Source: Spirochaetia bacterium (GTDB taxonomy: Bacteria > Spirochaetota > UBA4802 > UBA5550). From it: a stretch of 64,000 bases of DNA. The stretch spans positions 186,001 to 250,000 of the forward strand of contig VFJS01000002.1 in NCBI GenBank assembly GCA_009885955.1, written 5' to 3'. Below, piece by piece: positions 1-64,000 of this stretch (its first letter is position 1; each line of letters starts with the position of its first letter). Under the pieces are notes generated by a model. It did no database searches. It was not told where the DNA came from and was given only the letters and a program-made list of their open reading frames with translations. Both the position numbers and the translations under genes were made by a program.

Positions 1-419
1 CCACTGACGAGTTTACCGGTGGCAACTTCCACAGCCTTGATCGTCACCGTAATATTGCCCGAACTCCCCGATACCGATCCGAGGATAAGTACATCGGCCT
101 TTGCGATTTTCCCGACCCTTTCTATGCCGCCGGTATCGACAAGGCCTGTCTGCTCAAGGGTGAGTTCATTTACAATCTGGCCCAGTTGGGTCCTTTCAAC
201 GAGGCGTATTTCCTTCAAACTTGCCATTGACGATGAAATTGTTTCAGGCAGTGATTTCGCGTATTGCGCTATATTTGGATCGCCGTAGCTTGCAAAGTTC
301 ATAACAGCAACGATAGTTTTTTTTATCTCTTTGCCGTCTTTTGTTGTTTTCTGAGCCATTATTGCTGTTGAAAATAACATAATTCCAATAACAGCAGCAG
401 CCAGAGTTAATCTTCTCAT
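1..419 (-). CDS. CsgG/FlgO-type exported protein, 3' end cut by window edge
   Basis: Seen: an open frame of 139 codons runs from ATG at 419 to base 1 without a stop, preceded by GGAGG at 424-428. The first 22 residues are a typical signal peptide (two Arg, a hydrophobic core, then AIMA before QK). There is no lipobox Cys, so it is probably periplasmic and not a lipoprotein. Residues about 60-135 carry the CsgG-like signature VERTQLGQIVNEL, followed by LEQTGLVD, GKIAKADVLILGSV and VEVATGKLV. Known: this fold occurs in the curli secretion protein CsgG and in FlgO/LpoB-like envelope proteins. Inference: an envelope protein of unknown precise role. It is divergent from aspS. The remaining length and any C-terminal domain lie outside the window. 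Confidence 0.8.
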   Translation of the reverse strand, partial: MRRLTLAAAVIGIMLFSTAIMAQKTTKDGKEIKKTIVAVMNFASYGDPNIAQYAKSLPETISSSMASLKEIRLVERTQLGQIVNELTLEQTGLVDTGGIERVGKIAKADVLILGSVSGSSGNITVTIKAVEVATGKLVS

Positions 420-622
420 AGAGCCTCCATGGTTTAAATATTTCATAAACAAATTTATATTAAATTAGTCAAATTGTCAAACAATATTGCAAATAATGCA
501 AATCTCATTATTTGATAAATTAATATATATAAATTAACATATATGATTGATTTTTTCCTCTTGACAAATATTACCGTTCAAAAAAACTCCATTATTTATA
601 TCAAAACAATGCGAGGATTTGG

Positions 623-2398
623 ATGTTCAAAGAGAAAACTTACTGTGGTGAAATTATAATGGATGGACAATCCAAAGAAGTTTCACTGGCCGGCTGGGTT
701 GACAGAAAAAGGGACCTTGGAGGTATCATATTCATAGAACTCCGTGATATAACCGGAATAGTGCAGGTTGTTTTTGATTCTTCAAAATCCGCAGAAAATG
801 CTAAAATCGCCGATGCGGCAAAAAGCGAATACATTATATATGTGAAGGGCACTGTCAGAAAAAGATCAGCTGATACCATCAATCCCAACCTCCCGACAGG
901 CGATATCGAAGTAGAAGCCCATTATATCGAAATTTTGAATAAATCCCTTGTCCCGCCATTTCCCATTGATATACGGGATAACATCAGCGAAGAAGTCAGT
1001 CTTAAATTCAGATATCTTGACATGAGAAGGGTGACGTTGAGAGATGCTATTATTAAAAGACACCTGCTCATGCAGGCAATAAGGAAGTACCTTGTTGAAA
1101 ATAGATTTCATGAAATAGAAACCCCCTTTCTCAACAAGTCAACTCCCGAAGGGGCAAGGGATTTCATTGTACCAAGCAGGCTGAGCAAAGGGGAATTTTA
1201 TGCGCTTCCCCAGTCGCCCCAGCTCTTTAAGCAGATCCTCATGGTGGCGGGTTTCGACAGGTATTTCCAGATTGTCAAATGCTTCAGGGACGAAGATCTG
1301 AGAAATGACCGGCAGCCCGAATTTACCCAGGTGGACATGGAACTCTCATTTGTCACACCTGACATGATAATAGAAATAATTGAAGGCCTTCTAAAAATAG
1401 CCGTGAAGGAAATTACCGGCTTAGATGCGGCAACACCCTTTAAAAGAATAAGCTACACCGAAGCCATGTCAAAATACGGATGCGATGCGCCTGACACAAG
1501 GACCGATGTTGAACTTGTGGAGTGCAGTGATATATTCAGAGATTCGGAATTCAATGTTTTCAAGTCGGCCCTGGCAAAGGGCGGTATCATCAAGGGGCTG
1601 GCCGTGCAGGACAATGGCAGAATTTCCAGGAAGATGATCGATGATTATACGGCCCATGTCAGGGTATATGGAGCAAAGGGGTTTCCCATGTTCAAGTATA
1701 ACAATGGGGTACTTGAAGGGGGTATTTCAAAGTTTATAAGTGAAAAGGAAAAAAATGAAATTGTGCAGAGGTTCAGGCTTACGGGCCAGGCGCTCATCTT
1801 TTTTTCCGTGGATGATGAAAATATTGTGAATAATACCCTGTCACACATGAGGATTAAAATTGCAGAGGATGCCGGACTCCTGGACAGGGATAAATTCTGC
1901 TTTCTGTGGGTCACTGAATTTCCCCTGTTTGAGTATGACCAGACGAATAAAAGGTTCCAGTCAAAGCATCACCCGTTTACCGCCCCTGTCCAGGGGGATA
2001 TTGAAAAACTCGGTAATATGACAATTAAGAATGTTGATGAAATAAAATCACAGGCCTATGATATAGTACTGAATGGTACTGAAATTGGAGGCGGGTCCAT
2101 TCGTATTAATACCACTGAGCTCCAGAGCAGGATATTTTCCATCCTTGGCATTTCGGAAGAGGAGGCCCGGGAAAAATTCTCATTTCTCCTGGAAGCCCTT
2201 AAATACGGCGCCCCTCCGCATGGCGGGATTGCCCTGGGCCTGGACAGGATCCTTATGATTCTGTTAAAGAGGAACTCCATTCGCGATGTCATTGCCTTTC
2301 CGAAGACCCAGAGCGGGCAATGTCTCATGAGCAATGCCCCGTCCGGGGTAACCGATGAACAGCTCAAGGAACTTTCCATTAAGGTAATCACAAAATAG
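623..2398 (+). CDS. aspS: Aspartate--tRNA ligase
   Basis: Charges tRNA-Asp with aspartate in the cytoplasm. The 591 residues match the bacterial-type enzyme: an N-terminal OB-fold anticodon-binding domain (about 1-105), a class II catalytic core with motif 2 FRDEDLRNDRQPEF near residue 219, a bacterial GAD insertion (about 290-415), motif 3 GLDRILMILL near 540, and the AspRS-specific tail FPKTQSGQCLM. ATG 623 is preceded by GAGG at 613-616. A TTGACA lies at 561-566 but no well-spaced -10 follows it. It is first in a plus-strand run with phoH only one base downstream. A separate asnS at 32632 suggests this AspRS need not be the non-discriminating kind, though that is inference. Confidence 0.97.
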   Translation: MFKEKTYCGEIIMDGQSKEVSLAGWVDRKRDLGGIIFIELRDITGIVQVVFDSSKSAENAKIADAAKSEYIIYVKGTVRKRSADTINPNLPTGDIEVEAHYIEILNKSLVPPFPIDIRDNISEEVSLKFRYLDMRRVTLRDAIIKRHLLMQAIRKYLVENRFHEIETPFLNKSTPEGARDFIVPSRLSKGEFYALPQSPQLFKQILMVAGFDRYFQIVKCFRDEDLRNDRQPEFTQVDMELSFVTPDMIIEIIEGLLKIAVKEITGLDAATPFKRISYTEAMSKYGCDAPDTRTDVELVECSDIFRDSEFNVFKSALAKGGIIKGLAVQDNGRISRKMIDDYTAHVRVYGAKGFPMFKYNNGVLEGGISKFISEKEKNEIVQRFRLTGQALIFFSVDDENIVNNTLSHMRIKIAEDAGLLDRDKFCFLWVTEFPLFEYDQTNKRFQSKHHPFTAPVQGDIEKLGNMTIKNVDEIKSQAYDIVLNGTEIGGGSIRINTTELQSRIFSILGISEEEAREKFSFLLEALKYGAPPHGGIALGLDRILMILLKRNSIRDVIAFPKTQSGQCLMSNAPSGVTDEQLKELSIKVITK

Positions 2399-2399
2399 C

Positions 2400-3368
2400 A
2401 TGGTAGAGAGCAAATTCGAAATTGACGATATGTCAATTTTCAGGAAAATATGCGGAAGCAACGATAAAAACTTAAAGAAGATTGAGAAGATCCTCGGCAT
2501 ACATATTATTCCCCGGGGAAACACACTCCTCATTAAAGCCGAAAAATCAAAAAATGATATAGCTGCTGAACTCCTGCATCTTATGAGTGATTTTCTGCAC
2601 ATGAATAACAGTACCTATGAATTTGACGAATTCGACATAAAATATCTGACTGATTCAATCAGCGCCGGTGTAAAAGTTAAGCCCGATGATATAAAAAAAC
2701 TGAGAATCACAATCTCCGATACCGGCAAGACTGTTGTTCCGAAAACATATAACCAGGCAAGATATATTACACTGATCCATGATAACCCTATCACTTTCAG
2801 CACTGGCCCCGCCGGGACAGGCAAGACATATCTGTCCGTTGTAGTCGCAGTGGATTATCTCCAGAAGGGAAAAGTTGACAGGATTATTCTTACAAGGCCG
2901 GCCGTAGAAGCAGGGGAAAGCCTGGGGTTTCTTCCAGGCGATCTGAAACAGAAGATCAATCCATACCTGAGGCCCCTGTATGACGGGTTGTTTGATGTAC
3001 TTTCATTTGAAAAAGTCAATAAACTTATGGAAAAGGAGATCATTGAAATCGCGCCAATAGCATATATGAGGGGAAGGACATTGAGCAACGCTTTTATTAT
3101 CATGGATGAAGCACAGAATACCTCCAGGACCCAGATGAAAATGTTTCTCACCAGGCTCGGCAACAATTCAAAGATGGTGGTAACCGGCGACATTACTCAG
3201 ATAGACCTGGATAAGCCGAGGGAATCGGGCCTTCTTCATGCCATCAAGATCCTTAAAAATGTCAGGGAAATCGGGTTTATCACATTTATGAAAAGTGACA
3301 TATCAAGGCACCCGATCGTTGAAAAAATTGTTGGCGCCTATGAATCCAAGCATGATCCGGAAAATTAA
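2400..3368 (+). CDS. phoH: PhoH-like ATPase
   Basis: A 322-residue PhoH/YbeZ-type P-loop ATPase. Residues 1-110 form the family's N-terminal region. Walker A GPAGTGKT is near residue 135, the conserved RPAVEAGESLGFLPGD follows, and the Walker B-like DEAQNT is near 236, then GDITQIDL. Known: in many bacteria phoH sits beside ybeY and acts with it in RNA or ribosome metabolism. Here the two are separated only by the 7TM-HD gene. It starts one base after aspS and ends three bases before the next gene, so co-transcription is very likely. The exact RNA role is unsettled for the family. Confidence 0.93.
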   Translation: MVESKFEIDDMSIFRKICGSNDKNLKKIEKILGIHIIPRGNTLLIKAEKSKNDIAAELLHLMSDFLHMNNSTYEFDEFDIKYLTDSISAGVKVKPDDIKKLRITISDTGKTVVPKTYNQARYITLIHDNPITFSTGPAGTGKTYLSVVVAVDYLQKGKVDRIILTRPAVEAGESLGFLPGDLKQKINPYLRPLYDGLFDVLSFEKVNKLMEKEIIEIAPIAYMRGRTLSNAFIIMDEAQNTSRTQMKMFLTRLGNNSKMVVTGDITQIDLDKPRESGLLHAIKILKNVREIGFITFMKSDISRHPIVEKIVGAYESKHDPEN

Positions 3369-3371
3369 AGA

Positions 3372-5657
3372 ATGAAATCATTTCCCCATATCATACGCAA
3401 CAGCATTAGGCATATTTATGATGACAGGAATATCAGGTTTTCCATTGTTCTGATGTTTATCATCATAGCCGTAGCTACTCAGCTTCTTTCTATTAATACT
3501 ATAGGTACGGCCTATGAATATAAACTGGGTGAGATCGCCAGGGAGGATATCAGGGTATATAATGATATTCATTATATAAATGAATCGGAAACAGAGATGG
3601 AAAAAAAAAGAGCCGCAGATTCTGTCCCGCTTGTTTTTGACAAGGATGCCTCTGTTCTTCTTGAAAAATTAAAAATTGTAGGGATGTTATTCGCCCATGT
3701 AAAGAAAACCATCGAAGATAATCCGCCCATTGGCACCGATGACATGACTTTTCAGCTTTTTTCATTAAAAAAAAGCCTGCCCCAGTATCTGCAATACAGC
3801 GATAATGTTCTCCTTGAACTTTTAAAATATCAGAACAAAGACGAGCTTCAAAAATCAATATATAATATCCTGATTTATATTTATGATAATAATGAGATGG
3901 GAATTGTTGACAAGGAATTTCAAAATCCCTATGAAAGGAACACCAATATAACAATCAGAATCATTATTAATAATGATATTGAAAATAAAAATGAAATCTC
4001 CAAAAATAAATTTAACTTTATAACACTTGAATCCCTTGCAGGGAAACTGTACAATATCTGCTATTCCACGAATCCTAATCTTCCGGTAAAAACATTGAAT
4101 GCGGTTATTACACTGACCTCGGCAAATTTAACCCCGAACATCTCATTCAACCCTGAAGAAACAAAAAGGCGGATAAACGAAAAGATCATAAGCGTCAAAG
4201 CTGTCATGGGAATGTTAAAAAAAGGTCAGAGCATCGTCAGGGAAGGTGATACAATCACAACGGAAATACAGAATAAAATCAATGTCCTTAACCAAAGCGC
4301 TGAAAAATCAAATATATTCTATCTCGCAGGGGTCTTTCTTCTCCACGTTATTTTTTTTATGATTTTCGGATTTTTCATCATTAAATTCAAGTCCATCTTC
4401 ATTGTTGACAGAGAAACTTCCATCATTATTTTTTCACTTATTCTGGTATTTATTATCTATACTTTTTTTATTGCAAGGGCACAAAGCAGTTTTCTGATGG
4501 AGTTCCGGTTCCCTTTTCTCCTTCCCATATCATTCATTACCATGATTTTATCAATACTGTATAATATTTATCTTGGGATTCTCGTCGGCATCTACCTGAT
4601 TTTTTTTACGGCCGTTATGACCGGAGGCGATTTTGTTGTAATCATCCTGGCATTCAGTTCTGCAATACTTGGTGTTCTTGTAGGCGGTGATATTGAAAAG
4701 AGAACCGATGTACTCAGGGGTGGGGTGATCATAGGTTTAATCAACAGCCTGATAATTTTTTCAGTCGGCATGATGAAAGGCCTTTTCATGACAGATTTGA
4801 TAAAATATATTCACATTCCTTTCGCAAGCGGCATCATTAATTCCATTCTTGTACTCGGTATATTCCCGTTATATGAAAGTGTATTTGGAATTACTACAAA
4901 GTTCAAACTTTATGAATTGTCCGATCTCAATGCCGATATATTTAAAATGATGCTTGTCCAGGCTCCGGGCACCTATAATCACTCCCTGATTGTTTCAATC
5001 ATGTCGGAAACGGCCTGCAATGACATAAAGGCGAACCATCTGCTGGCAAGGGTAGGGGCATATTACCATGATATAGGTAAAATTGAGGATTCAGGCATTT
5101 ATATAGAAAACAAGCTTACCGATCCGAGATCGGAGAGAATGAATACCAAGGAATACTCAATGCAGATAATATCTCATGTTGAAAAGGGAGTTGCCCTGGC
5201 AAAGAAAAACAAGCTGCCGGATACAGTGATAAAATTTATTCGTGAACATCACGGTACATCGCTTACAACTTTTTTTTATCATCAGGCTCTTGAAAATGCT
5301 GATAAATCGGAACATCCCGAAGAAGTCAGCAGGGCTGATTACCAGTACCCCGGGCCCAAGCCCCATAGCAAGGAAACGGCTGTTGTTATGCTCGCTGATG
5401 CTGTTGAAGCAGCATCAAGATCTCTGCACAAGCCCACCATGGCATCAATGGAAGAGCTGGTAAAAAAAATTATTTTCAATAAACTGAATGAAGGTGAGAT
5501 GGAGTCATCAGAACTGTCCATGTCGGAATTGAAACTGATTGAGAAGGCCTTTTTAAAGATTCTCACCGGTATTTTCCATACAAGGATAGAATATCCTGAA
5601 CTGGACAATGTAAGAGAGCTTGAAAAGAAAGTATTTGAGAATGGAAAAAAAAGTTAA
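3372..5657 (+). CDS. 7TM-HD membrane phosphodiesterase, PgpH-like (probable c-di-AMP hydrolase)
   Basis: A 761-residue inner-membrane protein of the 7TMR-HD family. Seen: one N-terminal membrane segment (about 20-42), a large extracytoplasmic 7TMR-HDED-like domain (about 45-310), a block of six to seven membrane helices (about 315-505), and a cytoplasmic HD domain (about 525-740). The HD domain has YNHSLIVSIMSE and the HD doublet in YYHDIGKIE near residue 565, followed by EHHGT. Known: the Listeria relative PgpH hydrolyses cyclic di-AMP. The assignment of substrate here is by family. The gene order phoH, 7TM-HD, ybeY is common in bacteria. No c-di-AMP cyclase gene is in the window. Confidence 0.88.
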   Translation: MKSFPHIIRNSIRHIYDDRNIRFSIVLMFIIIAVATQLLSINTIGTAYEYKLGEIAREDIRVYNDIHYINESETEMEKKRAADSVPLVFDKDASVLLEKLKIVGMLFAHVKKTIEDNPPIGTDDMTFQLFSLKKSLPQYLQYSDNVLLELLKYQNKDELQKSIYNILIYIYDNNEMGIVDKEFQNPYERNTNITIRIIINNDIENKNEISKNKFNFITLESLAGKLYNICYSTNPNLPVKTLNAVITLTSANLTPNISFNPEETKRRINEKIISVKAVMGMLKKGQSIVREGDTITTEIQNKINVLNQSAEKSNIFYLAGVFLLHVIFFMIFGFFIIKFKSIFIVDRETSIIIFSLILVFIIYTFFIARAQSSFLMEFRFPFLLPISFITMILSILYNIYLGILVGIYLIFFTAVMTGGDFVVIILAFSSAILGVLVGGDIEKRTDVLRGGVIIGLINSLIIFSVGMMKGLFMTDLIKYIHIPFASGIINSILVLGIFPLYESVFGITTKFKLYELSDLNADIFKMMLVQAPGTYNHSLIVSIMSETACNDIKANHLLARVGAYYHDIGKIEDSGIYIENKLTDPRSERMNTKEYSMQIISHVEKGVALAKKNKLPDTVIKFIREHHGTSLTTFFYHQALENADKSEHPEEVSRADYQYPGPKPHSKETAVVMLADAVEAASRSLHKPTMASMEELVKKIIFNKLNEGEMESSELSMSELKLIEKAFLKILTGIFHTRIEYPELDNVRELEKKVFENGKKS

Positions 5658-6150
5658 TTCTGATAAAGGCAGATTGAAAATTTCAATGAAGGTTGAGGTA
5701 TTCACAGAAGGTGCGGCCAGACTTCCTTGCAGGAAAATTTCAAAAAAAATTCTTAATAGAATCGCACTTGATGTTGCTGAATATCTGGGGCTAACAGGAA
5801 AGATAATCACTCTCATTGTCACAGATAACCAGTATATGCAGGAGATAAATAGAAAATACAGGAATAAAAATCATCCAACTGATGTCATAAGCTTCGCTTA
5901 TATGGAAAATCCCTTTCCCGCGACAGGCATCGGACTGGAAAATATGGGTGATATATATATATCGATAGAAAAAGCAATAACGCAGGCTGATGAGAAATGT
6001 ATTACGCTGCCGGAGGAAATAAAAGTCCTCCTGGTTCATGGGATTCTTCATCTGGCTGGCTATGACCATGAAAAATCAGAATCAAAATCCGTTTTGATGA
6101 AACGGACTGAGAAAAAAATATTAAGTTACATTAACAGTAAACAATACTGA
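5641..6150 (+). CDS. ybeY: Endoribonuclease YbeY (16S rRNA maturation)
   Basis: A metal-dependent single-strand RNase involved in 16S rRNA 3' processing and ribosome quality control. The family zinc motif HGILHLAGYDHE (HxxxHxxxxxH) is near residues 132-143, and NPTDVISF-like NHPTDVISFAY precedes it. I chose ATG 5641, giving 169 residues and a 17-base overlap with the preceding gene. An in-frame TTG at 5620 and an ATG at 5686 are alternatives, and none has a strong Shine-Dalgarno. Translation is probably coupled to the 7TM-HD gene. Family length is usually 150-180, so all three starts are possible. Confidence 0.93.
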   Translation: MEKKVNSDKGRLKISMKVEVFTEGAARLPCRKISKKILNRIALDVAEYLGLTGKIITLIVTDNQYMQEINRKYRNKNHPTDVISFAYMENPFPATGIGLENMGDIYISIEKAITQADEKCITLPEEIKVLLVHGILHLAGYDHEKSESKSVLMKRTEKKILSYINSKQY

Positions 6151-6174
6151 ATAATTTTTTTACGGCAGAGTTTA

Positions 6175-7599
6175 TTGAAAAAGAGTAAAAAAGAATCTGA
6201 TATTTTCAGGAAAACCAGGGATTTTATCCTCAAAAACAATCTTGTATCCTGTAATGACAGGATCCTCCTTTCGCTATCTGCAGGCAAGGATTCCATGGCA
6301 ATGCTCCATCTTTTCTCCCGTCTGTCAGGCGAATGTAACCTTGATATCGGCATATTCCATCTTAATCATCTGACAAGAGAAAGGGAATCAGACCTTGATG
6401 AGGAGTTTATCGCAGGCATAGCGGCAGGCCTGGGATTCAGATTTTTTGGAGAGCAGTATGATTTCAAAAAACATAACGACAAGGGAAAATCTTTTCAGGA
6501 GCATGCAAGGGAGATAAGGTATGCTCTTCTGACAAATTATGCAGGAACATACGGTTACAGCAAGACTGCCACCGCGCACAATTATGATGATAACGTAGAA
6601 ACAGTACTGATGAGGATTTTTACAGGAACCGGTATGAACGGATTAATGGGAATACCGGTTTCCAGTAACGGGATTATCCGCCCTATATTATGCCTGGCCG
6701 CTCATGAAATTATATATTATCTTGAAGAGAATAATCTTAAATGGCGCGAAGACCTTTCAAACACCGACAACAAATATCAGCGCAATTATACACGAAATAT
6801 AATCATCCCTGCAATAAAGAAACAATTTCCATCGTTCCATAAAAACATTGCCAATGTATCAATTCATGCCATGGAATCGTCTGTTGTATTTGAGAGAATG
6901 TTTAATGCGTATTATTGCAGTTCGGTGACCGAGTCGGTGAATGAAGTATTAATTGATTTTGAAAAAATCCGTGATGATGAAATAATGTTAAAATACATAT
7001 TAAGCAGGGTGCTGAAAAAAAAATTCAGATCCTTGATAAGCCATGCGGTCCATGAGGAAATAATAAAGAATTTTCTTAACGGAAAATCAAATTCAATCCT
7101 CTATAAAAACAGTTATGTTATTATAGAAAAAATTTATAGAGGGAGGGGCATAATAAGGTTAAGGCCAAATCAGGAAATAGAGAGGTCAGGTCAATGGGAG
7201 TATGAATTTTCACCTGAATATTCACTAACAAAAAATATCCTCATAAAAGAGCTGGGAATTATTTTAGACGTGACGGTTTATGACAGTGATTTTTTTGAAA
7301 AAAATCAAATTAATGAAAATATTCATGTATCATTTGACAGGGGCGAAACTATAGTTATAAGAAACCGGAGGGCTGGCGACAGGATCAAGCTGGAATTCGG
7401 GACAAAAAAAATAAAGGACTTATTAATTGAAAAGAAGCTTGACAATGTTGATAAAAATAAAGTCCCTTTACTGGTTATTGGTTCTGAAATAGCTGCTTTT
7501 ATGCCTGGACTATTGGGAATACAGGGCAACAGGGTATCAATTAATCATAAAGTATCTGGAAATACTAAAAAAATAGTTGTTATGTCAAAATCAAATTAA
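6175..7599 (+). CDS. tilS: tRNA(Ile)-lysidine synthase
   Basis: Converts C34 of tRNA-Ile(CAU) to lysidine so that AUA is read as isoleucine. It is a 474-residue protein with an N-terminal N-type ATP pyrophosphatase domain. The PP-loop reads LSLSAGKDSMAM near residues 32-43, where the family usually has SGGxDS, so an Ala replaces one Gly. Downstream are HLNH, HNYDDNVETVLMR and RNIIIPAIKK. The C-terminal tRNA-binding domain shows RRAGDRIKL, KKIKDLLIEKKL and PLLVIGSEIAAFMPGL. The start is TTG 6175, because the first internal ATG lies after the PP-loop. It lies 24 bases after ybeY. It is an essential gene in most bacteria. Confidence 0.93.
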   Translation: MKKSKKESDIFRKTRDFILKNNLVSCNDRILLSLSAGKDSMAMLHLFSRLSGECNLDIGIFHLNHLTRERESDLDEEFIAGIAAGLGFRFFGEQYDFKKHNDKGKSFQEHAREIRYALLTNYAGTYGYSKTATAHNYDDNVETVLMRIFTGTGMNGLMGIPVSSNGIIRPILCLAAHEIIYYLEENNLKWREDLSNTDNKYQRNYTRNIIIPAIKKQFPSFHKNIANVSIHAMESSVVFERMFNAYYCSSVTESVNEVLIDFEKIRDDEIMLKYILSRVLKKKFRSLISHAVHEEIIKNFLNGKSNSILYKNSYVIIEKIYRGRGIIRLRPNQEIERSGQWEYEFSPEYSLTKNILIKELGIILDVTVYDSDFFEKNQINENIHVSFDRGETIVIRNRRAGDRIKLEFGTKKIKDLLIEKKLDNVDKNKVPLLVIGSEIAAFMPGLLGIQGNRVSINHKVSGNTKKIVVMSKSN

Positions 7600-7786
7600 A
7601 TTATTTACAAAAAGTGCTATAGCTTCTAATTTTGACTTATTTGACTTAATGGGGAATAAGCTGAGATAAATATATTTGATTATTGTTTTTTTTATATTAT
7701 ATTATAATCAGATTAAAATTAGATACTTCTGTGCAGCAAATAACTTATTGAATTTTATTTCATTTTATTTAAAAATTTGCAAATCT

Positions 7787-7805
7787 GGGATATTGACACT
7801 ATCCC
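7787..7805. promoter_or_regulatory. Perfect inverted repeat around TTGACA upstream of ftsH
   Basis: GGGATA at 7787-7792 and its exact reverse complement TATCCC at 7800-7805 flank a 7-base spacer. The spacer holds TTGACA (7793-7798), a perfect -35 box. The only TAATAAT-like -10 (7821) is 22 bases away, which is long for sigma-70. This may be an operator overlapping the ftsH promoter, or a chance palindrome. It is 76 bases before the ftsH start. Confidence 0.3.
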
Positions 7806-7880
7806 TTCAGGATGTCGGCCTAATAATCGTCCTCCTTATATAGTGATTTATACATGGCCTAATATTTCAGGAGTTTAAGA

Positions 7881-9797
7881 ATGAATAAAACTATCAAACA
7901 AATAGCACTGTTCCTGCTGATTGGTTTAATCATCCTGGCAATTACGCAGGTCAGCCAGAAAGGTGTGGACACCAGGATAATTAATTACAGCGACTTCATG
8001 AATAAAGTGAAGGATAAAAAAATATTTAAAGTGGTTATAGAGGATAATAAAAAAATATATGGCCTTTACCGTGATGGAAGCAGCCAGATCACTGAAAAAG
8101 CGCCCCAGGGAAAAAAAATTACCCCTGAGAATATCGATTTCTGGACAATTATCCCCTATGAAGATTCAACCCTGATCAGTACTCTTCTGAAGAGCGAAAT
8201 TATGGTTGAGGGGAAGGACAATGAAGAGAATTTTCTTTTAAAAGGTCTTATAAGCTTCCTCCCCTGGCTGCTCTTTTTCGGATTCATCTGGTTTATCATG
8301 ATTAGACAGATACAGTCAACTGGCAATAAGGCTCTTTCATTCGGAAAAAGTAAGGCAAAATTGAATGCCGAAACAAAGAATAAGATCACCTTTTCCGATG
8401 TTGCCGGTGTGGATGAAGCCAAAGAGGAGTTAAAAGAAATAATTGATTTTTTAAAAGAACCCAAGAAATTCATCAATATAGGGGCGAAAATACCCACAGG
8501 TGTTCTTCTCATGGGCCCTCCGGGCACAGGGAAGACACTTCTTGCCAGGGCGATTGCAGGGGAAGCCGACGTGCCGTTTTTTTCTATAAGCGGCTCAGAT
8601 TTTGTTGAAATGTTTGTAGGAGTAGGTGCATCAAGGGTTCGTGATCTTTTTGATCAGGGGAAAAAAAGTGCCCCCTGCATTGTTTTTATCGATGAAATAG
8701 ATGCTGTTGGAAGATTACGTGGGGCTGGCCTGGGCGGAGGGCATGACGAGAGAGAGCAGACGTTAAACCAGCTCCTGGTGGAGATGGATGGATTTGAAAC
8801 AAATGAGGGTGTAATAATAATTGCCGCGACGAACAGGCCTGATGTTCTTGACCCGGCGCTCCTGAGGCCGGGCAGGTTTGACAGGCAGGTCATTGTGGAT
8901 ATACCTGATATCCGCGGCAGGGAAAAAATCCTTGCCGTTCATTCTAAAAAAATACCATTATCACGGGATGTGGATCTTAAAGTTATCGCAAGGGGAACCC
9001 CGGGATTTACCGGAGCTGATCTTGCCAATCTGGTCAATGAGGCTGCTCTTCTTGCTGCAAGATACAACAAGAAGAGGGTGTCCATGCCTGATATGGAGAT
9101 GGCCAAGGACAAGGTACTCATGGGACCGGAGAGAAGGTCCATGCTGATTTCCGATGAGGAGAAAGAGATTATTGCATACCATGAGGCCGGCCATACCATT
9201 ATAGGCATGACAACGGGTTCAGATCCGATCCATAAGGTCACAATCATTCCGAGAGGGAGAGCGCTGGGATTGACCATGCAGCTTCCCAAAGAGGATAAGC
9301 ATATATATTCAAAGAATCATTGGGTCAACCAGATTAAAATTCTCATGGGAGGCTATCTGGCTGAAAAGCTGAAGTTCAATGAGTTGACAACAGGTTCAGG
9401 CAACGATCTCGAAAGGGCATCGGCAATTGCAAGAAAAATGGTGTGTGAATGGGGGATGAGCGAAAAACTTGGGCCCATAACCTACGGCAAAACCAATGAA
9501 CCAATTTTCCTTGGAAGGGAAATTTCACAGCACAGGGACTTCAGTGAATCCACTGCCAAAATAATCGATGAAGAAGTAAATCTTATAATCACCACCTGTT
9601 TAAATCAGGCTAAATTGAAATTAGATGAGAATGTAGATAAATTCAATATTATAGCAAAATATCTTATTGAAAGAGAATCTCTGAATTCAGAAGAGATGAA
9701 AATGATTATGAACGGCGAAAATCTCCCGCCCGTTAATGACGGCAGTAAAGGAAAAAATCATAAAGCAATTAATGAGGAAGAGACTGTAATTCAATAG
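7881..9797 (+). CDS. ftsH: ATP-dependent zinc metalloprotease FtsH
   Basis: A membrane-anchored AAA+ protease that degrades misfolded membrane proteins and selected regulators. It has 638 residues: membrane helix 1 (about 6-24), a periplasmic domain, helix 2 (about 122-142), and the AAA domain. The AAA domain has Walker A GPPGTGKT near 211, Walker B FIDEID near 268, and the second region of homology [20 protein letters not shown]. The zinc site HEAGH is near 434, with the third ligand Asp in GSGNDLERA near 510. ATG 7881 has AGGAG just upstream. It follows tilS after a 281-base AT-rich gap that probably holds its own promoter. The tilS-ftsH order is widespread in bacteria. Confidence 0.97.
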
Positions 9798-9806
9798 ATA
9801 AAAATT

Positions 9807-10865
9807 ATGGCCACTGAAGAATTTAATATTGATAAAATTTTATCTGAGATAGACGAAGATGAACAGCAGGTTGATCAAACTCAAATTAAACGAGAAGTTT
9901 TAAATGAAATAGAATTTATAGAAATTGAGAACGACGCTCTTAAAATCTCTTCAGCACATGTAACTGATGAGTCACAATCTGAATCTGCAATTGAAGAAAA
10001 AGCAAATCTTGAGGCAATACTTAATGACTCATCGGATATCAGTGGTGATGAATCCGGAATTACGGAAGAACCGGAAATTAAGAGTGAGCCGTTGGAGGAA
10101 AAAAGGTCTGATGAACCATCCCCTGCAAAGGAGAGCAATGAGAATTTGTTCCAGAGCAGGTTTACCATTGTTGGAACCAAAGCCTGGAACAGAAAAGAGC
10201 CCTATATAATACAATTGGATGGGAACCGTCTGGAAACAGACTGCAATAATTTAAAAAATTCCTTTTATTTTACACCGGCAACCAATGAAAAAGAAGCAAA
10301 TAAGGATGATATGAAATCATCATTGGCAAGATACATGAGAAAATCAGGCCATGACATAACTAGTCAGTATCAGGAGTTTATCTACAAAATCATTACATCA
10401 ATTAACAATGATCTTGCCGCATATTTCGGAATTAATGATGATATAAGAAATATTTTTATCTATCATATCGGATCATTATCAATATATAAAATAGTAAATG
10501 AGAAATTTATCATAGGCAAGTTTGGATATTGTTATAAGTATGATCTTCACTCTGCCAAGGTGATTAGATTCATGCCTGACGAATTTATAAAGGAAAAAGT
10601 CTTAACCTGGTATGAAGACAATATTAATTCACTCCACCTCCCTTTTGACAGTATCCAGAACTTTGATAAGGTTTTCAGGATTATCGAAAAAAGTTACTCG
10701 ATTGTTAAGCGTAACTTTTTAATCAGGCTTGATGAACTGAACAATAAACTTGCTCCAGGGAAAAAAATATCGAGCAAAGATCTTTTGAAGTTAAAAGGAA
10801 ATAAATGGTTCGGTATACAGAATATCATAATATACAGGAGATTCCTGGACAGGACAATTTTCTGA
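9807..10865 (+). CDS. Uncharacterised acidic protein downstream of ftsH
   Basis: I do not recognise this family. It encodes 352 residues. The first 110 or so are strongly acidic (many Glu, Asp and Ser), predicted disordered, with no Cys and no signal peptide. The C-terminal two thirds (about 150-352) look folded, rich in Ile, Tyr and Phe, and end in a basic segment (KLKGNKWFGIQN, IIIYRRFLDRT). No Walker, HD, GGDEF or membrane motif is visible. It starts nine bases after ftsH with little Shine-Dalgarno, so it is probably translated from the ftsH transcript. It ends three bases before the convergent recG stop. A cytoplasmic partner or substrate of FtsH is possible but only suggested by position. 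Confidence 0.75.
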   Translation: MATEEFNIDKILSEIDEDEQQVDQTQIKREVLNEIEFIEIENDALKISSAHVTDESQSESAIEEKANLEAILNDSSDISGDESGITEEPEIKSEPLEEKRSDEPSPAKESNENLFQSRFTIVGTKAWNRKEPYIIQLDGNRLETDCNNLKNSFYFTPATNEKEANKDDMKSSLARYMRKSGHDITSQYQEFIYKIITSINNDLAAYFGINDDIRNIFIYHIGSLSIYKIVNEKFIIGKFGYCYKYDLHSAKVIRFMPDEFIKEKVLTWYEDNINSLHLPFDSIQNFDKVFRIIEKSYSIVKRNFLIRLDELNNKLAPGKKISSKDLLKLKGNKWFGIQNIIIYRRFLDRTIF

Positions 10866-10868
10866 TAA

Positions 10869-12959
10869 TCATGACAGGAGGGATAATATTTTTTTTGTCC
10901 TTATCCTGTTATGGAAAGTTGCACCATTACCTGATTCCATCTCATGAAAAGCCAGTGAAATATCATTAACCCTCTCTGCTATTTCAGCTGCAAAGGCTCT
11001 TGCATTTATAATGAGTTCACTATCATTGACGAGATCCAGAAATTCGAATGAACTTTCATAACCATGCTGCCTTGTTCCGATGAGTTCGCCTGCTCCCCTT
11101 AACTTTAAATCTTCTTCTGATATGCGGAATCCATCATTAATATTTACCAGAGTCTGAATCCTCAGCATGCTATCTCCGCTGATGTTTTCAGGATAGACCA
11201 GGACGCAGAAAGATTCATGTTTTCCCCGGCCTATTCTTCCTCTCAACTGGTGGAGTTGAGCCAACCCGAATCTTTCTGCGTGTTCAATAACAATTATATT
11301 TGCATTATGTATATCGATGCCGACTTCTATGACAGTTGTTGAAACTAGAATATCTATAGAACCAGATTTAAATTTTTCCATGACACTCTTTTTTACATCC
11401 TGTTTTAATCTTCCATGAATTAGTTCGACAATTCTGTGCGGAAAAATATTATCTTTTAAATTTTTATACACCTCGGTGGCAGATTTAAGATCAATATTTT
11501 CAGATTCTTCAATAAGTGGCAGTATATAATATACCTGCCTGCCCTGGCTTATATATTTTTCCAGGGAATTATAAATCGATTTCAGCCTGGCTGCAGGTAA
11601 GGCAATAGTTTTTATCTCATCTCTGCCAGCCGGCTTTTCCCTCAGGTATGATATATCAAGATCTCCATAAAGGGTCAGGGACAATGACCGCGGAATAGGG
11701 GTAGCTGTCATTACAAGGAGATCTATATTAGCACCCTTGCTTCGTAATTTTGCCCTCTGCCCTACACCGAATCTCTGCTGCTCATCAATAATTACAAGTC
11801 CAAGATTATTAAATTCAACGCTATCTTCAATAAGTGCATGCGTCCCTATAAGAATATGAATATTACCCAGCTTCAAGTCCCTGTAAATAGTGTTTTTGAA
11901 GGATTTATTAAGGCTGCCCGTTAGCAACGATAGTGATATATTGTCCGGCATCATTTTTTTGAAATTTTCAAAATGCTGAGAAGCAAGAATTTCAGTAGGT
12001 GCCATTATTGCCGTCTGCAACCCCATGGAACTGGCCATTATTGATGCGGCCATTGCAACAATTGTCTTGCCGGAACCCACATCACCCTGAATCAGTCTGC
12101 TCATCGGGAAATCTGCCAGCATATCGTCCCTTATATCTTCAATCGCCTTTTGCTGGTCATCGGTCAGGTTAAATGGAACTGATAAAATGAATGTATCCAG
12201 ACGGTCTCTGCCAATATCCCGTTTTCTTGTATACATATTTCTGAAATATTTTTTGGATATATACAGATAGTACTGAAGAAAAAATATTTCATTGAATGCG
12301 AGTCTTTTTTTTGCATGTTCGGCCTGTTCAAATGAATCGGGGAAATGAATTGCTGAGATAGATTCTTTTATACCGGGGAGATTGTATCTCTGGAGTGTCT
12401 CTCCATCCAGAAACTCGATAAAATAATCGAGAAAATTGTCAATGGCAGATCTGATGATTCTTCTGAATCCCCTCGAGTCAAATCCTTTCTGCTTGAGTTT
12501 TTCTGTTGATCGGTAGAGCGGGATTATCCTCCCGGTATTAACTGGCTGTTTTTTTGAGTTAGAATCGAGAAAGTCAAATTCAGGGTGGATAATCTGTTTT
12601 GATTTGTAGAACTGTATTTTTCCGGAAAATATTACAAAATCGCCGATTTTAAAAATTCTTTTTAAAATACCGGTACTACCGAAAAAAATACCCGAAAGGG
12701 TATCGGTTCCGTCATGAATTTCCACTTCGATAAATTTTTTTTTTGCAGATATAACTTTTATATTTTCAATTGTCCCGGCAACAGTTACTATCTCATTTAA
12801 AAAACAATCCTTTATCATTTTAAATGTCGATCTGTCAACATACCGGCGGGGCGTGTAATACAACAAGTCCTCTATCGTTTCGATAGAGGACTCATCTTTT
12901 AATATTTTTGCTTTTTTAGGACCAATACCCTTTAATTCGAGGATGTTTCGGTCAAGCAA
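10869..12959 (-). CDS. recG: ATP-dependent DNA helicase RecG
   Basis: A branch-migration helicase that reverses stalled replication forks and processes Holliday junctions. The 696 residues hold a helix-hairpin-helix-like start (LELKGIGPKKAKIL), the OB-fold wedge domain (about 55-150), and two helicase lobes. Visible motifs are GDVGSGKT near 292, DEQQRFGVGQR near 392 (DEQH in many homologues), TATPIPRSL near 418, VGIDIHNANIIVIEHAERFGL, and QLRGRIGRGKHES near 555. The start is TTG 12959, with GAGGAA inside the 3' end of the upstream gene. One base separates the two genes, so translational coupling is likely. It ends convergently with the gene at 9807. Confidence 0.96.
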   Translation of the reverse strand: MLDRNILELKGIGPKKAKILKDESSIETIEDLLYYTPRRYVDRSTFKMIKDCFLNEIVTVAGTIENIKVISAKKKFIEVEIHDGTDTLSGIFFGSTGILKRIFKIGDFVIFSGKIQFYKSKQIIHPEFDFLDSNSKKQPVNTGRIIPLYRSTEKLKQKGFDSRGFRRIIRSAIDNFLDYFIEFLDGETLQRYNLPGIKESISAIHFPDSFEQAEHAKKRLAFNEIFFLQYYLYISKKYFRNMYTRKRDIGRDRLDTFILSVPFNLTDDQQKAIEDIRDDMLADFPMSRLIQGDVGSGKTIVAMAASIMASSMGLQTAIMAPTEILASQHFENFKKMMPDNISLSLLTGSLNKSFKNTIYRDLKLGNIHILIGTHALIEDSVEFNNLGLVIIDEQQRFGVGQRAKLRSKGANIDLLVMTATPIPRSLSLTLYGDLDISYLREKPAGRDEIKTIALPAARLKSIYNSLEKYISQGRQVYYILPLIEESENIDLKSATEVYKNLKDNIFPHRIVELIHGRLKQDVKKSVMEKFKSGSIDILVSTTVIEVGIDIHNANIIVIEHAERFGLAQLHQLRGRIGRGKHESFCVLVYPENISGDSMLRIQTLVNINDGFRISEEDLKLRGAGELIGTRQHGYESSFEFLDLVNDSELIINARAFAAEIAERVNDISLAFHEMESGNGATFHNRIRTKKILSLLS

Positions 12960-12960
12960 A

Positions 12961-13269
12961 CTATTCCTCTTCAGCTATGTAGGTAACTGATTCAGGTATT
13001 TGAACATACTTTTTATCTTTTGTATAAAAATAGGAAAAGTTGCCTTTATCCTTTATTGTTGTAATTATTTTTACATTGTTCCATTTTCTTAACACTTTGC
13101 CATCTATGCTGAAGACAGTTACCGTGAGATTCTGTCCGGTAATTGAATCTATGGCATATCTCGTTTCATTCTCCTTACCTGGTTTGAAATAAAATTTGAA
13201 ATAGATGTAGCCACTGAAAATACCTGCAATAATAAGCAAAAAGACAACTACTTTAAATTTTGAACTCAT
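12961..13269 (-). CDS. Small membrane-anchored protein of unknown function
   Basis: A 102-residue protein with one N-terminal membrane segment (VVVFLLIIAGIFSGYIYFKF, about 7-26) after a short basic start. An exported domain of about 70 residues follows, predicted mainly beta strand, with no Cys. I recognise no family. ATG 13269 has GGAGG about eight bases upstream. It sits 20 bases after the ThiF-like gene and one base before recG, inside an apparent operon. Orientation of the C-terminal part to the periplasm is inferred from the positive-inside rule. It could also be a cleaved exported protein. Confidence 0.7.
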   Translation of the reverse strand: MSSKFKVVVFLLIIAGIFSGYIYFKFYFKPGKENETRYAIDSITGQNLTVTVFSIDGKVLRKWNNVKIITTIKDKGNFSYFYTKDKKYVQIPESVTYIAEEE

Positions 13270-13289
13270 AACTTACCTCCAATATTTTT

Positions 13290-14015
13290 TTATTTACATA
13301 CCCTGCATCTGGGATTTTTTGAAAGATTAATTTTTTCGAATCTCATCTCAAGCCCATCCCAGAATAATAATACATTTTTTAGACAGGTCCCAATACCTGT
13401 CAAAAATTTTATTGCTTCTATTGCCTGCAATGACCCGAATACACCTGCTGTTGCGCCAATGATCGGGAATACCCCCTTCTTGTCTTTCACAGGAAGAAAA
13501 CAGGACAGGCATGCCGTATCAGGCGGGGATATAAAGGTCATCTGCCCCTGGAATTTTGAAACACCTGCATGGATCAACGGGACTTTTGCTTCAACAGAAA
13601 CCCTGTTTAATATGTGCCTCGTTTTAAAATTATCCACGCAGTCAATAATAAGATCTACACCGGAAGTAAGTTTAAATGCATTTCTCATGGTGATCTTTTC
13701 GTATATTCTTTGAATATTTATCTCACTATTGAACGCGTTCAGAGACTCATAGGCAGAATCAACTTTCATAAATCCTAATCTGTTCTCATTATGGAGAATT
13801 TGACGATTCAGGTTTGAAATATCAAGTTTGTCATAATCGGCTATGAAGATGTTCCCCACACCAGCTGCAGCCAGGTAGTAGAGGAGAGGACTGCCAAGGC
13901 CTCCGGTGCCTGCCACAAAAACTATCTTACTTTTAAGATTATCCTGAGTGGGCTTGCCCCAGGATTCATGGATAATATTTCTATGGTAACGGTGAAGTTC
14001 TCTTTCTGTGAGCAT
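13290..14015 (-). CDS. E1-like ThiF/MoeB/HesA family adenylyltransferase
   Basis: A 241-residue E1-like enzyme. Such proteins adenylate the C-terminal Gly of a small sulfur-carrier protein (ThiS or MoaD type). Seen: the nucleotide-binding GTGGLGSPLLYYLAAAG near residue 36, DYDKLDISNLNRQ near 60 (family D..D..NLNRQ), DCVDNFKTR, and two CxxC pairs (CLSC and the terminal CRVC) that probably bind zinc. No sulfur-carrier gene or other thiamin or molybdopterin gene is nearby, so MoeB, ThiF and HesA cannot be told apart. ATG 14015 has no clear Shine-Dalgarno. It lies 20 bases after tRNA-Tyr and may be read from the tRNA promoter. Confidence 0.88.
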   Translation of the reverse strand: MLTERELHRYHRNIIHESWGKPTQDNLKSKIVFVAGTGGLGSPLLYYLAAAGVGNIFIADYDKLDISNLNRQILHNENRLGFMKVDSAYESLNAFNSEINIQRIYEKITMRNAFKLTSGVDLIIDCVDNFKTRHILNRVSVEAKVPLIHAGVSKFQGQMTFISPPDTACLSCFLPVKDKKGVFPIIGATAGVFGSLQAIEAIKFLTGIGTCLKNVLLFWDGLEMRFEKINLSKNPRCRVCK

Positions 14016-14035
14016 TAGTTATAACAGTTGAAGTT

Positions 14036-14117
14036 TGGAGAGGGGAGGATTCGAACCTCCGAAGGCTTCGCCGGCAGATTTACAGTCTGATCCCTTTGGC
14101 CACTCGGGAACCTCTCC
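14036..14117 (-). tRNA. tRNA-Tyr (anticodon GUA)
   Basis: An 82-nucleotide class II tRNA. Acceptor GGAGAGG (14111-14117) pairs with CCTCTCC, and the anticodon stem-loop contains CAGACTGTAAATCTG, giving GUA. It has the long variable arm expected for bacterial tRNA-Tyr and a T arm GGAGG-TTCGAAT-CCTCC. The discriminator base is A. CCA is not encoded. It lies eight bases after tRNA-Thr. Confidence 0.95.
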
Positions 14118-14125
14118 ATGTTTTA

Positions 14126-14198
14126 AGCTGGCGAGAGGAATTGAACCCCCAACAAGCTGATTACAAATCAGCTGCTCTACCGATTGAGCTACGCCAGC
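14126..14198 (-). tRNA. tRNA-Thr (anticodon UGU)
   Basis: A 73-nucleotide class I tRNA. Acceptor GCTGGCG (14192-14198) pairs with CGCCAGC. The D arm is TAGCTCAATCGGTAGAGCA, the anticodon loop in CTGATTTGTAATCAG gives UGU, and the T loop is TTCAATT. The discriminator reads U on the minus strand and CCA is not encoded. It is first in the tRNA-Thr/tRNA-Tyr pair. Confidence 0.95.
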
Positions 14199-14509
14199 AA
14201 TGCTAAACATCTAACTTTAAAAAAGATAGCCTTGGTACTGTCAATACTTTTTATCTTTTTTTAAATTTTTCTTATTTTGACCTTATTTTCATTATATTAA
14301 ATCTGTTTTAAATGATCTTAAAGTTGTAATTGAAATTCGAAGATCATTTTGTTATAAATAAAAAATGTTCCTAATCAAAAAATATTAATTCAGTTTTTTA
14401 TTTATTAAAATTTCATATTACATATTGTTTTTATTTTGTTGACATATAGGGTCATTATTACAAAATCAAGCATTATGAAAATACATAAGGTACAAAATTA
14501 TATATAAAA
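14199..14509. other. Divergent AT-rich intergenic region
   Basis: Between tRNA-Thr (minus) and the tolC-like gene (plus). It holds the tRNA promoter described separately. A TTGACA at 14439-14444 faces the tolC-like gene but has no well-spaced -10. I see no further gene or stable hairpin. Confidence 0.5.
14216..14244 (-). promoter_or_regulatory. Predicted sigma-70 promoter of the tRNA-Thr/tRNA-Tyr operon
   Basis: On the minus strand a perfect TTGACA (14244-14239) is followed, after exactly 17 bases, by TTTAAA (14221-14216). The -10 lies 17 bases before the mature tRNA-Thr 5' end, a usual distance for a tRNA promoter. Confidence 0.55.
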
Positions 14510-15859
14510 ATGAAAATATTTTATTTAACATCTTTACTGTTCATTATGCTGAATAGTCATGTTTCTTTTGCTCAGGGGGAAAAGGAAACATTGATTGTAA
14601 ATATCAACGAATGCCTAAATATTACAATGCAAAACAATCCTGATATTTTTGCTTCACATGAGGATTTCACCAAATCCATTTATCAATATAAAATTTCAAA
14701 AGCACAATCTGGTGTTCAGGTTAACAGCGGGATATATACACGAGAGATTCCAAAAGATACAACCACTGAAAGAATAATAAAAATACCGGGAAAGGATACA
14801 GATGTAGGACTCTTCGCAGGTTTATCCGCAACATACAGCCTGTATGATCCTCAAAAATATTTTAGAGAAGAGGGCACAAGAATTTCAATGGATATCACTA
14901 AATTGAATTCCATTGTAACCAGAGGTAGAATCCTTAATAATGTTAAAAATGCCTACTATGATTACTATGCAAGTATAGAAACCACCTCTTTTTATAAAAC
15001 AAGATATTCTCAATATATATTTCGAAAAAATCAGGCTAAAATCCAATATGATAATGGTGCTATATCAATTCTTGAATATACAAAAGTAGACCTTGATTTA
15101 ATCCAGATGAATATGGATTTTGAAAGATCAAAATATACTGAGCGCTTAAGATTAAATGATTTATTGAATGTTATGGGAATCAAATCCAGCAATATATTGA
15201 AAATTCTACCGGGCAGCTTGAAAGAAATAAAGGAAATAAAATATTCGCTGGAAGATCTTTATAAGATCTCAGAAATATATAATCCGCAGATAATCATTAA
15301 CAGGCTTAGTAAACAAATAGCAAAGCTTGCTATAGCATCAAGAAGGGCTCAGCATGAACCTACTCTGCATATGATCCTTTCTCTAGGATATTTGAACTCT
15401 AAGCTTGAAACGAATAAATTGCAAGAGAATTATAATATGAATAATTGGAATCCTACATTCGGAGGCGTCATTTCAGCCGGTCTCCCGTTGTATTCCGGCG
15501 GGGCCATATCAGCTTCTGTTGAAATTGCAATTATAGATTACAATAAGAGCATTTATAATGAGCGTAATTCCATAATTTCAATTAAAAATTCAATTAATGC
15601 TCACATTGAAGGCCTTTCAGATATAAAAAGGCAATTTGATCTTTCCAGAATGTTTATTGAGCAATCAAAAAAACAACACCAGATGTTAAAAAATAACTTT
15701 GACAGCGGATTGGCTTCCCAGGCAGAACTGGATTCAGCTGAACTGGGCTTCATACAGGCTGAGTTAAACAGTCTTAATATTGCCATTAGTTATCAGAAAT
15801 ATCTGGCTGCTATTTCTAACCTTACCGGAGTTGACGAGGAGTATCTATGCAAAAAATAA
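14510..15859 (+). CDS. TolC-family outer-membrane efflux channel
   Basis: A 449-residue outer-membrane efflux protein. Seen: a signal peptide ending near residue 22 (LNSHVSFAQG), then two repeats of long amphipathic helices typical of TolC-type channels (INECLNITMQNNPDIFASHE near 30; YKISEIYNPQIIINRLS near 260). YSGGAISASVEIAIIDYNKS and a C-terminal SGLASQAELDSAELGF follow. Known: these trimers connect the outer membrane to inner-membrane transporters through an adaptor. It overlaps the next gene by 13 bases and starts an operon with an adaptor and an ABC ATPase, so it is the exit duct of that exporter. Substrate unknown. Start ATG 14510 has no clear Shine-Dalgarno. Confidence 0.9.
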   Translation: MKIFYLTSLLFIMLNSHVSFAQGEKETLIVNINECLNITMQNNPDIFASHEDFTKSIYQYKISKAQSGVQVNSGIYTREIPKDTTTERIIKIPGKDTDVGLFAGLSATYSLYDPQKYFREEGTRISMDITKLNSIVTRGRILNNVKNAYYDYYASIETTSFYKTRYSQYIFRKNQAKIQYDNGAISILEYTKVDLDLIQMNMDFERSKYTERLRLNDLLNVMGIKSSNILKILPGSLKEIKEIKYSLEDLYKISEIYNPQIIINRLSKQIAKLAIASRRAQHEPTLHMILSLGYLNSKLETNKLQENYNMNNWNPTFGGVISAGLPLYSGGAISASVEIAIIDYNKSIYNERNSIISIKNSINAHIEGLSDIKRQFDLSRMFIEQSKKQHQMLKNNFDSGLASQAELDSAELGFIQAELNSLNIAISYQKYLAAISNLTGVDEEYLCKK

Positions 15860-16947
15860 TCTTCGACAGGAAAAAAATTATTATTACCATATCGATAATC
15901 ATTGGTATATTAATAATTTTTCTTTTTCAGCGTGGCTGCAACAAGGAATCAAAATTTGAATATAAGTTTGAAAAAATTTCCATGGGTGATGTAATCAGGA
16001 CAATTTCAGTAACCGGTAAACTTGAGATAATCAATCCAGAGAGGGTCTTATGCAAGGTGGCAGGATTTGTAAGTAAAATACATGTTGACTATAATAATAC
16101 AGTGCAAAAAGGTCAGTTACTCCTGAAAATTGATAACCCTGACCTGGACAGGTCAATTAATCAGACCAAAGACAATAATGAAACTTTAAAACAGAGACTT
16201 CTACTTACTGAAAGGCAGTATGAGGCTGATAAAAAGATGTTCCAGGAGAACCTTATTTCAAGTTCCGCTATAAAAAATTCAGAAATTAATTATAATTCAA
16301 CTAAAATTTCCTATAAATATAGTGAAGTTGCATATAATGATCTGCTGAAACAGAAAGAAGATACAAGTGTACGAGCGCCTGTTGCAGGCTTCATCCTCTC
16401 AAGAAATATTGAAGAGAATGTTGGTGTTGTGAATGGTACACTTGTATTTGTAATAGCACCCGATTTAAAAAAAATGCGTCTTATCATCAGTGTTGACGAG
16501 GCAGACATTGGAAATGTTAAAAATGGTCAGAATGTTTCATTTACCATAAGCGCCTATCCCGATAAGGTTTTCAGCGGTGTAATCACACAGGTCAGGATGA
16601 ATCCCATTCAGGTTGGTGGATTGGTGACATATGAATCTCTTGTCGAGTGTAATAACGATGAACTTCTATTAAAACCCGGGATGACTGCTACAGCATCAAT
16701 CCTGATTGCCAAGAAGGAAAATGTGCTTCGTGTTTTAAACCAGGCTTTTCTTGTATCACCTCAGAAGATTCAATTTAATCCAGGTAAAAAAATAGTCTGG
16801 ATTAAAAAAAAATCAGCATTGATCTCCAGGGATCTGGATAAAATTGATGTTAAGGCCGGGCTTGTGGGAGACATGTATACTGAAATTCTTGCGAATATAA
16901 CAACGGATGACGAGGTTCTCATTCGGATTGATGAAATAAAGAAATAG
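15847..16947 (+). CDS. MacA/HlyD-family periplasmic adaptor
   Basis: A 366-residue membrane-fusion protein. There is one N-terminal membrane segment (about 11-29), then a first barrel/lipoyl half (VAGFVSKIHVDYNNTVQKGQLL near 72-93) and an alpha-hairpin (about 100-165). The second lipoyl half RAPVAGFILSRNIEENVGVV is near 177 and the barrel domains FTISAYPDKVFSGVITQVR near 233. It probably bridges an ABC transporter in the inner membrane and the TolC-like channel encoded upstream. Overlap with the upstream gene and zero spacing to the downstream ATPase gene indicate one operon. Confidence 0.9.
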   Translation: MQKIIFDRKKIIITISIIIGILIIFLFQRGCNKESKFEYKFEKISMGDVIRTISVTGKLEIINPERVLCKVAGFVSKIHVDYNNTVQKGQLLLKIDNPDLDRSINQTKDNNETLKQRLLLTERQYEADKKMFQENLISSSAIKNSEINYNSTKISYKYSEVAYNDLLKQKEDTSVRAPVAGFILSRNIEENVGVVNGTLVFVIAPDLKKMRLIISVDEADIGNVKNGQNVSFTISAYPDKVFSGVITQVRMNPIQVGGLVTYESLVECNNDELLLKPGMTATASILIAKKENVLRVLNQAFLVSPQKIQFNPGKKIVWIKKKSALISRDLDKIDVKAGLVGDMYTEILANITTDDEVLIRIDEIKK

Positions 16948-17688
16948 ATGACAAAAAAAATTATAGAAATTAAAAAATTATTTAAAATTTTTACTCTGAG
17001 CAACGAAGTCAGTGTCAGAGCATTGAATAATGTATCGCTTGATATTCATAAAGGTGAATATATTTCAATAATGGGTGCCTCCGGATCCGGTAAATCTACA
17101 CTCATGAATATTCTTGGTTTTCTTGATACTCCCACTTCAGGAATATATATACTTGACGGTATAACAGAAAGCGAACTCGACTCAGACCAGAAGGCTGAAA
17201 TTAGAAACACAAAAATTGGTTTTGTATTTCAATCATACAATCTGCTTGCCAGAACATCGGCCCTGGAAAATGTTGAGTTGCCGTTATTCTACATGGGAGG
17301 ATTAAAATCAGGGGAACTTAAGGAAAGAGCCAGAAAATTACTGGCTGAGGTTGGTCTATCCGGCAGGGAGACACATCATCCCAACAAACTATCAGGCGGT
17401 GAGCAGCAGCGTGTTGCTATCGCGCGTTCACTTATTAATGATCCCACAATAATACTTGCCGATGAACCCACTGGAAATCTTGATTCAAAAAATACAGTTG
17501 ATATACTGAATCTTTTTACAAGGTTGAACAGGGAGAAAAATATCACAATAATCATGGTGACGCATGAAAATGAAGTTTCAGAATTTACAGACAGGAGAAT
17601 TGTTTTTAAAGATGGCGTGATAATAGATGATTCCCCTGTAAAAAAGAAAAAGATCAAAATACAAAAAACAAAAAAAATTCCCTCTTAA
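16948..17688 (+). CDS. MacB/LolD-type ABC transporter ATP-binding protein
   Basis: A 246-residue ATPase of the MacB/LolD/FtsE class. Walker [10 protein letters not shown] is near residue 43, Q-loop FVFQSYNLL near 92, signature [14 protein letters not shown] near 147, and Walker [14 protein letters not shown] near 167. The tail is Lys-rich. It starts directly after the macA-like stop. MacB proteins carry a permease domain on the same chain, and LolD-type systems have a separate permease gene. Neither is present here: the protein ends after the ATPase domain and the next gene is a Xer recombinase. The permease must be encoded elsewhere or be lost. Confidence 0.92.
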
Positions 17689-17861
17689 TTCCTCTTCACT
17701 CAAATTTTTTTCAATTATTTTGTTTTTTTCAAATTAAAATATTTTCTATTAAGACATAATCTTAAATATCCGATACATAAAACATATTAATCAAAGATGT
17801 AAAACCCTGGTACAAAAAATACATAATTTAGGAGATAATATCAAAATAAAGGAGCTCAATT

Positions 17862-18755
17862 GTGAAGGAGATCCAGGCAATTAAACGGTTTAAAAAATTT
17901 TTGCAGGTTGAAAAAGGCTTATCTCTGAATTCTATTTATTCTTATACGTATGATTTAAAAAAATTTTATGATTTTTTAACATCAATAAACAAAAATATTT
18001 TATCTGCAACCCATGAGGATATACAGCAGTTCTTAAAATATGAAAAGAACAAGAAAAAAAATTCATCCAGGACTCTGGCTAGATCCCTGGCTGCAATTCG
18101 TCAATTCTACAATTTTATATCTCACAATTTTGAAGAAATTGAAAATCCGACTGTCAGGATTGAGACACCGCATATTGAAAAAACGCTGCCAGATTTTTTG
18201 ACAATGAATGAAATTAACAAGCTCTTCAATTCCGTTTCAGAAAACGATTTATTCGAACTTAGAGACAAAGCAATTTTTGAGCTTCTTTATTCTTGTGGAC
18301 TAAGAATTACTGAAGCAATTGAATTGAATTCAGGTGATATTGATTTTGAGAACCATTTTATTACAGTAACCGGAAAGGGAAGCAGAGAGAGACTGATCCC
18401 GATGGGAGAGGAAGCGATAAGGCTTCTAAAAAAATATATAGACAATTCCCGAAATTACATACTGGGAAAACGTGAGAGCGGTTATCTTTTCATAAGTAAG
18501 AAAGGATCAAAATTAAACAGAAAATCGGTTTGGAGGCTTCTTAAAAATTATGTTGTCAGGACGAAGATTGAAAAAAACATAACTCCGCATACTCTCAGAC
18601 ATTCATTTGCAACTCACCTGATTGAGAACGGTGCAGATTTAAGGTCAGTTCAGGAACTTCTCGGACATACTGATATTTCAACTACACAGGTTTACACTCA
18701 TCTTGTAAGGGATAAACTCCAGAAAATTCATAAGAAATATCATCCGAAGGGATAG
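17862..18755 (+). CDS. Tyrosine recombinase XerC/XerD
   Basis: A site-specific recombinase that probably resolves chromosome dimers at dif. It has 297 residues: an N-terminal SAM-like core-binding domain (about 1-95) and a catalytic domain with the full set of active residues. These are Arg in CGLRITEA (about 148), Lys in TGKGSRE (about 172), HxxR in HTLRHSF (about 243-246), His in LGHTDI (about 268), and the Tyr nucleophile in TTQVYTH (about 277). GTG 17862 has AAAGGAG upstream. The housekeeping neighbours and family-typical length argue against a phage integrase. I cannot decide between XerC and XerD; TTQVYTHL fits either. Confidence 0.92.
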   Translation: MKEIQAIKRFKKFLQVEKGLSLNSIYSYTYDLKKFYDFLTSINKNILSATHEDIQQFLKYEKNKKKNSSRTLARSLAAIRQFYNFISHNFEEIENPTVRIETPHIEKTLPDFLTMNEINKLFNSVSENDLFELRDKAIFELLYSCGLRITEAIELNSGDIDFENHFITVTGKGSRERLIPMGEEAIRLLKKYIDNSRNYILGKRESGYLFISKKGSKLNRKSVWRLLKNYVVRTKIEKNITPHTLRHSFATHLIENGADLRSVQELLGHTDISTTQVYTHLVRDKLQKIHKKYHPKG

Positions 18756-18777
18756 AGCGGATAACGGTAAGTTGCTG

Positions 18778-19941
18778 ATGAAGTATAGAATATGTTATAT
18801 AGTATCCGCCTTTTTTGTTATATTTATTGCCTGTACTCCATCAAGGAATTATCTGATAAAAAAAAATATCCCGGATAATAAGGGAAGTGACAGGATAAGG
18901 GTTCTTATTGGAAAATATGATTCTGAAGTCAGAATTTCATCCAGAACCAGGTTGAGGATTACAGAAAAAATTTCCGGTAAGGTCATATTCGACTCAAGCA
19001 ATACAACAGTTGTTATGCCTCTAAGTAAGGTTGTAACCCCTCTGTATGTAGAATCATGGAATTCCAATATTTCAATTAATGATATCCCATTCCGGGGATC
19101 CTTTGAGATACATAATATTATTGGTAAATTGAATATAATAAATTTACTCGCAGTTGATGAATACCTTCTGAGCGTTGTTCCGAGTGAAATCCCTGCATCA
19201 TGGAATATGCAGGCCCTCAAGGCACAGGCAATAGCAGCAAGGACATATACTTATTATCATATCCAGACGAATAAAGGAAATAGCTTGTATGACTTGGATT
19301 CATCCACAAAATTTCAGGTATACAGGGGTTCATCAGTTGAAAATCCTTCAACAACGGCAGCGGTCATGGAATCATCGGGTGAAATTATTTCCAGTAATGA
19401 TGAATTGATATTATCATTTTTTCATTCAACATGCGGTGGAAAAACATTATCAGACAAATATGTTTGGGGTGGAAAGGGACATCAATATCTTGAAGGGAAG
19501 AACTGCACCTTTTGTAAGAGTTCCCCTGAGTACAAATGGTCAGTGGATTTACCGTTACTTGAAATTAAAAAGTATCTTATTAAAACATACCAAAGTATCG
19601 GAGATATCCAGAATATCACATTTTTCAGACAGAATGATATAACCGTAAAGGTTAAAATAAAGCACAAATTCGGCAACATCGAAATGAGCGGCAATGATTT
19701 CAGGCTGTTATTTCCTTCTAAAAAACTCAAGAGTTCCTATTTTACTTCTGAAAAAACAAAAAACGGGTTGAGGATCCATGGTCGCGGATGGGGACATGGA
19801 GTTGGCATGTGCCAATGGGGTGCAAAGGGGATGGCAGAAAAAGGTTCAAAGTACTCAGAAATACTTAAATTTTATTACAGCAATATTAAAATTGTCAAAG
19901 TTGATCGGAAACAGAATAAAAATATCGCCGGGCTTCACTAA
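18778..19941 (+). CDS. SpoIID/LytB-domain exported protein (probable lipoprotein)
   Basis: A 387-residue protein with the SpoIID/LytB domain. Known members are peptidoglycan lytic enzymes or amidase enhancers. Seen: a signal sequence ending in VIFIAC at residue 20 or so, which fits a loose lipobox, so it is probably lipidated. The domain core has VVPSEIPASWNMQALKAQA near 140-160, AARTYTYYH, STCGGKTLSD near 220, and GRGWGHGVGMCQWGAKGMA near 338. I start it at ATG 18778; TTG 18772 is in frame but has no better ribosome site. It follows the xer gene by 22 bases. The domain occurs in non-sporulating bacteria too, so no sporulation is implied. Confidence 0.88.
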   Translation: MKYRICYIVSAFFVIFIACTPSRNYLIKKNIPDNKGSDRIRVLIGKYDSEVRISSRTRLRITEKISGKVIFDSSNTTVVMPLSKVVTPLYVESWNSNISINDIPFRGSFEIHNIIGKLNIINLLAVDEYLLSVVPSEIPASWNMQALKAQAIAARTYTYYHIQTNKGNSLYDLDSSTKFQVYRGSSVENPSTTAAVMESSGEIISSNDELILSFFHSTCGGKTLSDKYVWGGKGHQYLEGKNCTFCKSSPEYKWSVDLPLLEIKKYLIKTYQSIGDIQNITFFRQNDITVKVKIKHKFGNIEMSGNDFRLLFPSKKLKSSYFTSEKTKNGLRIHGRGWGHGVGMCQWGAKGMAEKGSKYSEILKFYYSNIKIVKVDRKQNKNIAGLH

Positions 19942-20029
19942 AAAATTCTATTGACTATTTTTTATTTAACTCTAATCTGCAACAATATGATTCATTGTGC
20001 TAAAATAATTATTTTTTACAGATGTTAAT

Positions 20030-21066
20030 ATGAGAAATTCGAATTATTCCCTGGACAATTTTTATTTTAACCTTCCGGAAAATCTGGTTTCGCAATTTCC
20101 AATGGATGAAAGGGACCGATCGAAATTAATGTTAGTTGAAAGGTTTACCGGAAAAACCGGCCATTTCATCTTTAGCGATCTTGTTACCATGTTAACCAGC
20201 GGTGACCTCCTTGTATTCAATAATGCAAGGGTACTGAATGGCCGTCTTTACTTCATCAGGGAGACGGGCGGCAAGGTAGAAATTATTTTAATAAAAAAAA
20301 AAGCGAAAGAGTATGGCTTGCCATATCAAACAGGACGAACCGTCTTAGAATTGGTGAGATAATTTATTCATCGGTTGATAAAGGTTTTAAAATTAAAATC
20401 CTGAATAGGGTAGAGGGCTTTCTTGAAATTGAATCGGATGTAGAAATAACTGCGGATTTACTCAAAAGAGTCGGAGTAATTCCCCTTCCTCCATATATAA
20501 AAAGAATTGCCGATGTATCTGATGATCAGAGATACCAGACAATATACTCGGACAGTTACGGTTCTGTTGCAGCACCAACTGCCGGGCTCCATTTTACCGG
20601 GAAATTATTGGAAACCCTTGAAACAAAAGGTGTTGAATCAGCTTTTTTAACACTTCATATATCATGGGGAACATTCCAGCCGGTCAGATCCAAAAATTTA
20701 GATGAACATATCATGCATTCTGAAGAATATGAACTTTCTGAAGAAAGTGCAGGAAAAATTAATTCTGCCAGGAAGGAAGGGAGAAGGGTCATACCGGTGG
20801 GTACTACCTCACTAAGGGTGATCGAGGCGACGTTCAAGGATGGAACAAACATCCCGGGAAAAGGAGAAACTGATATTTTCATATATCCTCCATATGAAAT
20901 TAAATCGGTTAACGGTTTGATTACTAATTTTCATACACCCCGTTCCACTCTCCTTATGCTTGTATCTGCTTTTGCAGGATACGATAATATCATGAATGCG
21001 TACCGTGAAGCTGTAACATTAAAATACAGATTTTATTCCTATGGCGATTCAATGCTGATTGTATAA
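20030..21066 (+). pseudogene. queA: QueA (tRNA preQ1(34) S-adenosylmethionine ribosyltransferase-isomerase), split by a -1 frameshift at an A10 run
   Basis: QueA transfers a ribosyl group from AdoMet to preQ1 at tRNA position 34, making epoxyqueuosine. The 5' frame (20030-20364) gives a QueA N-terminus (LPENLVSQFPMDERDRSKL, NARVLNGRLYF, ETGGKVEIIL) and then runs into a stop. The rest of QueA continues in the -1 frame from the A-run at 20293-20302: WLAISNRTNRLRIGE, SYGSVAAPTAGLHF, HISWGTFQPVRS, PVGTTSLRVIEA, and TNFHTPRSTLLMLVSAF up to TAA. Both halves are well conserved, with no other damage. So this is a recent indel, a sequencing error in the homopolymer, or a gene rescued by polymerase or ribosome slippage. 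ATG 20030 lacks a clear Shine-Dalgarno. Confidence 0.9.
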
Positions 21067-21130
21067 AAAGATTATTGACATACCGTTGATGACGGGAATA
21101 CTTAATTGATAATAGAGATCCAGATACATT

Positions 21131-21937
21131 ATGAAAATTAAAGAAATTATTCAATATATGGAACGTGCTTTTCCTCTTACTCTTCAGGAGTCATATGACA
21201 ACTCCGGCAGCCAGATACTTTTCCCGGATTCAGATATATCATCGATCCTCATCTCCCTGGACATGAGCAGTGAAGTATTAAATGAAGCCCGGGACAGCAG
21301 CTGCAACCTGATAATTACCCATCACCCCTTATTCTTTCAGCCTCTTTCAAGAATCGATGCCTCTGAACCTATATCACAAATGATTATCAAACTGATTGAA
21401 AGAAAAATCAGTATATATTCAGTTCATACAAATCTTGACAAGATTTTCCATAAGAAGTTAAGCCTATACCTTGGATTTATGAATGCATCGCTATTGATTG
21501 AAAAAGAGATTTTGGATGGCCAACCGGTTGGATATGGATCGATATCAATCTTAAAGAATGAAATATCAGCGGAAGCCCTTCTTTTTTTACTGAAAGATAA
21601 ATTAAAAATAGATTTTATTCTTTACGCCGGTGATCGGAGCAGGAAAATAACCAGTATTGCATTTTTAAATGGTGCAGGAGGGAAATCAATAGAAAAGATT
21701 ATAAAAAATAATCATGTTGACTGCATTGTGACCGGGGATATCGGATACCATGATGCGAAATTTGCAATGGATTATCCTGTTATGCTGATCGATGCCGGAC
21801 ATTTCAGTACTGAGAGAGTTCTCCTTGATTTTTTGAGCAGCCAGTTACATGAGTATATATCCACAATACATAGTTTTGAAAATATAAGGATTTTAAAGTC
21901 AGTAAAAGAAAAAAATCCATTTAATCTCTATTGTTAA
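21131..21937 (+). CDS. NIF3/YbgI/DUF34-family metal-binding protein
   Basis: A 268-residue member of the NIF3-like (DUF34) family, often labelled GTP cyclohydrolase I type 2, though the biochemical role is unresolved. Seen: ESYDNSGSQIL near residue 20 (family W(D)N-G motif), LIITHHPLFFQPL near 61 with the paired His metal ligands, SVHTNLDK near 96, and the C-terminal VTGDIGYHDAKFA and DAGHFSTERV near 200-230. It lacks the inserted PII-like domain that lengthens some bacterial homologues. It forms a tight plus-strand run with the downstream zinc-ribbon gene, six bases on. Confidence 0.9.
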   Translation: MKIKEIIQYMERAFPLTLQESYDNSGSQILFPDSDISSILISLDMSSEVLNEARDSSCNLIITHHPLFFQPLSRIDASEPISQMIIKLIERKISIYSVHTNLDKIFHKKLSLYLGFMNASLLIEKEILDGQPVGYGSISILKNEISAEALLFLLKDKLKIDFILYAGDRSRKITSIAFLNGAGGKSIEKIIKNNHVDCIVTGDIGYHDAKFAMDYPVMLIDAGHFSTERVLLDFLSSQLHEYISTIHSFENIRILKSVKEKNPFNLYC

Positions 21938-21943
21938 TATGAT

Positions 21944-22645
21944 ATGAATGAGCAGATAAAAATAATGATTGAGCTACAACAAATCTGGGATAATATTCTG
22001 AAAAACAGGGATAATATCAGCAGATGCCAGGGTAAATTAATTAAAATGGAGGATGACCTCAAAAAAAAGAGAGATGAAATAAACAAACTCGGAGAATATA
22101 TCAAGAAATTGAAGAATTCCATAAAAAGTCACGAAACTGATCTTTTAGACAAGGATACAAAAAATAAAAAGCTGCTTGAAAGGAAGGAGCTTGTTAAATC
22201 AGAAAGAGAACTTGATGCCTTGAGCAGTGAACTTGTCAATGTCCAACATTATCGTGACGAACTGGAAACTGCGATCCTTCAATTTTTTGATGATCTTGAG
22301 AAATATGAGGAAAAGTTCTCAATCTCTGAAAGTGAATTACATGCATCAGAAAAAACTGCAGCTGAAGACTCTATAAATTTACAGAACATGATCGAACAAT
22401 ACCAGGGAAGGATTGATGAAAATCAGAAAAAATTTGATGAACTGATCGTGAATATTCAGCCTCAATTCAGGTCAAAATTCACAAAACTACTCCTGTCAAA
22501 AACAGGAATTGCAGTAGGGGTATTGACCGGCGAAGTATGCAGCAGCTGTAATTTTCAGGTACCTCCATATCTTGCAAAAGAAGCCGGCATGAACAACGAT
22601 CCGGTCACATGTTCCAACTGTGGAAAATTTATCTATAAAATCTGA
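21944..22645 (+). CDS. Coiled-coil C4 zinc-ribbon protein (DUF164, CdsZ/FlgZ-like)
   Basis: A 233-residue protein. Residues 1-175 form a long antiparallel coiled coil rich in Lys and Glu, and the C-terminus holds a C4 zinc ribbon (CSSCNFQV near 199, CSNCGKFIY near 223). Known: this architecture is the DUF164 family. Its studied members, chlamydial CdsZ (CT398) and Helicobacter HP0958/FlgZ, bind sigma-54 or export-apparatus components, and HP0958 also binds flagellin-related mRNA. Function here is not shown by the sequence. A cytoplasmic adaptor is the safest reading. Located six bases after the NIF3 gene, a pairing common in many genomes. Confidence 0.9.
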   Translation: MNEQIKIMIELQQIWDNILKNRDNISRCQGKLIKMEDDLKKKRDEINKLGEYIKKLKNSIKSHETDLLDKDTKNKKLLERKELVKSERELDALSSELVNVQHYRDELETAILQFFDDLEKYEEKFSISESELHASEKTAAEDSINLQNMIEQYQGRIDENQKKFDELIVNIQPQFRSKFTKLLLSKTGIAVGVLTGEVCSSCNFQVPPYLAKEAGMNNDPVTCSNCGKFIYKI

Positions 22646-22707
22646 TTTTGTATAAGATTTTTTTATCTTAAGATCCAATATCACCAGTATATATAATAGG
22701 AGCACAA

Positions 22708-23388
22708 ATGTTATTAAGTATCGACAGGGTTCTGCAGTTACTATCAGATGGGAAGACTGTTTCAAAGATTGCTGAGCTGGCAAAGTGCGATGAGTCAAAT
22801 GTCATAGAAGTTATAAAAGAGGCAAGAAATATATTAAACAGTCAGGACAGGCAGGTCACAAGAAAAAAAATAATTTTTAAGAAAAAAAATGATAATGATA
22901 TTTCTGCTGATAATGAAGCAAGGGAAAAAAAAATAAATAAGATGTTCAAAGGCTCCGAATTATCAACAGTACCGGTTGAATCATCATTGGTCATGTATGT
23001 AGATGGAACCTCCCATGGTTCGCCAGGGCCGTCTGGAATAGGCATCCTTATCTATGACAGGGGGAACCGGCAGGTTGGAAAATTGTCCTATTATATCGGC
23101 AAGATGACTGTTATAGAAGCAATTTACAATGGTATTTTAAGGGCTCTTGAAATAGCTGAATTTTTTCAAACAAAAGAATTAAAGTTGAGAATTAACTCGG
23201 AGACAGTTATCAAGGAGTTAAATGGAGAGATAAAGATTGATAAAAGCAGCATAAAAAAAATGCATACTGAAATTGTCCTGTTGAAAAAAAATATTAAAAA
23301 CTGTAAAATAGAACATGTAACTGGGAATTTACATGAAAAAGCAAAGTACCTGTCAAATTTAGGGGCCGATAAAAAGAATTTTGCATGA
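22708..23388 (+). CDS. RNase HI-fold protein with N-terminal HTH-like segment; catalytic residues partly replaced
   Basis: A 226-residue protein. Residues 1-50 look like a helix-turn-helix (VLQLLSDGKTVSKIAELAKCDESN), then a basic linker, then an RNase H fold (about 92-226). The first catalytic Asp is present in YVDGTSHGSPGPSGIG near 97, and the Glu in VIEAIYNGILRALE near 137. The third position, normally SDSxxV, reads INSETV near 162 (Asp replaced by Asn). The last, normally EADxLA, reads EKAKYLSN near 212 (Asp replaced by Lys). Nuclease activity is therefore doubtful and a nucleic-acid-binding role is possible. It overlaps recJ by four bases (ATGA), so the two are translationally coupled. 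Confidence 0.8.
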   Translation: MLLSIDRVLQLLSDGKTVSKIAELAKCDESNVIEVIKEARNILNSQDRQVTRKKIIFKKKNDNDISADNEAREKKINKMFKGSELSTVPVESSLVMYVDGTSHGSPGPSGIGILIYDRGNRQVGKLSYYIGKMTVIEAIYNGILRALEIAEFFQTKELKLRINSETVIKELNGEIKIDKSSIKKMHTEIVLLKKNIKNCKIEHVTGNLHEKAKYLSNLGADKKNFA

Positions 23389-25439
23389 AAAAAAACTGGA
23401 TTACGAACGATTTAGAATTTGATACTTCGAATGACATTTCGAAGCTTCTGAATTTGGATGAGTCAATAATTTCCATTCTCTATTCAAGAAATATAAGAAC
23501 CCCCAGAGAAGTGTATGATTTTATAAATCCCCGTCTGTCTATGGCGCATAGTCCATTTAAATTGAATGGAATGTATGATGCTGTGACCAGATTAAGAAAA
23601 GCAATTCAGGCTAATGAAAAAATAGGTGTTTTCTCCGATTCTGATATAGATGGACTGACATCTTTGGCAATATTGCACAAGCTGTTTCACAGGTTCGGGA
23701 TAGAAATTTTTTACAGATATCCGGTAGATGATGAATCATACGGTTTGACAAATACAATTATTGATGATTTTATTAGAAATGATGTAGATGTTATAATAAC
23801 GGTAGATTCGGGCATACGGGATGTTAATGAAATTGAATATGCCAGAAAAAATGGAATTGATGTAATTATTTCAGACCATCATGAGCAGGATATTATCCTC
23901 CCTGACGCAATAATAATTAATCCAAGAAAAAAAGAATGTACCTATCCATTTAAAGATCTGGCCGGTGTAGGCGTGGCATATAAAATATGCCACGCTCTGC
24001 TGTTGACTTATCTCCCAAGCTACAATCGTTATTTTTTACTTATAACCGGTGAAGATGGATCGTACGCTTATTCGCTTATGAGAGACTGCATCCTTGAGAA
24101 GACTGAATCAAATAGATCCTATGATGATATCATGAGCATTTCTGAATCCATTAATGCGTCTGATAAGATATTATTATTTGATGCTGATGAACTCCTTAAT
24201 GTGTTTATTAACGAAAATAAATGTGTCCTGAATATTTCTGATTTAATCAAGGAGATAAACCCTTCCGCTATTCATGAAAACATGAATTTAGAATTTCTTG
24301 TTGAATTTTTCAATATAAATATAATGCTTTTTGATAAAAAAATAGACCTTGTTGATGCGATATTTTTTGAAATACAACTTAACAGCTCAAAGAAAATTCA
24401 ATCTTTCCTGCATTCGATACTTGAGCTTGTAGCAATTGGAAGTATCGCGGATGTTATGCCGCTGATAAATGAAAATAGGATCCTTGTCCATAATGGCATT
24501 AAACACCTTAATAAATCCGAGCATATGGGTTTAAGCGCAATTATTAAAAAAAATAGCGTTGATTCGAAATTTATCGGCTGGGACATAGCACCGATTCTTA
24601 ATTCTCCAGGCAGATTCGGACAGACGGATTTAACAGCAGATTTTTTTATCAGTAATGATATCGATAAGGTAAATTCGGTTATCAGCAAGATTAAAAGCAT
24701 AAACGACTATCGAAAAAACCTTGTTGATAAGATATTAAATGAAATATTGTCCGGTACCTTGATAGAAGAAGACGTTCCAGATTCGAGTCTATTTTTTCAT
24801 ATGTCCAGTGAAATTCCAGAGGGACTTGCCGGTTTAATAGCCGGGAGACTTACCCATCAATTGCATAGACCTGTTATCATTGCATCGCTCCCGGGGAAAA
24901 ATGGTACAATTAAAGGTTCAGGAAGATGTATTGGCGATTTTAATTTTTTTAACTATATAATTCCATTTTCAAATATGTTTGAAAAAGTTGGAGGCCATTC
25001 TCAGGCTTTCGGATTTACAATTAAACTTGAAAAATTAAATGATGTTATTGAAAAAATAAGAGCAGAATTAAACAAGAATTTCTGTTATGAAAACAAGCTT
25101 AAAATAGATCTTGAAATAGATATCAGCCGGCTCGACAAAAAATTCATCAGAGAACTATTTATGCTTGAACCTTTCGGAAAGGGCAATGAATCGCCACTTT
25201 TTTTATCAAAAGATGTTGTAATTGACAGTTTTCATAAAATTGGAGTAAAAAATAATCATGGGAAATTTATACTGAGAAGCAGAACTCCTATAAATGCCTT
25301 AGGCTGGAACCTTGCTGAAAAAATGGCTGAGTATTATAAAAAAGGAAAACCAATTGATATAATTTATAAAGTTGAAAAAAATAGTTTCAAAGGGATAGAA
25401 ACTACTCAATTAATTCTTCTTGATTTGGATGATAATTAA
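23385..25439 (+). CDS. recJ: Single-stranded-DNA-specific exonuclease RecJ, with a long insertion
   Basis: A DHH/DHHA1 phosphoesterase of 684 residues that degrades single-stranded DNA 5'-3' in recombination and repair. Motif I is FSDSDIDGLTS near 83-93 (usually DYDxDG), motif II TVDSGI near 142, and the DHH motif ISDHHEQ near 163. Then come VAIGSIADVMPL near 345 and, in DHHA1, GLAGLIAGRLTHQ and VGGHSQAFGFTI near 530. Between CHALLLTYLP (about 207) and the LELVAIGS segment (about 341) lie about 130 residues with no counterpart in short RecJ proteins such as that of E. coli. This segment is rich in Asp, Asn and Ile. ATG 23385 overlaps the upstream stop. It is convergent with the OmpA-like gene. 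Confidence 0.9.
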   Translation: MKKNWITNDLEFDTSNDISKLLNLDESIISILYSRNIRTPREVYDFINPRLSMAHSPFKLNGMYDAVTRLRKAIQANEKIGVFSDSDIDGLTSLAILHKLFHRFGIEIFYRYPVDDESYGLTNTIIDDFIRNDVDVIITVDSGIRDVNEIEYARKNGIDVIISDHHEQDIILPDAIIINPRKKECTYPFKDLAGVGVAYKICHALLLTYLPSYNRYFLLITGEDGSYAYSLMRDCILEKTESNRSYDDIMSISESINASDKILLFDADELLNVFINENKCVLNISDLIKEINPSAIHENMNLEFLVEFFNINIMLFDKKIDLVDAIFFEIQLNSSKKIQSFLHSILELVAIGSIADVMPLINENRILVHNGIKHLNKSEHMGLSAIIKKNSVDSKFIGWDIAPILNSPGRFGQTDLTADFFISNDIDKVNSVISKIKSINDYRKNLVDKILNEILSGTLIEEDVPDSSLFFHMSSEIPEGLAGLIAGRLTHQLHRPVIIASLPGKNGTIKGSGRCIGDFNFFNYIIPFSNMFEKVGGHSQAFGFTIKLEKLNDVIEKIRAELNKNFCYENKLKIDLEIDISRLDKKFIRELFMLEPFGKGNESPLFLSKDVVIDSFHKIGVKNNHGKFILRSRTPINALGWNLAEKMAEYYKKGKPIDIIYKVEKNSFKGIETTQLILLDLDDN

Positions 25440-25449
25440 TAATTGCTTT

Positions 25450-26211
25450 TTAATCAATTCCTGATATGATCATCTCGATCCGGTCTATTCTCCTGAATCC
25501 TATAGGAGTATTCATTGGGATCCTGTTTCCGGCTCCTATTGTTTCAATTCGGATAGCCTCTATTCCATTATATATAAAGTAATTTTTGATTGCAAGGGAT
25601 TTCTTTTCAGAATTTTTATTGTAGTCATTAAAACTGGAATGCCCGATAATTTTGATTTTAGTATTTGAAAATTTTTTCATTACTTCAATTGTTTTATCTA
25701 GATACATTTTTCCTTTATTGTTTATTAAATAGCTTGTTTTATTGAAAAGATCATTATCGAGTATTTCATTTCTATATATATTATCTTTTCTGAAAAGATT
25801 TGCATATGTTATAAATTTATAATTACCAGGCTCATATTTATCCTCAGTAACTTTTCCCTTCTGAGCATTTTTTTTATAGTAATTGTTTTCTAAAATAATT
25901 TTCTGAATTCGGTTTTTTCTTGCTTTCGCGAAGAATGATGCTGTTTCGAGTTTAATAATGGAAATGCTGGAGTAAAAATATGCAAGATTGTATTCTTTGT
26001 TATCCAGATGTGTCCTTGAATTTCTTATATTAATAATAGCCTCTGTATAAAAATTATAGGGAATGTGCTCCTGAAGGTTTATGTCATTATCCAGTTCCAT
26101 CATAAGAATCTCGGATTTTTTTATTACTTCCAGAGTTTTTTCTTTATCCCATGAAAATACTATTTTGGGAATAGCGAAAGTAATTAAAATTAGAATAAAT
26201 ATTTTTTTCAT
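25450..26211 (-). CDS. Exported protein with degenerate OmpA-like C-terminal domain
   Basis: A 253-residue protein with a signal peptide (about 1-20, ending IVFSWD). A helical region (about 20-120) follows, with alternating features also seen in the neighbouring 116-residue protein (ASFFAKA, AYFYSS). The C-terminal domain resembles OmpA peptidoglycan-binding domains: IKIIGHSSFNDYNKNSEKKSLA, NGIEAIRIETIGAG and RRIDRIEMII. The canonical NxxLSxxRA is weakened to EKKSLAIKNY. Inference: an envelope protein that may bind peptidoglycan. The gene 26225-26575 lies 13 bases upstream on the same strand, so the pair is an operon. Confidence 0.75.
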   Translation of the reverse strand: MKKIFILILITFAIPKIVFSWDKEKTLEVIKKSEILMMELDNDINLQEHIPYNFYTEAIINIRNSRTHLDNKEYNLAYFYSSISIIKLETASFFAKARKNRIQKIILENNYYKKNAQKGKVTEDKYEPGNYKFITYANLFRKDNIYRNEILDNDLFNKTSYLINNKGKMYLDKTIEVMKKFSNTKIKIIGHSSFNDYNKNSEKKSLAIKNYFIYNGIEAIRIETIGAGNRIPMNTPIGFRRIDRIEMIISGID

Positions 26212-26224
26212 AGGATTCGTGGAA

Positions 26225-26575
26225 TTAATCCATCTTATTTTTTATGTCTTTAATTTCATTTTCAGAATTGTTATAATCAATTTTCGCTTCAATCAGATTA
26301 AAATAAACCATGGCAATGCTTATAACATAAGAGGCTTTTTCATAATCCCCTTCTTTGATGAGATTATTCGAGTTCTCAATTAAATCTTGAATGGCTTTTA
26401 TCTCATTTGCAATTATCTGAATTGATGTTGCTGATTTTATCTTATCAAGCTTGTTCAGGGCAGTTAATTTTAAATTATTAACTTCCTCCAATTGTTCATC
26501 AGCAAAGCAGATAGAAATCTGTGAAAAACAAAATAAAACAACTAATACAGATACTTTTAAAACCATTACTTGCAT
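26225..26575 (-). CDS. Small exported helical protein paired with the OmpA-like gene
   Basis: A 116-residue protein with a signal peptide ending near residue 25 (SISICFAD-like: ISICFADEQ). The mature part is helical and rich in Asn, Lys, Glu and Ile (LKLTALNKLDKIKSATSIQ, NNLIKEGDYEKASYVISIAMVYF). The segment about tandem helices with KEGDYEKA resembles TPR-like or DUF4398-like modules, often found before OmpA domains, and is similar in style to the N-terminal part of its neighbour. Family not assigned. ATG 26575 has GAGGA about ten bases upstream; ATG 26566 is an alternative. Position suggests the two proteins work together in the periplasm. Confidence 0.7.
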   Translation of the reverse strand: MQVMVLKVSVLVVLFCFSQISICFADEQLEEVNNLKLTALNKLDKIKSATSIQIIANEIKAIQDLIENSNNLIKEGDYEKASYVISIAMVYFNLIEAKIDYNNSENEIKDIKNKMD

Positions 26576-26858
26576 TTCAGTATTTTCCTCAATTATTGAA
26601 ATTCAATAAAATTGTAATATGTAAATTAAATATATATTATTTTTTTATTTATACCGTCAATTCATTTTTAAAATTAATAATATATTTAATCTCAGTGCAT
26701 AATGAATATTCTCCGGTATAGAAATGTTAAAGAAAGTACTTATTTTTATTAAATTGAATACAAATTAAAATTTTATTTGATTTATTATAAATTTATATTT
26801 GACTTGTTATTGCGTATATTACATATTTATTTTAAAATATATTATACAGGTTTGAAAT

Positions 26859-27158
26859 ATGGATATTGATATAAATGAAAACATTGAACTAGTGAATATC
26901 TCTGTAAAAGGAGATATTGAAATGATGACTATTAAAAGCTTTAAACAAAAGCTTTTTGAGATAGGTGAAAATGTCAATAAGGATATTGAAATTGACCTAT
27001 CTGATGTTGATTATATCGACTCTTCAGGTGTAGGGGTCTTAATCAGTTTGTTAAAGCTTCAAAAGCAGAAAGGAAAAACATTATCCATTAATAAAGTCAG
27101 TCCTAAAGTCCTGAATATACTTAAACTCAGCTCCCTGTCTGATGTTTTCAAATTATAA
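26859..27158 (+). CDS. STAS-domain anti-sigma factor antagonist
   Basis: A 99-residue stand-alone STAS protein of the SpoIIAA/RsbV type. Such proteins bind an anti-sigma kinase when unphosphorylated and are inactivated by phosphorylation of a conserved Ser. Seen: EIDLSDVDYIDSSGVGVLISLL near residues 44-65, with the phospho-acceptor Ser in DSSG, and a C-terminal helix VLNILKLSSLSDVF. No cognate kinase or PP2C phosphatase is nearby, so its partner is elsewhere. ATG 26859 is preceded by a weak AGG. A TTGACT at 26799-26804 could be part of its promoter. Confidence 0.9.
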   Translation: MDIDINENIELVNISVKGDIEMMTIKSFKQKLFEIGENVNKDIEIDLSDVDYIDSSGVGVLISLLKLQKQKGKTLSINKVSPKVLNILKLSSLSDVFKL

Positions 27159-27191
27159 TATCAAATTTCTCTCCGTTTTATCAATATTCTA

Positions 27192-27692
27192 ATGATTAAA
27201 AGCAGTTGTAATTTTAGGGTTGGACAAGGTTTTGATGTCCACAAATTTAGTTCCGGCCGGGACCTCACTCTTGGTGGTGAAAAAATCGATTTTCACATGG
27301 GCCTTGCCGGGCATTCCGATGCCGATGCGCTAATCCATTCTATAATTGATTCCCTGCTGGGCGCATCAAATCTCGGGGATATCGGCAGTAATTTTCCCGA
27401 CGATAATGATGATTTCAAGAATATATATAGTATCAAACTACTGAATTTCGTTAATGAGAAGCTCACAAAAGCCGGAATTGTTATAATAAACATTGATTCA
27501 ACAATTATTTGCGAAAAGCCGAAAATCCTTCCATATGTCGTCAGAATGAAAAGGAATATATCAGCAGCCCTGGAAAATCTTGACATTGACAGGATTAGTA
27601 TCAAGGGGAAGACCTCTGAGGGGCTCGGGTATGCAGGCAGGGGGGAAGGAATATATGTCCATACAGTATCGCTTATAGAGATCAATAAATAG
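27192..27692 (+). CDS. ispF: 2-C-methyl-D-erythritol 2,4-cyclodiphosphate synthase
   Basis: Catalyses the cyclisation step of the MEP isoprenoid pathway, releasing CMP. It has 166 residues, the usual length. The metal-binding DVHKF is near residue 15, LGGEKI near 28, HSDADALIHSIIDSLLGAS near 41-60, and the C-terminal signature IKGKTSEGLGYAGRGEGI near 136. ATG 27192 follows the STAS gene by 33 bases and both may share a transcript. No ispD is adjacent, unlike the common ispDF fusion or pair. Confidence 0.96.
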   Translation: MIKSSCNFRVGQGFDVHKFSSGRDLTLGGEKIDFHMGLAGHSDADALIHSIIDSLLGASNLGDIGSNFPDDNDDFKNIYSIKLLNFVNEKLTKAGIVIINIDSTIICEKPKILPYVVRMKRNISAALENLDIDRISIKGKTSEGLGYAGRGEGIYVHTVSLIEINK

Positions 27693-28094
27693 ATGTGCAA
27701 TCTAAAGAGTTAAAAATTTTAATGCGACATAATATATCTTATCGGAAGCTACATGTTGCCTCATCGTAAATAGTACCCCAAATCCATACTGTTGCCTAAA
27801 ATCTGATGGTAAGAAGATAAAAATTTATTGTTTACTCATTCAGCACTGTTTAATATTATTTGCTTTTTATCTATCTATGGAGTTTTCTGCCTGACTAATA
27901 TTAAATTTTATTCAACGAATTGAGTATAGTAGACAATTAAAAATTTATTATAATTACAAGATGAATTGGTGTTTAAAAAATAATCCGTGATATATTCAGG
28001 AACAATCATTATCAGGAATCGCTATATTTTATAGTTTGATTTCATTTGTCTTATGCAAAGGAATTGAATATTTTATCAAGGTGGAATGAAATAA
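27693..28094. other. Intergenic region without recognisable features
   Basis: A 402-base AT-rich gap between ispF and the next plus-strand gene. I found no tRNA, riboswitch, clear promoter pair or GC-rich terminator hairpin. The only useful signal is GGTGG at about 28080, a ribosome site for the following gene. Confidence 0.4.
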
Positions 28095-28421
28095 ATGGAA
28101 AATCCATTATTCGGAAAAACCATTACTCTGGAGTTTTATATAGACAATAATAAAAAACTTCATACTATATACAACAGGATAGACTATATTTTTCAGGAAT
28201 TCTGGAGCAAAGTTGATAATGCTGATTACATTTGCCAAATCATATATCTTGAATTTGAAAGACAGTTCCAGGAAAAGTTTAAAACTGCTTCAATAAATTC
28301 CAGAGACTGGAAGGAAACCCTTCTTAAATTCATAAATACCCATCTTCATGACAATGATAAAATCTTGGATATTGTCATCAGGAACAGCGGAGAAATATCG
28401 ATATCACTTGAACATTCGTAA
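28095..28421 (+). CDS. Hypothetical small protein
   Basis: A 108-residue protein with no family I recognise. ATG 28095 has GGTGG about ten bases upstream. It is rich in Ile, Asn and aromatic residues (FYIDNNKKLHTIYNRIDYIFQ), has no signal peptide or membrane segment, and contains one Cys. It ends six bases before the stop of the convergent TerB-like gene. The Shine-Dalgarno and clean reading frame in AT-rich DNA support it being real. Confidence 0.6.
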   Translation: MENPLFGKTITLEFYIDNNKKLHTIYNRIDYIFQEFWSKVDNADYICQIIYLEFERQFQEKFKTASINSRDWKETLLKFINTHLHDNDKILDIVIRNSGEISISLEHS

Positions 28422-28427
28422 CCTGGA

Positions 28428-28790
28428 TCAGAGTTCTCCTGTTATGGTCTCTAAATCTATATCCCATTCCCCGGAAATCATGTCCAGAACATCGGCTTCA
28501 TCGGAATTAATCTCACCGTCGGATACTGCTGTCTCTACTGCATACCTGATTATTTCCATCCTGCGGACTTTTTCTGTAATATTTTTCATCAGGCCTGAAA
28601 TATCATCTATATCATGAACTTTTCTATCAACCTCATCGAAAATTTCATTAAAATCCTCAAACCCCTCTTCCTCAGCTATTTCATTAAACTTAGCGAGCTC
28701 AGCATCTGTCAGGTCGCCGTCACACCCTGCCACAAATTTAATGATTGCTATCAAAGCTATTTTTTCTTCCCTGCTGAATGAATTAATCAT
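28428..28790 (-). CDS. TerB-like helical protein
   Basis: A 120-residue acidic, all-helical protein resembling the TerB/TerB-like fold: EEKIALIAIIKFVAGCDGDLTDAEL near the start and the second half-repeat IIRYAVETAVSDGEINSDEADVLDMI. The two Asp-rich loops are placed like the metal-binding sites of the family. I start it at ATG 28790, which has GGAG seven bases upstream. The frame extends to 28895 but that part has no ribosome site and looks non-coding. Function unknown; TerB-like domains occur in many proteins unrelated to tellurite. It is convergent with 28095 and divergent from the CapA-like gene. Confidence 0.75.
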   Translation of the reverse strand: MINSFSREEKIALIAIIKFVAGCDGDLTDAELAKFNEIAEEEGFEDFNEIFDEVDRKVHDIDDISGLMKNITEKVRRMEIIRYAVETAVSDGEINSDEADVLDMISGEWDIDLETITGEL

Positions 28791-28929
28791 GATATTCTCC
28801 TGAAAAGCTATGATTTTCATCTCTATTATATATGATAACAAAAAATAAGATATTTTACAATTAAAAAATTGTAAAATATCATTTAAATAATTCATCAGCT
28901 GAATATTAAGAAAATTAACTGCATAGTAT

Positions 28930-28959
28930 TTGACATAATTATTACCCTATTTTTTTATT
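28930..28959 (+). promoter_or_regulatory. Candidate promoter of the CapA-like gene
   Basis: TTGACA at 28930-28935 followed after 18 bases by TTTATT at 28954-28959. The predicted start would fall near 28966, leaving room for the AGGGGA ribosome site before TTG 28988. It argues against the ATG at 28970 as the start. Confidence 0.35.
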
Positions 28960-28987
28960 CATAATATTAATGCATAGGGGAATAACC

Positions 28988-30391
28988 TTGATAATAAAAA
29001 AAATTTCAGCAATTCTGATATTTGCTGCAGTTTCAGGAATGATGTTTCGTGATTCCATTGTAACATATATGCCCCGGGGGCCATTATTTATTCAACTTCA
29101 TTATACCAGCAGGATAACCAACATCTCCTCATCCCAGCTGTTCGACATTTTAAATGGCAGAATCTCAAATTACAGCCAGGTTGGCGGCAGCGGCGGAGAG
29201 ATAAAGTTATTTTGCGACAGCCCTGTGTGCGGCATAATCAGGGAGAAATATCCAAGGGCCAGGATGGTTGAAGATCGTTTCAGGACAAACCTTAAACTTC
29301 AGGAGAACAGAAGTTTTTTTGGAATCAGTGATGCCGGAGGATTAATGCCGGGACTCAAAATATTATATATAGACAAAAAGCTCCCCTGGGGCAGGTTAAA
29401 CGATGACTACTCCCTTGACAGGAATGTCAATTACCGGTTCATGGGTGAATGGGCAATGCCATGGATTAATGAAAAATTAATATCAGTTGTCCAAACAGGT
29501 GTAACTGCCATGACAAGGTCATTCATACCGGCAGTGAACAATGAAAAAGATCTTTCCTATCCTGTCAGATATACAAAAAATATAATATCACGAGCAGACA
29601 TTGCCATGACATCAAATGAAGTGTCTTTCCTGGATCCGTGCACCTATCCTCTAAAAGATAATTTAACCTTCTGTACTCCGAAAAATTTCTTCAACATCCT
29701 GAAAGATTCCGGCTTTAATGTCATAGAACTGACTGGAAACCATAATAATGATTTCGGAAGGAAGTACAATACCGATTCAATGAATATGATCCTTGATGCA
29801 GGGATGAATTACTTTGGAGGAGGCAAGAACAGGGCTGAAGCTGAAAAAATTCTTTACCTGACAGTAAAAGGGATAAAAATTGCCTTCATCGGATTTAATG
29901 AAATTGGGCCTAAACTTGCCTGGGCTACAGAGAGTGAGCCAGGGGCCGCTGTTTTGAAAAAAGAAAAACTTTATGAAAGTGTGAAAGAAGCTGCCGGGCA
30001 AGCCGATGTGGTATTTCTCTCTATTCAATGGGGAAATGAAAATGAACCCAGGCCGGATCGGGTACAAAAGGAATATTTCAGAAGAGCAGCAGAACTTGGA
30101 GCCACAATAATTGTTTCTTCTTCCGCTCACAGGGCCATGGGGATGGAGTTTTATAATGGAAAATTTATTTCATATGGCTTCGGAAATTTTTTATTTGACC
30201 AGATGCATACGATTGATTACAGGAGAGGCATCATCGCGAGGCATTTTATTTACAATGCCAGGCATGTTCAGACTGAATTGATACCTTACATGATATACAA
30301 CTGTTCACAACCCAGGCTCCTCTCCGGCAGGGAAGCACAGAGCCTGTATGATGAAGTTTTCAGGCTCAGCCTGGGAAATGTCTTCAGATAA
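28988..30391 (+). CDS. CapA-family (PGA_cap) protein with N-terminal phosphate-binding-protein-like region
   Basis: A 467-residue protein from TTG 28988 (AGGGGA at 28976-28981); an in-frame ATG at 28970 lacks a ribosome site. An N-terminal hydrophobic segment is followed by a region like solute-binding proteins (SSSQLFDILNGRISNYSQVGG near 45). Then comes a CapA-like metallophosphatase-fold domain: VQTGVTAMTRS, ELTGNHNNDFG, FLSIQWGNENEPRP, SSSAHRAMGMEFYNGKFISYGFGNFLFDQ. This combination matches a CapA subfamily, not the polyglutamate capsule enzyme itself, so the substrate is unknown. Probably exported or membrane-anchored. It ends three bases from the convergent M48 gene. Confidence 0.85.
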   Translation: MIIKKISAILIFAAVSGMMFRDSIVTYMPRGPLFIQLHYTSRITNISSSQLFDILNGRISNYSQVGGSGGEIKLFCDSPVCGIIREKYPRARMVEDRFRTNLKLQENRSFFGISDAGGLMPGLKILYIDKKLPWGRLNDDYSLDRNVNYRFMGEWAMPWINEKLISVVQTGVTAMTRSFIPAVNNEKDLSYPVRYTKNIISRADIAMTSNEVSFLDPCTYPLKDNLTFCTPKNFFNILKDSGFNVIELTGNHNNDFGRKYNTDSMNMILDAGMNYFGGGKNRAEAEKILYLTVKGIKIAFIGFNEIGPKLAWATESEPGAAVLKKEKLYESVKEAAGQADVVFLSIQWGNENEPRPDRVQKEYFRRAAELGATIIVSSSAHRAMGMEFYNGKFISYGFGNFLFDQMHTIDYRRGIIARHFIYNARHVQTELIPYMIYNCSQPRLLSGREAQSLYDEVFRLSLGNVFR

Positions 30392-30394
30392 TCA

Positions 30395-31624
30395 TTACCT
30401 GACAAATTTTTCTGCAGCTTTAATCCTGTTAAGAATTGACGGATGGGAGCCATAAAACCAGGAATAAACCGGGTGAATAAGTATGTGTGATCTGTTGGCC
30501 TGTGCAAGTCCTTTTTCCATTTTAATAAATACCTCTGGATTTTCTGTGATAGCAATTGAATAATTGTCGGCTCTTGATTCCATGTACCGGGATATGGAGT
30601 TTTCTACCGGGGTGCTGATAAATGTGATCAAAAGTAAAGTTAATAAAACAGCAGGGTGATTACGTGCACCGGTCATCTCCTTTTCATTTTTTCCGAAGAG
30701 AAATATTGATAGTATTCTGAATAGCGGGATCACAATGAACATACTCAGTGTACCTAGAATGATACCAATGAGCACGTGCTCTTCAACATAGTGCGCCATC
30801 TCATGTCCAACAATGGAAAGAATCTCATCACTACTGAATTTTTTAAGCAGAGTATCATACAGGAAAATTTTTCTCTCCCCCCCTACCCCTGCCAGATATG
30901 CATTAGCCGTCATCCTGTAGGCACTCTGATTAATGATCATGATATCATTAATCATAACACCTTCCTTCCCAGCCAATTCAACAATTTTCCCTCTCAGGTG
31001 CCCATCGGATACGGGTGTTGTTTTATAAAACAGGGGAGTGATAAGCCTCGGATAGAGAACAGCGCCTGCCATGCTCAATAGTAAAAATGCAGCAGGGATA
31101 TAGATCATATACCTTCTTGTATTCCTTATGAGCAGAATAATCACTCCGACCGTAATTGTCATCACCATGACACCTAATATCATAAAACCGGTATACCTTT
31201 GCAGCCAGGTTGTAAAATTAATTTCAGAGAGGCTGAATAACCTGTCCCGATAAAAGCCTGAATATATATTCAATGGAATTTTTACCGCAGCCAGGATTAA
31301 AAAAAGGATGAAGAATGAGAAGAAACAGATTAGGAATTCATTCCTTATCTTTTTTGAGAGAAATTCTGCGACCCGTTCATGGGATTTTTTAAAAATGATG
31401 AATAGAAGGATGAGTAAAGATACTATTTTATTGATTGCCGAGGGTATTAATCCATGCAGAAAAAATAACTTCCCTGTTTTGATATCCGATTCAGAGAAAT
31501 ATTTCAGAGCATTATCCACAGATTCCTTGTCGTTGTCACCAATGAAACTCAAAAGAACCAGCAGCATGAAAAGTGCAAGGTAAACGGATACAGCCCCAAG
31601 GATTCTTTTTTTATGCATATGCAT
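30395..31624 (-). CDS. M48-family (Ste24/HtpX-like) membrane metalloprotease
   Basis: A 409-residue multi-pass membrane protease resembling CAAX prenyl protease 1 (Ste24). Seen: about six membrane helices, the zinc motif IVGHEMAHYVEEH near residue 272 (HExxH), and a third ligand region SRYMESRADNYSI near 345, both hallmarks of M48. The N-terminal domain with MLLVLLSFIGDN and helices to about 180 is the Ste24-type membrane region. I start it at ATG 31624 (AAGG upstream); GTG 31642 and ATG 31618 are alternatives. It overlaps the HEAT-repeat gene by 14 bases and ends three bases from the CapA stop. The role is probably membrane protein quality control; inferred. Confidence 0.88.
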   Translation of the reverse strand: MHMHKKRILGAVSVYLALFMLLVLLSFIGDNDKESVDNALKYFSESDIKTGKLFFLHGLIPSAINKIVSLLILLFIIFKKSHERVAEFLSKKIRNEFLICFFSFFILFLILAAVKIPLNIYSGFYRDRLFSLSEINFTTWLQRYTGFMILGVMVMTITVGVIILLIRNTRRYMIYIPAAFLLLSMAGAVLYPRLITPLFYKTTPVSDGHLRGKIVELAGKEGVMINDIMIINQSAYRMTANAYLAGVGGERKIFLYDTLLKKFSSDEILSIVGHEMAHYVEEHVLIGIILGTLSMFIVIPLFRILSIFLFGKNEKEMTGARNHPAVLLTLLLITFISTPVENSISRYMESRADNYSIAITENPEVFIKMEKGLAQANRSHILIHPVYSWFYGSHPSILNRIKAAEKFVR

Positions 31625-32621
31625 ATAACCTTGCGGATACACGTTCCGCCTCCTTTCTCACATTAAAGTTTTTATCTTTCATGACAACAGTCATGGCATG
31701 GAAAGCCTTTTTCCCGCCTATCTTCTCAAGGGCAAGGACAGCCTCAAGACGGATATCCCAGTATTCATCCCTGAGCATTTTTATTATAATTTCTGTATGG
31801 TCTGGATTTTGAAAATTCCCAAGTGACTTCACCGATTCAATCCTCACTCCCTTGTAACGGTCATTGCATGTCTTGATGAGGAGAGGAACCCCTTCTTTCA
31901 TAAGATGTTCTCCGATCGCCATTGCCGTTTTTCTTCTTATGGAATAGTTGTCATTCATGGAGCGGACCAGTTTGATGAATTTTTCGTTATCAATGGCAAT
32001 TTTCGCTTTTACACTATCAATATTTTCAAGGAGTTTCCCGGCTGTATAACGTACGTCGGGATGGCTGTCAACCATAGCTCCTATAATGTGGTCAATTGCG
32101 AAATCAGGGTCTATTAGACTCAGGGACTTTACCGCTTCCATGCGAAGCTGGTAGTGCCGGCTGTGGAGCCTTTCCATAATCCTTTCTATTACAAGAGAGG
32201 AGTTATATTTAGCGAGTTCTTTAATTGCCGCAACCTGAACAATCAGCCTGTCATCATTGAGCGCCTGGAGAAGGATGTTTTCTTTTGTTGATATATCATC
32301 CACCGTTAATCCGCTTGCAGACTGCAGCGCCCTGATTTTTTCTTCCGGTTTGCCGAATTGTAAAATGTAACTGATATGTTTTAATATCCCGGGATATTCA
32401 AGTTCATTGAATTTCAGAATGACATTGCATCTTACCTCCCAGCTTGGATCATGAAGCAGATGACCGGCTTTGCTGAACAACTCCTCCCTATCGATTTTTT
32501 TTGATAATAGATTAAATGATTTGAGCCTAACTCCGGAATTTCTGTTTTTGAGAAGAAAAAAAAGAGCCAGTATATCATTCTCTTTGCCGAGTTTTTGGAA
32601 ATCAGGTGAAAAAAACCACAT
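31611..32621 (-). CDS. HEAT-repeat protein
   Basis: A 336-residue soluble protein built of about eight HEAT-like helical repeats. Recurring patterns are ALNDDRLIVQVAAIKEL, HSRHYQLRMEAVKSL, VDSHPDVRYTAGKLL, NDRYKGVRIESVKSLG and RDEYWDIRLEAVLALEKIG, with a conserved Arg about two helices apart. There is no signal peptide and no catalytic motif. HEAT arrays usually act as protein-binding scaffolds or as lyase subunits (PBS type); no lyase residues are evident. It sits ten bases downstream of asnS and overlaps the M48 protease gene, so the three genes form an operon. A specific partner is unknown. Confidence 0.88.
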   Translation of the reverse strand: MWFFSPDFQKLGKENDILALFFLLKNRNSGVRLKSFNLLSKKIDREELFSKAGHLLHDPSWEVRCNVILKFNELEYPGILKHISYILQFGKPEEKIRALQSASGLTVDDISTKENILLQALNDDRLIVQVAAIKELAKYNSSLVIERIMERLHSRHYQLRMEAVKSLSLIDPDFAIDHIIGAMVDSHPDVRYTAGKLLENIDSVKAKIAIDNEKFIKLVRSMNDNYSIRRKTAMAIGEHLMKEGVPLLIKTCNDRYKGVRIESVKSLGNFQNPDHTEIIIKMLRDEYWDIRLEAVLALEKIGGKKAFHAMTVVMKDKNFNVRKEAERVSARLYAYA

Positions 32622-32631
32622 TGCTTTTTAA

Positions 32632-34017
32632 TTAAAACTCCAGATATCCGGCACAACGGGGAAAGGGTATTACATCCCTGATATTCTGCATCCCGGTAAC
32701 AAACTGGATCAGCCTTTCAAAGCCAAGTCCGAAACCTGAATGGGGAACTGTGCCGTATTTTCTCAACTCAAGATACCACCAGTAGAGCTCTGGATTTAAG
32801 CCTGATTCTGATATCCTGTCAAAGAGTTTTTTGTAATCGCTCTCACGTTCGCTTCCCCCGACGATTTCACCCAGCCTGGGGAAAATGATATCCATTGCCC
32901 GTACCGTTTTACCATCATCATTTATTTTCATGTAAAATGCCTTTATTTCCCTGGGGTAATCGGTAACGATAACTGGTTTTTTGAATTCCTCTTCTGCAAG
33001 AAATTTTTCATGCTCGCTCTGAAGATCAATGCCCCAGTGGGGCGGGTATTCGAATTCTTTTTTTGACTTTTTCAGAATATTCATTGCTTCAGTGTAGGTT
33101 ATTCTGGCAAAATCGGATTCAAAAATAGAACTAATACGCCCCAGGGTATTTTTATCAATCCTGCTATTGAAAAATTCAAGGTCATCGAGAGAATTATCTA
33201 TGAGGTATTTCATTGTATACTTTAGAAATTCCTCGGCGGTGTCCATATTTAAGCGGATATCGCAGAATGCCATTTCAGGCTCAATCATCCAGAATTCGGC
33301 AAGATGTCTTGATGTATTTGAATTTTCAGCCCGGAAGGTTGGCCCGAAGGTATAAATATTTTTAAGGGCACAGGCAAAAACCTCACCTTCCAGCTGGCCG
33401 CTTACCGTGAGAAATGCCTTTTTCCCGAAAAAATCATTTTCATGATTTATTATTCCTTCATCGGAAATTTGGGGTTTATCAGAGAGCGTTGTAACCTGAA
33501 ACATCTCCCCTGCCCCTTCGCAGTCGTTTCCGGTTATTATCGGGGTATGTACATAGAGGAAACCCCTCTCCTGGAAAAATTTATGTATTGCGAAACTCAT
33601 GGTGTTTCTTATCCTCATGATAGCGCCAAAGGTGTTTGTCCTCGGCCTGAGATGGGATATCTCCCTTAAAAATTCAAAGGTATGTCTCTTTTTTTGCAGC
33701 GGGTATTCGTCCACGGGAGCGTCGCCATATATTTCAATTTCCAATGCCTGGAGTTCTACACTCTGCCCGCTCCCCATTGACGGCACAAGATTTCCTTTTG
33801 CTTTTATACTGCATCCATTATTGAGGTGATGAATGATTTCATGAAAATTCTTTAAAGATTCGTTAACAACGATCTGAAGATTTTTTATTGTCGATCCATC
33901 ATTGAGTTCCAGAAAGGCAAGGCCCTTTGATTCCCTTTTTGTTCTAATCCAGCCTTCAACTTCAGTAATACCGCTGTCCCCTTCCCTGCTCAGTATTTCT
34001 TTAATATCAGTCCTCAT
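32632..34017 (-). CDS. asnS: Asparagine--tRNA ligase
   Basis: Charges tRNA-Asn with asparagine. From ATG 34017 (GGAG and AGGA upstream) it has 461 residues, the normal size. The OB-fold domain has [23 protein letters not shown] near 17, then the class II core: [21 protein letters not shown] (motif 2 with the AsnRS-specific NTSRHL) near 225, GGSEREDY-like [13 protein letters not shown] near 385, and motif 3 [16 protein letters not shown] near 425. The frame runs to 34101 but the extra N-terminus is not conserved in type. It shows that Asn-tRNA is made directly, so the amidotransferase route is not needed for Asn. Confidence 0.96.
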
Positions 34018-34422
34018 ATCCTGCTGCTCCAAAAAACATAAATATAGGTAAATTTTAAATGTTAAGTTCTTTGTTTTTATTAAAAGAACACTTGCATTCA
34101 TTCATTATCTGGTTTCTTTATCAAAACAAACCAATAAAACTCCAGGGAAGAATTTTTTAATGGAACTGTTACAGAGTCAAGTTATAAAATTTTAAAAATT
34201 TTTATGATAAAAGTTTTTTTGAATTATTAAAATGTTCTGAAACCTGCCGGTATTAAAAAATGATAGACAAAAATTTCAAAATCGAACTCTGGTATTAAAT
34301 ATTGGCAGAAGTCTGAAATTTATACTTTACGGAAGAATCAGACTTATATAAGATTAGTTATATCGAACCTCTTTATATAAAAAAAGCATCAACATGAATC
34401 TTGTTCTCAGGAGACGATACAT
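34018..34422. other. Divergent intergenic region with a hairpin in the ilvD leader
   Basis: A 405-base AT-rich region. Before ilvD, AAGTCTGA at 34309-34316 is exactly complementary to TCAGACTT at 34338-34345, with a 21-base loop. A short repeated ATCGAAC occurs at about 34281 and 34362. No T-box motif, leader peptide with Val/Leu/Ile codons or terminator is evident. AGGAG about ten bases before ATG 34423 is the ilvD ribosome site. Confidence 0.35.
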
Positions 34423-36264
34423 ATGACAATAAAATTAAGGAGCTCAACTACTACTGAAGGCAGAAAAATGGCAGGGGCAAGGAGCCTGTGGCGGGCAAAC
34501 GGCATGAAAGAGAGCCATTTCGGTAAGCCTTTGATTGCTGTTGTAAATTCCTTTACCCAATTCGTCCCGGGACATATGCATCTCCATCATATAGGCCAGC
34601 ATGTCAAATCGATAATAGAAGGTCTTGGATATTTTGCAGCTGAATTTAATACAATAGCCATAGATGACGGAATTGCAATGGGCCATGACGGCATGCTCTA
34701 CTCGCTTCCATCAAGGGAACTGATAGCTGACAGCGTAGAATATATGTGCAATGCCCACATGGCCGACGCTATGATCTGCATCTCCAACTGCGATAAGATA
34801 ACTCCTGGCATGCTGATGGCTGCCATGCGGCTCAATATCCCCGCAGTTTTTGTATCCGGAGGCCCCATGGAATCGGGAATCGTGGACGGAAAAAAATATG
34901 ACCTCATAGACGCAATGGTTATGGCAGCTGATAAAAAAGTAACTGATGAGATGATTAGTAAAATAGAAGAGTCTGCATGCCCGACATGCGGTTCATGTTC
35001 CGGCATGTTCACAGCCAATTCAATGAATTGCCTTGCCGAAGCCCTGGGCCTCGCGCTTCCCGGGAACGGCACTATTATAGCCACCCATAAAAACAGGATG
35101 AGGCTATTTGAAAAGGCAGCCAGGATTATTGTGGAGAATTCAATTAAGTATTATGATAATAATGATGAAACGGTCCTTCCCAGGAGTATCGCATCAAAGG
35201 CGGCCTTTATGAATGCCATGTCCCTGGATATAGCAATGGGAGGCTCAACAAATACAATCCTGCATCTGCTGGCAATCGCAAACGAAGCAGGAGTAGATTT
35301 TACCCTTTCAGACATAGACCATCTTTCAAAAAAAGTTCCATGCATAAATAAGGTTGCGCCAAGTTCCCATTATCATGTTGAGGACGTGAACCGGGCTGGA
35401 GGAATTATGTCAATCATGGGTGAACTCGACAGGGCCGGGCTCATGGATCTGAATGTCAGCCGGATTGATTCCCAAACACTGGGAGATATAATCGGCAGGT
35501 ATGACATTATGAGGGATTCGGTCTCTGATGATGCGATACGTAATTCACTCAGTTCCCCTGGATTTTCAGGAAGGAACCTGGTCATGGGGGCAAACGAGAC
35601 GAGTTATCCCGACCTCGACAGGGACAGGGAAATGGGTTGTATAAGGAATGTAAAAAACTGCTATTCTCCCGATGGCGGACTGGCAGTCCTGTACGGGAAT
35701 ATCGCATTAAACGGCTGTATTGTGAAGACTGCAGGTGTGGATCCTTCGATATTTACATTCAGGGGGGAAGCCAGGGTTTTTAACTCCCAGGATACAGCTT
35801 GTGACGGAATATTAAACGGGAAAATAAAAGCTGGGGATGTAATTGTAATACGATATGAAGGGCCTAAGGGCGGCCCTGGCATGCAGGAGATGCTTTATCC
35901 GACTTCATATATTAAATCGATTAACCTTGGAAGCAAATGTGCGCTGATCACAGACGGGCGCTTTTCCGGAGGCACATCGGGCCTTTCCATAGGGCATATA
36001 TCCCCGGAAGCAGCTGCAGGCGGCAACATCGCCCTCATCGATGACGGTGACATCATCGAAATTGATATTCCACGGAGAAAAATTAATCTGCTTATTTCAG
36101 CCGATGAGCTTGAGGCAAGAAGAGCCAGGGAAACAGGAAAAGGAGACCAGGGCTTCAGGCCTGCAGGGAGGATAAGAAACATTTCCAAAGCCCTGAAGGC
36201 TTATTCGCTTCTGGTATCATCTGCTGACAGGGGCGCGGTCAGGGTATTGCCCGATGAACAGTAA
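34423..36264 (+). CDS. ilvD: Dihydroxy-acid dehydratase
   Basis: Dehydrates 2,3-dihydroxy-isovalerate and -methylvalerate in valine, leucine and isoleucine synthesis, using an iron-sulfur cluster. It has 613 residues, like the E. coli enzyme. Seen: [16 protein letters not shown] at the start, [11 protein letters not shown], the cluster ligands in [10 protein letters not shown] near 120 and [19 protein letters not shown] near 185, and [19 protein letters not shown] near 510. The E. coli-like pattern lacks an obvious first Cys ligand in [12 protein letters not shown], suggesting the oxygen-sensitive type. No other ilv gene is adjacent. The 2-oxoisovalerate it makes is a plausible substrate for the oxidoreductase encoded 1.2 kb downstream. 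Confidence 0.97.
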
Positions 36265-36297
36265 TATAATTCCGGAATTAATGGAAATACAATCCCT

Positions 36298-36523
36298 ATG
36301 CAGTTTACTGTTGATTTTCATATCCATTCACATTTTTCAATAGCCACAAGCAGAAATCTTACACCGGAACATCTCCATTACTGGGCCGGCCTCAAAGGAA
36401 TACATGCTGGAAGAGGCATCAAGGCTTTTCTCCGATAAAAAATTTTCTGAACCGCACTTCATGCTCACTGCTGAAATAAAAGGGAGCCGAAAAAGGATAA
36501 ATCCGGCTGCATTGAACAACTGA
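36298..36523 (+). pseudogene. Remnant of an EndoQ-like PHP-domain gene (internally deleted and frameshifted)
   Basis: From ATG 36298 a 46-codon frame reads DFHIHSHFSIATS, then RNLTPEHLHYWAGLKGI, the characteristic N-terminus of PHP-domain endonuclease Q-like proteins (metal-binding HIHSHFS). It stops at 36436. In the +1 frame from about 36404, LEEASRLFSDKKF and EPHFMLTAEI appear, which resemble the segment that in intact homologues comes some tens of residues later. The stretch between (the expected VVGTGDFTHP motif) is missing, and the C-terminal several hundred residues are absent. The gene is thus a relic. The fit to EndoQ is from memory of the family and needs a search. Confidence 0.65.
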
Positions 36524-36546
36524 TGCTTTTTAAAGATACGTAACAC

Positions 36547-37113
36547 TCACGTATAGAGAACAGCAATTATTTTTGCATATTCCCCTTCTGCGCATGAAAC
36601 CTTATGAGCTATTGTTGAATCATAATAGATGCTGTCTCCGGGCTCAAGAATATCTCTGAACTCACCCAGTTGAATATCTACTTTCCCTTCAAGTACAAAC
36701 AGGAATTCTTCGCCATTATGTTCATAGGGGACACCTTTTTTTGATACATGCTCAAGGGTAACAAGGAAGGGCTCCATTTTTCTGTTTATTTTATTTGGAG
36801 CAAGTGATTCATAGGAATAGCCGTATCTTACTCCTTCTTTGGATGCAACCCTTGAGGTTATTTGCCTGTTGTCCTTTTTCACAATTGTAAACGGAGCCTT
36901 TCCGGACTGGTCAAAGAGCCTGCCAATTTCAACATTCAATGCAGTGGCTATGGTCAATATGGCTCCAAGAGGCGGAGAAATAAGATGATTTTCTATTTGA
37001 GACAAAAATGCAGGTGAAAAACCGGTAAGATCAGAAAGTACCTGGAGGCTGATGTTCATGGATTCACGGACCTGTTTAATTTTTTCACCGACTTTTACAT
37101 TATTTTCTTCCAT
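36547..37113 (-). CDS. HTH-XRE/cupin transcriptional regulator
   Basis: A 188-residue one-component regulator. An N-terminal XRE helix-turn-helix (about 9-65: IKQVRESMNISLQVLSDLTGFSPAFLSQIEN) is joined to a C-terminal cupin_2 domain (about 112-186: PYEHNGEEFLFVLEGKVDIQLG, LEPGDSIYYDSTIAHKVSC), with His and Glu ligands of a metal or small-molecule pocket. Known: PuuR-type relatives sense metabolites. ATG 37113 has GGAGG upstream. It is divergent from the ferredoxin-oxidoreductase operon, with a 152-base shared region, so regulation of that operon is the natural guess. Alternatively it regulates ilvD. Confidence 0.9.
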   Translation of the reverse strand: MEENNVKVGEKIKQVRESMNISLQVLSDLTGFSPAFLSQIENHLISPPLGAILTIATALNVEIGRLFDQSGKAPFTIVKKDNRQITSRVASKEGVRYGYSYESLAPNKINRKMEPFLVTLEHVSKKGVPYEHNGEEFLFVLEGKVDIQLGEFRDILEPGDSIYYDSTIAHKVSCAEGEYAKIIAVLYT

Positions 37114-37265
37114 GTAATTATGTATCCTCCCTGAATAATTGAATTTAATAGCGGCAGAATTTTATGTAAATTATTATATATCTATTTTTTTTTCAACTTG
37201 TTTTTGTTGACTAAATTACAGTAACTTTTAAATATGATGAATAAAAAAATAATTGGAAATATCAG

Positions 37266-37475
37266 ATGGCACATATAGTAATTGATAGAAATAAATGTAA
37301 AGGATGCTATTTCTGTATAGAATTCTGTCCGAAAAATATCATAAAAATTTCCCTCATGTATAACAATACAGGTTATTTCCCCGCGGAATTTATCTCTGAA
37401 CAGGCTGAGGAATGCAACGGCTGTAAGACCTGCGCAGTAATGTGCCCTGATGTTGCCATTGAAGTTTATAAATGA
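37266..37475 (+). CDS. 2-oxoacid:ferredoxin oxidoreductase delta subunit (2x[4Fe-4S])
   Basis: A 69-residue ferredoxin-like subunit with two cluster motifs: CKGCYFCIEFCP near residues 13-24 and CNGCKTCAVMCP near 49-60. Known: it passes electrons from the thiamin-enzyme core to soluble ferredoxin. It is the first gene of a four-gene operon, delta, alpha, beta, gamma, matching the KOR/VOR arrangement. Upstream, TTGACT at 37207 and TATGAT at 37233 are spaced by 20 bases, a weak candidate promoter. No Cys is missing. Confidence 0.93.
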   Translation: MAHIVIDRNKCKGCYFCIEFCPKNIIKISLMYNNTGYFPAEFISEQAEECNGCKTCAVMCPDVAIEVYK

Positions 37476-37504
37476 TTCTGATAATATATAACTGGTACAG
37501 GTAA

Positions 37505-38554
37505 ATGTTGGATAGAAAATTGACGAAAGGTAATATAGCACTTGCTGAAGGGGCTATACAGGCCGGATGCATGTTCTATTTCGGTTATCCGATAACCCCT
37601 CAGAATGATATACCTGAATACTTTGCTAAAAATCTTCCAAAAATCGGCGGTACGTTCGTTCCTGCAGAAAGTGAAATTGCTTCAATAAACATGGTCATGG
37701 GTGCGGCAGCTTCAGGAAAAAGGGCCATGACTTCATCCTCGGGACCTGGAATCTCTCTGATGCAGGAAGGGATTTCATACATGGCCGGTTCAGAAATTCC
37801 CTGTGTAATAGTAAATATTATGCGCAGCGGCCCGGGGCTTGGCGGCATAGATCCGACACAGGGTGACTACAACCAGGCTGTTCATGGCGGCGGCCATGGT
37901 GATTACAGCAATATTGTCCTTGCCCCTGCATCGGTTCAGGAGATGTTCGACCTAACAATAAAAGCATTTGAGCTTGCTGATAAATACAGGAATCCGGCCA
38001 TGATCATAGCTGATGCCATGATTGGCCAGTTTCAGGAAGCATGCAGGCTTATCCCTGAACATCCTGTGAAAAGTTATGATAAAAACTGGTCCCTCCTGGG
38101 TTGTGAAAGCAGGGAACCAAGGCTCCTGAAATCCCTGTATCTGGGGCCGGGCGAACAGGAAACTCATAATCTTGATCTTCAAAAAAAGTACAGAACAATG
38201 GAGGAACATGAAGTATTATATGAGTCCATAGGCCTTGAGGACGCAGAAGTAATGATAATTGCTTTCGGGACGCCTTCCCGGGTTGCAAAAACAGCTATTA
38301 AGGAATTAAGAAAAAATGGAATAAAGGCCGGTCTTTTCAGGCCAATCACACTTTTCCCATTTCCGAAAAAAGAAATACATGAATACTCAAAAAAAACCGG
38401 GAAAATACTGGTCGTTGAGATGAATACCGGCCAGATGCTTAATGACGTAATAATTGCATCTGATAGAAATTCAACTGTATCATTCTTCGGACGGCCGGGC
38501 GGAGGAATCCCTTATCCTGATGAAATTATCAGCCACGCAATGAAATTATTATAA
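37505..38554 (+). CDS. 2-oxoacid:ferredoxin oxidoreductase alpha subunit, VorB/KorA type
   Basis: The alpha (pyrimidine-binding and dimer) subunit, 349 residues. It shows GNIALAEGAIQAGCMFYFGYPITPQND near 8-35, TSSSGPGISLMQEG near 78, and RSGPGLGGIDPTQGDYNQ. These are very typical of proteins annotated as 3-methyl-2-oxobutanoate dehydrogenase subunit VorB, while 2-oxoglutarate enzymes (KorA) are close relatives. Known: such enzymes oxidise a 2-oxoacid with CoA to acyl-CoA, CO2 and reduced ferredoxin, or run in reverse. Substrate preference cannot be read from the sequence; nearby ilvD makes a branched-chain substrate plausible. Start at TTG/ATG 37505-37508 region; ATG 37505 taken. AGGAA-type site precedes the next gene. 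Confidence 0.93.
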   Translation: MLDRKLTKGNIALAEGAIQAGCMFYFGYPITPQNDIPEYFAKNLPKIGGTFVPAESEIASINMVMGAAASGKRAMTSSSGPGISLMQEGISYMAGSEIPCVIVNIMRSGPGLGGIDPTQGDYNQAVHGGGHGDYSNIVLAPASVQEMFDLTIKAFELADKYRNPAMIIADAMIGQFQEACRLIPEHPVKSYDKNWSLLGCESREPRLLKSLYLGPGEQETHNLDLQKKYRTMEEHEVLYESIGLEDAEVMIIAFGTPSRVAKTAIKELRKNGIKAGLFRPITLFPFPKKEIHEYSKKTGKILVVEMNTGQMLNDVIIASDRNSTVSFFGRPGGGIPYPDEIISHAMKLL

Positions 38555-38565
38555 AGAGGAATTCC

Positions 38566-39318
38566 ATGAATAGGATTTTTGAGCATCCTAAAAGTTTAAA
38601 ATATACGAATACACATTTCTGCCCGGGATGCACTCATGGTGTTGCACACAGGCTTATAGCTGACGCAATTGATAAACTGAACATAAGGGAAAAAACAATA
38701 GGCATACCAGGTGTTGGCTGCTGCGTTTTTCTCTATAAATATTTTAATATTGATGTACTGGAAGCACCGCACGGCCGGGCTCCGGCTTGTGCCACCGGCA
38801 TGAAAAGAGCGCAGCCTGATAAAATTATCTTTTCATATCAGGGTGACGGAGATATGGCAGCCATAGGGACATCGGAAATAATACATGCAGCAAACAGGGG
38901 TGAAAATATATCTGTTTTTTTTATTAATAACTCGGTATATGGAATGACAGGAGGCCAGATGGCTCCAACAACCCTTCTCGGGCAGCAGACCACTACATCG
39001 CCTTACGGGAGAGATTTCAAGACCGAAGGATACCCGATTAAAATGGCAGAAATGCTCGCAACCCTTGAAGGGGTGGCCTACTCATCAAGGGTGTCACTCC
39101 ATTCACCGAAACATATTAATCAGGCATCAAAAGCAATCCAGAAAGCACTTGAGATGCAGATCAATGAGATGGGGTTCTCTGTAGTTGAAATGCTGTCCAC
39201 ATGCCCTACAAACTGGAGGGTGTCCCCAACCGAAGCCCTGGAAACAGTGGACAGGGAAATGATTCCATATTTCCCCCTTGGCGTTTACAAGGAGCGGAAG
39301 GGTAAGGATTTCCTGTAA
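38566..39318 (+). CDS. 2-oxoacid:ferredoxin oxidoreductase beta subunit (thiamin-diphosphate-binding)
   Basis: A 250-residue beta subunit carrying the thiamin-diphosphate and magnesium site: YQGDGDMAAIGTSEIIHAANRGENIS near residues 91-115 (GDG...N-type motif), NNSVYGMTGGQMAPTT near 123-138, and an N-terminal CPGCTHG near 19. AGAGGAATTCC precedes ATG 38566. Gene spacing of 11 and 14 bases to its neighbours indicates a single operon. It works with the alpha, gamma and delta subunits encoded beside it. Confidence 0.93.
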   Translation: MNRIFEHPKSLKYTNTHFCPGCTHGVAHRLIADAIDKLNIREKTIGIPGVGCCVFLYKYFNIDVLEAPHGRAPACATGMKRAQPDKIIFSYQGDGDMAAIGTSEIIHAANRGENISVFFINNSVYGMTGGQMAPTTLLGQQTTTSPYGRDFKTEGYPIKMAEMLATLEGVAYSSRVSLHSPKHINQASKAIQKALEMQINEMGFSVVEMLSTCPTNWRVSPTEALETVDREMIPYFPLGVYKERKGKDFL

Positions 39319-39332
39319 AAAAGGATACAAAT

Positions 39333-39878
39333 ATGTACCACGATGTGATTATGACAGGATTCGGCGGCCAGGGCATACAGATGATTAGCCAGCTCGTGGC
39401 TGTAGCTTCGATAAAAAAGGGACTCAATATAACTTATCTCCCGTCATATGGTGTTGAGAAAAGAGGCGGGAGAACAAATGTTACCCTGGTTATTTCCGAT
39501 GAGGAAATTGGCTCACCAATTACAAATACACCATCGGGACTGATCGCCATGGATCTGATTGGCCTTGAATTCTATCAGCCCATTGTTGCCAGGAACGGTC
39601 TGCTTATTGTAAATGCCGATCTTATTCCTGATGACAGGATAAAGAGGGATGATTTAAATATTCTGAAAATTAAATGCAATGAAGAGGCACTGCGTATTGG
39701 TAACCAGAAAATGGCTAATATGATTCTTCTTGGATGCTATATACATGAAATTGATTTTTTAGATATTGATGACATTTCCCGAATAATGCATGAAGTATTA
39801 CCGGCACATCACGCTGAATCTATCCCGGATAATCTTAACGCAATAAAACGCGGAATGGAACTGGCAAGCTCAAAATAA
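39333..39878 (+). CDS. 2-oxoacid:ferredoxin oxidoreductase gamma subunit
   Basis: A 181-residue gamma subunit of the pyruvate/ketoisovalerate ferredoxin oxidoreductase family: MTGFGGQGIQMISQLVAVA near residues 6-24, YGVEKRGGRTNVTLVISDEEIGSP near 41-64, and MILLGCYIHEI near 131. It completes the operon. It has no cofactor of its own in known structures but contributes to CoA binding. After it comes a 256-base AT-rich gap with no clear terminator. Confidence 0.92.
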   Translation: MYHDVIMTGFGGQGIQMISQLVAVASIKKGLNITYLPSYGVEKRGGRTNVTLVISDEEIGSPITNTPSGLIAMDLIGLEFYQPIVARNGLLIVNADLIPDDRIKRDDLNILKIKCNEEALRIGNQKMANMILLGCYIHEIDFLDIDDISRIMHEVLPAHHAESIPDNLNAIKRGMELASSK

Positions 39879-40134
39879 TATACACATTCCCCATCCCATT
39901 GTCTTATAACTTGCATTTCATTTAATGAAACATCTTACAGGTCATATTAATTAATACAGCTGAAAATTGTTATCATTATAAATATTAAAAAATATTTTAT
40001 CGTGGAAGAGCTTTTCATTCAAATTTTTATTGCCCTTTTTAAAGAATAATATTGTAATATCCTTATAATCACGATGATGTTTAATATGCATCATCTCTAT
40101 GATTATTAAAAAATCATAAAACCGGCTGCATAAC

Positions 40135-41070
40135 ATGGATTGTTCAGATAACAGACAATTATCACAGTTATTAAATGATAATAAATGTGATACAATTAGT
40201 GATGAAGTAAAAAAGATTTATTCAGACAACTACCCCGGAAGTGCCTATCTGCCTATTGAGAATTCTTTAAAATTAATCAATGAATTATTCAAAGGAAATT
40301 TTGCTGGATACAGGTCATGCAATACAGATTACCATAATTTTGAACACACACTGGAAGTTTTTCTTACCGCATCAAGGCTGATTGATGGATATAATTCAGA
40401 AAACTTTGCTCTTAACGATGGTACTGCCAGAAATATTCTTACTGCAGCTCTTTTCCATGATACTGGTTACCTCCAGTACTCATGGGATAATCAGGGTACA
40501 GGGGCAAAATTTACCATATCCCATGTTGAAAGAAGTGTAGATTTTCTGAAAACAAATTTCGCTGCCTTTTCACTAGATTCTGCTGATGTTGACGAAATTG
40601 GAGAAATAATCAGATCGACCAGGCTCGACAGCAATTTAAAAAGTGTCAGTAAACATCCGGATAATCTCTCCCATGCCTGTGCCATCATGAGTACTGCTGA
40701 TCTTATCGGCCAGATGTCGAACAGGGCATACCTTGAAAAATTGCTTTTTTTATATTATGAATACAAGGAAGCCGGTATATCAGGATTTGATACAGAGTTT
40801 GACATTCTAAGGAAGACAAAGTATTTTTATAAATCCGTGATGGAACATATAAATGAAAAAAACATGGATATTGTAAAATATGCCAGGGCTCATTTTAGAA
40901 TAAGGTATTCAATAGACAGGAACCTCTATATTGATGCAATGGAAAAGCAGATGAATTATCTTGACAGGATAATTGAGAATGAGAGCACCAATTTTCGCCA
41001 GAAGCTGAACAGGATTGATTTAAACAATGACATTATTTCGAATAAAAATAGCCTTCAAACAAATTTATGA
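40135..41070 (+). CDS. HD-domain phosphohydrolase (PDEase-like)
   Basis: A 311-residue cytoplasmic protein with an HD/PDEase-like fold. Metal ligands are seen in YHNFEHTLEVFLTASRL near residue 65 (first His), the HD doublet in LFHDTGYLQYS near 108, and SHVERSVDFL (His after the HD) near 127, with IMSTADLIGQMSNR near 183. Nothing marks the substrate; the pattern fits nucleotide or cyclic-nucleotide hydrolases. It has no sensor or membrane region. It stands alone, and its 3' end overlaps the convergent zinc-ribbon gene by six bases. Confidence 0.82.
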   Translation: MDCSDNRQLSQLLNDNKCDTISDEVKKIYSDNYPGSAYLPIENSLKLINELFKGNFAGYRSCNTDYHNFEHTLEVFLTASRLIDGYNSENFALNDGTARNILTAALFHDTGYLQYSWDNQGTGAKFTISHVERSVDFLKTNFAAFSLDSADVDEIGEIIRSTRLDSNLKSVSKHPDNLSHACAIMSTADLIGQMSNRAYLEKLLFLYYEYKEAGISGFDTEFDILRKTKYFYKSVMEHINEKNMDIVKYARAHFRIRYSIDRNLYIDAMEKQMNYLDRIIENESTNFRQKLNRIDLNNDIISNKNSLQTNL

Positions 41071-41571
41071 AGATATCATTCCACATTTGCTGCATTTAAT
41101 TGTCTCACCTGCCAGGAATATCCGATCAAAGGACGCGCCGCATGAAGGGCAAAATCGCATGGATGCCTTTTCATCTACCGATGCCTGGGTATAAAATTCA
41201 CTGGTTGTCCTGTCAAAATTTCCATCTACGAGGTTCATAGAAATTGCCCTGGTCAATAGAAGTTCTGCCCTTGGTGGTGTAGTTCCAAGTTTCAAAGCCA
41301 ATTCATCAATGGTTATTCTCCGGTATGTTTTAACTAATGCAGTGAGGGATTGAATCTGTTCTTCAATTTTATTGTTTTTTTTCGCGAAAAACACTAAAAT
41401 GCTTCCGGGAATAATAAAAGCAGTGGAAAATATCATTATAGATGGCGCCTTGTCCCTATCCTTCTGTTCACGGTCGACAAGCATGCCAAATCCTACTACG
41501 AGAAGGAATATTCCAAAAAAAAGCAGAATATATCCGAAAAATTTCTGGATCAAATTTTTTTTTAAAGACAT
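41065..41571 (-). CDS. Two-helix membrane protein with winged-helix-like and zinc-ribbon segments
   Basis: A 168-residue protein I cannot assign to a named family. Seen: two membrane helices (about 10-31 and 45-62), a PCI- or winged-helix-like region (about 85-118: YRRITIDELALKLGTTPPRAELLLTRAISMNLV), and a C-terminal C4 zinc ribbon (CPSCGASFD near 141, CSKCGMI near 162). The soluble part probably faces the cytoplasm. The PCI-like DELALKLG...VEEA arrangement is also seen in short zinc-ribbon domains of several bacteria. Downstream of scpA by 39 bases, so the two may be co-transcribed. Function unknown. Confidence 0.75.
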   Translation of the reverse strand: MSLKKNLIQKFFGYILLFFGIFLLVVGFGMLVDREQKDRDKAPSIMIFSTAFIIPGSILVFFAKKNNKIEEQIQSLTALVKTYRRITIDELALKLGTTPPRAELLLTRAISMNLVDGNFDRTTSEFYTQASVDEKASMRFCPSCGASFDRIFLAGETIKCSKCGMISS

Positions 41572-41610
41572 TGTTTATCTGTACCCTTGTTTGAATAGTA
41601 TTGTTATTTG

Positions 41611-42381
41611 TTAAACCGGTTTATTGACTGGAAGCTGAAAATTTCTTAAAAGCCGGATTTCACCGAATATCCTGTGCTGTAGCACTTTTAAAGCCTGCAT
41701 TTTGGCCATTTCCAGGATTGCGAGAAAGGATGTGAGTATGTCGGATTTATTTGAAAAGGACTGGATGACATCAGAAAAAAGAATCATCTCATTTGACATG
41801 AGAAGGCCCCTGATGAATTCTATTTTATCGCTCACAAGAATTTCATTTATTACAATATCTCTTTCGTCAATTTCTGTCTGAGATTCAAGTACATTGGCGA
41901 ATGCTTTCAGGAGATCGAAGAGGGAGACTTCAAAATATTCTTCATTGTCTATTACTTCAATGGTGATGTTGCTCCTGGTGAAAATATTGGACTGATTCTC
42001 ATATTTTTCAAAAAGGTCCATCGATGCTTTCTGAAATTTTTTAAATTCAAGAAGTCTGGCAACAAGCTCCGGGGGGAGTGGCGGTACAAAATATTCATCA
42101 TCAAGATCATTTACTGGCAGAAGTGCTTTGCTTTTGTAATATAATAATTCCGATGCCATCCATGTAAATTCGATTGCGATCTTAACATTCATCGATTCCA
42201 TTAATTTGAGGTATTCTATGTATTGTGCGGTAATGCTTGATATAGAAATTTCGGTGATATCGATTTTAGATTTTTTTATAAGGTCCCATAACACATCAAG
42301 AGGCCCGTCAAAATTATCAATATGAATGCTGTATTTGTCTGCTCCTGAATGAAGTACATTTTCCTGAATATTAGGATTCAT
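41611..42381 (-). CDS. scpA: Segregation and condensation protein A
   Basis: The kleisin subunit of the SMC-ScpAB complex that compacts and separates chromosomes. It has 256 residues. The N-terminal signature FDGPLDVLWDLIKKSKIDI near residue 24 is close to the family FDGPLDLLLHLI. SSITAQYIEYLKLMESMNVKIAIEFTWMASELLYYKSKALLP is present in pieces near 45-90, and a C-terminal winged helix (about 190-245: FLAILEMAKMQALKVLQ, FGEIRL) follows. scpB is not in the adjacent position and not seen in the window, which is unusual because the two are often together. ATG 42381 has no strong Shine-Dalgarno. Confidence 0.92.
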   Translation of the reverse strand: MNPNIQENVLHSGADKYSIHIDNFDGPLDVLWDLIKKSKIDITEISISSITAQYIEYLKLMESMNVKIAIEFTWMASELLYYKSKALLPVNDLDDEYFVPPLPPELVARLLEFKKFQKASMDLFEKYENQSNIFTRSNITIEVIDNEEYFEVSLFDLLKAFANVLESQTEIDERDIVINEILVSDKIEFIRGLLMSNEMILFSDVIQSFSNKSDILTSFLAILEMAKMQALKVLQHRIFGEIRLLRNFQLPVNKPV

Positions 42382-42475
42382 AATTTTTTTGTTTCATCAC
42401 GATATAATTTATAGTCAATCAAATTTAGGCATGAATTTTGTATGCAGGGAATAGATTGGTTCTGAAAATATATAT

Positions 42476-42838
42476 CTAATTGGATAATGCTTTTTCTGCA
42501 GCTTTCTGTAGCCTTTCAGGCGGAAATGGTTTAACAACAAAATCTTTAACACCTAATTTTATAGCCTTTGTCAGGAGATTTTCCTGCCCGAGCGCAGTTA
42601 CCATAATTATCTTTGCCTGTGGATTTAATGTCAATATTTCCTCTGCAGCTTCAATTCCATCTTTTTCCCTCATGGTAATATCCATTGTCACAAGATCTGG
42701 TCTAAGTTTTTTATATAATTCCACTGCTTCATTCCCATTTTCTGCTTCACCAATAATTTCATGGCCGATCGGAATAAGGGCATCTTTTACAAGGGTTCTC
42801 ATAAATTTTGCATCATCAACAATTAAAATCCTAGCCAT
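42476..42838 (-). CDS. cheY: CheY-like single-domain response regulator
   Basis: A 120-residue receiver domain with no output domain. Seen: acidic pocket ILIVDDAKFMRTLV near 4-17, phospho-acceptor Asp in DLVTMDITMREKDG near 54, Thr in MVTALGQ near 83, and Lys in VVKPFPPERL near 105. Known: phosphorylated by CheA, it controls the flagellar motor in chemotaxis. Its place 235 bases downstream of cheB on the same strand supports a chemotaxis role, though it may have its own promoter. ATG 42838 has GTGGAG about seven bases upstream. Confidence 0.9.
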   Translation of the reverse strand: MARILIVDDAKFMRTLVKDALIPIGHEIIGEAENGNEAVELYKKLRPDLVTMDITMREKDGIEAAEEILTLNPQAKIIMVTALGQENLLTKAIKLGVKDFVVKPFPPERLQKAAEKALSN

Positions 42839-43072
42839 GATGAATCTCCACTTTATATTCTGTATTTTTTAACTACAAAATTCATTTCTTGATTATTACT
42901 TATATTGAATTGTCAATTTTATCCTGTTTAATAAAAAAATCAATTAAAATTATTATTATATGGAAAAAACTTAAAAAATTGACATTCTATTGAAATCAAT
43001 AAATTAAAAATAACTTTAATTATATACCGAAAAATAAAATTAAAATTCTCATTCTAATAATATAGGCAATTT

Positions 43073-44146
43073 TCATAGATTTTCAACAATTTTTTTAGTT
43101 ATTTCTGTTAGCGGTACAACTTCATCAATTGCATTAATTTCAACAGCAACCTTGTTCATCCCAAAAACGACAGAACTATTCTCATCCTGTGCAATTGTAT
43201 GACCACCTGATTTTTTTATCCTTAATATACCTTCTGAACCGTCTTTACCCATACCAGTCATGATAACGCCAATGGAATTGCCATCACCGATTTCTGCAAT
43301 GGAATCAAATAATACATCAATAGATGGCCTGTGGCCTGATCTCTTTTCGTTCTTATTCAGAGAAATCCTCAATTCGCCCCCCCTTTTCTCTAAATACATA
43401 TGCGAATGCCCTGGGGCAAGGTAAGCATTCCCAGGTTTTACCAGGTCATTATGCTCAGCTTCCTTAACATTAAGTGCGGAATAAGAATTCAGCCTTTCTG
43501 AAAATGCCCGGGTAAACCCCTCGGGCATATGCTGGACAATAAGCACTGGGGATGGAAAATTATCCGGAAATTCCTTAAAAACATTTATTAAAGCTGCCGG
43601 TCCTCCTGTTGATGTGCCAATTCCAACAATCTTCGGATTTTTGAATTTTTTCGAAGTCATATCTTCATGAAAAATTATATTCTGTTCAGGTTTATTCACT
43701 TCTGGACTGTACCTTGGTTCTTCTCTCTTTGATATCAGAATTTTTGATTTATAAACAGATTTTACTTTCGATATCAGCAGTTCACCAATATCATCAACAG
43801 TCATTGAAAGGACTGAAGAAGGTTTAGGAATAAAATCCACGGCTCCAAGATCCAGGGCTTTGAAAGTTGCTTCAGCACCATGCTGTGTTAATACACTCAT
43901 CATTATGACAGGCTTGGGATTTGTTGCAATAATTTCCTGCAATGCTGAAAGCCCGTCAAGTATTGGCATCTCAATATCCATGGTAATCACATCGGGATTG
44001 AGTTCTTTATTCCTGTAAATAGCTGTCTTGCCATTATTGGCAGTCCCAATGACTTTTATCATTGGATCGCTTTCCAGAATATCAGTAATAATTTTTCTTA
44101 CCAGAGAAGAATCATCAACAACGAGAACTTTAATTTGATCCGACAT
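43073..44146 (-). CDS. cheB: Chemotaxis protein-glutamate methylesterase/glutaminase CheB
   Basis: A 357-residue CheB. An N-terminal receiver domain (about 1-125) has VVDDSSLVRKI, the acceptor Asp in ITMDIEMPILDG near 55-60, and KPSS. After a linker comes the C-terminal methylesterase (about 165-355): the Ser nucleophile in GTSTGGPAAL near 177, the His in QHMPEGF near 205, and the Asp in MGKDGSEG near 297. It removes methyl groups from receptors during adaptation. No cheR is seen in the window. Its start overlaps the cheA stop by 17 bases, indicating translational coupling. Confidence 0.95.
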   Translation of the reverse strand: MSDQIKVLVVDDSSLVRKIITDILESDPMIKVIGTANNGKTAIYRNKELNPDVITMDIEMPILDGLSALQEIIATNPKPVIMMSVLTQHGAEATFKALDLGAVDFIPKPSSVLSMTVDDIGELLISKVKSVYKSKILISKREEPRYSPEVNKPEQNIIFHEDMTSKKFKNPKIVGIGTSTGGPAALINVFKEFPDNFPSPVLIVQHMPEGFTRAFSERLNSYSALNVKEAEHNDLVKPGNAYLAPGHSHMYLEKRGGELRISLNKNEKRSGHRPSIDVLFDSIAEIGDGNSIGVIMTGMGKDGSEGILRIKKSGGHTIAQDENSSVVFGMNKVAVEINAIDEVVPLTEITKKIVENL

Positions 44147-47100
44147 TTGCTCTTAATCCTTCGACAATTGTTTTTAATGAATCTGAATCAGGAAAATAGA
44201 GTAGATTCCCTATAAGTTTATCATCCTGAAAAAAGAATGTCGTATCCATAATTATGGCATAATCATTCTGTATACTCTGAGTTGCCAGTATTGTATCAAT
44301 TATTGATAACAAATAATCGTGAACAATGACCGGGACATCGGGTTTTATAACCATGCCTGTCTTTTCTGCTATTACATTGATAACCGAAGATCCGATAATA
44401 TTTGTTATTTCACTTAATGCTGATTTTCCATCTTCATCAAGTTCCATTTTTTCCCTGCTTGTTGTACCATAAAGAAGATCAACCATATCAAAACCTGAAA
44501 CATCATTAAGCAGGAATAATATTGTTCCTTTAATCTCACCATGGATAGTCATCATAACACCGATATAGGATGACTCAATAGAGCCGATATATTCAGGTAT
44601 TTTTTCAATCGGTTTTATTTCGACCATCGGGATGGAAAGTTCAATTCTTTTTTTAAGAATCTGGGACATTGATTCTGCTGCATTGGTTGCTCCAATGTTG
44701 GCAATGATCTGAAATTCATTCAGGTCTTCTTTTGAAATATTTAATTTGGATTTTATATGATCACCAATATCTCCGCCCTGGAGGGTTGAACTGACCCTCT
44801 CTTTCAAATCATTCCTGAAATCACTCAGGGTATCCTTTATTTTTTTATTTATTTCAATATCGCTGAGAACTTGGGGTTTACTGCCTTCCATGGGCGGTTT
44901 TTCCGAGTGTAATAACGAATCATCATGTATATTTTTATCAGATGAGATCTGTTCAGGTTCATCAAACATTATTGCTCTGGGACCCTGCGTATAGTCAATT
45001 TCTTTAGCAACAGCATCAGGTTTTTCTTCATTTTTTTCAACATCAAAAATAATCGGTTTTGAGCTCTTAAAATTTTCACTTATATCAGCAATGGATAATT
45101 CTCCGGGATCATAGTCGCTGCTTTCCGCTAACTCATAACCTTCATTAGATTTTTTTTCACTTAACTGTCTTCTTTCTACCCGGGTCAACTTTTCCTGATC
45201 AAAGATAACCTTATTTATCATTGTGGCTATATCAAGGATGAGGCAAATACTGCCGTCGCCAAGGATTGATGCGCCTGCAAGGCCTTCAATAGTTTTATAA
45301 TTCTGTTCCAGGGATTTAATAACAATTTCAAGTTTTCCTTCTAGAAAATCTACAATAAGTCCAATTTTTCTGTTTCCATACCCTACTACCACAACAGGAA
45401 TTTTTGAATCTGTTTTTAAGCTGCTTTTTATTTTTATAAACTGATTCAATCTCAGCAGGGATAATATTTCTCCTCTTAAGTTTATCACTTCATGCCCCTC
45501 TATGGTTGTAATATCAGAGGTAGATATTTTAATAGTTTCAACCACATCTGACAGGGGTATCGCATATAGCTCTTTTTGTACGCGCACCATGATAGCAGGA
45601 ATAATTGCAAGTGTTAGCGGAAAGGTTAGTATAAACCTTGTCCCCATTCCTGGTTCAGTTTCAATAGTAACCGCTCCATTTAGTTCAGATACAATTTGTT
45701 TAACCACAGTCATACCCACCCCCCTGCCTGAAAGGTCAGTAACCTTATCAGCTGTGGAAAATCCGGGAGAAAAAATAAAATTAAATATTTCAGACGAGTC
45801 CATGTTGGCTACTGTTTCAATGTTTACAAGCCCCCTGTCTATCGCCTTTTTTTTAATCTTTTCAATATCAAGGCCTTTCCCGTCATCGCTGACTTCAACT
45901 AATATATGATTCCCGCCCTGATATGCATTAAGTGTAATTTTTGCCGTCTCCGATTTCCCCATTTCTTTTCTCATGGCTGTTGTTTCTACACCGTGGTCAA
46001 CAGCATTGCGAATCAGGTGCAAAAGGGGTTCGCCTATGGCGTCTATAACCTTTTTATCAAGCTCTGTATCCTCACCCTTTATTACAAGCTCAATCTCCTT
46101 TTTGAACTCTTTTGTCAGATCCCTGACCAGCCTCTTAAATCTGTTAAATATCTGACCTATCTGAACCATTCTTGTTTTCATAATGCCGGTTTGAAGATCC
46201 TTGGCTATTCTCGACATACCTTCCATTCTATTTTTGAATTCATTGACAATCGATTTATCTCCGGTAATTTTTCTAAGTTCTTCATAAATTCTGAAAAATC
46301 CGGAATTGGCTATTACAAGTTCGCCGACATTGTTGAGGAGCTGATCCAGTTTTTCAATAGAAACTTTCACCGTTTTTGTTGCTGCAGCCTTTTTCTTATC
46401 GGTATCAGCCCTGTCAGTCATCCTTCTTCCGAATTGAATTTCACTTATGTCATAATCATCAGATTCATCAGATTCATCAGAATGTAATGCCTTGTCTTCT
46501 GCAATTTGGACTGGTTCATAAACAATCCCGGGGAAGCTGACTATTTCGGTTGACGGCTCTGCAGTCCCAATGAACACAAGAGAATCGGCAACCTGGAGGG
46601 TGATCGCATTACCGGTTCTTGAGGTAATAATATTTATGCATTCTACCCTGTTTATCAGGTCAATGTCGCAGGCATTTTTTATAAATTCATTATTTCTGTC
46701 GGTACAGAATATAATCTTCATTTTGCTGTCGGGATCATCATCGCTTAAATCCCCCGGGGATGGTTCTGTTTTAATGACCTTCCCGATTCTGCCGAGATTC
46801 CCTAAAATTAACTGTGCTTTAACCCACTTCATCTGAGCTGTTTTATCAATAGAAATATTCAGTATGCAGCATCTGCCGCCTTCTGAAAGACGGTTAAATA
46901 TTTCATTTTTATCATTATCATTCAGATCTAACAGATGTACATTGGTTTTTATTATTCCGGGTGTTTTTTCTTTTTGCTTGACGGGTTTCGTTTCTTTCAC
47001 TGACTGTCCGGGGTTTCCAAGCCTTTGTATTTCTTCAATAATCCTGCTTAGATCATGCGTAGGCTGTTCTCCTGACGCTACAGTTTCAATGATAGAATTA

Positions 47101-47393
47101 ATAACATCAAAACATTTAAAAATTATATTAATAATTTCTGGCGTAACTCTGAGCATTCCATCTCTGATTCCCTGAAGCAGATTTTCCATTTTATGCGCAA
47201 GGTTACTCAGTTCATTTAAGCCGACGAATCCTGCGGAACTTTTTAGAGAATGCGCAGTTCTGAAAATATCGTTAATTATTTCAATATTATTCGGATCTTT
47301 TTCCAGTTTGAGCAGGTTACTGTTAAGTTCCTGGAGCTGTTCATCAGCCTCTTCAAGAAATATATCCTGGTATTCACCTAACGAAAATGACAT
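44130..47393 (-). CDS. cheA: Chemotaxis histidine kinase CheA fused to a C-terminal CheC-like phosphatase domain
   Basis: A 1087-residue protein, far longer than ordinary CheA (about 650-700). Domains: HPt (1-110, phospho-His 48 in AHSLKSSAG); a possible P2 region (150-260); P3 dimerisation (340-430); ATPase (430-595, HLIRNAVDHG near 459, DDGKGLD near 503, GRGVGM near 556); CheW-like P5 (597-730); a charged linker (735-890); and a CheC-like domain (892-1085). CheC phosphatase sites read [D/S]xxxExxN plus a later Pro. The second copy is intact (S991, E995, N998, P1021). The first keeps N899 and P922 but has Ile at 896 and Asn at 892. Kinase and response-regulator phosphatase are thus one chain. 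It overlaps cheB by 17 bases and lies 36 bases after cheW. Confidence 0.93.
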   Translation of the reverse strand: MSFSLGEYQDIFLEEADEQLQELNSNLLKLEKDPNNIEIINDIFRTAHSLKSSAGFVGLNELSNLAHKMENLLQGIRDGMLRVTPEIINIIFKCFDVINSIIETVASGEQPTHDLSRIIEEIQRLGNPGQSVKETKPVKQKEKTPGIIKTNVHLLDLNDNDKNEIFNRLSEGGRCCILNISIDKTAQMKWVKAQLILGNLGRIGKVIKTEPSPGDLSDDDPDSKMKIIFCTDRNNEFIKNACDIDLINRVECINIITSRTGNAITLQVADSLVFIGTAEPSTEIVSFPGIVYEPVQIAEDKALHSDESDESDDYDISEIQFGRRMTDRADTDKKKAAATKTVKVSIEKLDQLLNNVGELVIANSGFFRIYEELRKITGDKSIVNEFKNRMEGMSRIAKDLQTGIMKTRMVQIGQIFNRFKRLVRDLTKEFKKEIELVIKGEDTELDKKVIDAIGEPLLHLIRNAVDHGVETTAMRKEMGKSETAKITLNAYQGGNHILVEVSDDGKGLDIEKIKKKAIDRGLVNIETVANMDSSEIFNFIFSPGFSTADKVTDLSGRGVGMTVVKQIVSELNGAVTIETEPGMGTRFILTFPLTLAIIPAIMVRVQKELYAIPLSDVVETIKISTSDITTIEGHEVINLRGEILSLLRLNQFIKIKSSLKTDSKIPVVVVGYGNRKIGLIVDFLEGKLEIVIKSLEQNYKTIEGLAGASILGDGSICLILDIATMINKVIFDQEKLTRVERRQLSEKKSNEGYELAESSDYDPGELSIADISENFKSSKPIIFDVEKNEEKPDAVAKEIDYTQGPRAIMFDEPEQISSDKNIHDDSLLHSEKPPMEGSKPQVLSDIEINKKIKDTLSDFRNDLKERVSSTLQGGDIGDHIKSKLNISKEDLNEFQIIANIGATNAAESMSQILKKRIELSIPMVEIKPIEKIPEYIGSIESSYIGVMMTIHGEIKGTILFLLNDVSGFDMVDLLYGTTSREKMELDEDGKSALSEITNIIGSSVINVIAEKTGMVIKPDVPVIVHDYLLSIIDTILATQSIQNDYAIIMDTTFFFQDDKLIGNLLYFPDSDSLKTIVEGLRANVGSN

Positions 47394-47429
47394 TTTTTAT
47401 CTCCGGAAAATAATTATTTTTTAACCGAA

Positions 47430-47993
47430 TCAACCTGCGCTATCCATACGGCTCATCTCTTCTTCCAGGAAAATTATATTTGCAATATTCAGAATTATAA
47501 TCAACCTGTCTTTGAGTCTTCCAATGCCGCTGATAAATTCCTCAGATACTCCCTCGATAAGCTCTGAAGGAGTATCAACATTGACTTTTGGGATTCTGAC
47601 AACCTGATAGACATTATCCACCATCAAGCCTATTTTTTTCTCTTCATTCTGAAGCACTATAATTCTGGTTAAATCATCAATCTTCCCGTCAGGGAAACCA
47701 AAACGTCTTCTTGCATCCACCACAGGAATGACATTCCCCCTGAGGTTGATAACGCCTTTTATAAAATTAGGTGTATTGGGCAGCCTGGTAATGTCAGGAA
47801 TTTTCAGAATTTCGTGAACCACAAGAATATCTACACCATATTCAACATCATCTATCAAAAAGCTGACCAGCTGTAATATGTCATTATCAGTATAAGGCTC
47901 TTCTTCAATAGTCTCATTTTTTTCTAATTCCAGGTCATGATTAGTGTATCCCTTTGAACCCTTTTGTTTGTTCATTAACCTGTTTATATCCAT
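47430..47993 (-). CDS. cheW: Chemotaxis coupling protein CheW
   Basis: A 187-residue CheW linking receptors to CheA. The CheW/SH3-like domain spans about 40-180: LVSFLIDDVEYGVDILVVHEIL near 41, ITRLPNTPNFIKGVINLRGNVIPVVDARRRFG near 74-105 (the conserved NLRG and VVD), and ISGIGRLKDRLIIILNI near 155. The first 40 residues are a polar extension (KNETIEEEPYTDND). ATG 47993 is preceded by AGGA. It heads the cheW-cheA-cheB run. An 11-bp perfect inverted repeat lies 54-82 bases upstream. Confidence 0.94.
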   Translation of the reverse strand: MDINRLMNKQKGSKGYTNHDLELEKNETIEEEPYTDNDILQLVSFLIDDVEYGVDILVVHEILKIPDITRLPNTPNFIKGVINLRGNVIPVVDARRRFGFPDGKIDDLTRIIVLQNEEKKIGLMVDNVYQVVRIPKVNVDTPSELIEGVSEEFISGIGRLKDRLIIILNIANIIFLEEEMSRMDSAG

Positions 47994-48367
47994 AATAATT
48001 TCCTGTTCTAAATTTAATTGCTCATGTATATTTATGTAATTATTCCAGAAACTACTTCCCTTTAAAGTAGTTTCTCATCTATGAATTTAAATTATTACAT
48101 TTCACTATATACATTATGTTTAATATAAATTTAAATATACTTACAATACAAGTACTTTTTTACATAAATATTCACAAATTTAAAGTTCAATTTTTATATA
48201 ATACTGATATAATAAAATAAATTTATTAAATTTTTAATAATTGCAAATTTATTATAAAATCTGATTATATTATCGTTTAAAATGAAGTGGAAAATAATCT
48301 TAATTTGACTTGTTCAATAAATATTTGGGCAGGATATTTGGCAATAATAATGAACGGCTAATAGATG
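47994..48367. other. AT-rich intergenic region with an 11-bp perfect inverted repeat
   Basis: A 374-base gap upstream of cheW and downstream of the FecR/PQQ gene. AGAAACTACTT at 48047-48057 and its exact complement AAGTAGTTTCT at 48065-48075 surround a 7-base loop. There is no U-tract on either strand, so it is not an ordinary terminator. It may be an operator or a leader hairpin for the che operon. The rest is very AT-rich, with no gene seen. Confidence 0.4.
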
Positions 48368-50365
48368 CTATTTTTTTAAGACAGTAATCCCTTTTGTATC
48401 TGAAATAAAATAAACACTATTTTTATTTACAGTAATATTTTTTGATACTATATTGGGAATTACTACAGACCAGCTGATTCCCCCATTTTTTTTATCAATA
48501 ATAAACATGGTCCTGTCAGTAGCTATTATAAGATTTTTTTCATCAAAAACTGGTTTTTTTGAAATAGCATTTCCCAGATCGATTTTCCATATAAGAAGCC
48601 CGTTAGTATTCAATTTTGTAATTTTGCCATCTGTATTGAAGATATAGACATGCTCATCATAGGTATAAATATTATAAATTGATTTGACTGCAATATTAAA
48701 CCTCCATTGGACTTCATCCCTTTGAGGATTGTAACAATAGAGGACGCCATACAGAGAGGCGGCAAAAATATGATTACCTGATAATGTCATTGAAATTATG
48801 GGTGAATTAAATTTATGTTTTATGATTTTAATGCCGTTTGTTTTATCCAGGCCGATGATAATCCCGTTTTTAATCGATACAAATACCATGTCCTTTCCCG
48901 GGAGAGGGGGGGATGAAATTTCATTACTCAGAGTTGATTTCCAGAGCATCTCGCCGTTAATTCCAATTTTGTATAATGAACCGTTAGCCGTTGCTGCATA
49001 TACGGTATTTCCTTCTTTAATTAACCAGATATGACCATTTGGCGCACCTTCAATCCCTCTTCCCCAGAGAATTCTGCCGGTCATGGCATCAATGCAGTAC
49101 AGCATCTGTTCAGAATTTGTAAGTAATATTTTTTTACCGATAATGACTGGACCAGTTGTCAGCCTGCCGGTAATTTTGTTTGACCATTTCAACTTTGATA
49201 AATCGGTAGCTTCAATAAGGCCGAATTCAGAAATATTGATAAGTAAGTTAAGTTCTGGAATAAATTCTATAAAAGAGGCTCTTACCCTGTTTTTCCAGTC
49301 ATTGAATAATGGATCAGGCATCTCAAGGGTTGAAGATGCTGTAAAACTTTTTGCCACAAGGGATAGGTAGGGCCTGCTGCTTTCATCTTTTTTTTGGGCA
49401 GTCTTGATAAAATCGAGAATTTCATTTTTCATAAGAAAATTGCTGTCGGATATTACCACTATGCCCGGCTGTTTGAGTTCTTTCACATGTTCATTGAAAT
49501 TATGTATATTGATGCTATGTAAAGTCTTTTCATCAAGGGGGATTCTGTATGCGTTATTTTTTTCAATGATAACTGCATTTTCACTGAAATACATATCCAG
49601 TTTATTTTTCAGCATTTTATCTTTAATGCTGATTTCATCGGGGATGGTTCTTTTAACCTGTATTTTCCCGTCATATACCTCAAAAAGAGTCTCCTTCTTA
49701 TCATTCAGATTTATGCCGAAAACAGTGCCGCGGACAGTTGCCATGGAAGATGGAGTTTTTATCTCTATACTGTCATTGATAGCAAGCTTTTTAATTATCA
49801 GGAGCATCCCGCCCCTTGTAATAGATAAGTTTAATACTTTCCCATCACTGCTATCAATGATACGGCTGATACTAACGCTGCTTCCCTCAATGATTTTGAT
49901 GATAGAATTATTGCCAACAGAAAATTGTATATTAGATTTTTCATCAGTATTGATAATATCCCCCTGGGACAGACTGCTGCCGTTATCCGGATTGAATTGT
50001 TTGTCATTTCTGAAAACAGAGACTCTTCCAGTTAAATTTTCAATGATTCCTTTCCCGGTATTGCCGGGTTGTTGAAAATTTTTCAATGTCACTGATATCA
50101 TTATTAGTAGAATTGCAAAAGAGGGTATCATTAATCCAAAGGGGCTCAATTTAAATTTCCACCAGGCAATCCTTTTATTCAGAGCGGTTACGGTTAATTC
50201 CTTTCTAAACCTTACAAGTTCCTCTTCAGGGGAGAAATCTTTTTCGTCAAAATGAAGTTCTGATCTGTCAAACATAAGGTGCAGTTTGCTGCTGCGGGTA
50301 TGACGGAACCTTTTTTTGGCTAGTAAATTATCAATGATAGCAAGTAATTCGGATTTGGGATTCAT
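48368..50365 (-). CDS. Membrane FecR-domain protein with PQQ-type beta-propeller; probable anti-sigma partner
   Basis: A 665-residue single-pass membrane protein. Residues 1-70 are a cytoplasmic helical region. A membrane segment (about 74-94) is followed by a FecR domain (about 105-235: GRVSVFRN, LSQGDIINTDEKSNIQFSV, MATVRGTVFGI). The C-terminal half (about 365-665) is a propeller of PQQ-type blades (TGPVIIGKKILLTNSEQMLYCIDAMTG, AATANGSLYKI, FVSIKNGIIIGLDKTNG). It starts ATGA-overlapped with the ECF sigma gene, which is the classic position of an anti-sigma factor. Inference: the cytoplasmic segment holds the sigma factor and the periplasmic domains sense ligands or envelope state. Lacks a recognisable zinc anti-sigma motif. 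Confidence 0.85.
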   Translation of the reverse strand: MNPKSELLAIIDNLLAKKRFRHTRSSKLHLMFDRSELHFDEKDFSPEEELVRFRKELTVTALNKRIAWWKFKLSPFGLMIPSFAILLIMISVTLKNFQQPGNTGKGIIENLTGRVSVFRNDKQFNPDNGSSLSQGDIINTDEKSNIQFSVGNNSIIKIIEGSSVSISRIIDSSDGKVLNLSITRGGMLLIIKKLAINDSIEIKTPSSMATVRGTVFGINLNDKKETLFEVYDGKIQVKRTIPDEISIKDKMLKNKLDMYFSENAVIIEKNNAYRIPLDEKTLHSINIHNFNEHVKELKQPGIVVISDSNFLMKNEILDFIKTAQKKDESSRPYLSLVAKSFTASSTLEMPDPLFNDWKNRVRASFIEFIPELNLLINISEFGLIEATDLSKLKWSNKITGRLTTGPVIIGKKILLTNSEQMLYCIDAMTGRILWGRGIEGAPNGHIWLIKEGNTVYAATANGSLYKIGINGEMLWKSTLSNEISSPPLPGKDMVFVSIKNGIIIGLDKTNGIKIIKHKFNSPIISMTLSGNHIFAASLYGVLYCYNPQRDEVQWRFNIAVKSIYNIYTYDEHVYIFNTDGKITKLNTNGLLIWKIDLGNAISKKPVFDEKNLIIATDRTMFIIDKKNGGISWSVVIPNIVSKNITVNKNSVYFISDTKGITVLKK

Positions 50366-50931
50366 ATAATGCTCTTATCCTTCAAATGCTGAACGATAAT
50401 TTGAATGGACTTTTTCATTCTCCATTTAGCAGTTCTCTCTGAGCAATTCAGTATATCTGCTATTTCCTGATACTTCATTTTTTGATCAAAACGCAACACA
50501 AATACATCCTTAAATTTAATACCGAGTGTTTCTATAGCCCTGTTAAATTCTTTTATATCCATCTCCTTTATAATTTGTTCTTCAGGAGTATCTATCGTGT
50601 TTTCAATATCTTTGACTCTGAATTTTTCTCTATCAATTATTGCATCAAATTGTTTGTTTTTTTTAATATAATTTTTACTGCAGTTTATAGCTATTTGATA
50701 TATCCAAGATGAAAATGTCATATGGATGTTAAATTTATCAATATGTCTGTAAACCCTTATGAAAACCTCTTGAAAAATATCTTCTGCGCTTTCCATGTCG
50801 CCAATATAAAAATATATCAGCCTTTTTATCCGGACCGCGTATCTTAAAAATAATTCATCAAAAGCCCTTTCCTTGCCTGCTTTATAATGAACTACAAGAT
50901 CTTCATCCTTTGATGATTTTATATCATCCAT
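50362..50931 (-). CDS. ECF-type RNA polymerase sigma factor
   Basis: A 189-residue ECF sigma factor. Region 2 (about 15-95) has DELFLRYAVRIKRLIYFYIGDMESAEDIFQEVFIRVYRHIDKF, and the core-binding MTFSSWIYQIAINCSKNYIKK follows. Region 4 (about 130-185) has a helix-turn-helix, KYQEIADILNCSERTAKWRMKKSIQ. It lacks regions 1.1 and 3, as ECF factors do. It overlaps the FecR-PQQ gene by four bases (ATGA), so the two are co-regulated. It likely directs a small envelope-response regulon and possibly its own operon. No Shine-Dalgarno is obvious at ATG 50931. Confidence 0.93.
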   Translation of the reverse strand: MDDIKSSKDEDLVVHYKAGKERAFDELFLRYAVRIKRLIYFYIGDMESAEDIFQEVFIRVYRHIDKFNIHMTFSSWIYQIAINCSKNYIKKNKQFDAIIDREKFRVKDIENTIDTPEEQIIKEMDIKEFNRAIETLGIKFKDVFVLRFDQKMKYQEIADILNCSERTAKWRMKKSIQIIVQHLKDKSII

Positions 50932-51046
50932 TTACTGTTAAATTATACCCTTATTGTTTATAAAAGTGCAAAAAATATGTTAAAAGTTAAATATTTTTTA
51001 AACTTAGTTGGTTGAATTGAAGAATTTATTATGAAGCGGGCAATTT

Positions 51047-51367
51047 TCATTCAAACCGCAAATTTGATTTTACAAATACATCTCCGATGATTCCTTCATC
51101 GAGCATGGATATTAGATTCTTAGTCTTTTCTTCTAAAGCGGCTTCATTTCCGGTTTTAATTTTTTTTAACTGAAAGTACTCATCAGCAATATTAAGGGCG
51201 ACCAGGATGGCCACCTGTGCAGGATTACTATTGGATATACCAATGCTCACCTCCTCCATTTTTTTGTTAATATAATCTGCCAGATTGAGAATATATTCCG
51301 GGGAAGCATCGCCGTTGATTGAATAGGTATGTCCAAAAATGTTAACTTTGACGCTCTGGGTCTCCAC
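51047..51367 (-). CDS. zapA: Cell division protein ZapA
   Basis: A 106-residue ZapA, which binds and bundles FtsZ at midcell. Seen: VKVNIFGHTYSINGDASPEYILNLADYINKKMEEV near 7-40 (family GxxYxl.....eeyl..lA..vd) and QVAILVALNIADEYFQLK near 51-68, followed by a coiled-coil tail. The start is GTG 51367, with AGGAGGG about ten bases upstream. Twenty bases separate it from the Asp-rich coiled-coil gene on its 5' side, so the two are likely translated together. Confidence 0.88.
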   Translation of the reverse strand: METQSVKVNIFGHTYSINGDASPEYILNLADYINKKMEEVSIGISNSNPAQVAILVALNIADEYFQLKKIKTGNEAALEEKTKNLISMLDEGIIGDVFVKSNLRFE

Positions 51368-51387
51368 CTCATGCCCTCCTGAAAATT

Positions 51388-52239
51388 TTACTTATCATCA
51401 TCCTCAATTATCAGGAATTCATCATCATCATCGACTTTACTTTTTTTATTCAGGGTCTCAGTTTTGATGGTTTTTGACTTTTTATCCTTTGGCGATTCCT
51501 GGTCATCAATAATAATAATTTCATCATCAACATCATCAATAATGATGTCATCATCATCATCGTCCAGAAGAACAATATCGTCATCATCATCAGGCCCGGT
51601 TTCTATGACGATATCATCATCCATAACATTGGAATCTTCGTCTATAATAATAATATCATCATCGTCATCATCATCCATTGTCTCTGATGAATCAACAGTT
51701 TCAATATTTACATCATCCACCCTGACTTCAAAATCTTTATCAGTTCCGGGATCATGCTTTTTATCCTCTTTCGCAGATATACCTGAAGATAAAAGCGGCT
51801 CAGTTTTGATATCAGAAATTACGACCGGGGGCACGGTGATTCCGGTTTTTAACGGGGTAGATTCTGTCGATACAGTTTTAACCGTGTCTTTTTTTACTTC
51901 AACTTTGTCAGAAATAACCGGTTTAATGCCTGCTGGAAGAGAACCGGTACCGGATTGAAGAATATCAAGTTTTCCGAGTAAGCCAATAACCTTTTTCTCG
52001 AGTACTTCCTCTCTTTCCCTTATTTCACGAAGTTCCCTGGATGCCTGTTCAACTTCAGCTTTGAGTCTCTGTATTTCCTGGTCTTTTTCCTCAAGGCTAA
52101 GCCTGGCTTCTTCAACTTCACTTCTCAGGGTTTCATTTTCATTCTCATAAGTTGCATTTTCACTTCTCAAATCCGTGATAAGCTGAAGAGCTTTAACTAT
52201 TCTATTCTCCAGTTCCTCAAGCTGCTGCATTGAAATCAT
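51388..52239 (-). CDS. Coiled-coil protein with Asp-rich repeats, zapA-linked
   Basis: A 283-residue protein. Residues about 1-95 are a coiled coil of the kind seen in small division proteins such as ZapB (MQQLEELENRIVKALQLI, ENETLRSEVEEARLSLEEKD). The middle is a Thr/Val-rich linker. The last 110 residues are dominated by runs of Asp alternating with Ile and Val (DDDDDDDIIIIDEDS, DDDDDIVLLDDDDDDIIIDD). ATG 52239 has GGAGG upstream. It lies upstream of zapA, so a role in divisome assembly or a ZapA partner is a guess. No enzyme motif. Asp-rich tails can bind Ca2+ or basic partners; nothing shows which. Confidence 0.8.
   Translation of the reverse strand: MISMQQLEELENRIVKALQLITDLRSENATYENENETLRSEVEEARLSLEEKDQEIQRLKAEVEQASRELREIREREEVLEKKVIGLLGKLDILQSGTGSLPAGIKPVISDKVEVKKDTVKTVSTESTPLKTGITVPPVVISDIKTEPLLSSGISAKEDKKHDPGTDKDFEVRVDDVNIETVDSSETMDDDDDDDIIIIDEDSNVMDDDIVIETGPDDDDDIVLLDDDDDDIIIDDVDDEIIIIDDQESPKDKKSKTIKTETLNKKSKVDDDDEFLIIEDDDK
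51501..51679. repeat. TCA/ATC-rich imperfect microsatellite encoding Asp-rich tract
   Basis: Near-continuous ATC/TCA trinucleotide repeats (plus strand) of the kind that code for poly-Asp with Ile/Val on the minus strand. Interrupted by ATAATAATA and other AAT units. It lies inside the coiled-coil gene, and its length may vary between strains by slippage. Confidence 0.75.
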
Positions 52240-52528
52240 ATTTCGTCCTCCAAATCCATGCTGAAAAAATATCTGCTATATACATTTTCGGCAGATTTGT
52301 TATTTCATATTAATTATATATTAAATATCTTAATACTTATATATAAATTCAAGTTAATAACATGTAAATCATTAAGTCAAGTATATAATAATGCAGTATA
52401 ACCAATATTTTTCAAATACAAGATGGTTTATCAGACAAAGGCACCCTGATTGGATGAGGCCGCATATTTTTTATGATTTTTATGAAAATTTCAATATAAT
52501 AAGATGGAAATTCAGATATTTTCATAAA
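52240..52528. other. Gap between barrel gene and coiled-coil gene
   Basis: A 289-base AT-rich gap. On the plus strand an ATG-initiated 48-codon frame (52391-52537) is present but has no ribosome site and overlaps the barrel gene's end, so I do not call it. No terminator or promoter pair is clear. Confidence 0.35.
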
Positions 52529-53446
52529 CTAAAATAATAGCCCGCCTTCGATTCCAATGAGCCATTTCAAATTTTTTTTGCTGTCAGCAGGATTAATTAA
52601 ACCATAAAGACCAAGGTAGTTCGACAGGGAGAAAAAGTATCTGCTGCCGGCTGAAATTAGAATTGGTTCACTGTTCAGAGGCAAGGGTTCATGTTCATGG
52701 GCTGGTCTGCTTGTTTCACGAACCCGTCTGGAAAATTGAATTTCAATAAATGGCAATACCGGGAGAAGGAACTCTGTATTGATAGCAATGTTAAAAATGA
52801 AATAATCATTCATAAGTCGTTTTTTTTCGAAAAAAGCGCCTTCAGCATAGGGGTTAAAGCCAAAAAATGATTTATAACTCTCCAATCTAATTAAATTCAC
52901 CTTGAATCCGGAATAGAAAGACTCATTTTCACTTTCTCTCATAAGATAAAAGAGGGACATATGAATATTCAAAGCCCTGTTCAATTTTAGCCTTGCCACA
53001 GGACCTATTTTCAATTCATTTTTTCCGAAATTTATATCCCCCCATCGGTTGTCAATATAGGAATCTTCACCTGTCGGGAATCTGAATTTTATAATCAGGC
53101 CGAGATTAATAATTTCATGATAATATCTGCCAAGAAAATAGGATATTTTCATAAATGAATCACCAATAGCGGTCTTATTCCCGTTTGTGTAGGAGCCCTG
53201 ATGCAGAAGTTGGGAATAAAGGGTCATGGATAAATTCTGTATTATTCCGAAACCAAGGCTAATCTGTTCTGCCCTGTAAAAATTATTCAGTTTATGAAGC
53301 TGTTCTTGAAATAAAAATTCAATCTCACCGTCCGGTATAATGTAGCAGGTTTCTGTCAGGGGGAGAGGGTGAATATGTACCTGGGATAAAAATATTAAAA
53401 TAAGCATTATTTGGAAAATAATGCTTATTTTTTTCAGCAGAATCAT
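52529..53446 (-). CDS. Predicted outer-membrane beta-barrel protein
   Basis: A 305-residue exported protein I cannot name. It has an N-terminal hydrophobic signal region (about 1-27, LKKISIIFQIMLILIFLSQ) and then many alternating-hydrophobic strands (ISLGFGIIQNLSMTLYSQLL, INLGLIIKFRFPTGED, YFIFNIAINTEFLLPVLPFIEIQFSRR). It ends ...GIEGGLLF, an aromatic C-terminal residue typical of outer-membrane barrels. Inference: a small barrel, perhaps a channel or transport-associated protein. It begins 19 bases after the end of rplT on the same strand, so it may be weakly co-transcribed with the ribosomal genes. Confidence 0.7.
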   Translation of the reverse strand: MILLKKISIIFQIMLILIFLSQVHIHPLPLTETCYIIPDGEIEFLFQEQLHKLNNFYRAEQISLGFGIIQNLSMTLYSQLLHQGSYTNGNKTAIGDSFMKISYFLGRYYHEIINLGLIIKFRFPTGEDSYIDNRWGDINFGKNELKIGPVARLKLNRALNIHMSLFYLMRESENESFYSGFKVNLIRLESYKSFFGFNPYAEGAFFEKKRLMNDYFIFNIAINTEFLLPVLPFIEIQFSRRVRETSRPAHEHEPLPLNSEPILISAGSRYFFSLSNYLGLYGLINPADSKKNLKWLIGIEGGLLF

Positions 53447-53465
53447 CTGTTAAAGGAAAGGTAAT

Positions 53466-53813
53466 CTATCTTTTAACTTTCTCAATGATTTTATTGAAGG
53501 CGTTAATATCAGTAACTGCCAGATCGGCCAGTATTTTTCTATTGATGATAACATTGGATGCAGCCAGGTCAGAAATAAACCTGCTATAAGAATAATTATT
53601 CATCTTTGCTGCAGCGCTTATCCGTACTATCCAGAGTGCCCTGAAATCCCTTTTTTTCAGTTTCCTGTGAATATAGGAGTTCTGCAATGCCCTTCTTCTT
53701 GCATCCTTTGCGGTTCTGAAAAGTTTGCTTCTGCCTCCGATAAATCCTTTTACGTCTTTAAGTATTCGCTTACTTCTCTTATGATGAATTTTCCCTGTTG
53801 TTGATCTAGCCAT
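53466..53813 (-). CDS. rplT: Ribosomal protein L20
   Basis: A 115-residue L20, basic and alpha-helical: KIHHKRSKRILKDVKGFIGGRSKLFRTAKD near residues 8-37 and RRALQNSYIHRKLKKRDFRALWIVRISAAAKMN (family WI.RINAA) near 41-73. It binds 23S rRNA and in some bacteria represses its own operon. It is last in infC-rpmI-rplT, the standard order, 83 bases after rpmI. ATG 53813 has AAGGAA nearby. Confidence 0.97.
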   Translation of the reverse strand: MARSTTGKIHHKRSKRILKDVKGFIGGRSKLFRTAKDARRRALQNSYIHRKLKKRDFRALWIVRISAAAKMNNYSYSRFISDLAASNVIINRKILADLAVTDINAFNKIIEKVKR

Positions 53814-53896
53814 TTTACAATTCCTTTAATGTAGTATCCATTTTTTAGTAACAGTTTAATACATGTTTTTCTTTGAAAAAAAACATAACAAAAAAA

Positions 53897-54094
53897 TCAG
53901 CCATAAGGAAGCATTTTTTTAATTTTGTTAGCTTCAACGGCACTTGCTGTTGAAGTTCCTTTCAAATGCCTTTTTCTTTTTGAGGATTTTTTTTCCAGAA
54001 GATGGCTTTTAAAACCATTTGCTTTTTTTACTAATCCATTTTTTGTTATGCGGAATCTTTTTTTTGCCCCGCTGTTAGTTTTTAATTTTGGCAT
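53897..54094 (-). CDS. rpmI: Ribosomal protein L35
   Basis: A 65-residue L35: MPKLKTNSGAKKRFRITKNG at the start, SHLLEKKSSKRKRHLKGT near 30, and a basic, short, cytoplasmic protein of the 50S subunit. GAGAGGGGAA precedes ATG 54094. It is the middle gene of the infC-rpmI-rplT operon. Confidence 0.97.
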   Translation of the reverse strand: MPKLKTNSGAKKRFRITKNGLVKKANGFKSHLLEKKSSKRKRHLKGTSTASAVEANKIKKMLPYG

Positions 54095-54126
54095 TTTCCC
54101 CTCTCAATAAATAAATAAAACTGCTA

Positions 54127-54687
54127 CTATTTTTTAGCTTTGCTTCCGCCTTTTTGAGTCATGTACATTATTATATTTCTCCCTTCTTTTATGGGATTTT
54201 TTTCAATCAGTGCTACATCCTCAAGGTTTTCCTGTATCCTTTCCATAACCTTAAAACCAAGTTCAGGATGCATCATCTCCCTGCCCTTGAACATGAGAGT
54301 AAATTTAACCTTATCCCCTTTATGAAGAAATTCTCTGGCATGTTTTACTTTGTGTTCAAAATCATGACTGTCAATAGAAGGGCGCATTTTAATTTCTTTT
54401 ACATGGATGATTTTCTGCTTTTTCTTTGCCGCCTTTGCCTGTTTTAATTGCTCAAACTTGAATTTAGTATAATCAATAATTTTAACTACAGGGGGATCCT
54501 GATTTGGAGAAATCTCTACAAGATCCAGGCCTTTTTCACCGGCAATCTGAAGAGCACTTTTAATTGACATTACTACCGGTTCACCTTCTTCTCCTACAAG
54601 CCTGACAGATGCAGCGCTAATCTCTTCGTTTATCCTGTGCTTATCCATTCTGTCACTATCGGACTTATTCCATTTACTCATCAAAAT
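54127..54687 (-). CDS. infC: Translation initiation factor IF-3
   Basis: Binds the 30S subunit and checks start-codon selection. About 185 residues from ATG 54681: N-terminal domain (HRINEEISAASVRLVGEEGEPVVMSIKSAL near 12-45), linker, C-terminal domain (EIKMRPSIDSHDFEHKVKHAREFLHKGDKVKFTLMFKGREMMHPE near 95-140). On the minus strand the 5' end reads GGGGGT, seven bases, then ATT TTG ATG in frame (54687-54679). The Shine-Dalgarno-like GGGGGT is best spaced to the ATT at 54687, and the other two codons lie too far. infC genes of many bacteria use AUU for autoregulation, so I place the start there. TTG 54684 and ATG 54681 are alternatives. It is first in infC-rpmI-rplT. Confidence 0.94.
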   Translation of the reverse strand: MLMSKWNKSDSDRMDKHRINEEISAASVRLVGEEGEPVVMSIKSALQIAGEKGLDLVEISPNQDPPVVKIIDYTKFKFEQLKQAKAAKKKQKIIHVKEIKMRPSIDSHDFEHKVKHAREFLHKGDKVKFTLMFKGREMMHPELGFKVMERIQENLEDVALIEKNPIKEGRNIIMYMTQKGGSKAKK

Positions 54688-54895
54688 ACAAGTAACCCCC
54701 AGAATTAATATGTAATATTAAATATTATGTCGATTGAAATATCATACGGATTAAAATCAATCAATTTTCTTTAAAAATTCAGTTTTTCATAGGAATTTAT
54801 CGAAAAAATTATGTTATAGAACAACCCATGTTAATTATCCTGATAGATAATTAAATGAAATGTTAAGTACGCAGTGTATGTTTTGTTACTATGTA

Positions 54896-56815
54896 TTATG
54901 CTTTTGCATTCATCTCAACCACGACAATCTTTTTAAATTCATCTATGGTCATTGTGATGGATTTATTTTCACCTCTTCTTCTGATTGAAATAGTTTTATC
55001 ATTAACTTCCTTCGCCCCTATAACTGCGATAAACGGGACTTTCTTTGATATGGCATCCCTGATTTTATACCCAACAGATTCATTTCTTGCATCAGCTTCT
55101 GCTCTGAACTCCTGGGAAACAAGTAATTTTTTCAGGTCCCTGACATAGTCTGCTTCATTTTCTGTTACATTCATGAGGATAACCTGTACAGGGGCGAGCC
55201 ATGTCGGGAATTTTCCGCTGTAATGTTCAATGAGTATGCCTATAAATCTCTCAAGCGACCCGAGGAGCGCCCGGTGAATCATTATGGGCCTGTGCTTCTG
55301 GCCGTCGTTGCCTATGTAGGTAATATCAAACCTCTCGGGCAGATTGAAGTCAACCTGGATTGTGCTGCACTGCCACTCCCTGCCAATGGCGTCTTTAATC
55401 TTTATATCAATTTTAGGGCCGTAAAACACACCTTCACCGGGATCGACCTTGTATGGAATTTTTAATTTTTCAAGGGAATTCTTCAAGGTACTGGTAGCAA
55501 TTTCCCAGTTTCTGTCCGATCCGACAGACTTCTCGGGCCGTGTTGACAGGTATATGCTTTTCTCTTCAAATCCGAAGACCTTGAGCATGTCAAGGGTAAA
55601 TTCCAGAACGCCCTGTATCTCCTCTTCGATCTGATCTTCGCGGCAGAATATATGGGCGTCATCCTGGGTGAAGCCGCGGACACGGGTAAGGCCATGGAGC
55701 ACACCGGATCTTTCATATCTGTATACGGTACCCATTTCAAATCCCCTGAAGGGAAGATCCCTGTAGCTTCTCATTGTGCTGGTAAATATTTTTATCTGGG
55801 AAGGGCAGTTCATTGGCTTGAGAATGTAATCCTGATCATCTATTTTTATAGGGGAATACATGTTTTCTTTGTAGAATTCCAGGTGGCCTGAAGTTTTATA
55901 GAGATCCGATTTGGCTATGTGGGGCACAACAAAAAGATTATAGCCCCTTTTCAGATGCTCAATTGTTGTGAACTTATCTATGATGAACCTGAGTATGGCT
56001 CCATTGGGATGCCAGAGGGGAAGCCCGGCCCCTACTTCATTGTCAAAGGAAAAAAGTTCCAGTTCCCTGCCCAGTGTTCTGTGGTCCCGCTTTTTTGCCT
56101 CCTCCAGAAGTTCCAGGTACCTGGCGAGATCTTTTTTATCAGGAAAGGCAGTTCCGTAAATCCGCTGCAGCATTTTATTTTTTTCATCACCGCGCCAGTA
56201 TGCCCCGGCCACTGACAGGAGTTTGAATGATTTTATGCAAGAGGTAGACCTGACATGGGGCCCCCTGCAGAGATCAATGAAATCACCCTGCCGGTATACC
56301 GAAATTTCATTATCTTTCAGATCCTGGATTAGTTCCACTTTATACGACTCCCCCGAGTCCCTGAAAATTTTGAGGGCATCATCAAGAGAAAGCACTTCCC
56401 GTTTGATATCAAGAGCTTCATTGACTATTTTTTCCATCTCTTTTTCAATTGTATCAAAATCATCTATGGTGATCTTGTCATCCAATTCGAAATCATAATA
56501 GAATCCATTGTCAATTGAAGGGCCGATGGCAAGCCTGACGCCGGGATAGATTCTTTTTACTGCCTGCGCCATGAGGTGTGATGCGGAATGCCAGAATATA
56601 TCCTTTCCTTCGGCAGTGTCAAAAGTAATTACCTGAAGCGATGAATTCTCGTGAACCGTTGAAGAAAGGTCGACGGGTATTTCATTAACCCTGGCTGAAA
56701 TTGCAGCTTTCTGGAGTGATTTGCCGATTTTCCCGATAATATCATACAGGGATGCGCCTTTCTCTGCCAGGATCTCCCTGGAATCAGGCAGTTTGATTTT
56801 TACTTCACTGTTCAA
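54896..56815 (-). CDS. thrS: Threonine--tRNA ligase
   Basis: Charges tRNA-Thr. It has 639 residues: a TGS domain (about 3-62, KLPDSREILAEKGASLYDI), an editing domain with the SAD-type HSASHLMAQAVKRIYPG near 76, and the class II core. The core shows RYERSGVLHGLTRVRGFTQDDAHIF (motif 2 region) near 365, QCSTIQVDFNLPERF near 480, and HRALLGSLERFIGILIEH (motif 3) near 510. The C-terminal anticodon-binding domain (about 540-635) follows. The start is TTG 56815, with GGAG seven bases upstream. It lies 64 bases after tRNA-Val on the same strand, so the transcripts may be joined. Downstream, 208 bases separate it from infC. Confidence 0.97.
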   Translation of the reverse strand: MNSEVKIKLPDSREILAEKGASLYDIIGKIGKSLQKAAISARVNEIPVDLSSTVHENSSLQVITFDTAEGKDIFWHSASHLMAQAVKRIYPGVRLAIGPSIDNGFYYDFELDDKITIDDFDTIEKEMEKIVNEALDIKREVLSLDDALKIFRDSGESYKVELIQDLKDNEISVYRQGDFIDLCRGPHVRSTSCIKSFKLLSVAGAYWRGDEKNKMLQRIYGTAFPDKKDLARYLELLEEAKKRDHRTLGRELELFSFDNEVGAGLPLWHPNGAILRFIIDKFTTIEHLKRGYNLFVVPHIAKSDLYKTSGHLEFYKENMYSPIKIDDQDYILKPMNCPSQIKIFTSTMRSYRDLPFRGFEMGTVYRYERSGVLHGLTRVRGFTQDDAHIFCREDQIEEEIQGVLEFTLDMLKVFGFEEKSIYLSTRPEKSVGSDRNWEIATSTLKNSLEKLKIPYKVDPGEGVFYGPKIDIKIKDAIGREWQCSTIQVDFNLPERFDITYIGNDGQKHRPIMIHRALLGSLERFIGILIEHYSGKFPTWLAPVQVILMNVTENEADYVRDLKKLLVSQEFRAEADARNESVGYKIRDAISKKVPFIAVIGAKEVNDKTISIRRRGENKSITMTIDEFKKIVVVEMNAKA

Positions 56816-56879
56816 TTATATGCTCCGGTCCATTGCTCGAAAGCCGGCAGGTCTGCAGGCAATCTTCGCGATATTGATG

Positions 56880-56953
56880 TGGGCGATATTGGAGTTGAAC
56901 CAACGACCTCCTGCGTGTCGAGCAGGCGCTCTAACCAACTGAGCTAATCGCCC
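56880..56953 (-). tRNA. tRNA-Val (anticodon GAC), with C33
   Basis: A 74-nucleotide tRNA: acceptor GGGCGAT (56947-56953) pairs with ATCGCCC, D arm TAGCTCAGTTGGTTAGAGC, anticodon stem-loop CCTGCTCGACACGCAGG, T loop TTCAACT. The seven-base anticodon loop is TCGACAC, giving GAC for Val codons GUC/GUU. Position 33 is C, not the nearly universal U. The discriminator is A, and CCA is not encoded. Confidence 0.9.
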
Positions 56954-56984
56954 ACTAAAGCGGAAAATGATTTTCACTTTACGT

Positions 56985-57014
56985 TCAATAAGTTTTAATG
57001 ATGGTCATTGTCAA
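56985..57014 (-). promoter_or_regulatory. Candidate promoter for tRNA-Val (and thrS)
   Basis: On the minus strand TTGACA (57014-57009) is followed after 18 bases by TATTGA (56990-56985). It lies about 30 bases before the mature tRNA start. The -10 matches the consensus at only three or four positions, so this is tentative. Confidence 0.3.
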
Positions 57015-57395
57015 CTATTTTTTCTCTTTAATAAAGGTTCTCCACAGTATCTGATTATTGCATCATTCAATAATTTATTATCCAATAATCGCTTAAAATC
57101 AGGCATGAAACCGAATCACAGTACATTATTTTTTAATAATCATATCTTTATCATGAATAGTATGCCCGTATATATACTTAAAAAAAGCTTGACTGAATAT
57201 ACAATTTTGGTCAAATACTATCAGTGGAAATATTCGATTATTAACTGTAATCGGCAAGAAAAATATCCAGATCAGAATAACATCCGGCTCTATTATTCAG
57301 TATCACTATTGCCGATAGTAACATTGATAATCAGGGAACCGGGTAGTTAAAATTATTAACGCACTGATATTTATATAATAATAGAAGGGAATCAT
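57015..57395. other. Intergenic region without a supported gene
   Basis: A 381-base AT-rich gap upstream of ribH, part of a 442-base gap after tRNA-Val. A long plus-strand frame (about 56967-57350) exists but has no ribosome site, and its product does not look like a folded protein. TTGAC at 57190 and GTCAA at 57211 form a weak inverted repeat. The ribosome site GAAGGG precedes ribH. Confidence 0.4.
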
Positions 57396-57857
57396 ATGAA
57401 AATAATTGAAGGGAAACTCGATGCTACAGGATTAAAATTCGGAATAGTTGTCTCAAGGTTTAATGAATTTATCACAAATAAACTTTTAGGCGGGGCCCTG
57501 GACACGCTGAGAAGAAATAATGCAGAAGACAATAACATTACCGTTGTATGGGTCCCGGGCTCCTTTGAAATTCCGGCCATGGCTAAAAAACTTGCCGATT
57601 CCGAAGCCTATGACGCAGTTATCTGCCTTGGAGCGGTAATACGGGGGGCAACGCCGCATTTTGAATATGTCTCGGCCGAGGTATCAAAAGGGATTGCATC
57701 ACTCAGCCTTAGTTCTGGAATTCCGGTAATATACGGCGTACTCACAACTGATACACTTGAACAGGCCATTGAAAGGGCCGGAACCAAGTCCGGAAACAAG
57801 GGGTCAGATGCGGCATTTTCGGCCATAGAAATGTCAAATCTTTATAAACAGGTATAA
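57396..57857 (+). CDS. ribH: 6,7-dimethyl-8-ribityllumazine synthase
   Basis: Makes the lumazine precursor of riboflavin from the ribityl-pyrimidine and dihydroxybutanone phosphate. It has 153 residues: [18 protein letters not shown] near residue 19, [17 protein letters not shown] near 51, [22 protein letters not shown] near 78, and [21 protein letters not shown] near 109, all family signatures. AAGGG precedes ATG 57396. No other riboflavin gene is beside it, but nusB follows in a TAATG overlap; ribH-nusB is a very common bacterial pair. Confidence 0.97.
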
Positions 57858-58282
57858 TGGGGCATAGAAGAAAAGCAAGGGAATATGCCCTTCAGGGCCT
57901 GTATATTTTTGAAGTACGGCAGCTCCCGATAGAGGAACTGGTGAAACTTGACTGGGTGGACCGGGAAATACCTGAGGATATCAGGAAATTCACGGTGACG
58001 CTGCTCACAAAATGCCTTGAAAACATAGAAGCCATTGATACCATAATAACCAGGTATGCAACCAACTGGAAATTTGAACGGATCGCCCATGTTGATAAGT
58101 CGATACTGAGGCAATCCATTTGTGAAATGATTTTCCTGGATGGGATCCCATCTGTAGTTACAATCAACGAGGGCATAGAACTTGGCAAAATTTATGGCGG
58201 AGAAAATTCCAGCCAGTTTATAAATGGCATACTTGATGCGGTAAATAAAGAGATGATGAAGCAGGAAAATACCGATAATTAA
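57857..58282 (+). CDS. nusB: Transcription antitermination protein NusB
   Basis: A 141-residue all-helical NusB, part of the rRNA antitermination complex with NusE/S10. Seen: RRKAREYALQGLYIFE near 4, a C-terminal core with LLTKCLENIEAIDTIITRY, IAHVDKSILRQSICEMIF near 78 (family DR.iLR.aiyEl), and PSVVTINEGIELGKIYGGENSSQFINGILDAV near 97. The start codon overlaps the ribH stop (TAATG), indicating translational coupling. Then 68 bases lead to the TPR gene. Confidence 0.95.
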   Translation: MGHRRKAREYALQGLYIFEVRQLPIEELVKLDWVDREIPEDIRKFTVTLLTKCLENIEAIDTIITRYATNWKFERIAHVDKSILRQSICEMIFLDGIPSVVTINEGIELGKIYGGENSSQFINGILDAVNKEMMKQENTDN

Positions 58283-58350
58283 TATGATGGGAACCGTCAT
58301 CCTTAAATATGTGAGGCTCCCTTAATTTTCGATAAGGATTTAAACCAGCC

Positions 58351-60387
58351 ATGTCCGATGATACGAAACAATCAAGGATTTTCCCCGGTGATGATGATGA
58401 AGAACTTCTGAAAAAAAACAGAATCAATGCCATATCACCGGTGGGTAAAAAATTTCCAGGAATAAAAAAACCGATAATTATTGTTTCGGTGATAGGGGTA
58501 ACTGCCATTATCGCCGTATTGATTCTGATAAAATTCTTTTACAATACTCCAAAACCTTTTACCCTTGAAAAAAAACCTGAGAACATCCCCTTTGATAATG
58601 TCCGGAAAAGTTCTGCCGGTAAATCAGATAACATCCATATCAAGAGGGGAATGGAAAGCTACACAAAGGGTTATCTTAATGATGCGGTTTCTGAATTTAA
58701 TGAGGTCGTTGAATCCGATTCGCAGGAGAGCGATAAGGCAATAGCCCTGACCTATCTTGGCATTATCAGCGACGACAGGGGGAACCACGATAAGGCCATT
58801 GACTTTTACAACAGGGCGCTCAAGTATGAAAAAAACAGCATTGAAATCTACAAAAACCTATCCCTGTCGCACAGATATAAAAAAGATTATGATAGATCTG
58901 TTGAATATGCCGAGAAGTCCCTTTCCATAGACCCGAAAGATGTCAACTCCATGCTGTTGTTGGGCAATATCTACTATGAAATGGGGAAATACAAGGAAGC
59001 CATAAGGATATACGGGAAAGCGCTGGAGATAAACCCTGACAATCCATCCATTTTTTTCAATATGGGATCGGCACTCTTAAAGACAGGGGATGAATTTTCT
59101 GCAATCGAATATTTCAAGAAAGCCGGGACTTCAGACAGAATCGGTGAAATTGCACACAGGGCCTATTCAAGGCTCGGTGTACTGTATACCGAGCGGCATG
59201 ATTATCTTATCGCGGAAAAATTTCTTGAACTTGCACTGGCAATCAGGCCGCAGGACGCGGTGAACAACTACAATCTCGGCATAGCCTATCTTAAAATGAA
59301 AAAAACCGATAAGGCCCTGGAGATGTTCGAAAACGCAGAAAAACTGGGGGAGAAGGATTCCCAGGTACAGGAAAATGTCGGAGAAGCCTACCTGTCGATG
59401 AACCAGTATGAAAAGAGCCTTGGCATCTACAACAGGCTCCTCGCAACATCGAAAAGAAATATCAAGATATTGTCACGGATTGGTGAAATATATTATAAAA
59501 AAGGTGATCTCGATAAAGCCTACGAATCATACCGGAAAATTACAGAAGTCGAACCTGCAACGGAGAATGCCAGGATAGCCTACCTTAACATGGGTAATAT
59601 CATGGATGACGCCCAGATGTTCGAGGATGCGATCAGGGCCTATCAGAAGGCTCTGGCCATAAGCCCTAAAGATTCTGCAGCCCTGCACAACATCGGTATC
59701 GCTTACAGGCATGCAGGCAAACCGGAGCTCGCGATACAGTCCTGGAAAGAGTCCTCATCCCTTGACGACAAGAGCCCCAATGCCACCATTGCCATTGGGG
59801 ATTATTACTATGAAAAGGGCTTCTACGACCTCGCTGAAAAGGAGTACCAGAACATACTCGCACGGTTCCCAAATCAACAGGACGTTCATTTTAAGATTGC
59901 TACAATCTATTACAAGAGAAACAGCCTTGAGTATGCCCTTGACGCCTACCGCCGTGTACTGGGTATCAATGACAATAACGACCTCGCAAGGAAATCCTAT
60001 GTGAACATGGCCATCATATCGATTAAACTCAAAACCGATGAAGAGACTATGAAGGAGGCCGTGAATATGCTGAACAGGGCCCTGCTCATAAAGCCGGGCG
60101 ACCCTGACGCGCTCCTGACCATGGGCCTGATCCTGTCGGCGAAAGAGATGCACGACCAGGCAGTTGACGCATTTTATCAGGCATTGAAAAACTCAAATGA
60201 CAGCAAGCTCATTGCTGAAATATATAATAACATCGGCAAGACCTATTACAAGAAGAAGCTTTACAAAAAAGCCATGCAGGCATTCACAAGAGGCATAGAT
60301 GAAGATCCATCCAATGAACAGATGAGAATGAACAGAAAGTCCGCAATGCAGGCCTACGAAAGTGAACTTGGAAAAGAAAGGCAGTAA
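58351..60387 (+). CDS. Membrane-anchored TPR-repeat protein
   Basis: A 678-residue protein. After a short cytoplasmic acidic start (DDDEELLKKNR) comes one membrane helix (about 42-62, IIIVSVIGVTAIIAVLILI). The rest is about 15 TPR units, with the pattern AIxxYxxALxxxPxxxxxxxNLGxxYxxxG: KAIDFYNRALKYE, EAIRIYGKALEINPDNPSIFFNMG, DAIRAYQKALAISPKDSAALHNIG, KKAMQAFTRGIDEDPSNEQM. TPR arrays make protein-protein scaffolds. The C-terminal part is outside the membrane, probably periplasmic. No enzyme domain. It follows nusB by 68 bases and lies ten bases before dgt. The partner is unknown. Confidence 0.9.
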   Translation: MSDDTKQSRIFPGDDDEELLKKNRINAISPVGKKFPGIKKPIIIVSVIGVTAIIAVLILIKFFYNTPKPFTLEKKPENIPFDNVRKSSAGKSDNIHIKRGMESYTKGYLNDAVSEFNEVVESDSQESDKAIALTYLGIISDDRGNHDKAIDFYNRALKYEKNSIEIYKNLSLSHRYKKDYDRSVEYAEKSLSIDPKDVNSMLLLGNIYYEMGKYKEAIRIYGKALEINPDNPSIFFNMGSALLKTGDEFSAIEYFKKAGTSDRIGEIAHRAYSRLGVLYTERHDYLIAEKFLELALAIRPQDAVNNYNLGIAYLKMKKTDKALEMFENAEKLGEKDSQVQENVGEAYLSMNQYEKSLGIYNRLLATSKRNIKILSRIGEIYYKKGDLDKAYESYRKITEVEPATENARIAYLNMGNIMDDAQMFEDAIRAYQKALAISPKDSAALHNIGIAYRHAGKPELAIQSWKESSSLDDKSPNATIAIGDYYYEKGFYDLAEKEYQNILARFPNQQDVHFKIATIYYKRNSLEYALDAYRRVLGINDNNDLARKSYVNMAIISIKLKTDEETMKEAVNMLNRALLIKPGDPDALLTMGLILSAKEMHDQAVDAFYQALKNSNDSKLIAEIYNNIGKTYYKKKLYKKAMQAFTRGIDEDPSNEQMRMNRKSAMQAYESELGKERQ

Positions 60388-60397
60388 AACCAGCAAC

Positions 60398-61534
60398 ATG
60401 CCGAATGTAAGTAATTATGAATCACACCTTGCCCCCTATGCGGCATCCTCCCTGAATTCCCGGGGCCGGAAAATAGACGAGCCATCCCATCCCTACAGGC
60501 TGGAGTTTCAGCGGGACAGGGAGAGAATTATACATTCCAGGGCTTTCAGGAGGCTTGAATACAAGACACAGGTATTCATAAATCATGAAGGCGACCATTA
60601 CCGGACAAGGCTCACCCACACAATCGAGGTTGCTCAGATTGCAAGGACAGTTGCCAGGGCAATAAATCTTAATGAAGACCTGGCCGAAGCAGTTGCCCTT
60701 GCCCACGACCTTGGCCATACCCCTTTCGGACATGCAGGAGAAAAAGAGCTCAACGATCTGCTTGCTGTTCATGGAGGCTTTGAACACAACAGGCAAAGCC
60801 TGAGGATAGTTGAATTTCTTGAAAAACGATACAGCAGATTTGATGGCCTTAACCTGACCTGGGAAACCAGGGAAGGTATTATCAAACACTCATCCGATTA
60901 TGATCATCCCAAGGTGATGGAATATCTTCCAGAGGAACAGCCGTCCCTTGAAGCGCAGATCATTGATTTTGCCGATGAGATAGCCTATAACAATCACGAC
61001 CTTGATGACGGCCTTGCCTCGGGGCTTCTTAATATCCATGAAGTTGAAGATCTGATTATCTGGAAAATTGCAAAAAAAAATTATGGCGCCGGCCTCCCTG
61101 ATGAACCCAGGGAGAGAGCCAATGAAATGATCCGATCAATTATCAACATTCTTGTTACTGATTTAATTGATGTTATTTCAGTGACTATGAAAAATCACGG
61201 AATCAGGGAGTACGGGGACATCAGGCGATACGCATCAAGAATAGCAGGATTTTCACCGGAAATAGCAGGTGCCAGCAGGGAGCTTAAGAAATTTCTCAGG
61301 GAGAGGCTCTATCAGCATTACCGGGTTGCCAGGATGACGGTAAAGGCCCGCAAAGTCATCAGGGACCTGTTTGAAATATACACCGGGCATCCCGATACCA
61401 TGCCCGCAAGCTATCTTGAAAGGAGCAAAAAAGACGGCATCGTTCTCACTGCTGCCGATTATATTGCAGGCATGACAGACCGTTTCGCCCTTGAAGAGCA
61501 CAATAAACTGACCGATCCCATGATCAGGGTATAA
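60398..61534 (+). CDS. dgt: Deoxyguanosinetriphosphate triphosphohydrolase-like protein
   Basis: An HD-domain dNTP triphosphohydrolase, hydrolysing dNTPs to deoxynucleosides and triphosphate. It has 378 residues from ATG 60398; an in-frame GTG at 60362 would add 12 residues and overlap the TPR gene. Seen: HSRAFRRLEYKTQVF near residue 46, YRTRLTHTIEVAQIART near 67 (first His), and the HD doublet in AVALAHDLGHTPFGHAGE near 98-115. IIDFADEIAYNNHDLDDGLASG near 190 carries the last Asp, and RYASRIAGFSPEI follows. It matches the short bacterial dGTPase-like type (usually inhibited or activated by other dNTPs). Substrate specificity is inferred from the family. It is convergent with the phosphomutase gene. 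Confidence 0.92.
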   Translation: MPNVSNYESHLAPYAASSLNSRGRKIDEPSHPYRLEFQRDRERIIHSRAFRRLEYKTQVFINHEGDHYRTRLTHTIEVAQIARTVARAINLNEDLAEAVALAHDLGHTPFGHAGEKELNDLLAVHGGFEHNRQSLRIVEFLEKRYSRFDGLNLTWETREGIIKHSSDYDHPKVMEYLPEEQPSLEAQIIDFADEIAYNNHDLDDGLASGLLNIHEVEDLIIWKIAKKNYGAGLPDEPRERANEMIRSIINILVTDLIDVISVTMKNHGIREYGDIRRYASRIAGFSPEIAGASRELKKFLRERLYQHYRVARMTVKARKVIRDLFEIYTGHPDTMPASYLERSKKDGIVLTAADYIAGMTDRFALEEHNKLTDPMIRV

Positions 61535-61536
61535 TA

Positions 61537-62907
61537 TTATTTTAAAATTATCATTTTTTCAAAATGTTTATATATTGCTTCTGCATGAGCCGGGTCTTTC
61601 CCCTCTGAAATTATCCTGAATACAGGCTCAGTGTTTGATGGTCTGAGATGAACCCAGCCCCCCTTGAATTCAGGATGCTTTTTGAAATCAATTCGTAAAC
61701 CGTCTATTGAAGAAATCTTTTCCATTTTCCAGGTCTTCTGTATTCCGGAAAGGAGTGGCGCCAAACTCTTTTTTTTATCAAACTTGATCTTCCCTTTTTT
61801 CATGACATATTGCGGGAGTTCCGACATAAGCATGGAAAGGGATTTGTCTCTGTCGGCCATCATCTGCAGAATATATCCTATACCCACAAGGCTGTCCCTT
61901 CCAAGATGGACCTCGGGAGATATAACTCCTCCATTTCCTTCTCCGCCTATCCTGGCGCCCCTTTTTTTCATCTCATCTGCCACATTGATCTCGCCGACCT
62001 GCGTTCTTTTCACCTGGACATCATATCTTGCTGCAATGTCGTCTATTGCGCGGGTAGTGGAAAGATTTGTCACAACCCTCCCCTTCTCCATTGAAAGCAT
62101 ATGCTCGGTGACCAGTGCCAGAGTATATTCCTCGCCGATAGGCCTCCCCTTCTCATCAACGATTGCAAGCCTGTCTGCATCGGGATCCTGGGCAAATCCG
62201 ATATCGGCTCCATGTTTGATAACTGCCTGCGCCAGGTCCTTCAGATTTTCAGCAAGCGGTTCTGCGCCTCTCGGGAATTCTCCGTTCATGTCACAATAGA
62301 GGGGGACGGTCTCACAACCAAGTTCATGAAGGAGGTTCTGTGTTACAACAGAGCCTGCGCCATTGACCGAATCGAGAACTATTTTGAATTTTTTATTCCT
62401 AATACTGGCCCTGTCAAGAACTTCAAGCACCCTGTTGATATGAATCTCACCGGCTGAATTATTGCGGTCTATTCTTCCAATCCTGTCCCATTTAACGAAT
62501 TCCGGATTTCCATCCATTAATTCAAAAAATTTTTTCATCTCTTTTGAATTCAAAAAAAGGCCCGATGACGTAATCAGCTTGAAGGCATTCCATTCTATGG
62601 GATTATGTGACGCGGATATGACTATCCCTCCCGCAGCCTTGAATTCCTCGACTATGATCTGTACAGTGGGCGTCGGAACTATCCCTATGTCTATAACGCT
62701 GCATCCCGATAGTGAAAGCACCGATTTCATTCCGTCGGAGATGGCTTCGCCTGAAGGCCGAGAATCCCGGCCGATAATAATTTTCCCTTTTTTTGTATAC
62801 CTGGCAAAGGCGGAACCTACTTTTACAATCAGATCCGGCGTTACCGTTTCTCCAACAATCCCCCGTATCCCTGAAATGCTCTTCATCAATGCCGAAGCCA
62901 TGGTCAT
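61537..62907 (-). CDS. Phosphoglucosamine mutase-like alpha-D-phosphohexomutase
   Basis: A 456-residue phosphohexomutase. Probable role: glucosamine-6-phosphate to glucosamine-1-phosphate for cell-wall precursors, or phosphomannomutase. Seen: the phosphoserine loop GGIVISASHNPIEWN near 94-108 (Ser 100), the metal loop DPDADRLAIVDE near 244, the sugar-binding GGEGNGGVI near 325, and the phosphate loop RPSNTEPVFRI near 430. The WN in the first loop is typical of archaeal-type and some bacterial GlmM/ManB proteins, so I leave the symbol blank. ATG 62907 overlaps the secA stop as ATGA; ATG 62901 is better spaced from GGAG. Confidence 0.9.
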   Translation of the reverse strand: MTMASALMKSISGIRGIVGETVTPDLIVKVGSAFARYTKKGKIIIGRDSRPSGEAISDGMKSVLSLSGCSVIDIGIVPTPTVQIIVEEFKAAGGIVISASHNPIEWNAFKLITSSGLFLNSKEMKKFFELMDGNPEFVKWDRIGRIDRNNSAGEIHINRVLEVLDRASIRNKKFKIVLDSVNGAGSVVTQNLLHELGCETVPLYCDMNGEFPRGAEPLAENLKDLAQAVIKHGADIGFAQDPDADRLAIVDEKGRPIGEEYTLALVTEHMLSMEKGRVVTNLSTTRAIDDIAARYDVQVKRTQVGEINVADEMKKRGARIGGEGNGGVISPEVHLGRDSLVGIGYILQMMADRDKSLSMLMSELPQYVMKKGKIKFDKKKSLAPLLSGIQKTWKMEKISSIDGLRIDFKKHPEFKGGWVHLRPSNTEPVFRIISEGKDPAHAEAIYKHFEKMIILK

Positions 62908-64000
62908 CTTCTCCTGTCCCGCCTGGTTTTTTTTCTTTTTACTCCGCCCTCTGTCGGCATATTATCATCCCTGTCTTTTCCTGAAATCTGCCTGGCTGTA
63001 TTGTAAACCGGGATACCGCCTGAGCCGAATTGTTCAACCTCGGCATGGAGCTCATTTCCAACGGCCTTATGCTCATATTCCGGTGAATCCACAACCCTTT
63101 CGATCTGCACCTTCATCATGTATTCAAGTATATCCTGTTTTAATAAATGCATCATCTCTTTGAACAGCCTGAATCCCTGGATTTTATATTCTACAAGAGG
63201 GTTCTTCTCCCCGTATCCCAAGGTCCATATTCCATCCCGGAGCTGGTCCATGGCAAGAAGATGCTCCCTCCACTTATTGTCAATAACCTGCAGTGAAATG
63301 AGCCTTTCCAGAACCCTCATATCGCCGGGACTGGTATCATTTTCTTTCTTCAGATAGGATTCATTGAACCTCATACCAAGTTCAATTATGAATTCATTGA
63401 TGGAAAGATTTGATGGATCAACCTGTTCATAATCAAGGTTCACGGTAAATTTCATCCCCATCCAGCTTTTAATCCCTTCAAGGTTCCATTCCTCGTGGTG
63501 CCCGGCGCCGCCGGTAAAATATTCAATCTCTGATTTTATCACATCATCAATATAACCTTTGATTTTTTGTGATATATCTTCTCCTTCAAGAATTTCGTTT
63601 CTTTCAGAATAAATGAATTCCCTCTGGGAATTCATAACGTCGTCGTATTCGAGAAGGTGTTTCCGTATTTCGAAGTTTCTCCCTTCTACCCTTTTCTGAG
63701 CGCCTGCAATTGCCTTGGATACCATGGGGCTCTCAATCTCCTGCCCCTCGTCCATCCCGAGCCTCTGCATGATGGCTGATATCCTGTCAGAGGCAAAGAG
63801 CCTCATAAGGTCATCCTCAAGGGAGAGATAAAACCGTGATGAGCCGGGATCCCCCTGCCTTCCGGAACGTCCCCTGAGCTGGTTGTCAATCCTTCGCGCC
63901 TCATGCCTCTCAGTGCCGAGTATGTGGAGGCCGCCTGCATCGACCACCTTATTATGGTTTGCAAGCCATTCGGAGCCGTTTCTTATTATGGCCCTGGCCT
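62904..64000 (-). CDS. secA: Protein translocase ATPase SecA, 3' part (5' end outside window)
   Basis: The motor that drives preproteins through SecYEG. The 365 codons visible are the C-terminal part of SecA. They include NHNKVVDAGGLHILGTERHE, RRIDNQLRGRSGRQGDPG, SRFYLSLEDDLMRLFASD, LLEYDDVMNSQREFIYSERNEIL (helical wing domain), and MDQLRDGIWTLGYGEKNPLVEYKIQGFRLF near the end. The tail is basic (KRKKTRRDRRR), with no CxCxxxxxxxxCH zinc/SecB-binding motif. The gene starts beyond base 64000 and its stop overlaps the phosphomutase start by four bases, so the two are coupled. Frame continues open at the edge. Confidence 0.96.
   Translation of the reverse strand, partial: ARAIIRNGSEWLANHNKVVDAGGLHILGTERHEARRIDNQLRGRSGRQGDPGSSRFYLSLEDDLMRLFASDRISAIMQRLGMDEGQEIESPMVSKAIAGAQKRVEGRNFEIRKHLLEYDDVMNSQREFIYSERNEILEGEDISQKIKGYIDDVIKSEIEYFTGGAGHHEEWNLEGIKSWMGMKFTVNLDYEQVDPSNLSINEFIIELGMRFNESYLKKENDTSPGDMRVLERLISLQVIDNKWREHLLAMDQLRDGIWTLGYGEKNPLVEYKIQGFRLFKEMMHLLKQDILEYMMKVQIERVVDSPEYEHKAVGNELHAEVEQFGSGGIPVYNTARQISGKDRDDNMPTEGGVKRKKTRRDRRR

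Follow-up and report, generated by a model that had tools for sequence, protein, structure and literature searches.

A spirochaete CheA kinase with a C-terminal CheC domain that retains one complete active site

Results

Gene cluster and domain architecture

We analysed a 64,000-nucleotide stretch of spirochaete DNA (hereafter, the window), in which one uninterrupted frame of 1087 codons, cheA::cheC, encodes a CheA kinase that continues into a CheC domain (Table 1). All five CheA Pfam domains (P1–P5) were matched above cut-off and the AHSLKSSA motif is present, which identifies the protein as a CheA histidine kinase. The region singled out in the initial annotation, 44133-44720, corresponds to residues 892–1087. 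The first 17 bases of cheB lie within the 3' end of cheA::cheC, and cheA contains an AAGGAT that resembles a ribosome-binding site. The window's class and groups f11 and f34 share the conserved gene order cheW-cheA::cheC-cheB-cheY-scpA. Across the fused relatives of groups f1–7, f11 and f34, the neighbouring CheY is unusually conserved (76–92% identity) relative to CheB (41–72%) and CheW (34–71%); the kinase and the CheC domain probably both act on the CheY of the operon.

Table 1 Features of the cheA::cheC locus and its surroundings (positions in the window).
Feature	Position	Strand	Evidence or remark
scpA	41611..42381		Chromosome segregation; follows cheY in the window's class, f11 and f34
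cheY	42476..42838	-	Pfam Response_reg 3.3e-28; conserved gene order
cheB	43073..44146	-	Pfam CheB 3.5e-66
cheA::cheC	44130..47393	-	1087-aa CheA kinase with C-terminal CheC domain; relatives share the architecture
CheC domain, residues 885-1079	44157..44741	-	Pfam, NCBIfam, solved relatives, AlphaFold/Foldseek
Site 2 (S991, E995, N998, P1021)	44331..44423	-	Complete; E995/N998/P1021 invariant in 57/57 fused sequences and 3 more
Site 1 (N892, I896, N899, P922)	44628..44720	-	Lacks the glutamate; predicted dead
Charged tether from CheW-like to CheC domain, residues 728-884	44742..45212	-	Length 23-490 aa among fused relatives
Helix 5' of the CheC domain, residues ~852-870	44784..44840	-	Alignments and model; pLDDT there low (52-60)
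P5 CheW-like domain, residues 601-727	45213..45593	-	Pfam CheW 2.8e-29
P4 ATPase/kinase domain, residues 456-594	45612..46028	-	Pfam HATPase_c 9.6e-20
P3 dimerisation domain, residues 340-407	46173..46376	-	Pfam H-kinase_dim 6.5e-18
P2 response-regulator-binding domain, residues 179-252	46638..46859	-	Pfam P2 1.3e-10
P1/Hpt phosphotransfer domain, residues 8-97	47103..47372	-	Pfam Hpt 1.5e-17; AHSLKSSA motif, H48
cheW	47430..47993	-	Upstream, same putative operon; Pfam CheW 4.3e-36; conserved order
FecR/PQQ-propeller protein (665 aa) and sigma-70-family factor	48368..50931		Upstream of cheW; recur in several relatives

The charged linker between the CheW-like and CheC domains had been put at about 155 residues, and its length was close to that (~157 residues, from the CheW end at 727 to the CheC start at 885), but its last ~30 residues (from 852) include a helix that is conserved across the window's class (consensus VKEALxxFRxELKExV) and has no obvious counterpart in T. 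maritima CheC. We also considered whether an internal translation start could release a free CheC domain, in the manner of CheA-short; the linker holds only ATG809, ATG835 and TTG863, none is preceded by an obvious ribosome-binding site, and relatives do not conserve either ATG; this candidate was set aside.

The tail has the fold of CheC

Profile searches of the tail returned the CheC matches that the initial annotation had anticipated. Pfam CheC matched in two stretches (1.7e-10 on the whole protein, 4.7e-12 on the tail alone), and NCBIfam CheC_Thtogales, the model for CheY-P phosphatase CheC, matched residues 885–1079 at 7.5e-35, its score of 120.7 bits lying under a curated cut-off of 250 bits that was set for Thermotogales. 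Pfam CheX and FliM matched the protein weakly. The nearest solved structures by sequence were T. maritima CheC 1xkr and 2f9z (1.4e-18), with FliY far behind (0.0039). An AlphaFold model built from 11 relatives (pLDDT 77.6, pTM 0.73) consisted of the two pseudo-symmetric halves of the CheC fold, and its best Foldseek match was again 1xkr (E 2.5e-16, TM 0.83 by target length), followed by CheX and FliM structures at E ~1e-8. The tail is a genuine CheC fold.

Assignment to CheX was rejected, as the CheC profile scores better (1.7e-10 vs 3.4e-5 for CheX) and the domain belongs to a 1087-aa protein rather than a standalone one of ~150–170 aa; assignment to FliY was rejected as the protein has no Pfam FliN match. 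Profiles, fold and relatives thus agree with the earlier claim that a kinase and a CheC-type domain, by its sequence a candidate phosphatase, share one polypeptide.

One active site is invariant and the other is broken

Reading of the translation gave the same residues for both sites as had been proposed, with the x3, x2 and x22 spacings exact in each: S991-E995-N998-P1021 forms one complete [D/S]-x3-E-x2-N-x22-P site, and N892, I896, N899 and P922 occupy the other, so that the second complete site of standalone CheC is lacking. In CheC, CheX and FliY the asparagine and the acidic residue are both required, and insertion of the acidic residue is needed for wild-type activity (PMC3035606); site 1 is therefore predicted to be inactive, since its glutamate is missing. 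One site can suffice, because CheX is active without two.

We then aligned 57 fused domains with 11 standalone CheCs over 235 columns. E995, N998 and P1021 were the only 3 of the 235 columns that never varied among the 57 fused sequences, against a mean column conservation of 39% over the fused set. The search profile itself favours the motif and could bias this measure; the CheAs of three genomes of group f22 (labelled as the same phylum as the window and a different class) had no profile match at threshold, yet in all three the tail is present and retains E, N and P ('PLLEITNILGSAYTNTLTFLTEKSVEPATP'). The conservation of site 2 is therefore not only a search bias. Across these 60 sequences, D1026 and other positions vary freely outside the window's class, unlike the catalytic glutamate and asparagine.

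Site 1 behaved differently: glutamate and asparagine occurred together in 0 of 57 fused domains vs 11 of 11 standalone CheCs (Fisher p 6.5e-13, a value that is descriptive only, because related sequences are not independent). In each of 14 sequences, the window's among them, I, L or V stands in place of the site-1 glutamate, N899 and P922 are present, and site 2 is retained over whatever part of it the contig covers. The "eroded" first site noted initially is thus real, but it is no quirk of this copy, site 1 being broken in every fused CheA examined.

The fusion is widespread in Spirochaetota

A contig search for relatives returned 13 loci, all from Spirochaetes or Spirochaetota MAGs by title, bar one "uncultured bacterium". 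The tblastn match spanned the whole tail in 11 of them; in L010 it reached residue 1001, at the contig end, and in L015 it stopped at residue 744, yet the domain is present on reading. We next ran the tail profile over 393 genomes of Spirochaetota, the searched phylum. The window's class is represented in this sample by a single order, the window's own, with 46 genomes; the profile scored E < 1e-60 in 44 of them, and in 41 of the 46 the fusion lies in one uninterrupted frame of 886–1194 aa. Lower-scoring fused CheAs were found in f9, f10, f11, f19, f22, f27, f28, f29, f34, f38, f41 and f46. In total, 19 family-level groups hold a fused CheA, the f10 case being a fragment.

The refuting alternative had been that an assembly or frame artefact joins two separate genes. 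A related MAG (L119) does have the tail split over 861-, 310- and 193-aa frames, which may be a sequencing error or a broken gene; set against this are the open frames throughout the class and the fusion shared by the 19 groups, and because dozens of independent assemblies keep the frame open, we regard an artefact as excluded.

Standalone CheCs of ~200–350 aa also occur in the phylum. Those at L114 and L116 (321–351 aa) have N-terminal extensions, and the CheA next to each is short (642 and 599 aa), unfused and of a distant type. Where spirochaete cheA is unfused, a CheX-type gene often lies just downstream, so a phosphatase gene beside cheA is common in Spirochaetota. Two CheAs of group f41 (L090, L091) are 1351–1362 aa long, with ~470–490 residues between the CheW and CheC domains.

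Origin of the fusion and loss of site 1

A tree of CheA cores (69 in all, 46 of them fused) grouped every fused core with two unfused paralogues, from f27 and f29, in one clade (support 97/93); the genomes of both paralogues also hold a fused copy, and CheAs from other sampled spirochaete groups fall outside the clade. A constraint holding the two paralogues outside was rejected (p-AU 8.8e-5), and for this reason one fusion followed by two losses of the tail is the simplest history. The CheC-domain tree is compatible with a single origin but unsupported (77/0). These results are evidence for a single old origin of the fusion, and independent fusions are disfavoured.

The residue lost from site 1 differs among lineages. 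In the window's class, f11 and f34, N899 is kept and the glutamate is lost; in f19, f28 and some f22 members, the glutamate is kept and the asparagine is lost. If lost residues were never regained, at least six separate losses of site 1 are needed, a count to be read only as "more than once", because it depends on how a divergent helix is aligned and on long branches. It is conceivable, though doubtful, that tethering makes a second site harmful or unusable, and that after one old fusion the descendant lineages independently disabled site 1 by these different routes, each leaving exactly one perfect site per kinase subunit. If so, selection would act on the amount of phosphatase at the array, and the dead site may have taken on another use, for example docking CheD, P1 or P2.

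Discussion

Proposed function and alternatives

We propose that cheA::cheC probably encodes a complete CheA kinase and a one-site CheY-P phosphatase, tethered at the receptor array and with the operon's CheY as its substrate. The proposal draws together the CheC fold, the intact site 2, the broken sequence of site 1, the gene cluster with cheY and the evidence for a single old origin. CheA at the array would phosphorylate CheY via P1 and P2, and the tethered CheC domain would bind the resulting CheY-P; as in CheX, N998 would be inserted to orient the attacking water and E995 to form a salt bridge with the receiver lysine, and CheY-P would be hydrolysed beside its site of production. The kinase:phosphatase ratio would be fixed at 1:1 and the signal ended fast at the array, with a predicted effect on behaviour. 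Since the linker ranges from 23 to ~490 residues and is variable in sequence, the connection appears to be a flexible tether and not a rigid joint. The same genome encodes two further CheAs without the tail, and also two standalone CheX-like proteins with ExxN sites, so that the fused domain is not the sole candidate phosphatase.

Bulk phosphatase activity could come from these CheX proteins, which leaves room for a reading in which the fused domain is mainly a sensor: CheY-P bound at site 2 would alter the docking of CheD, or of CheA, and feed back on receptor adaptation with little catalysis. B. subtilis CheC, a weak phosphatase whose main role is through CheD, is the proposed precedent, and the fold comes nearest that of T. 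maritima CheC, also as found in the CheC–CheD complex 2f9z. The genome has four CheD matches, and no standalone two-site CheC was found in it. All the CheD genes, however, lie outside the cheA::cheC gene cluster, and the invariance of the catalytic glutamate and asparagine in 60 sequences, against free variation elsewhere (D1026, for example), speaks for catalysis; we consider a sensor with little catalysis unlikely. Far less probable still is a non-catalytic module that serves structure or docking, like FliM, which has the same fold and has lost both sites. The weak FliM profile match and the loss of site 1 everywhere would fit such a module, but FliM falls far below CheC in both sequence and fold scores, and no feature of the domain is better conserved than site 2. 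A tethered, one-site phosphatase remains our preferred interpretation.

Comparison with known systems

The initial annotation knew of no well-described system built in this way, a view that does not stand. Fusions of CheC/CheX to F1-class CheA have been reported in Leptospirae, with a dual kinase/phosphatase role suggested (PMC10782961, 2023); there, too, a domain of the CheC/CheX clan sits on the C-terminus of CheA. That report is a short paragraph drawn from RefSeq genomes held in MiST and carries no active-site analysis. The Leptospirae fusions probably belong to the same clade as that of the window; f22, f38, f41 and f46 may represent the Leptospirae class, whereas the window seems to come from a different class of Spirochaetota, itself uncultured. 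Rhodobacter sphaeroides CheA3 is also bifunctional, phosphorylating and dephosphorylating its CheY (PMC2924250), but it is built differently. CheA3 is phosphorylated by its partner CheA4 and not by itself, whereas the CheA described here has both P3 and P4 and is a whole kinase. The phosphatase part of CheA3 is, to our knowledge, not CheC-like.

Standalone relatives offer further comparisons. The CheCs of T. maritima and B. subtilis share the fold of two pseudo-symmetric halves and the ExxN-x22-P motif seen here in site 2, but they are standalone proteins with two complete sites, whereas the window's domain is fused and its site 1 lacks the glutamate. CheX of Borrelia burgdorferi and T. maritima has one E/N site per subunit, as here, and in other spirochaetes CheX genes lie close to cheA; CheX is smaller and standalone, and in profile and fold the window's domain is nearer CheC. 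In E. coli, CheZ recruited to CheA-short likewise places a phosphatase at the kinase array, but non-covalently and with an unrelated phosphatase fold.

The architecture itself is therefore already known (PMC10782961); what is new is its spread beyond that report, the evidence for a single origin, and the finding that site 1 is consistently lost whereas site 2 is strictly kept. The arrangement described briefly for Leptospirae is older and wider than reported there. In chemotaxis, ending the signal needs a phosphatase, and the position of the phosphatase shapes the CheY-P gradient; a covalent kinase–phosphatase is thus a natural test of array-localised signal termination, and a fusion that persists across much of a phylum with one site kept supplies ready variants for asking why one site suffices.
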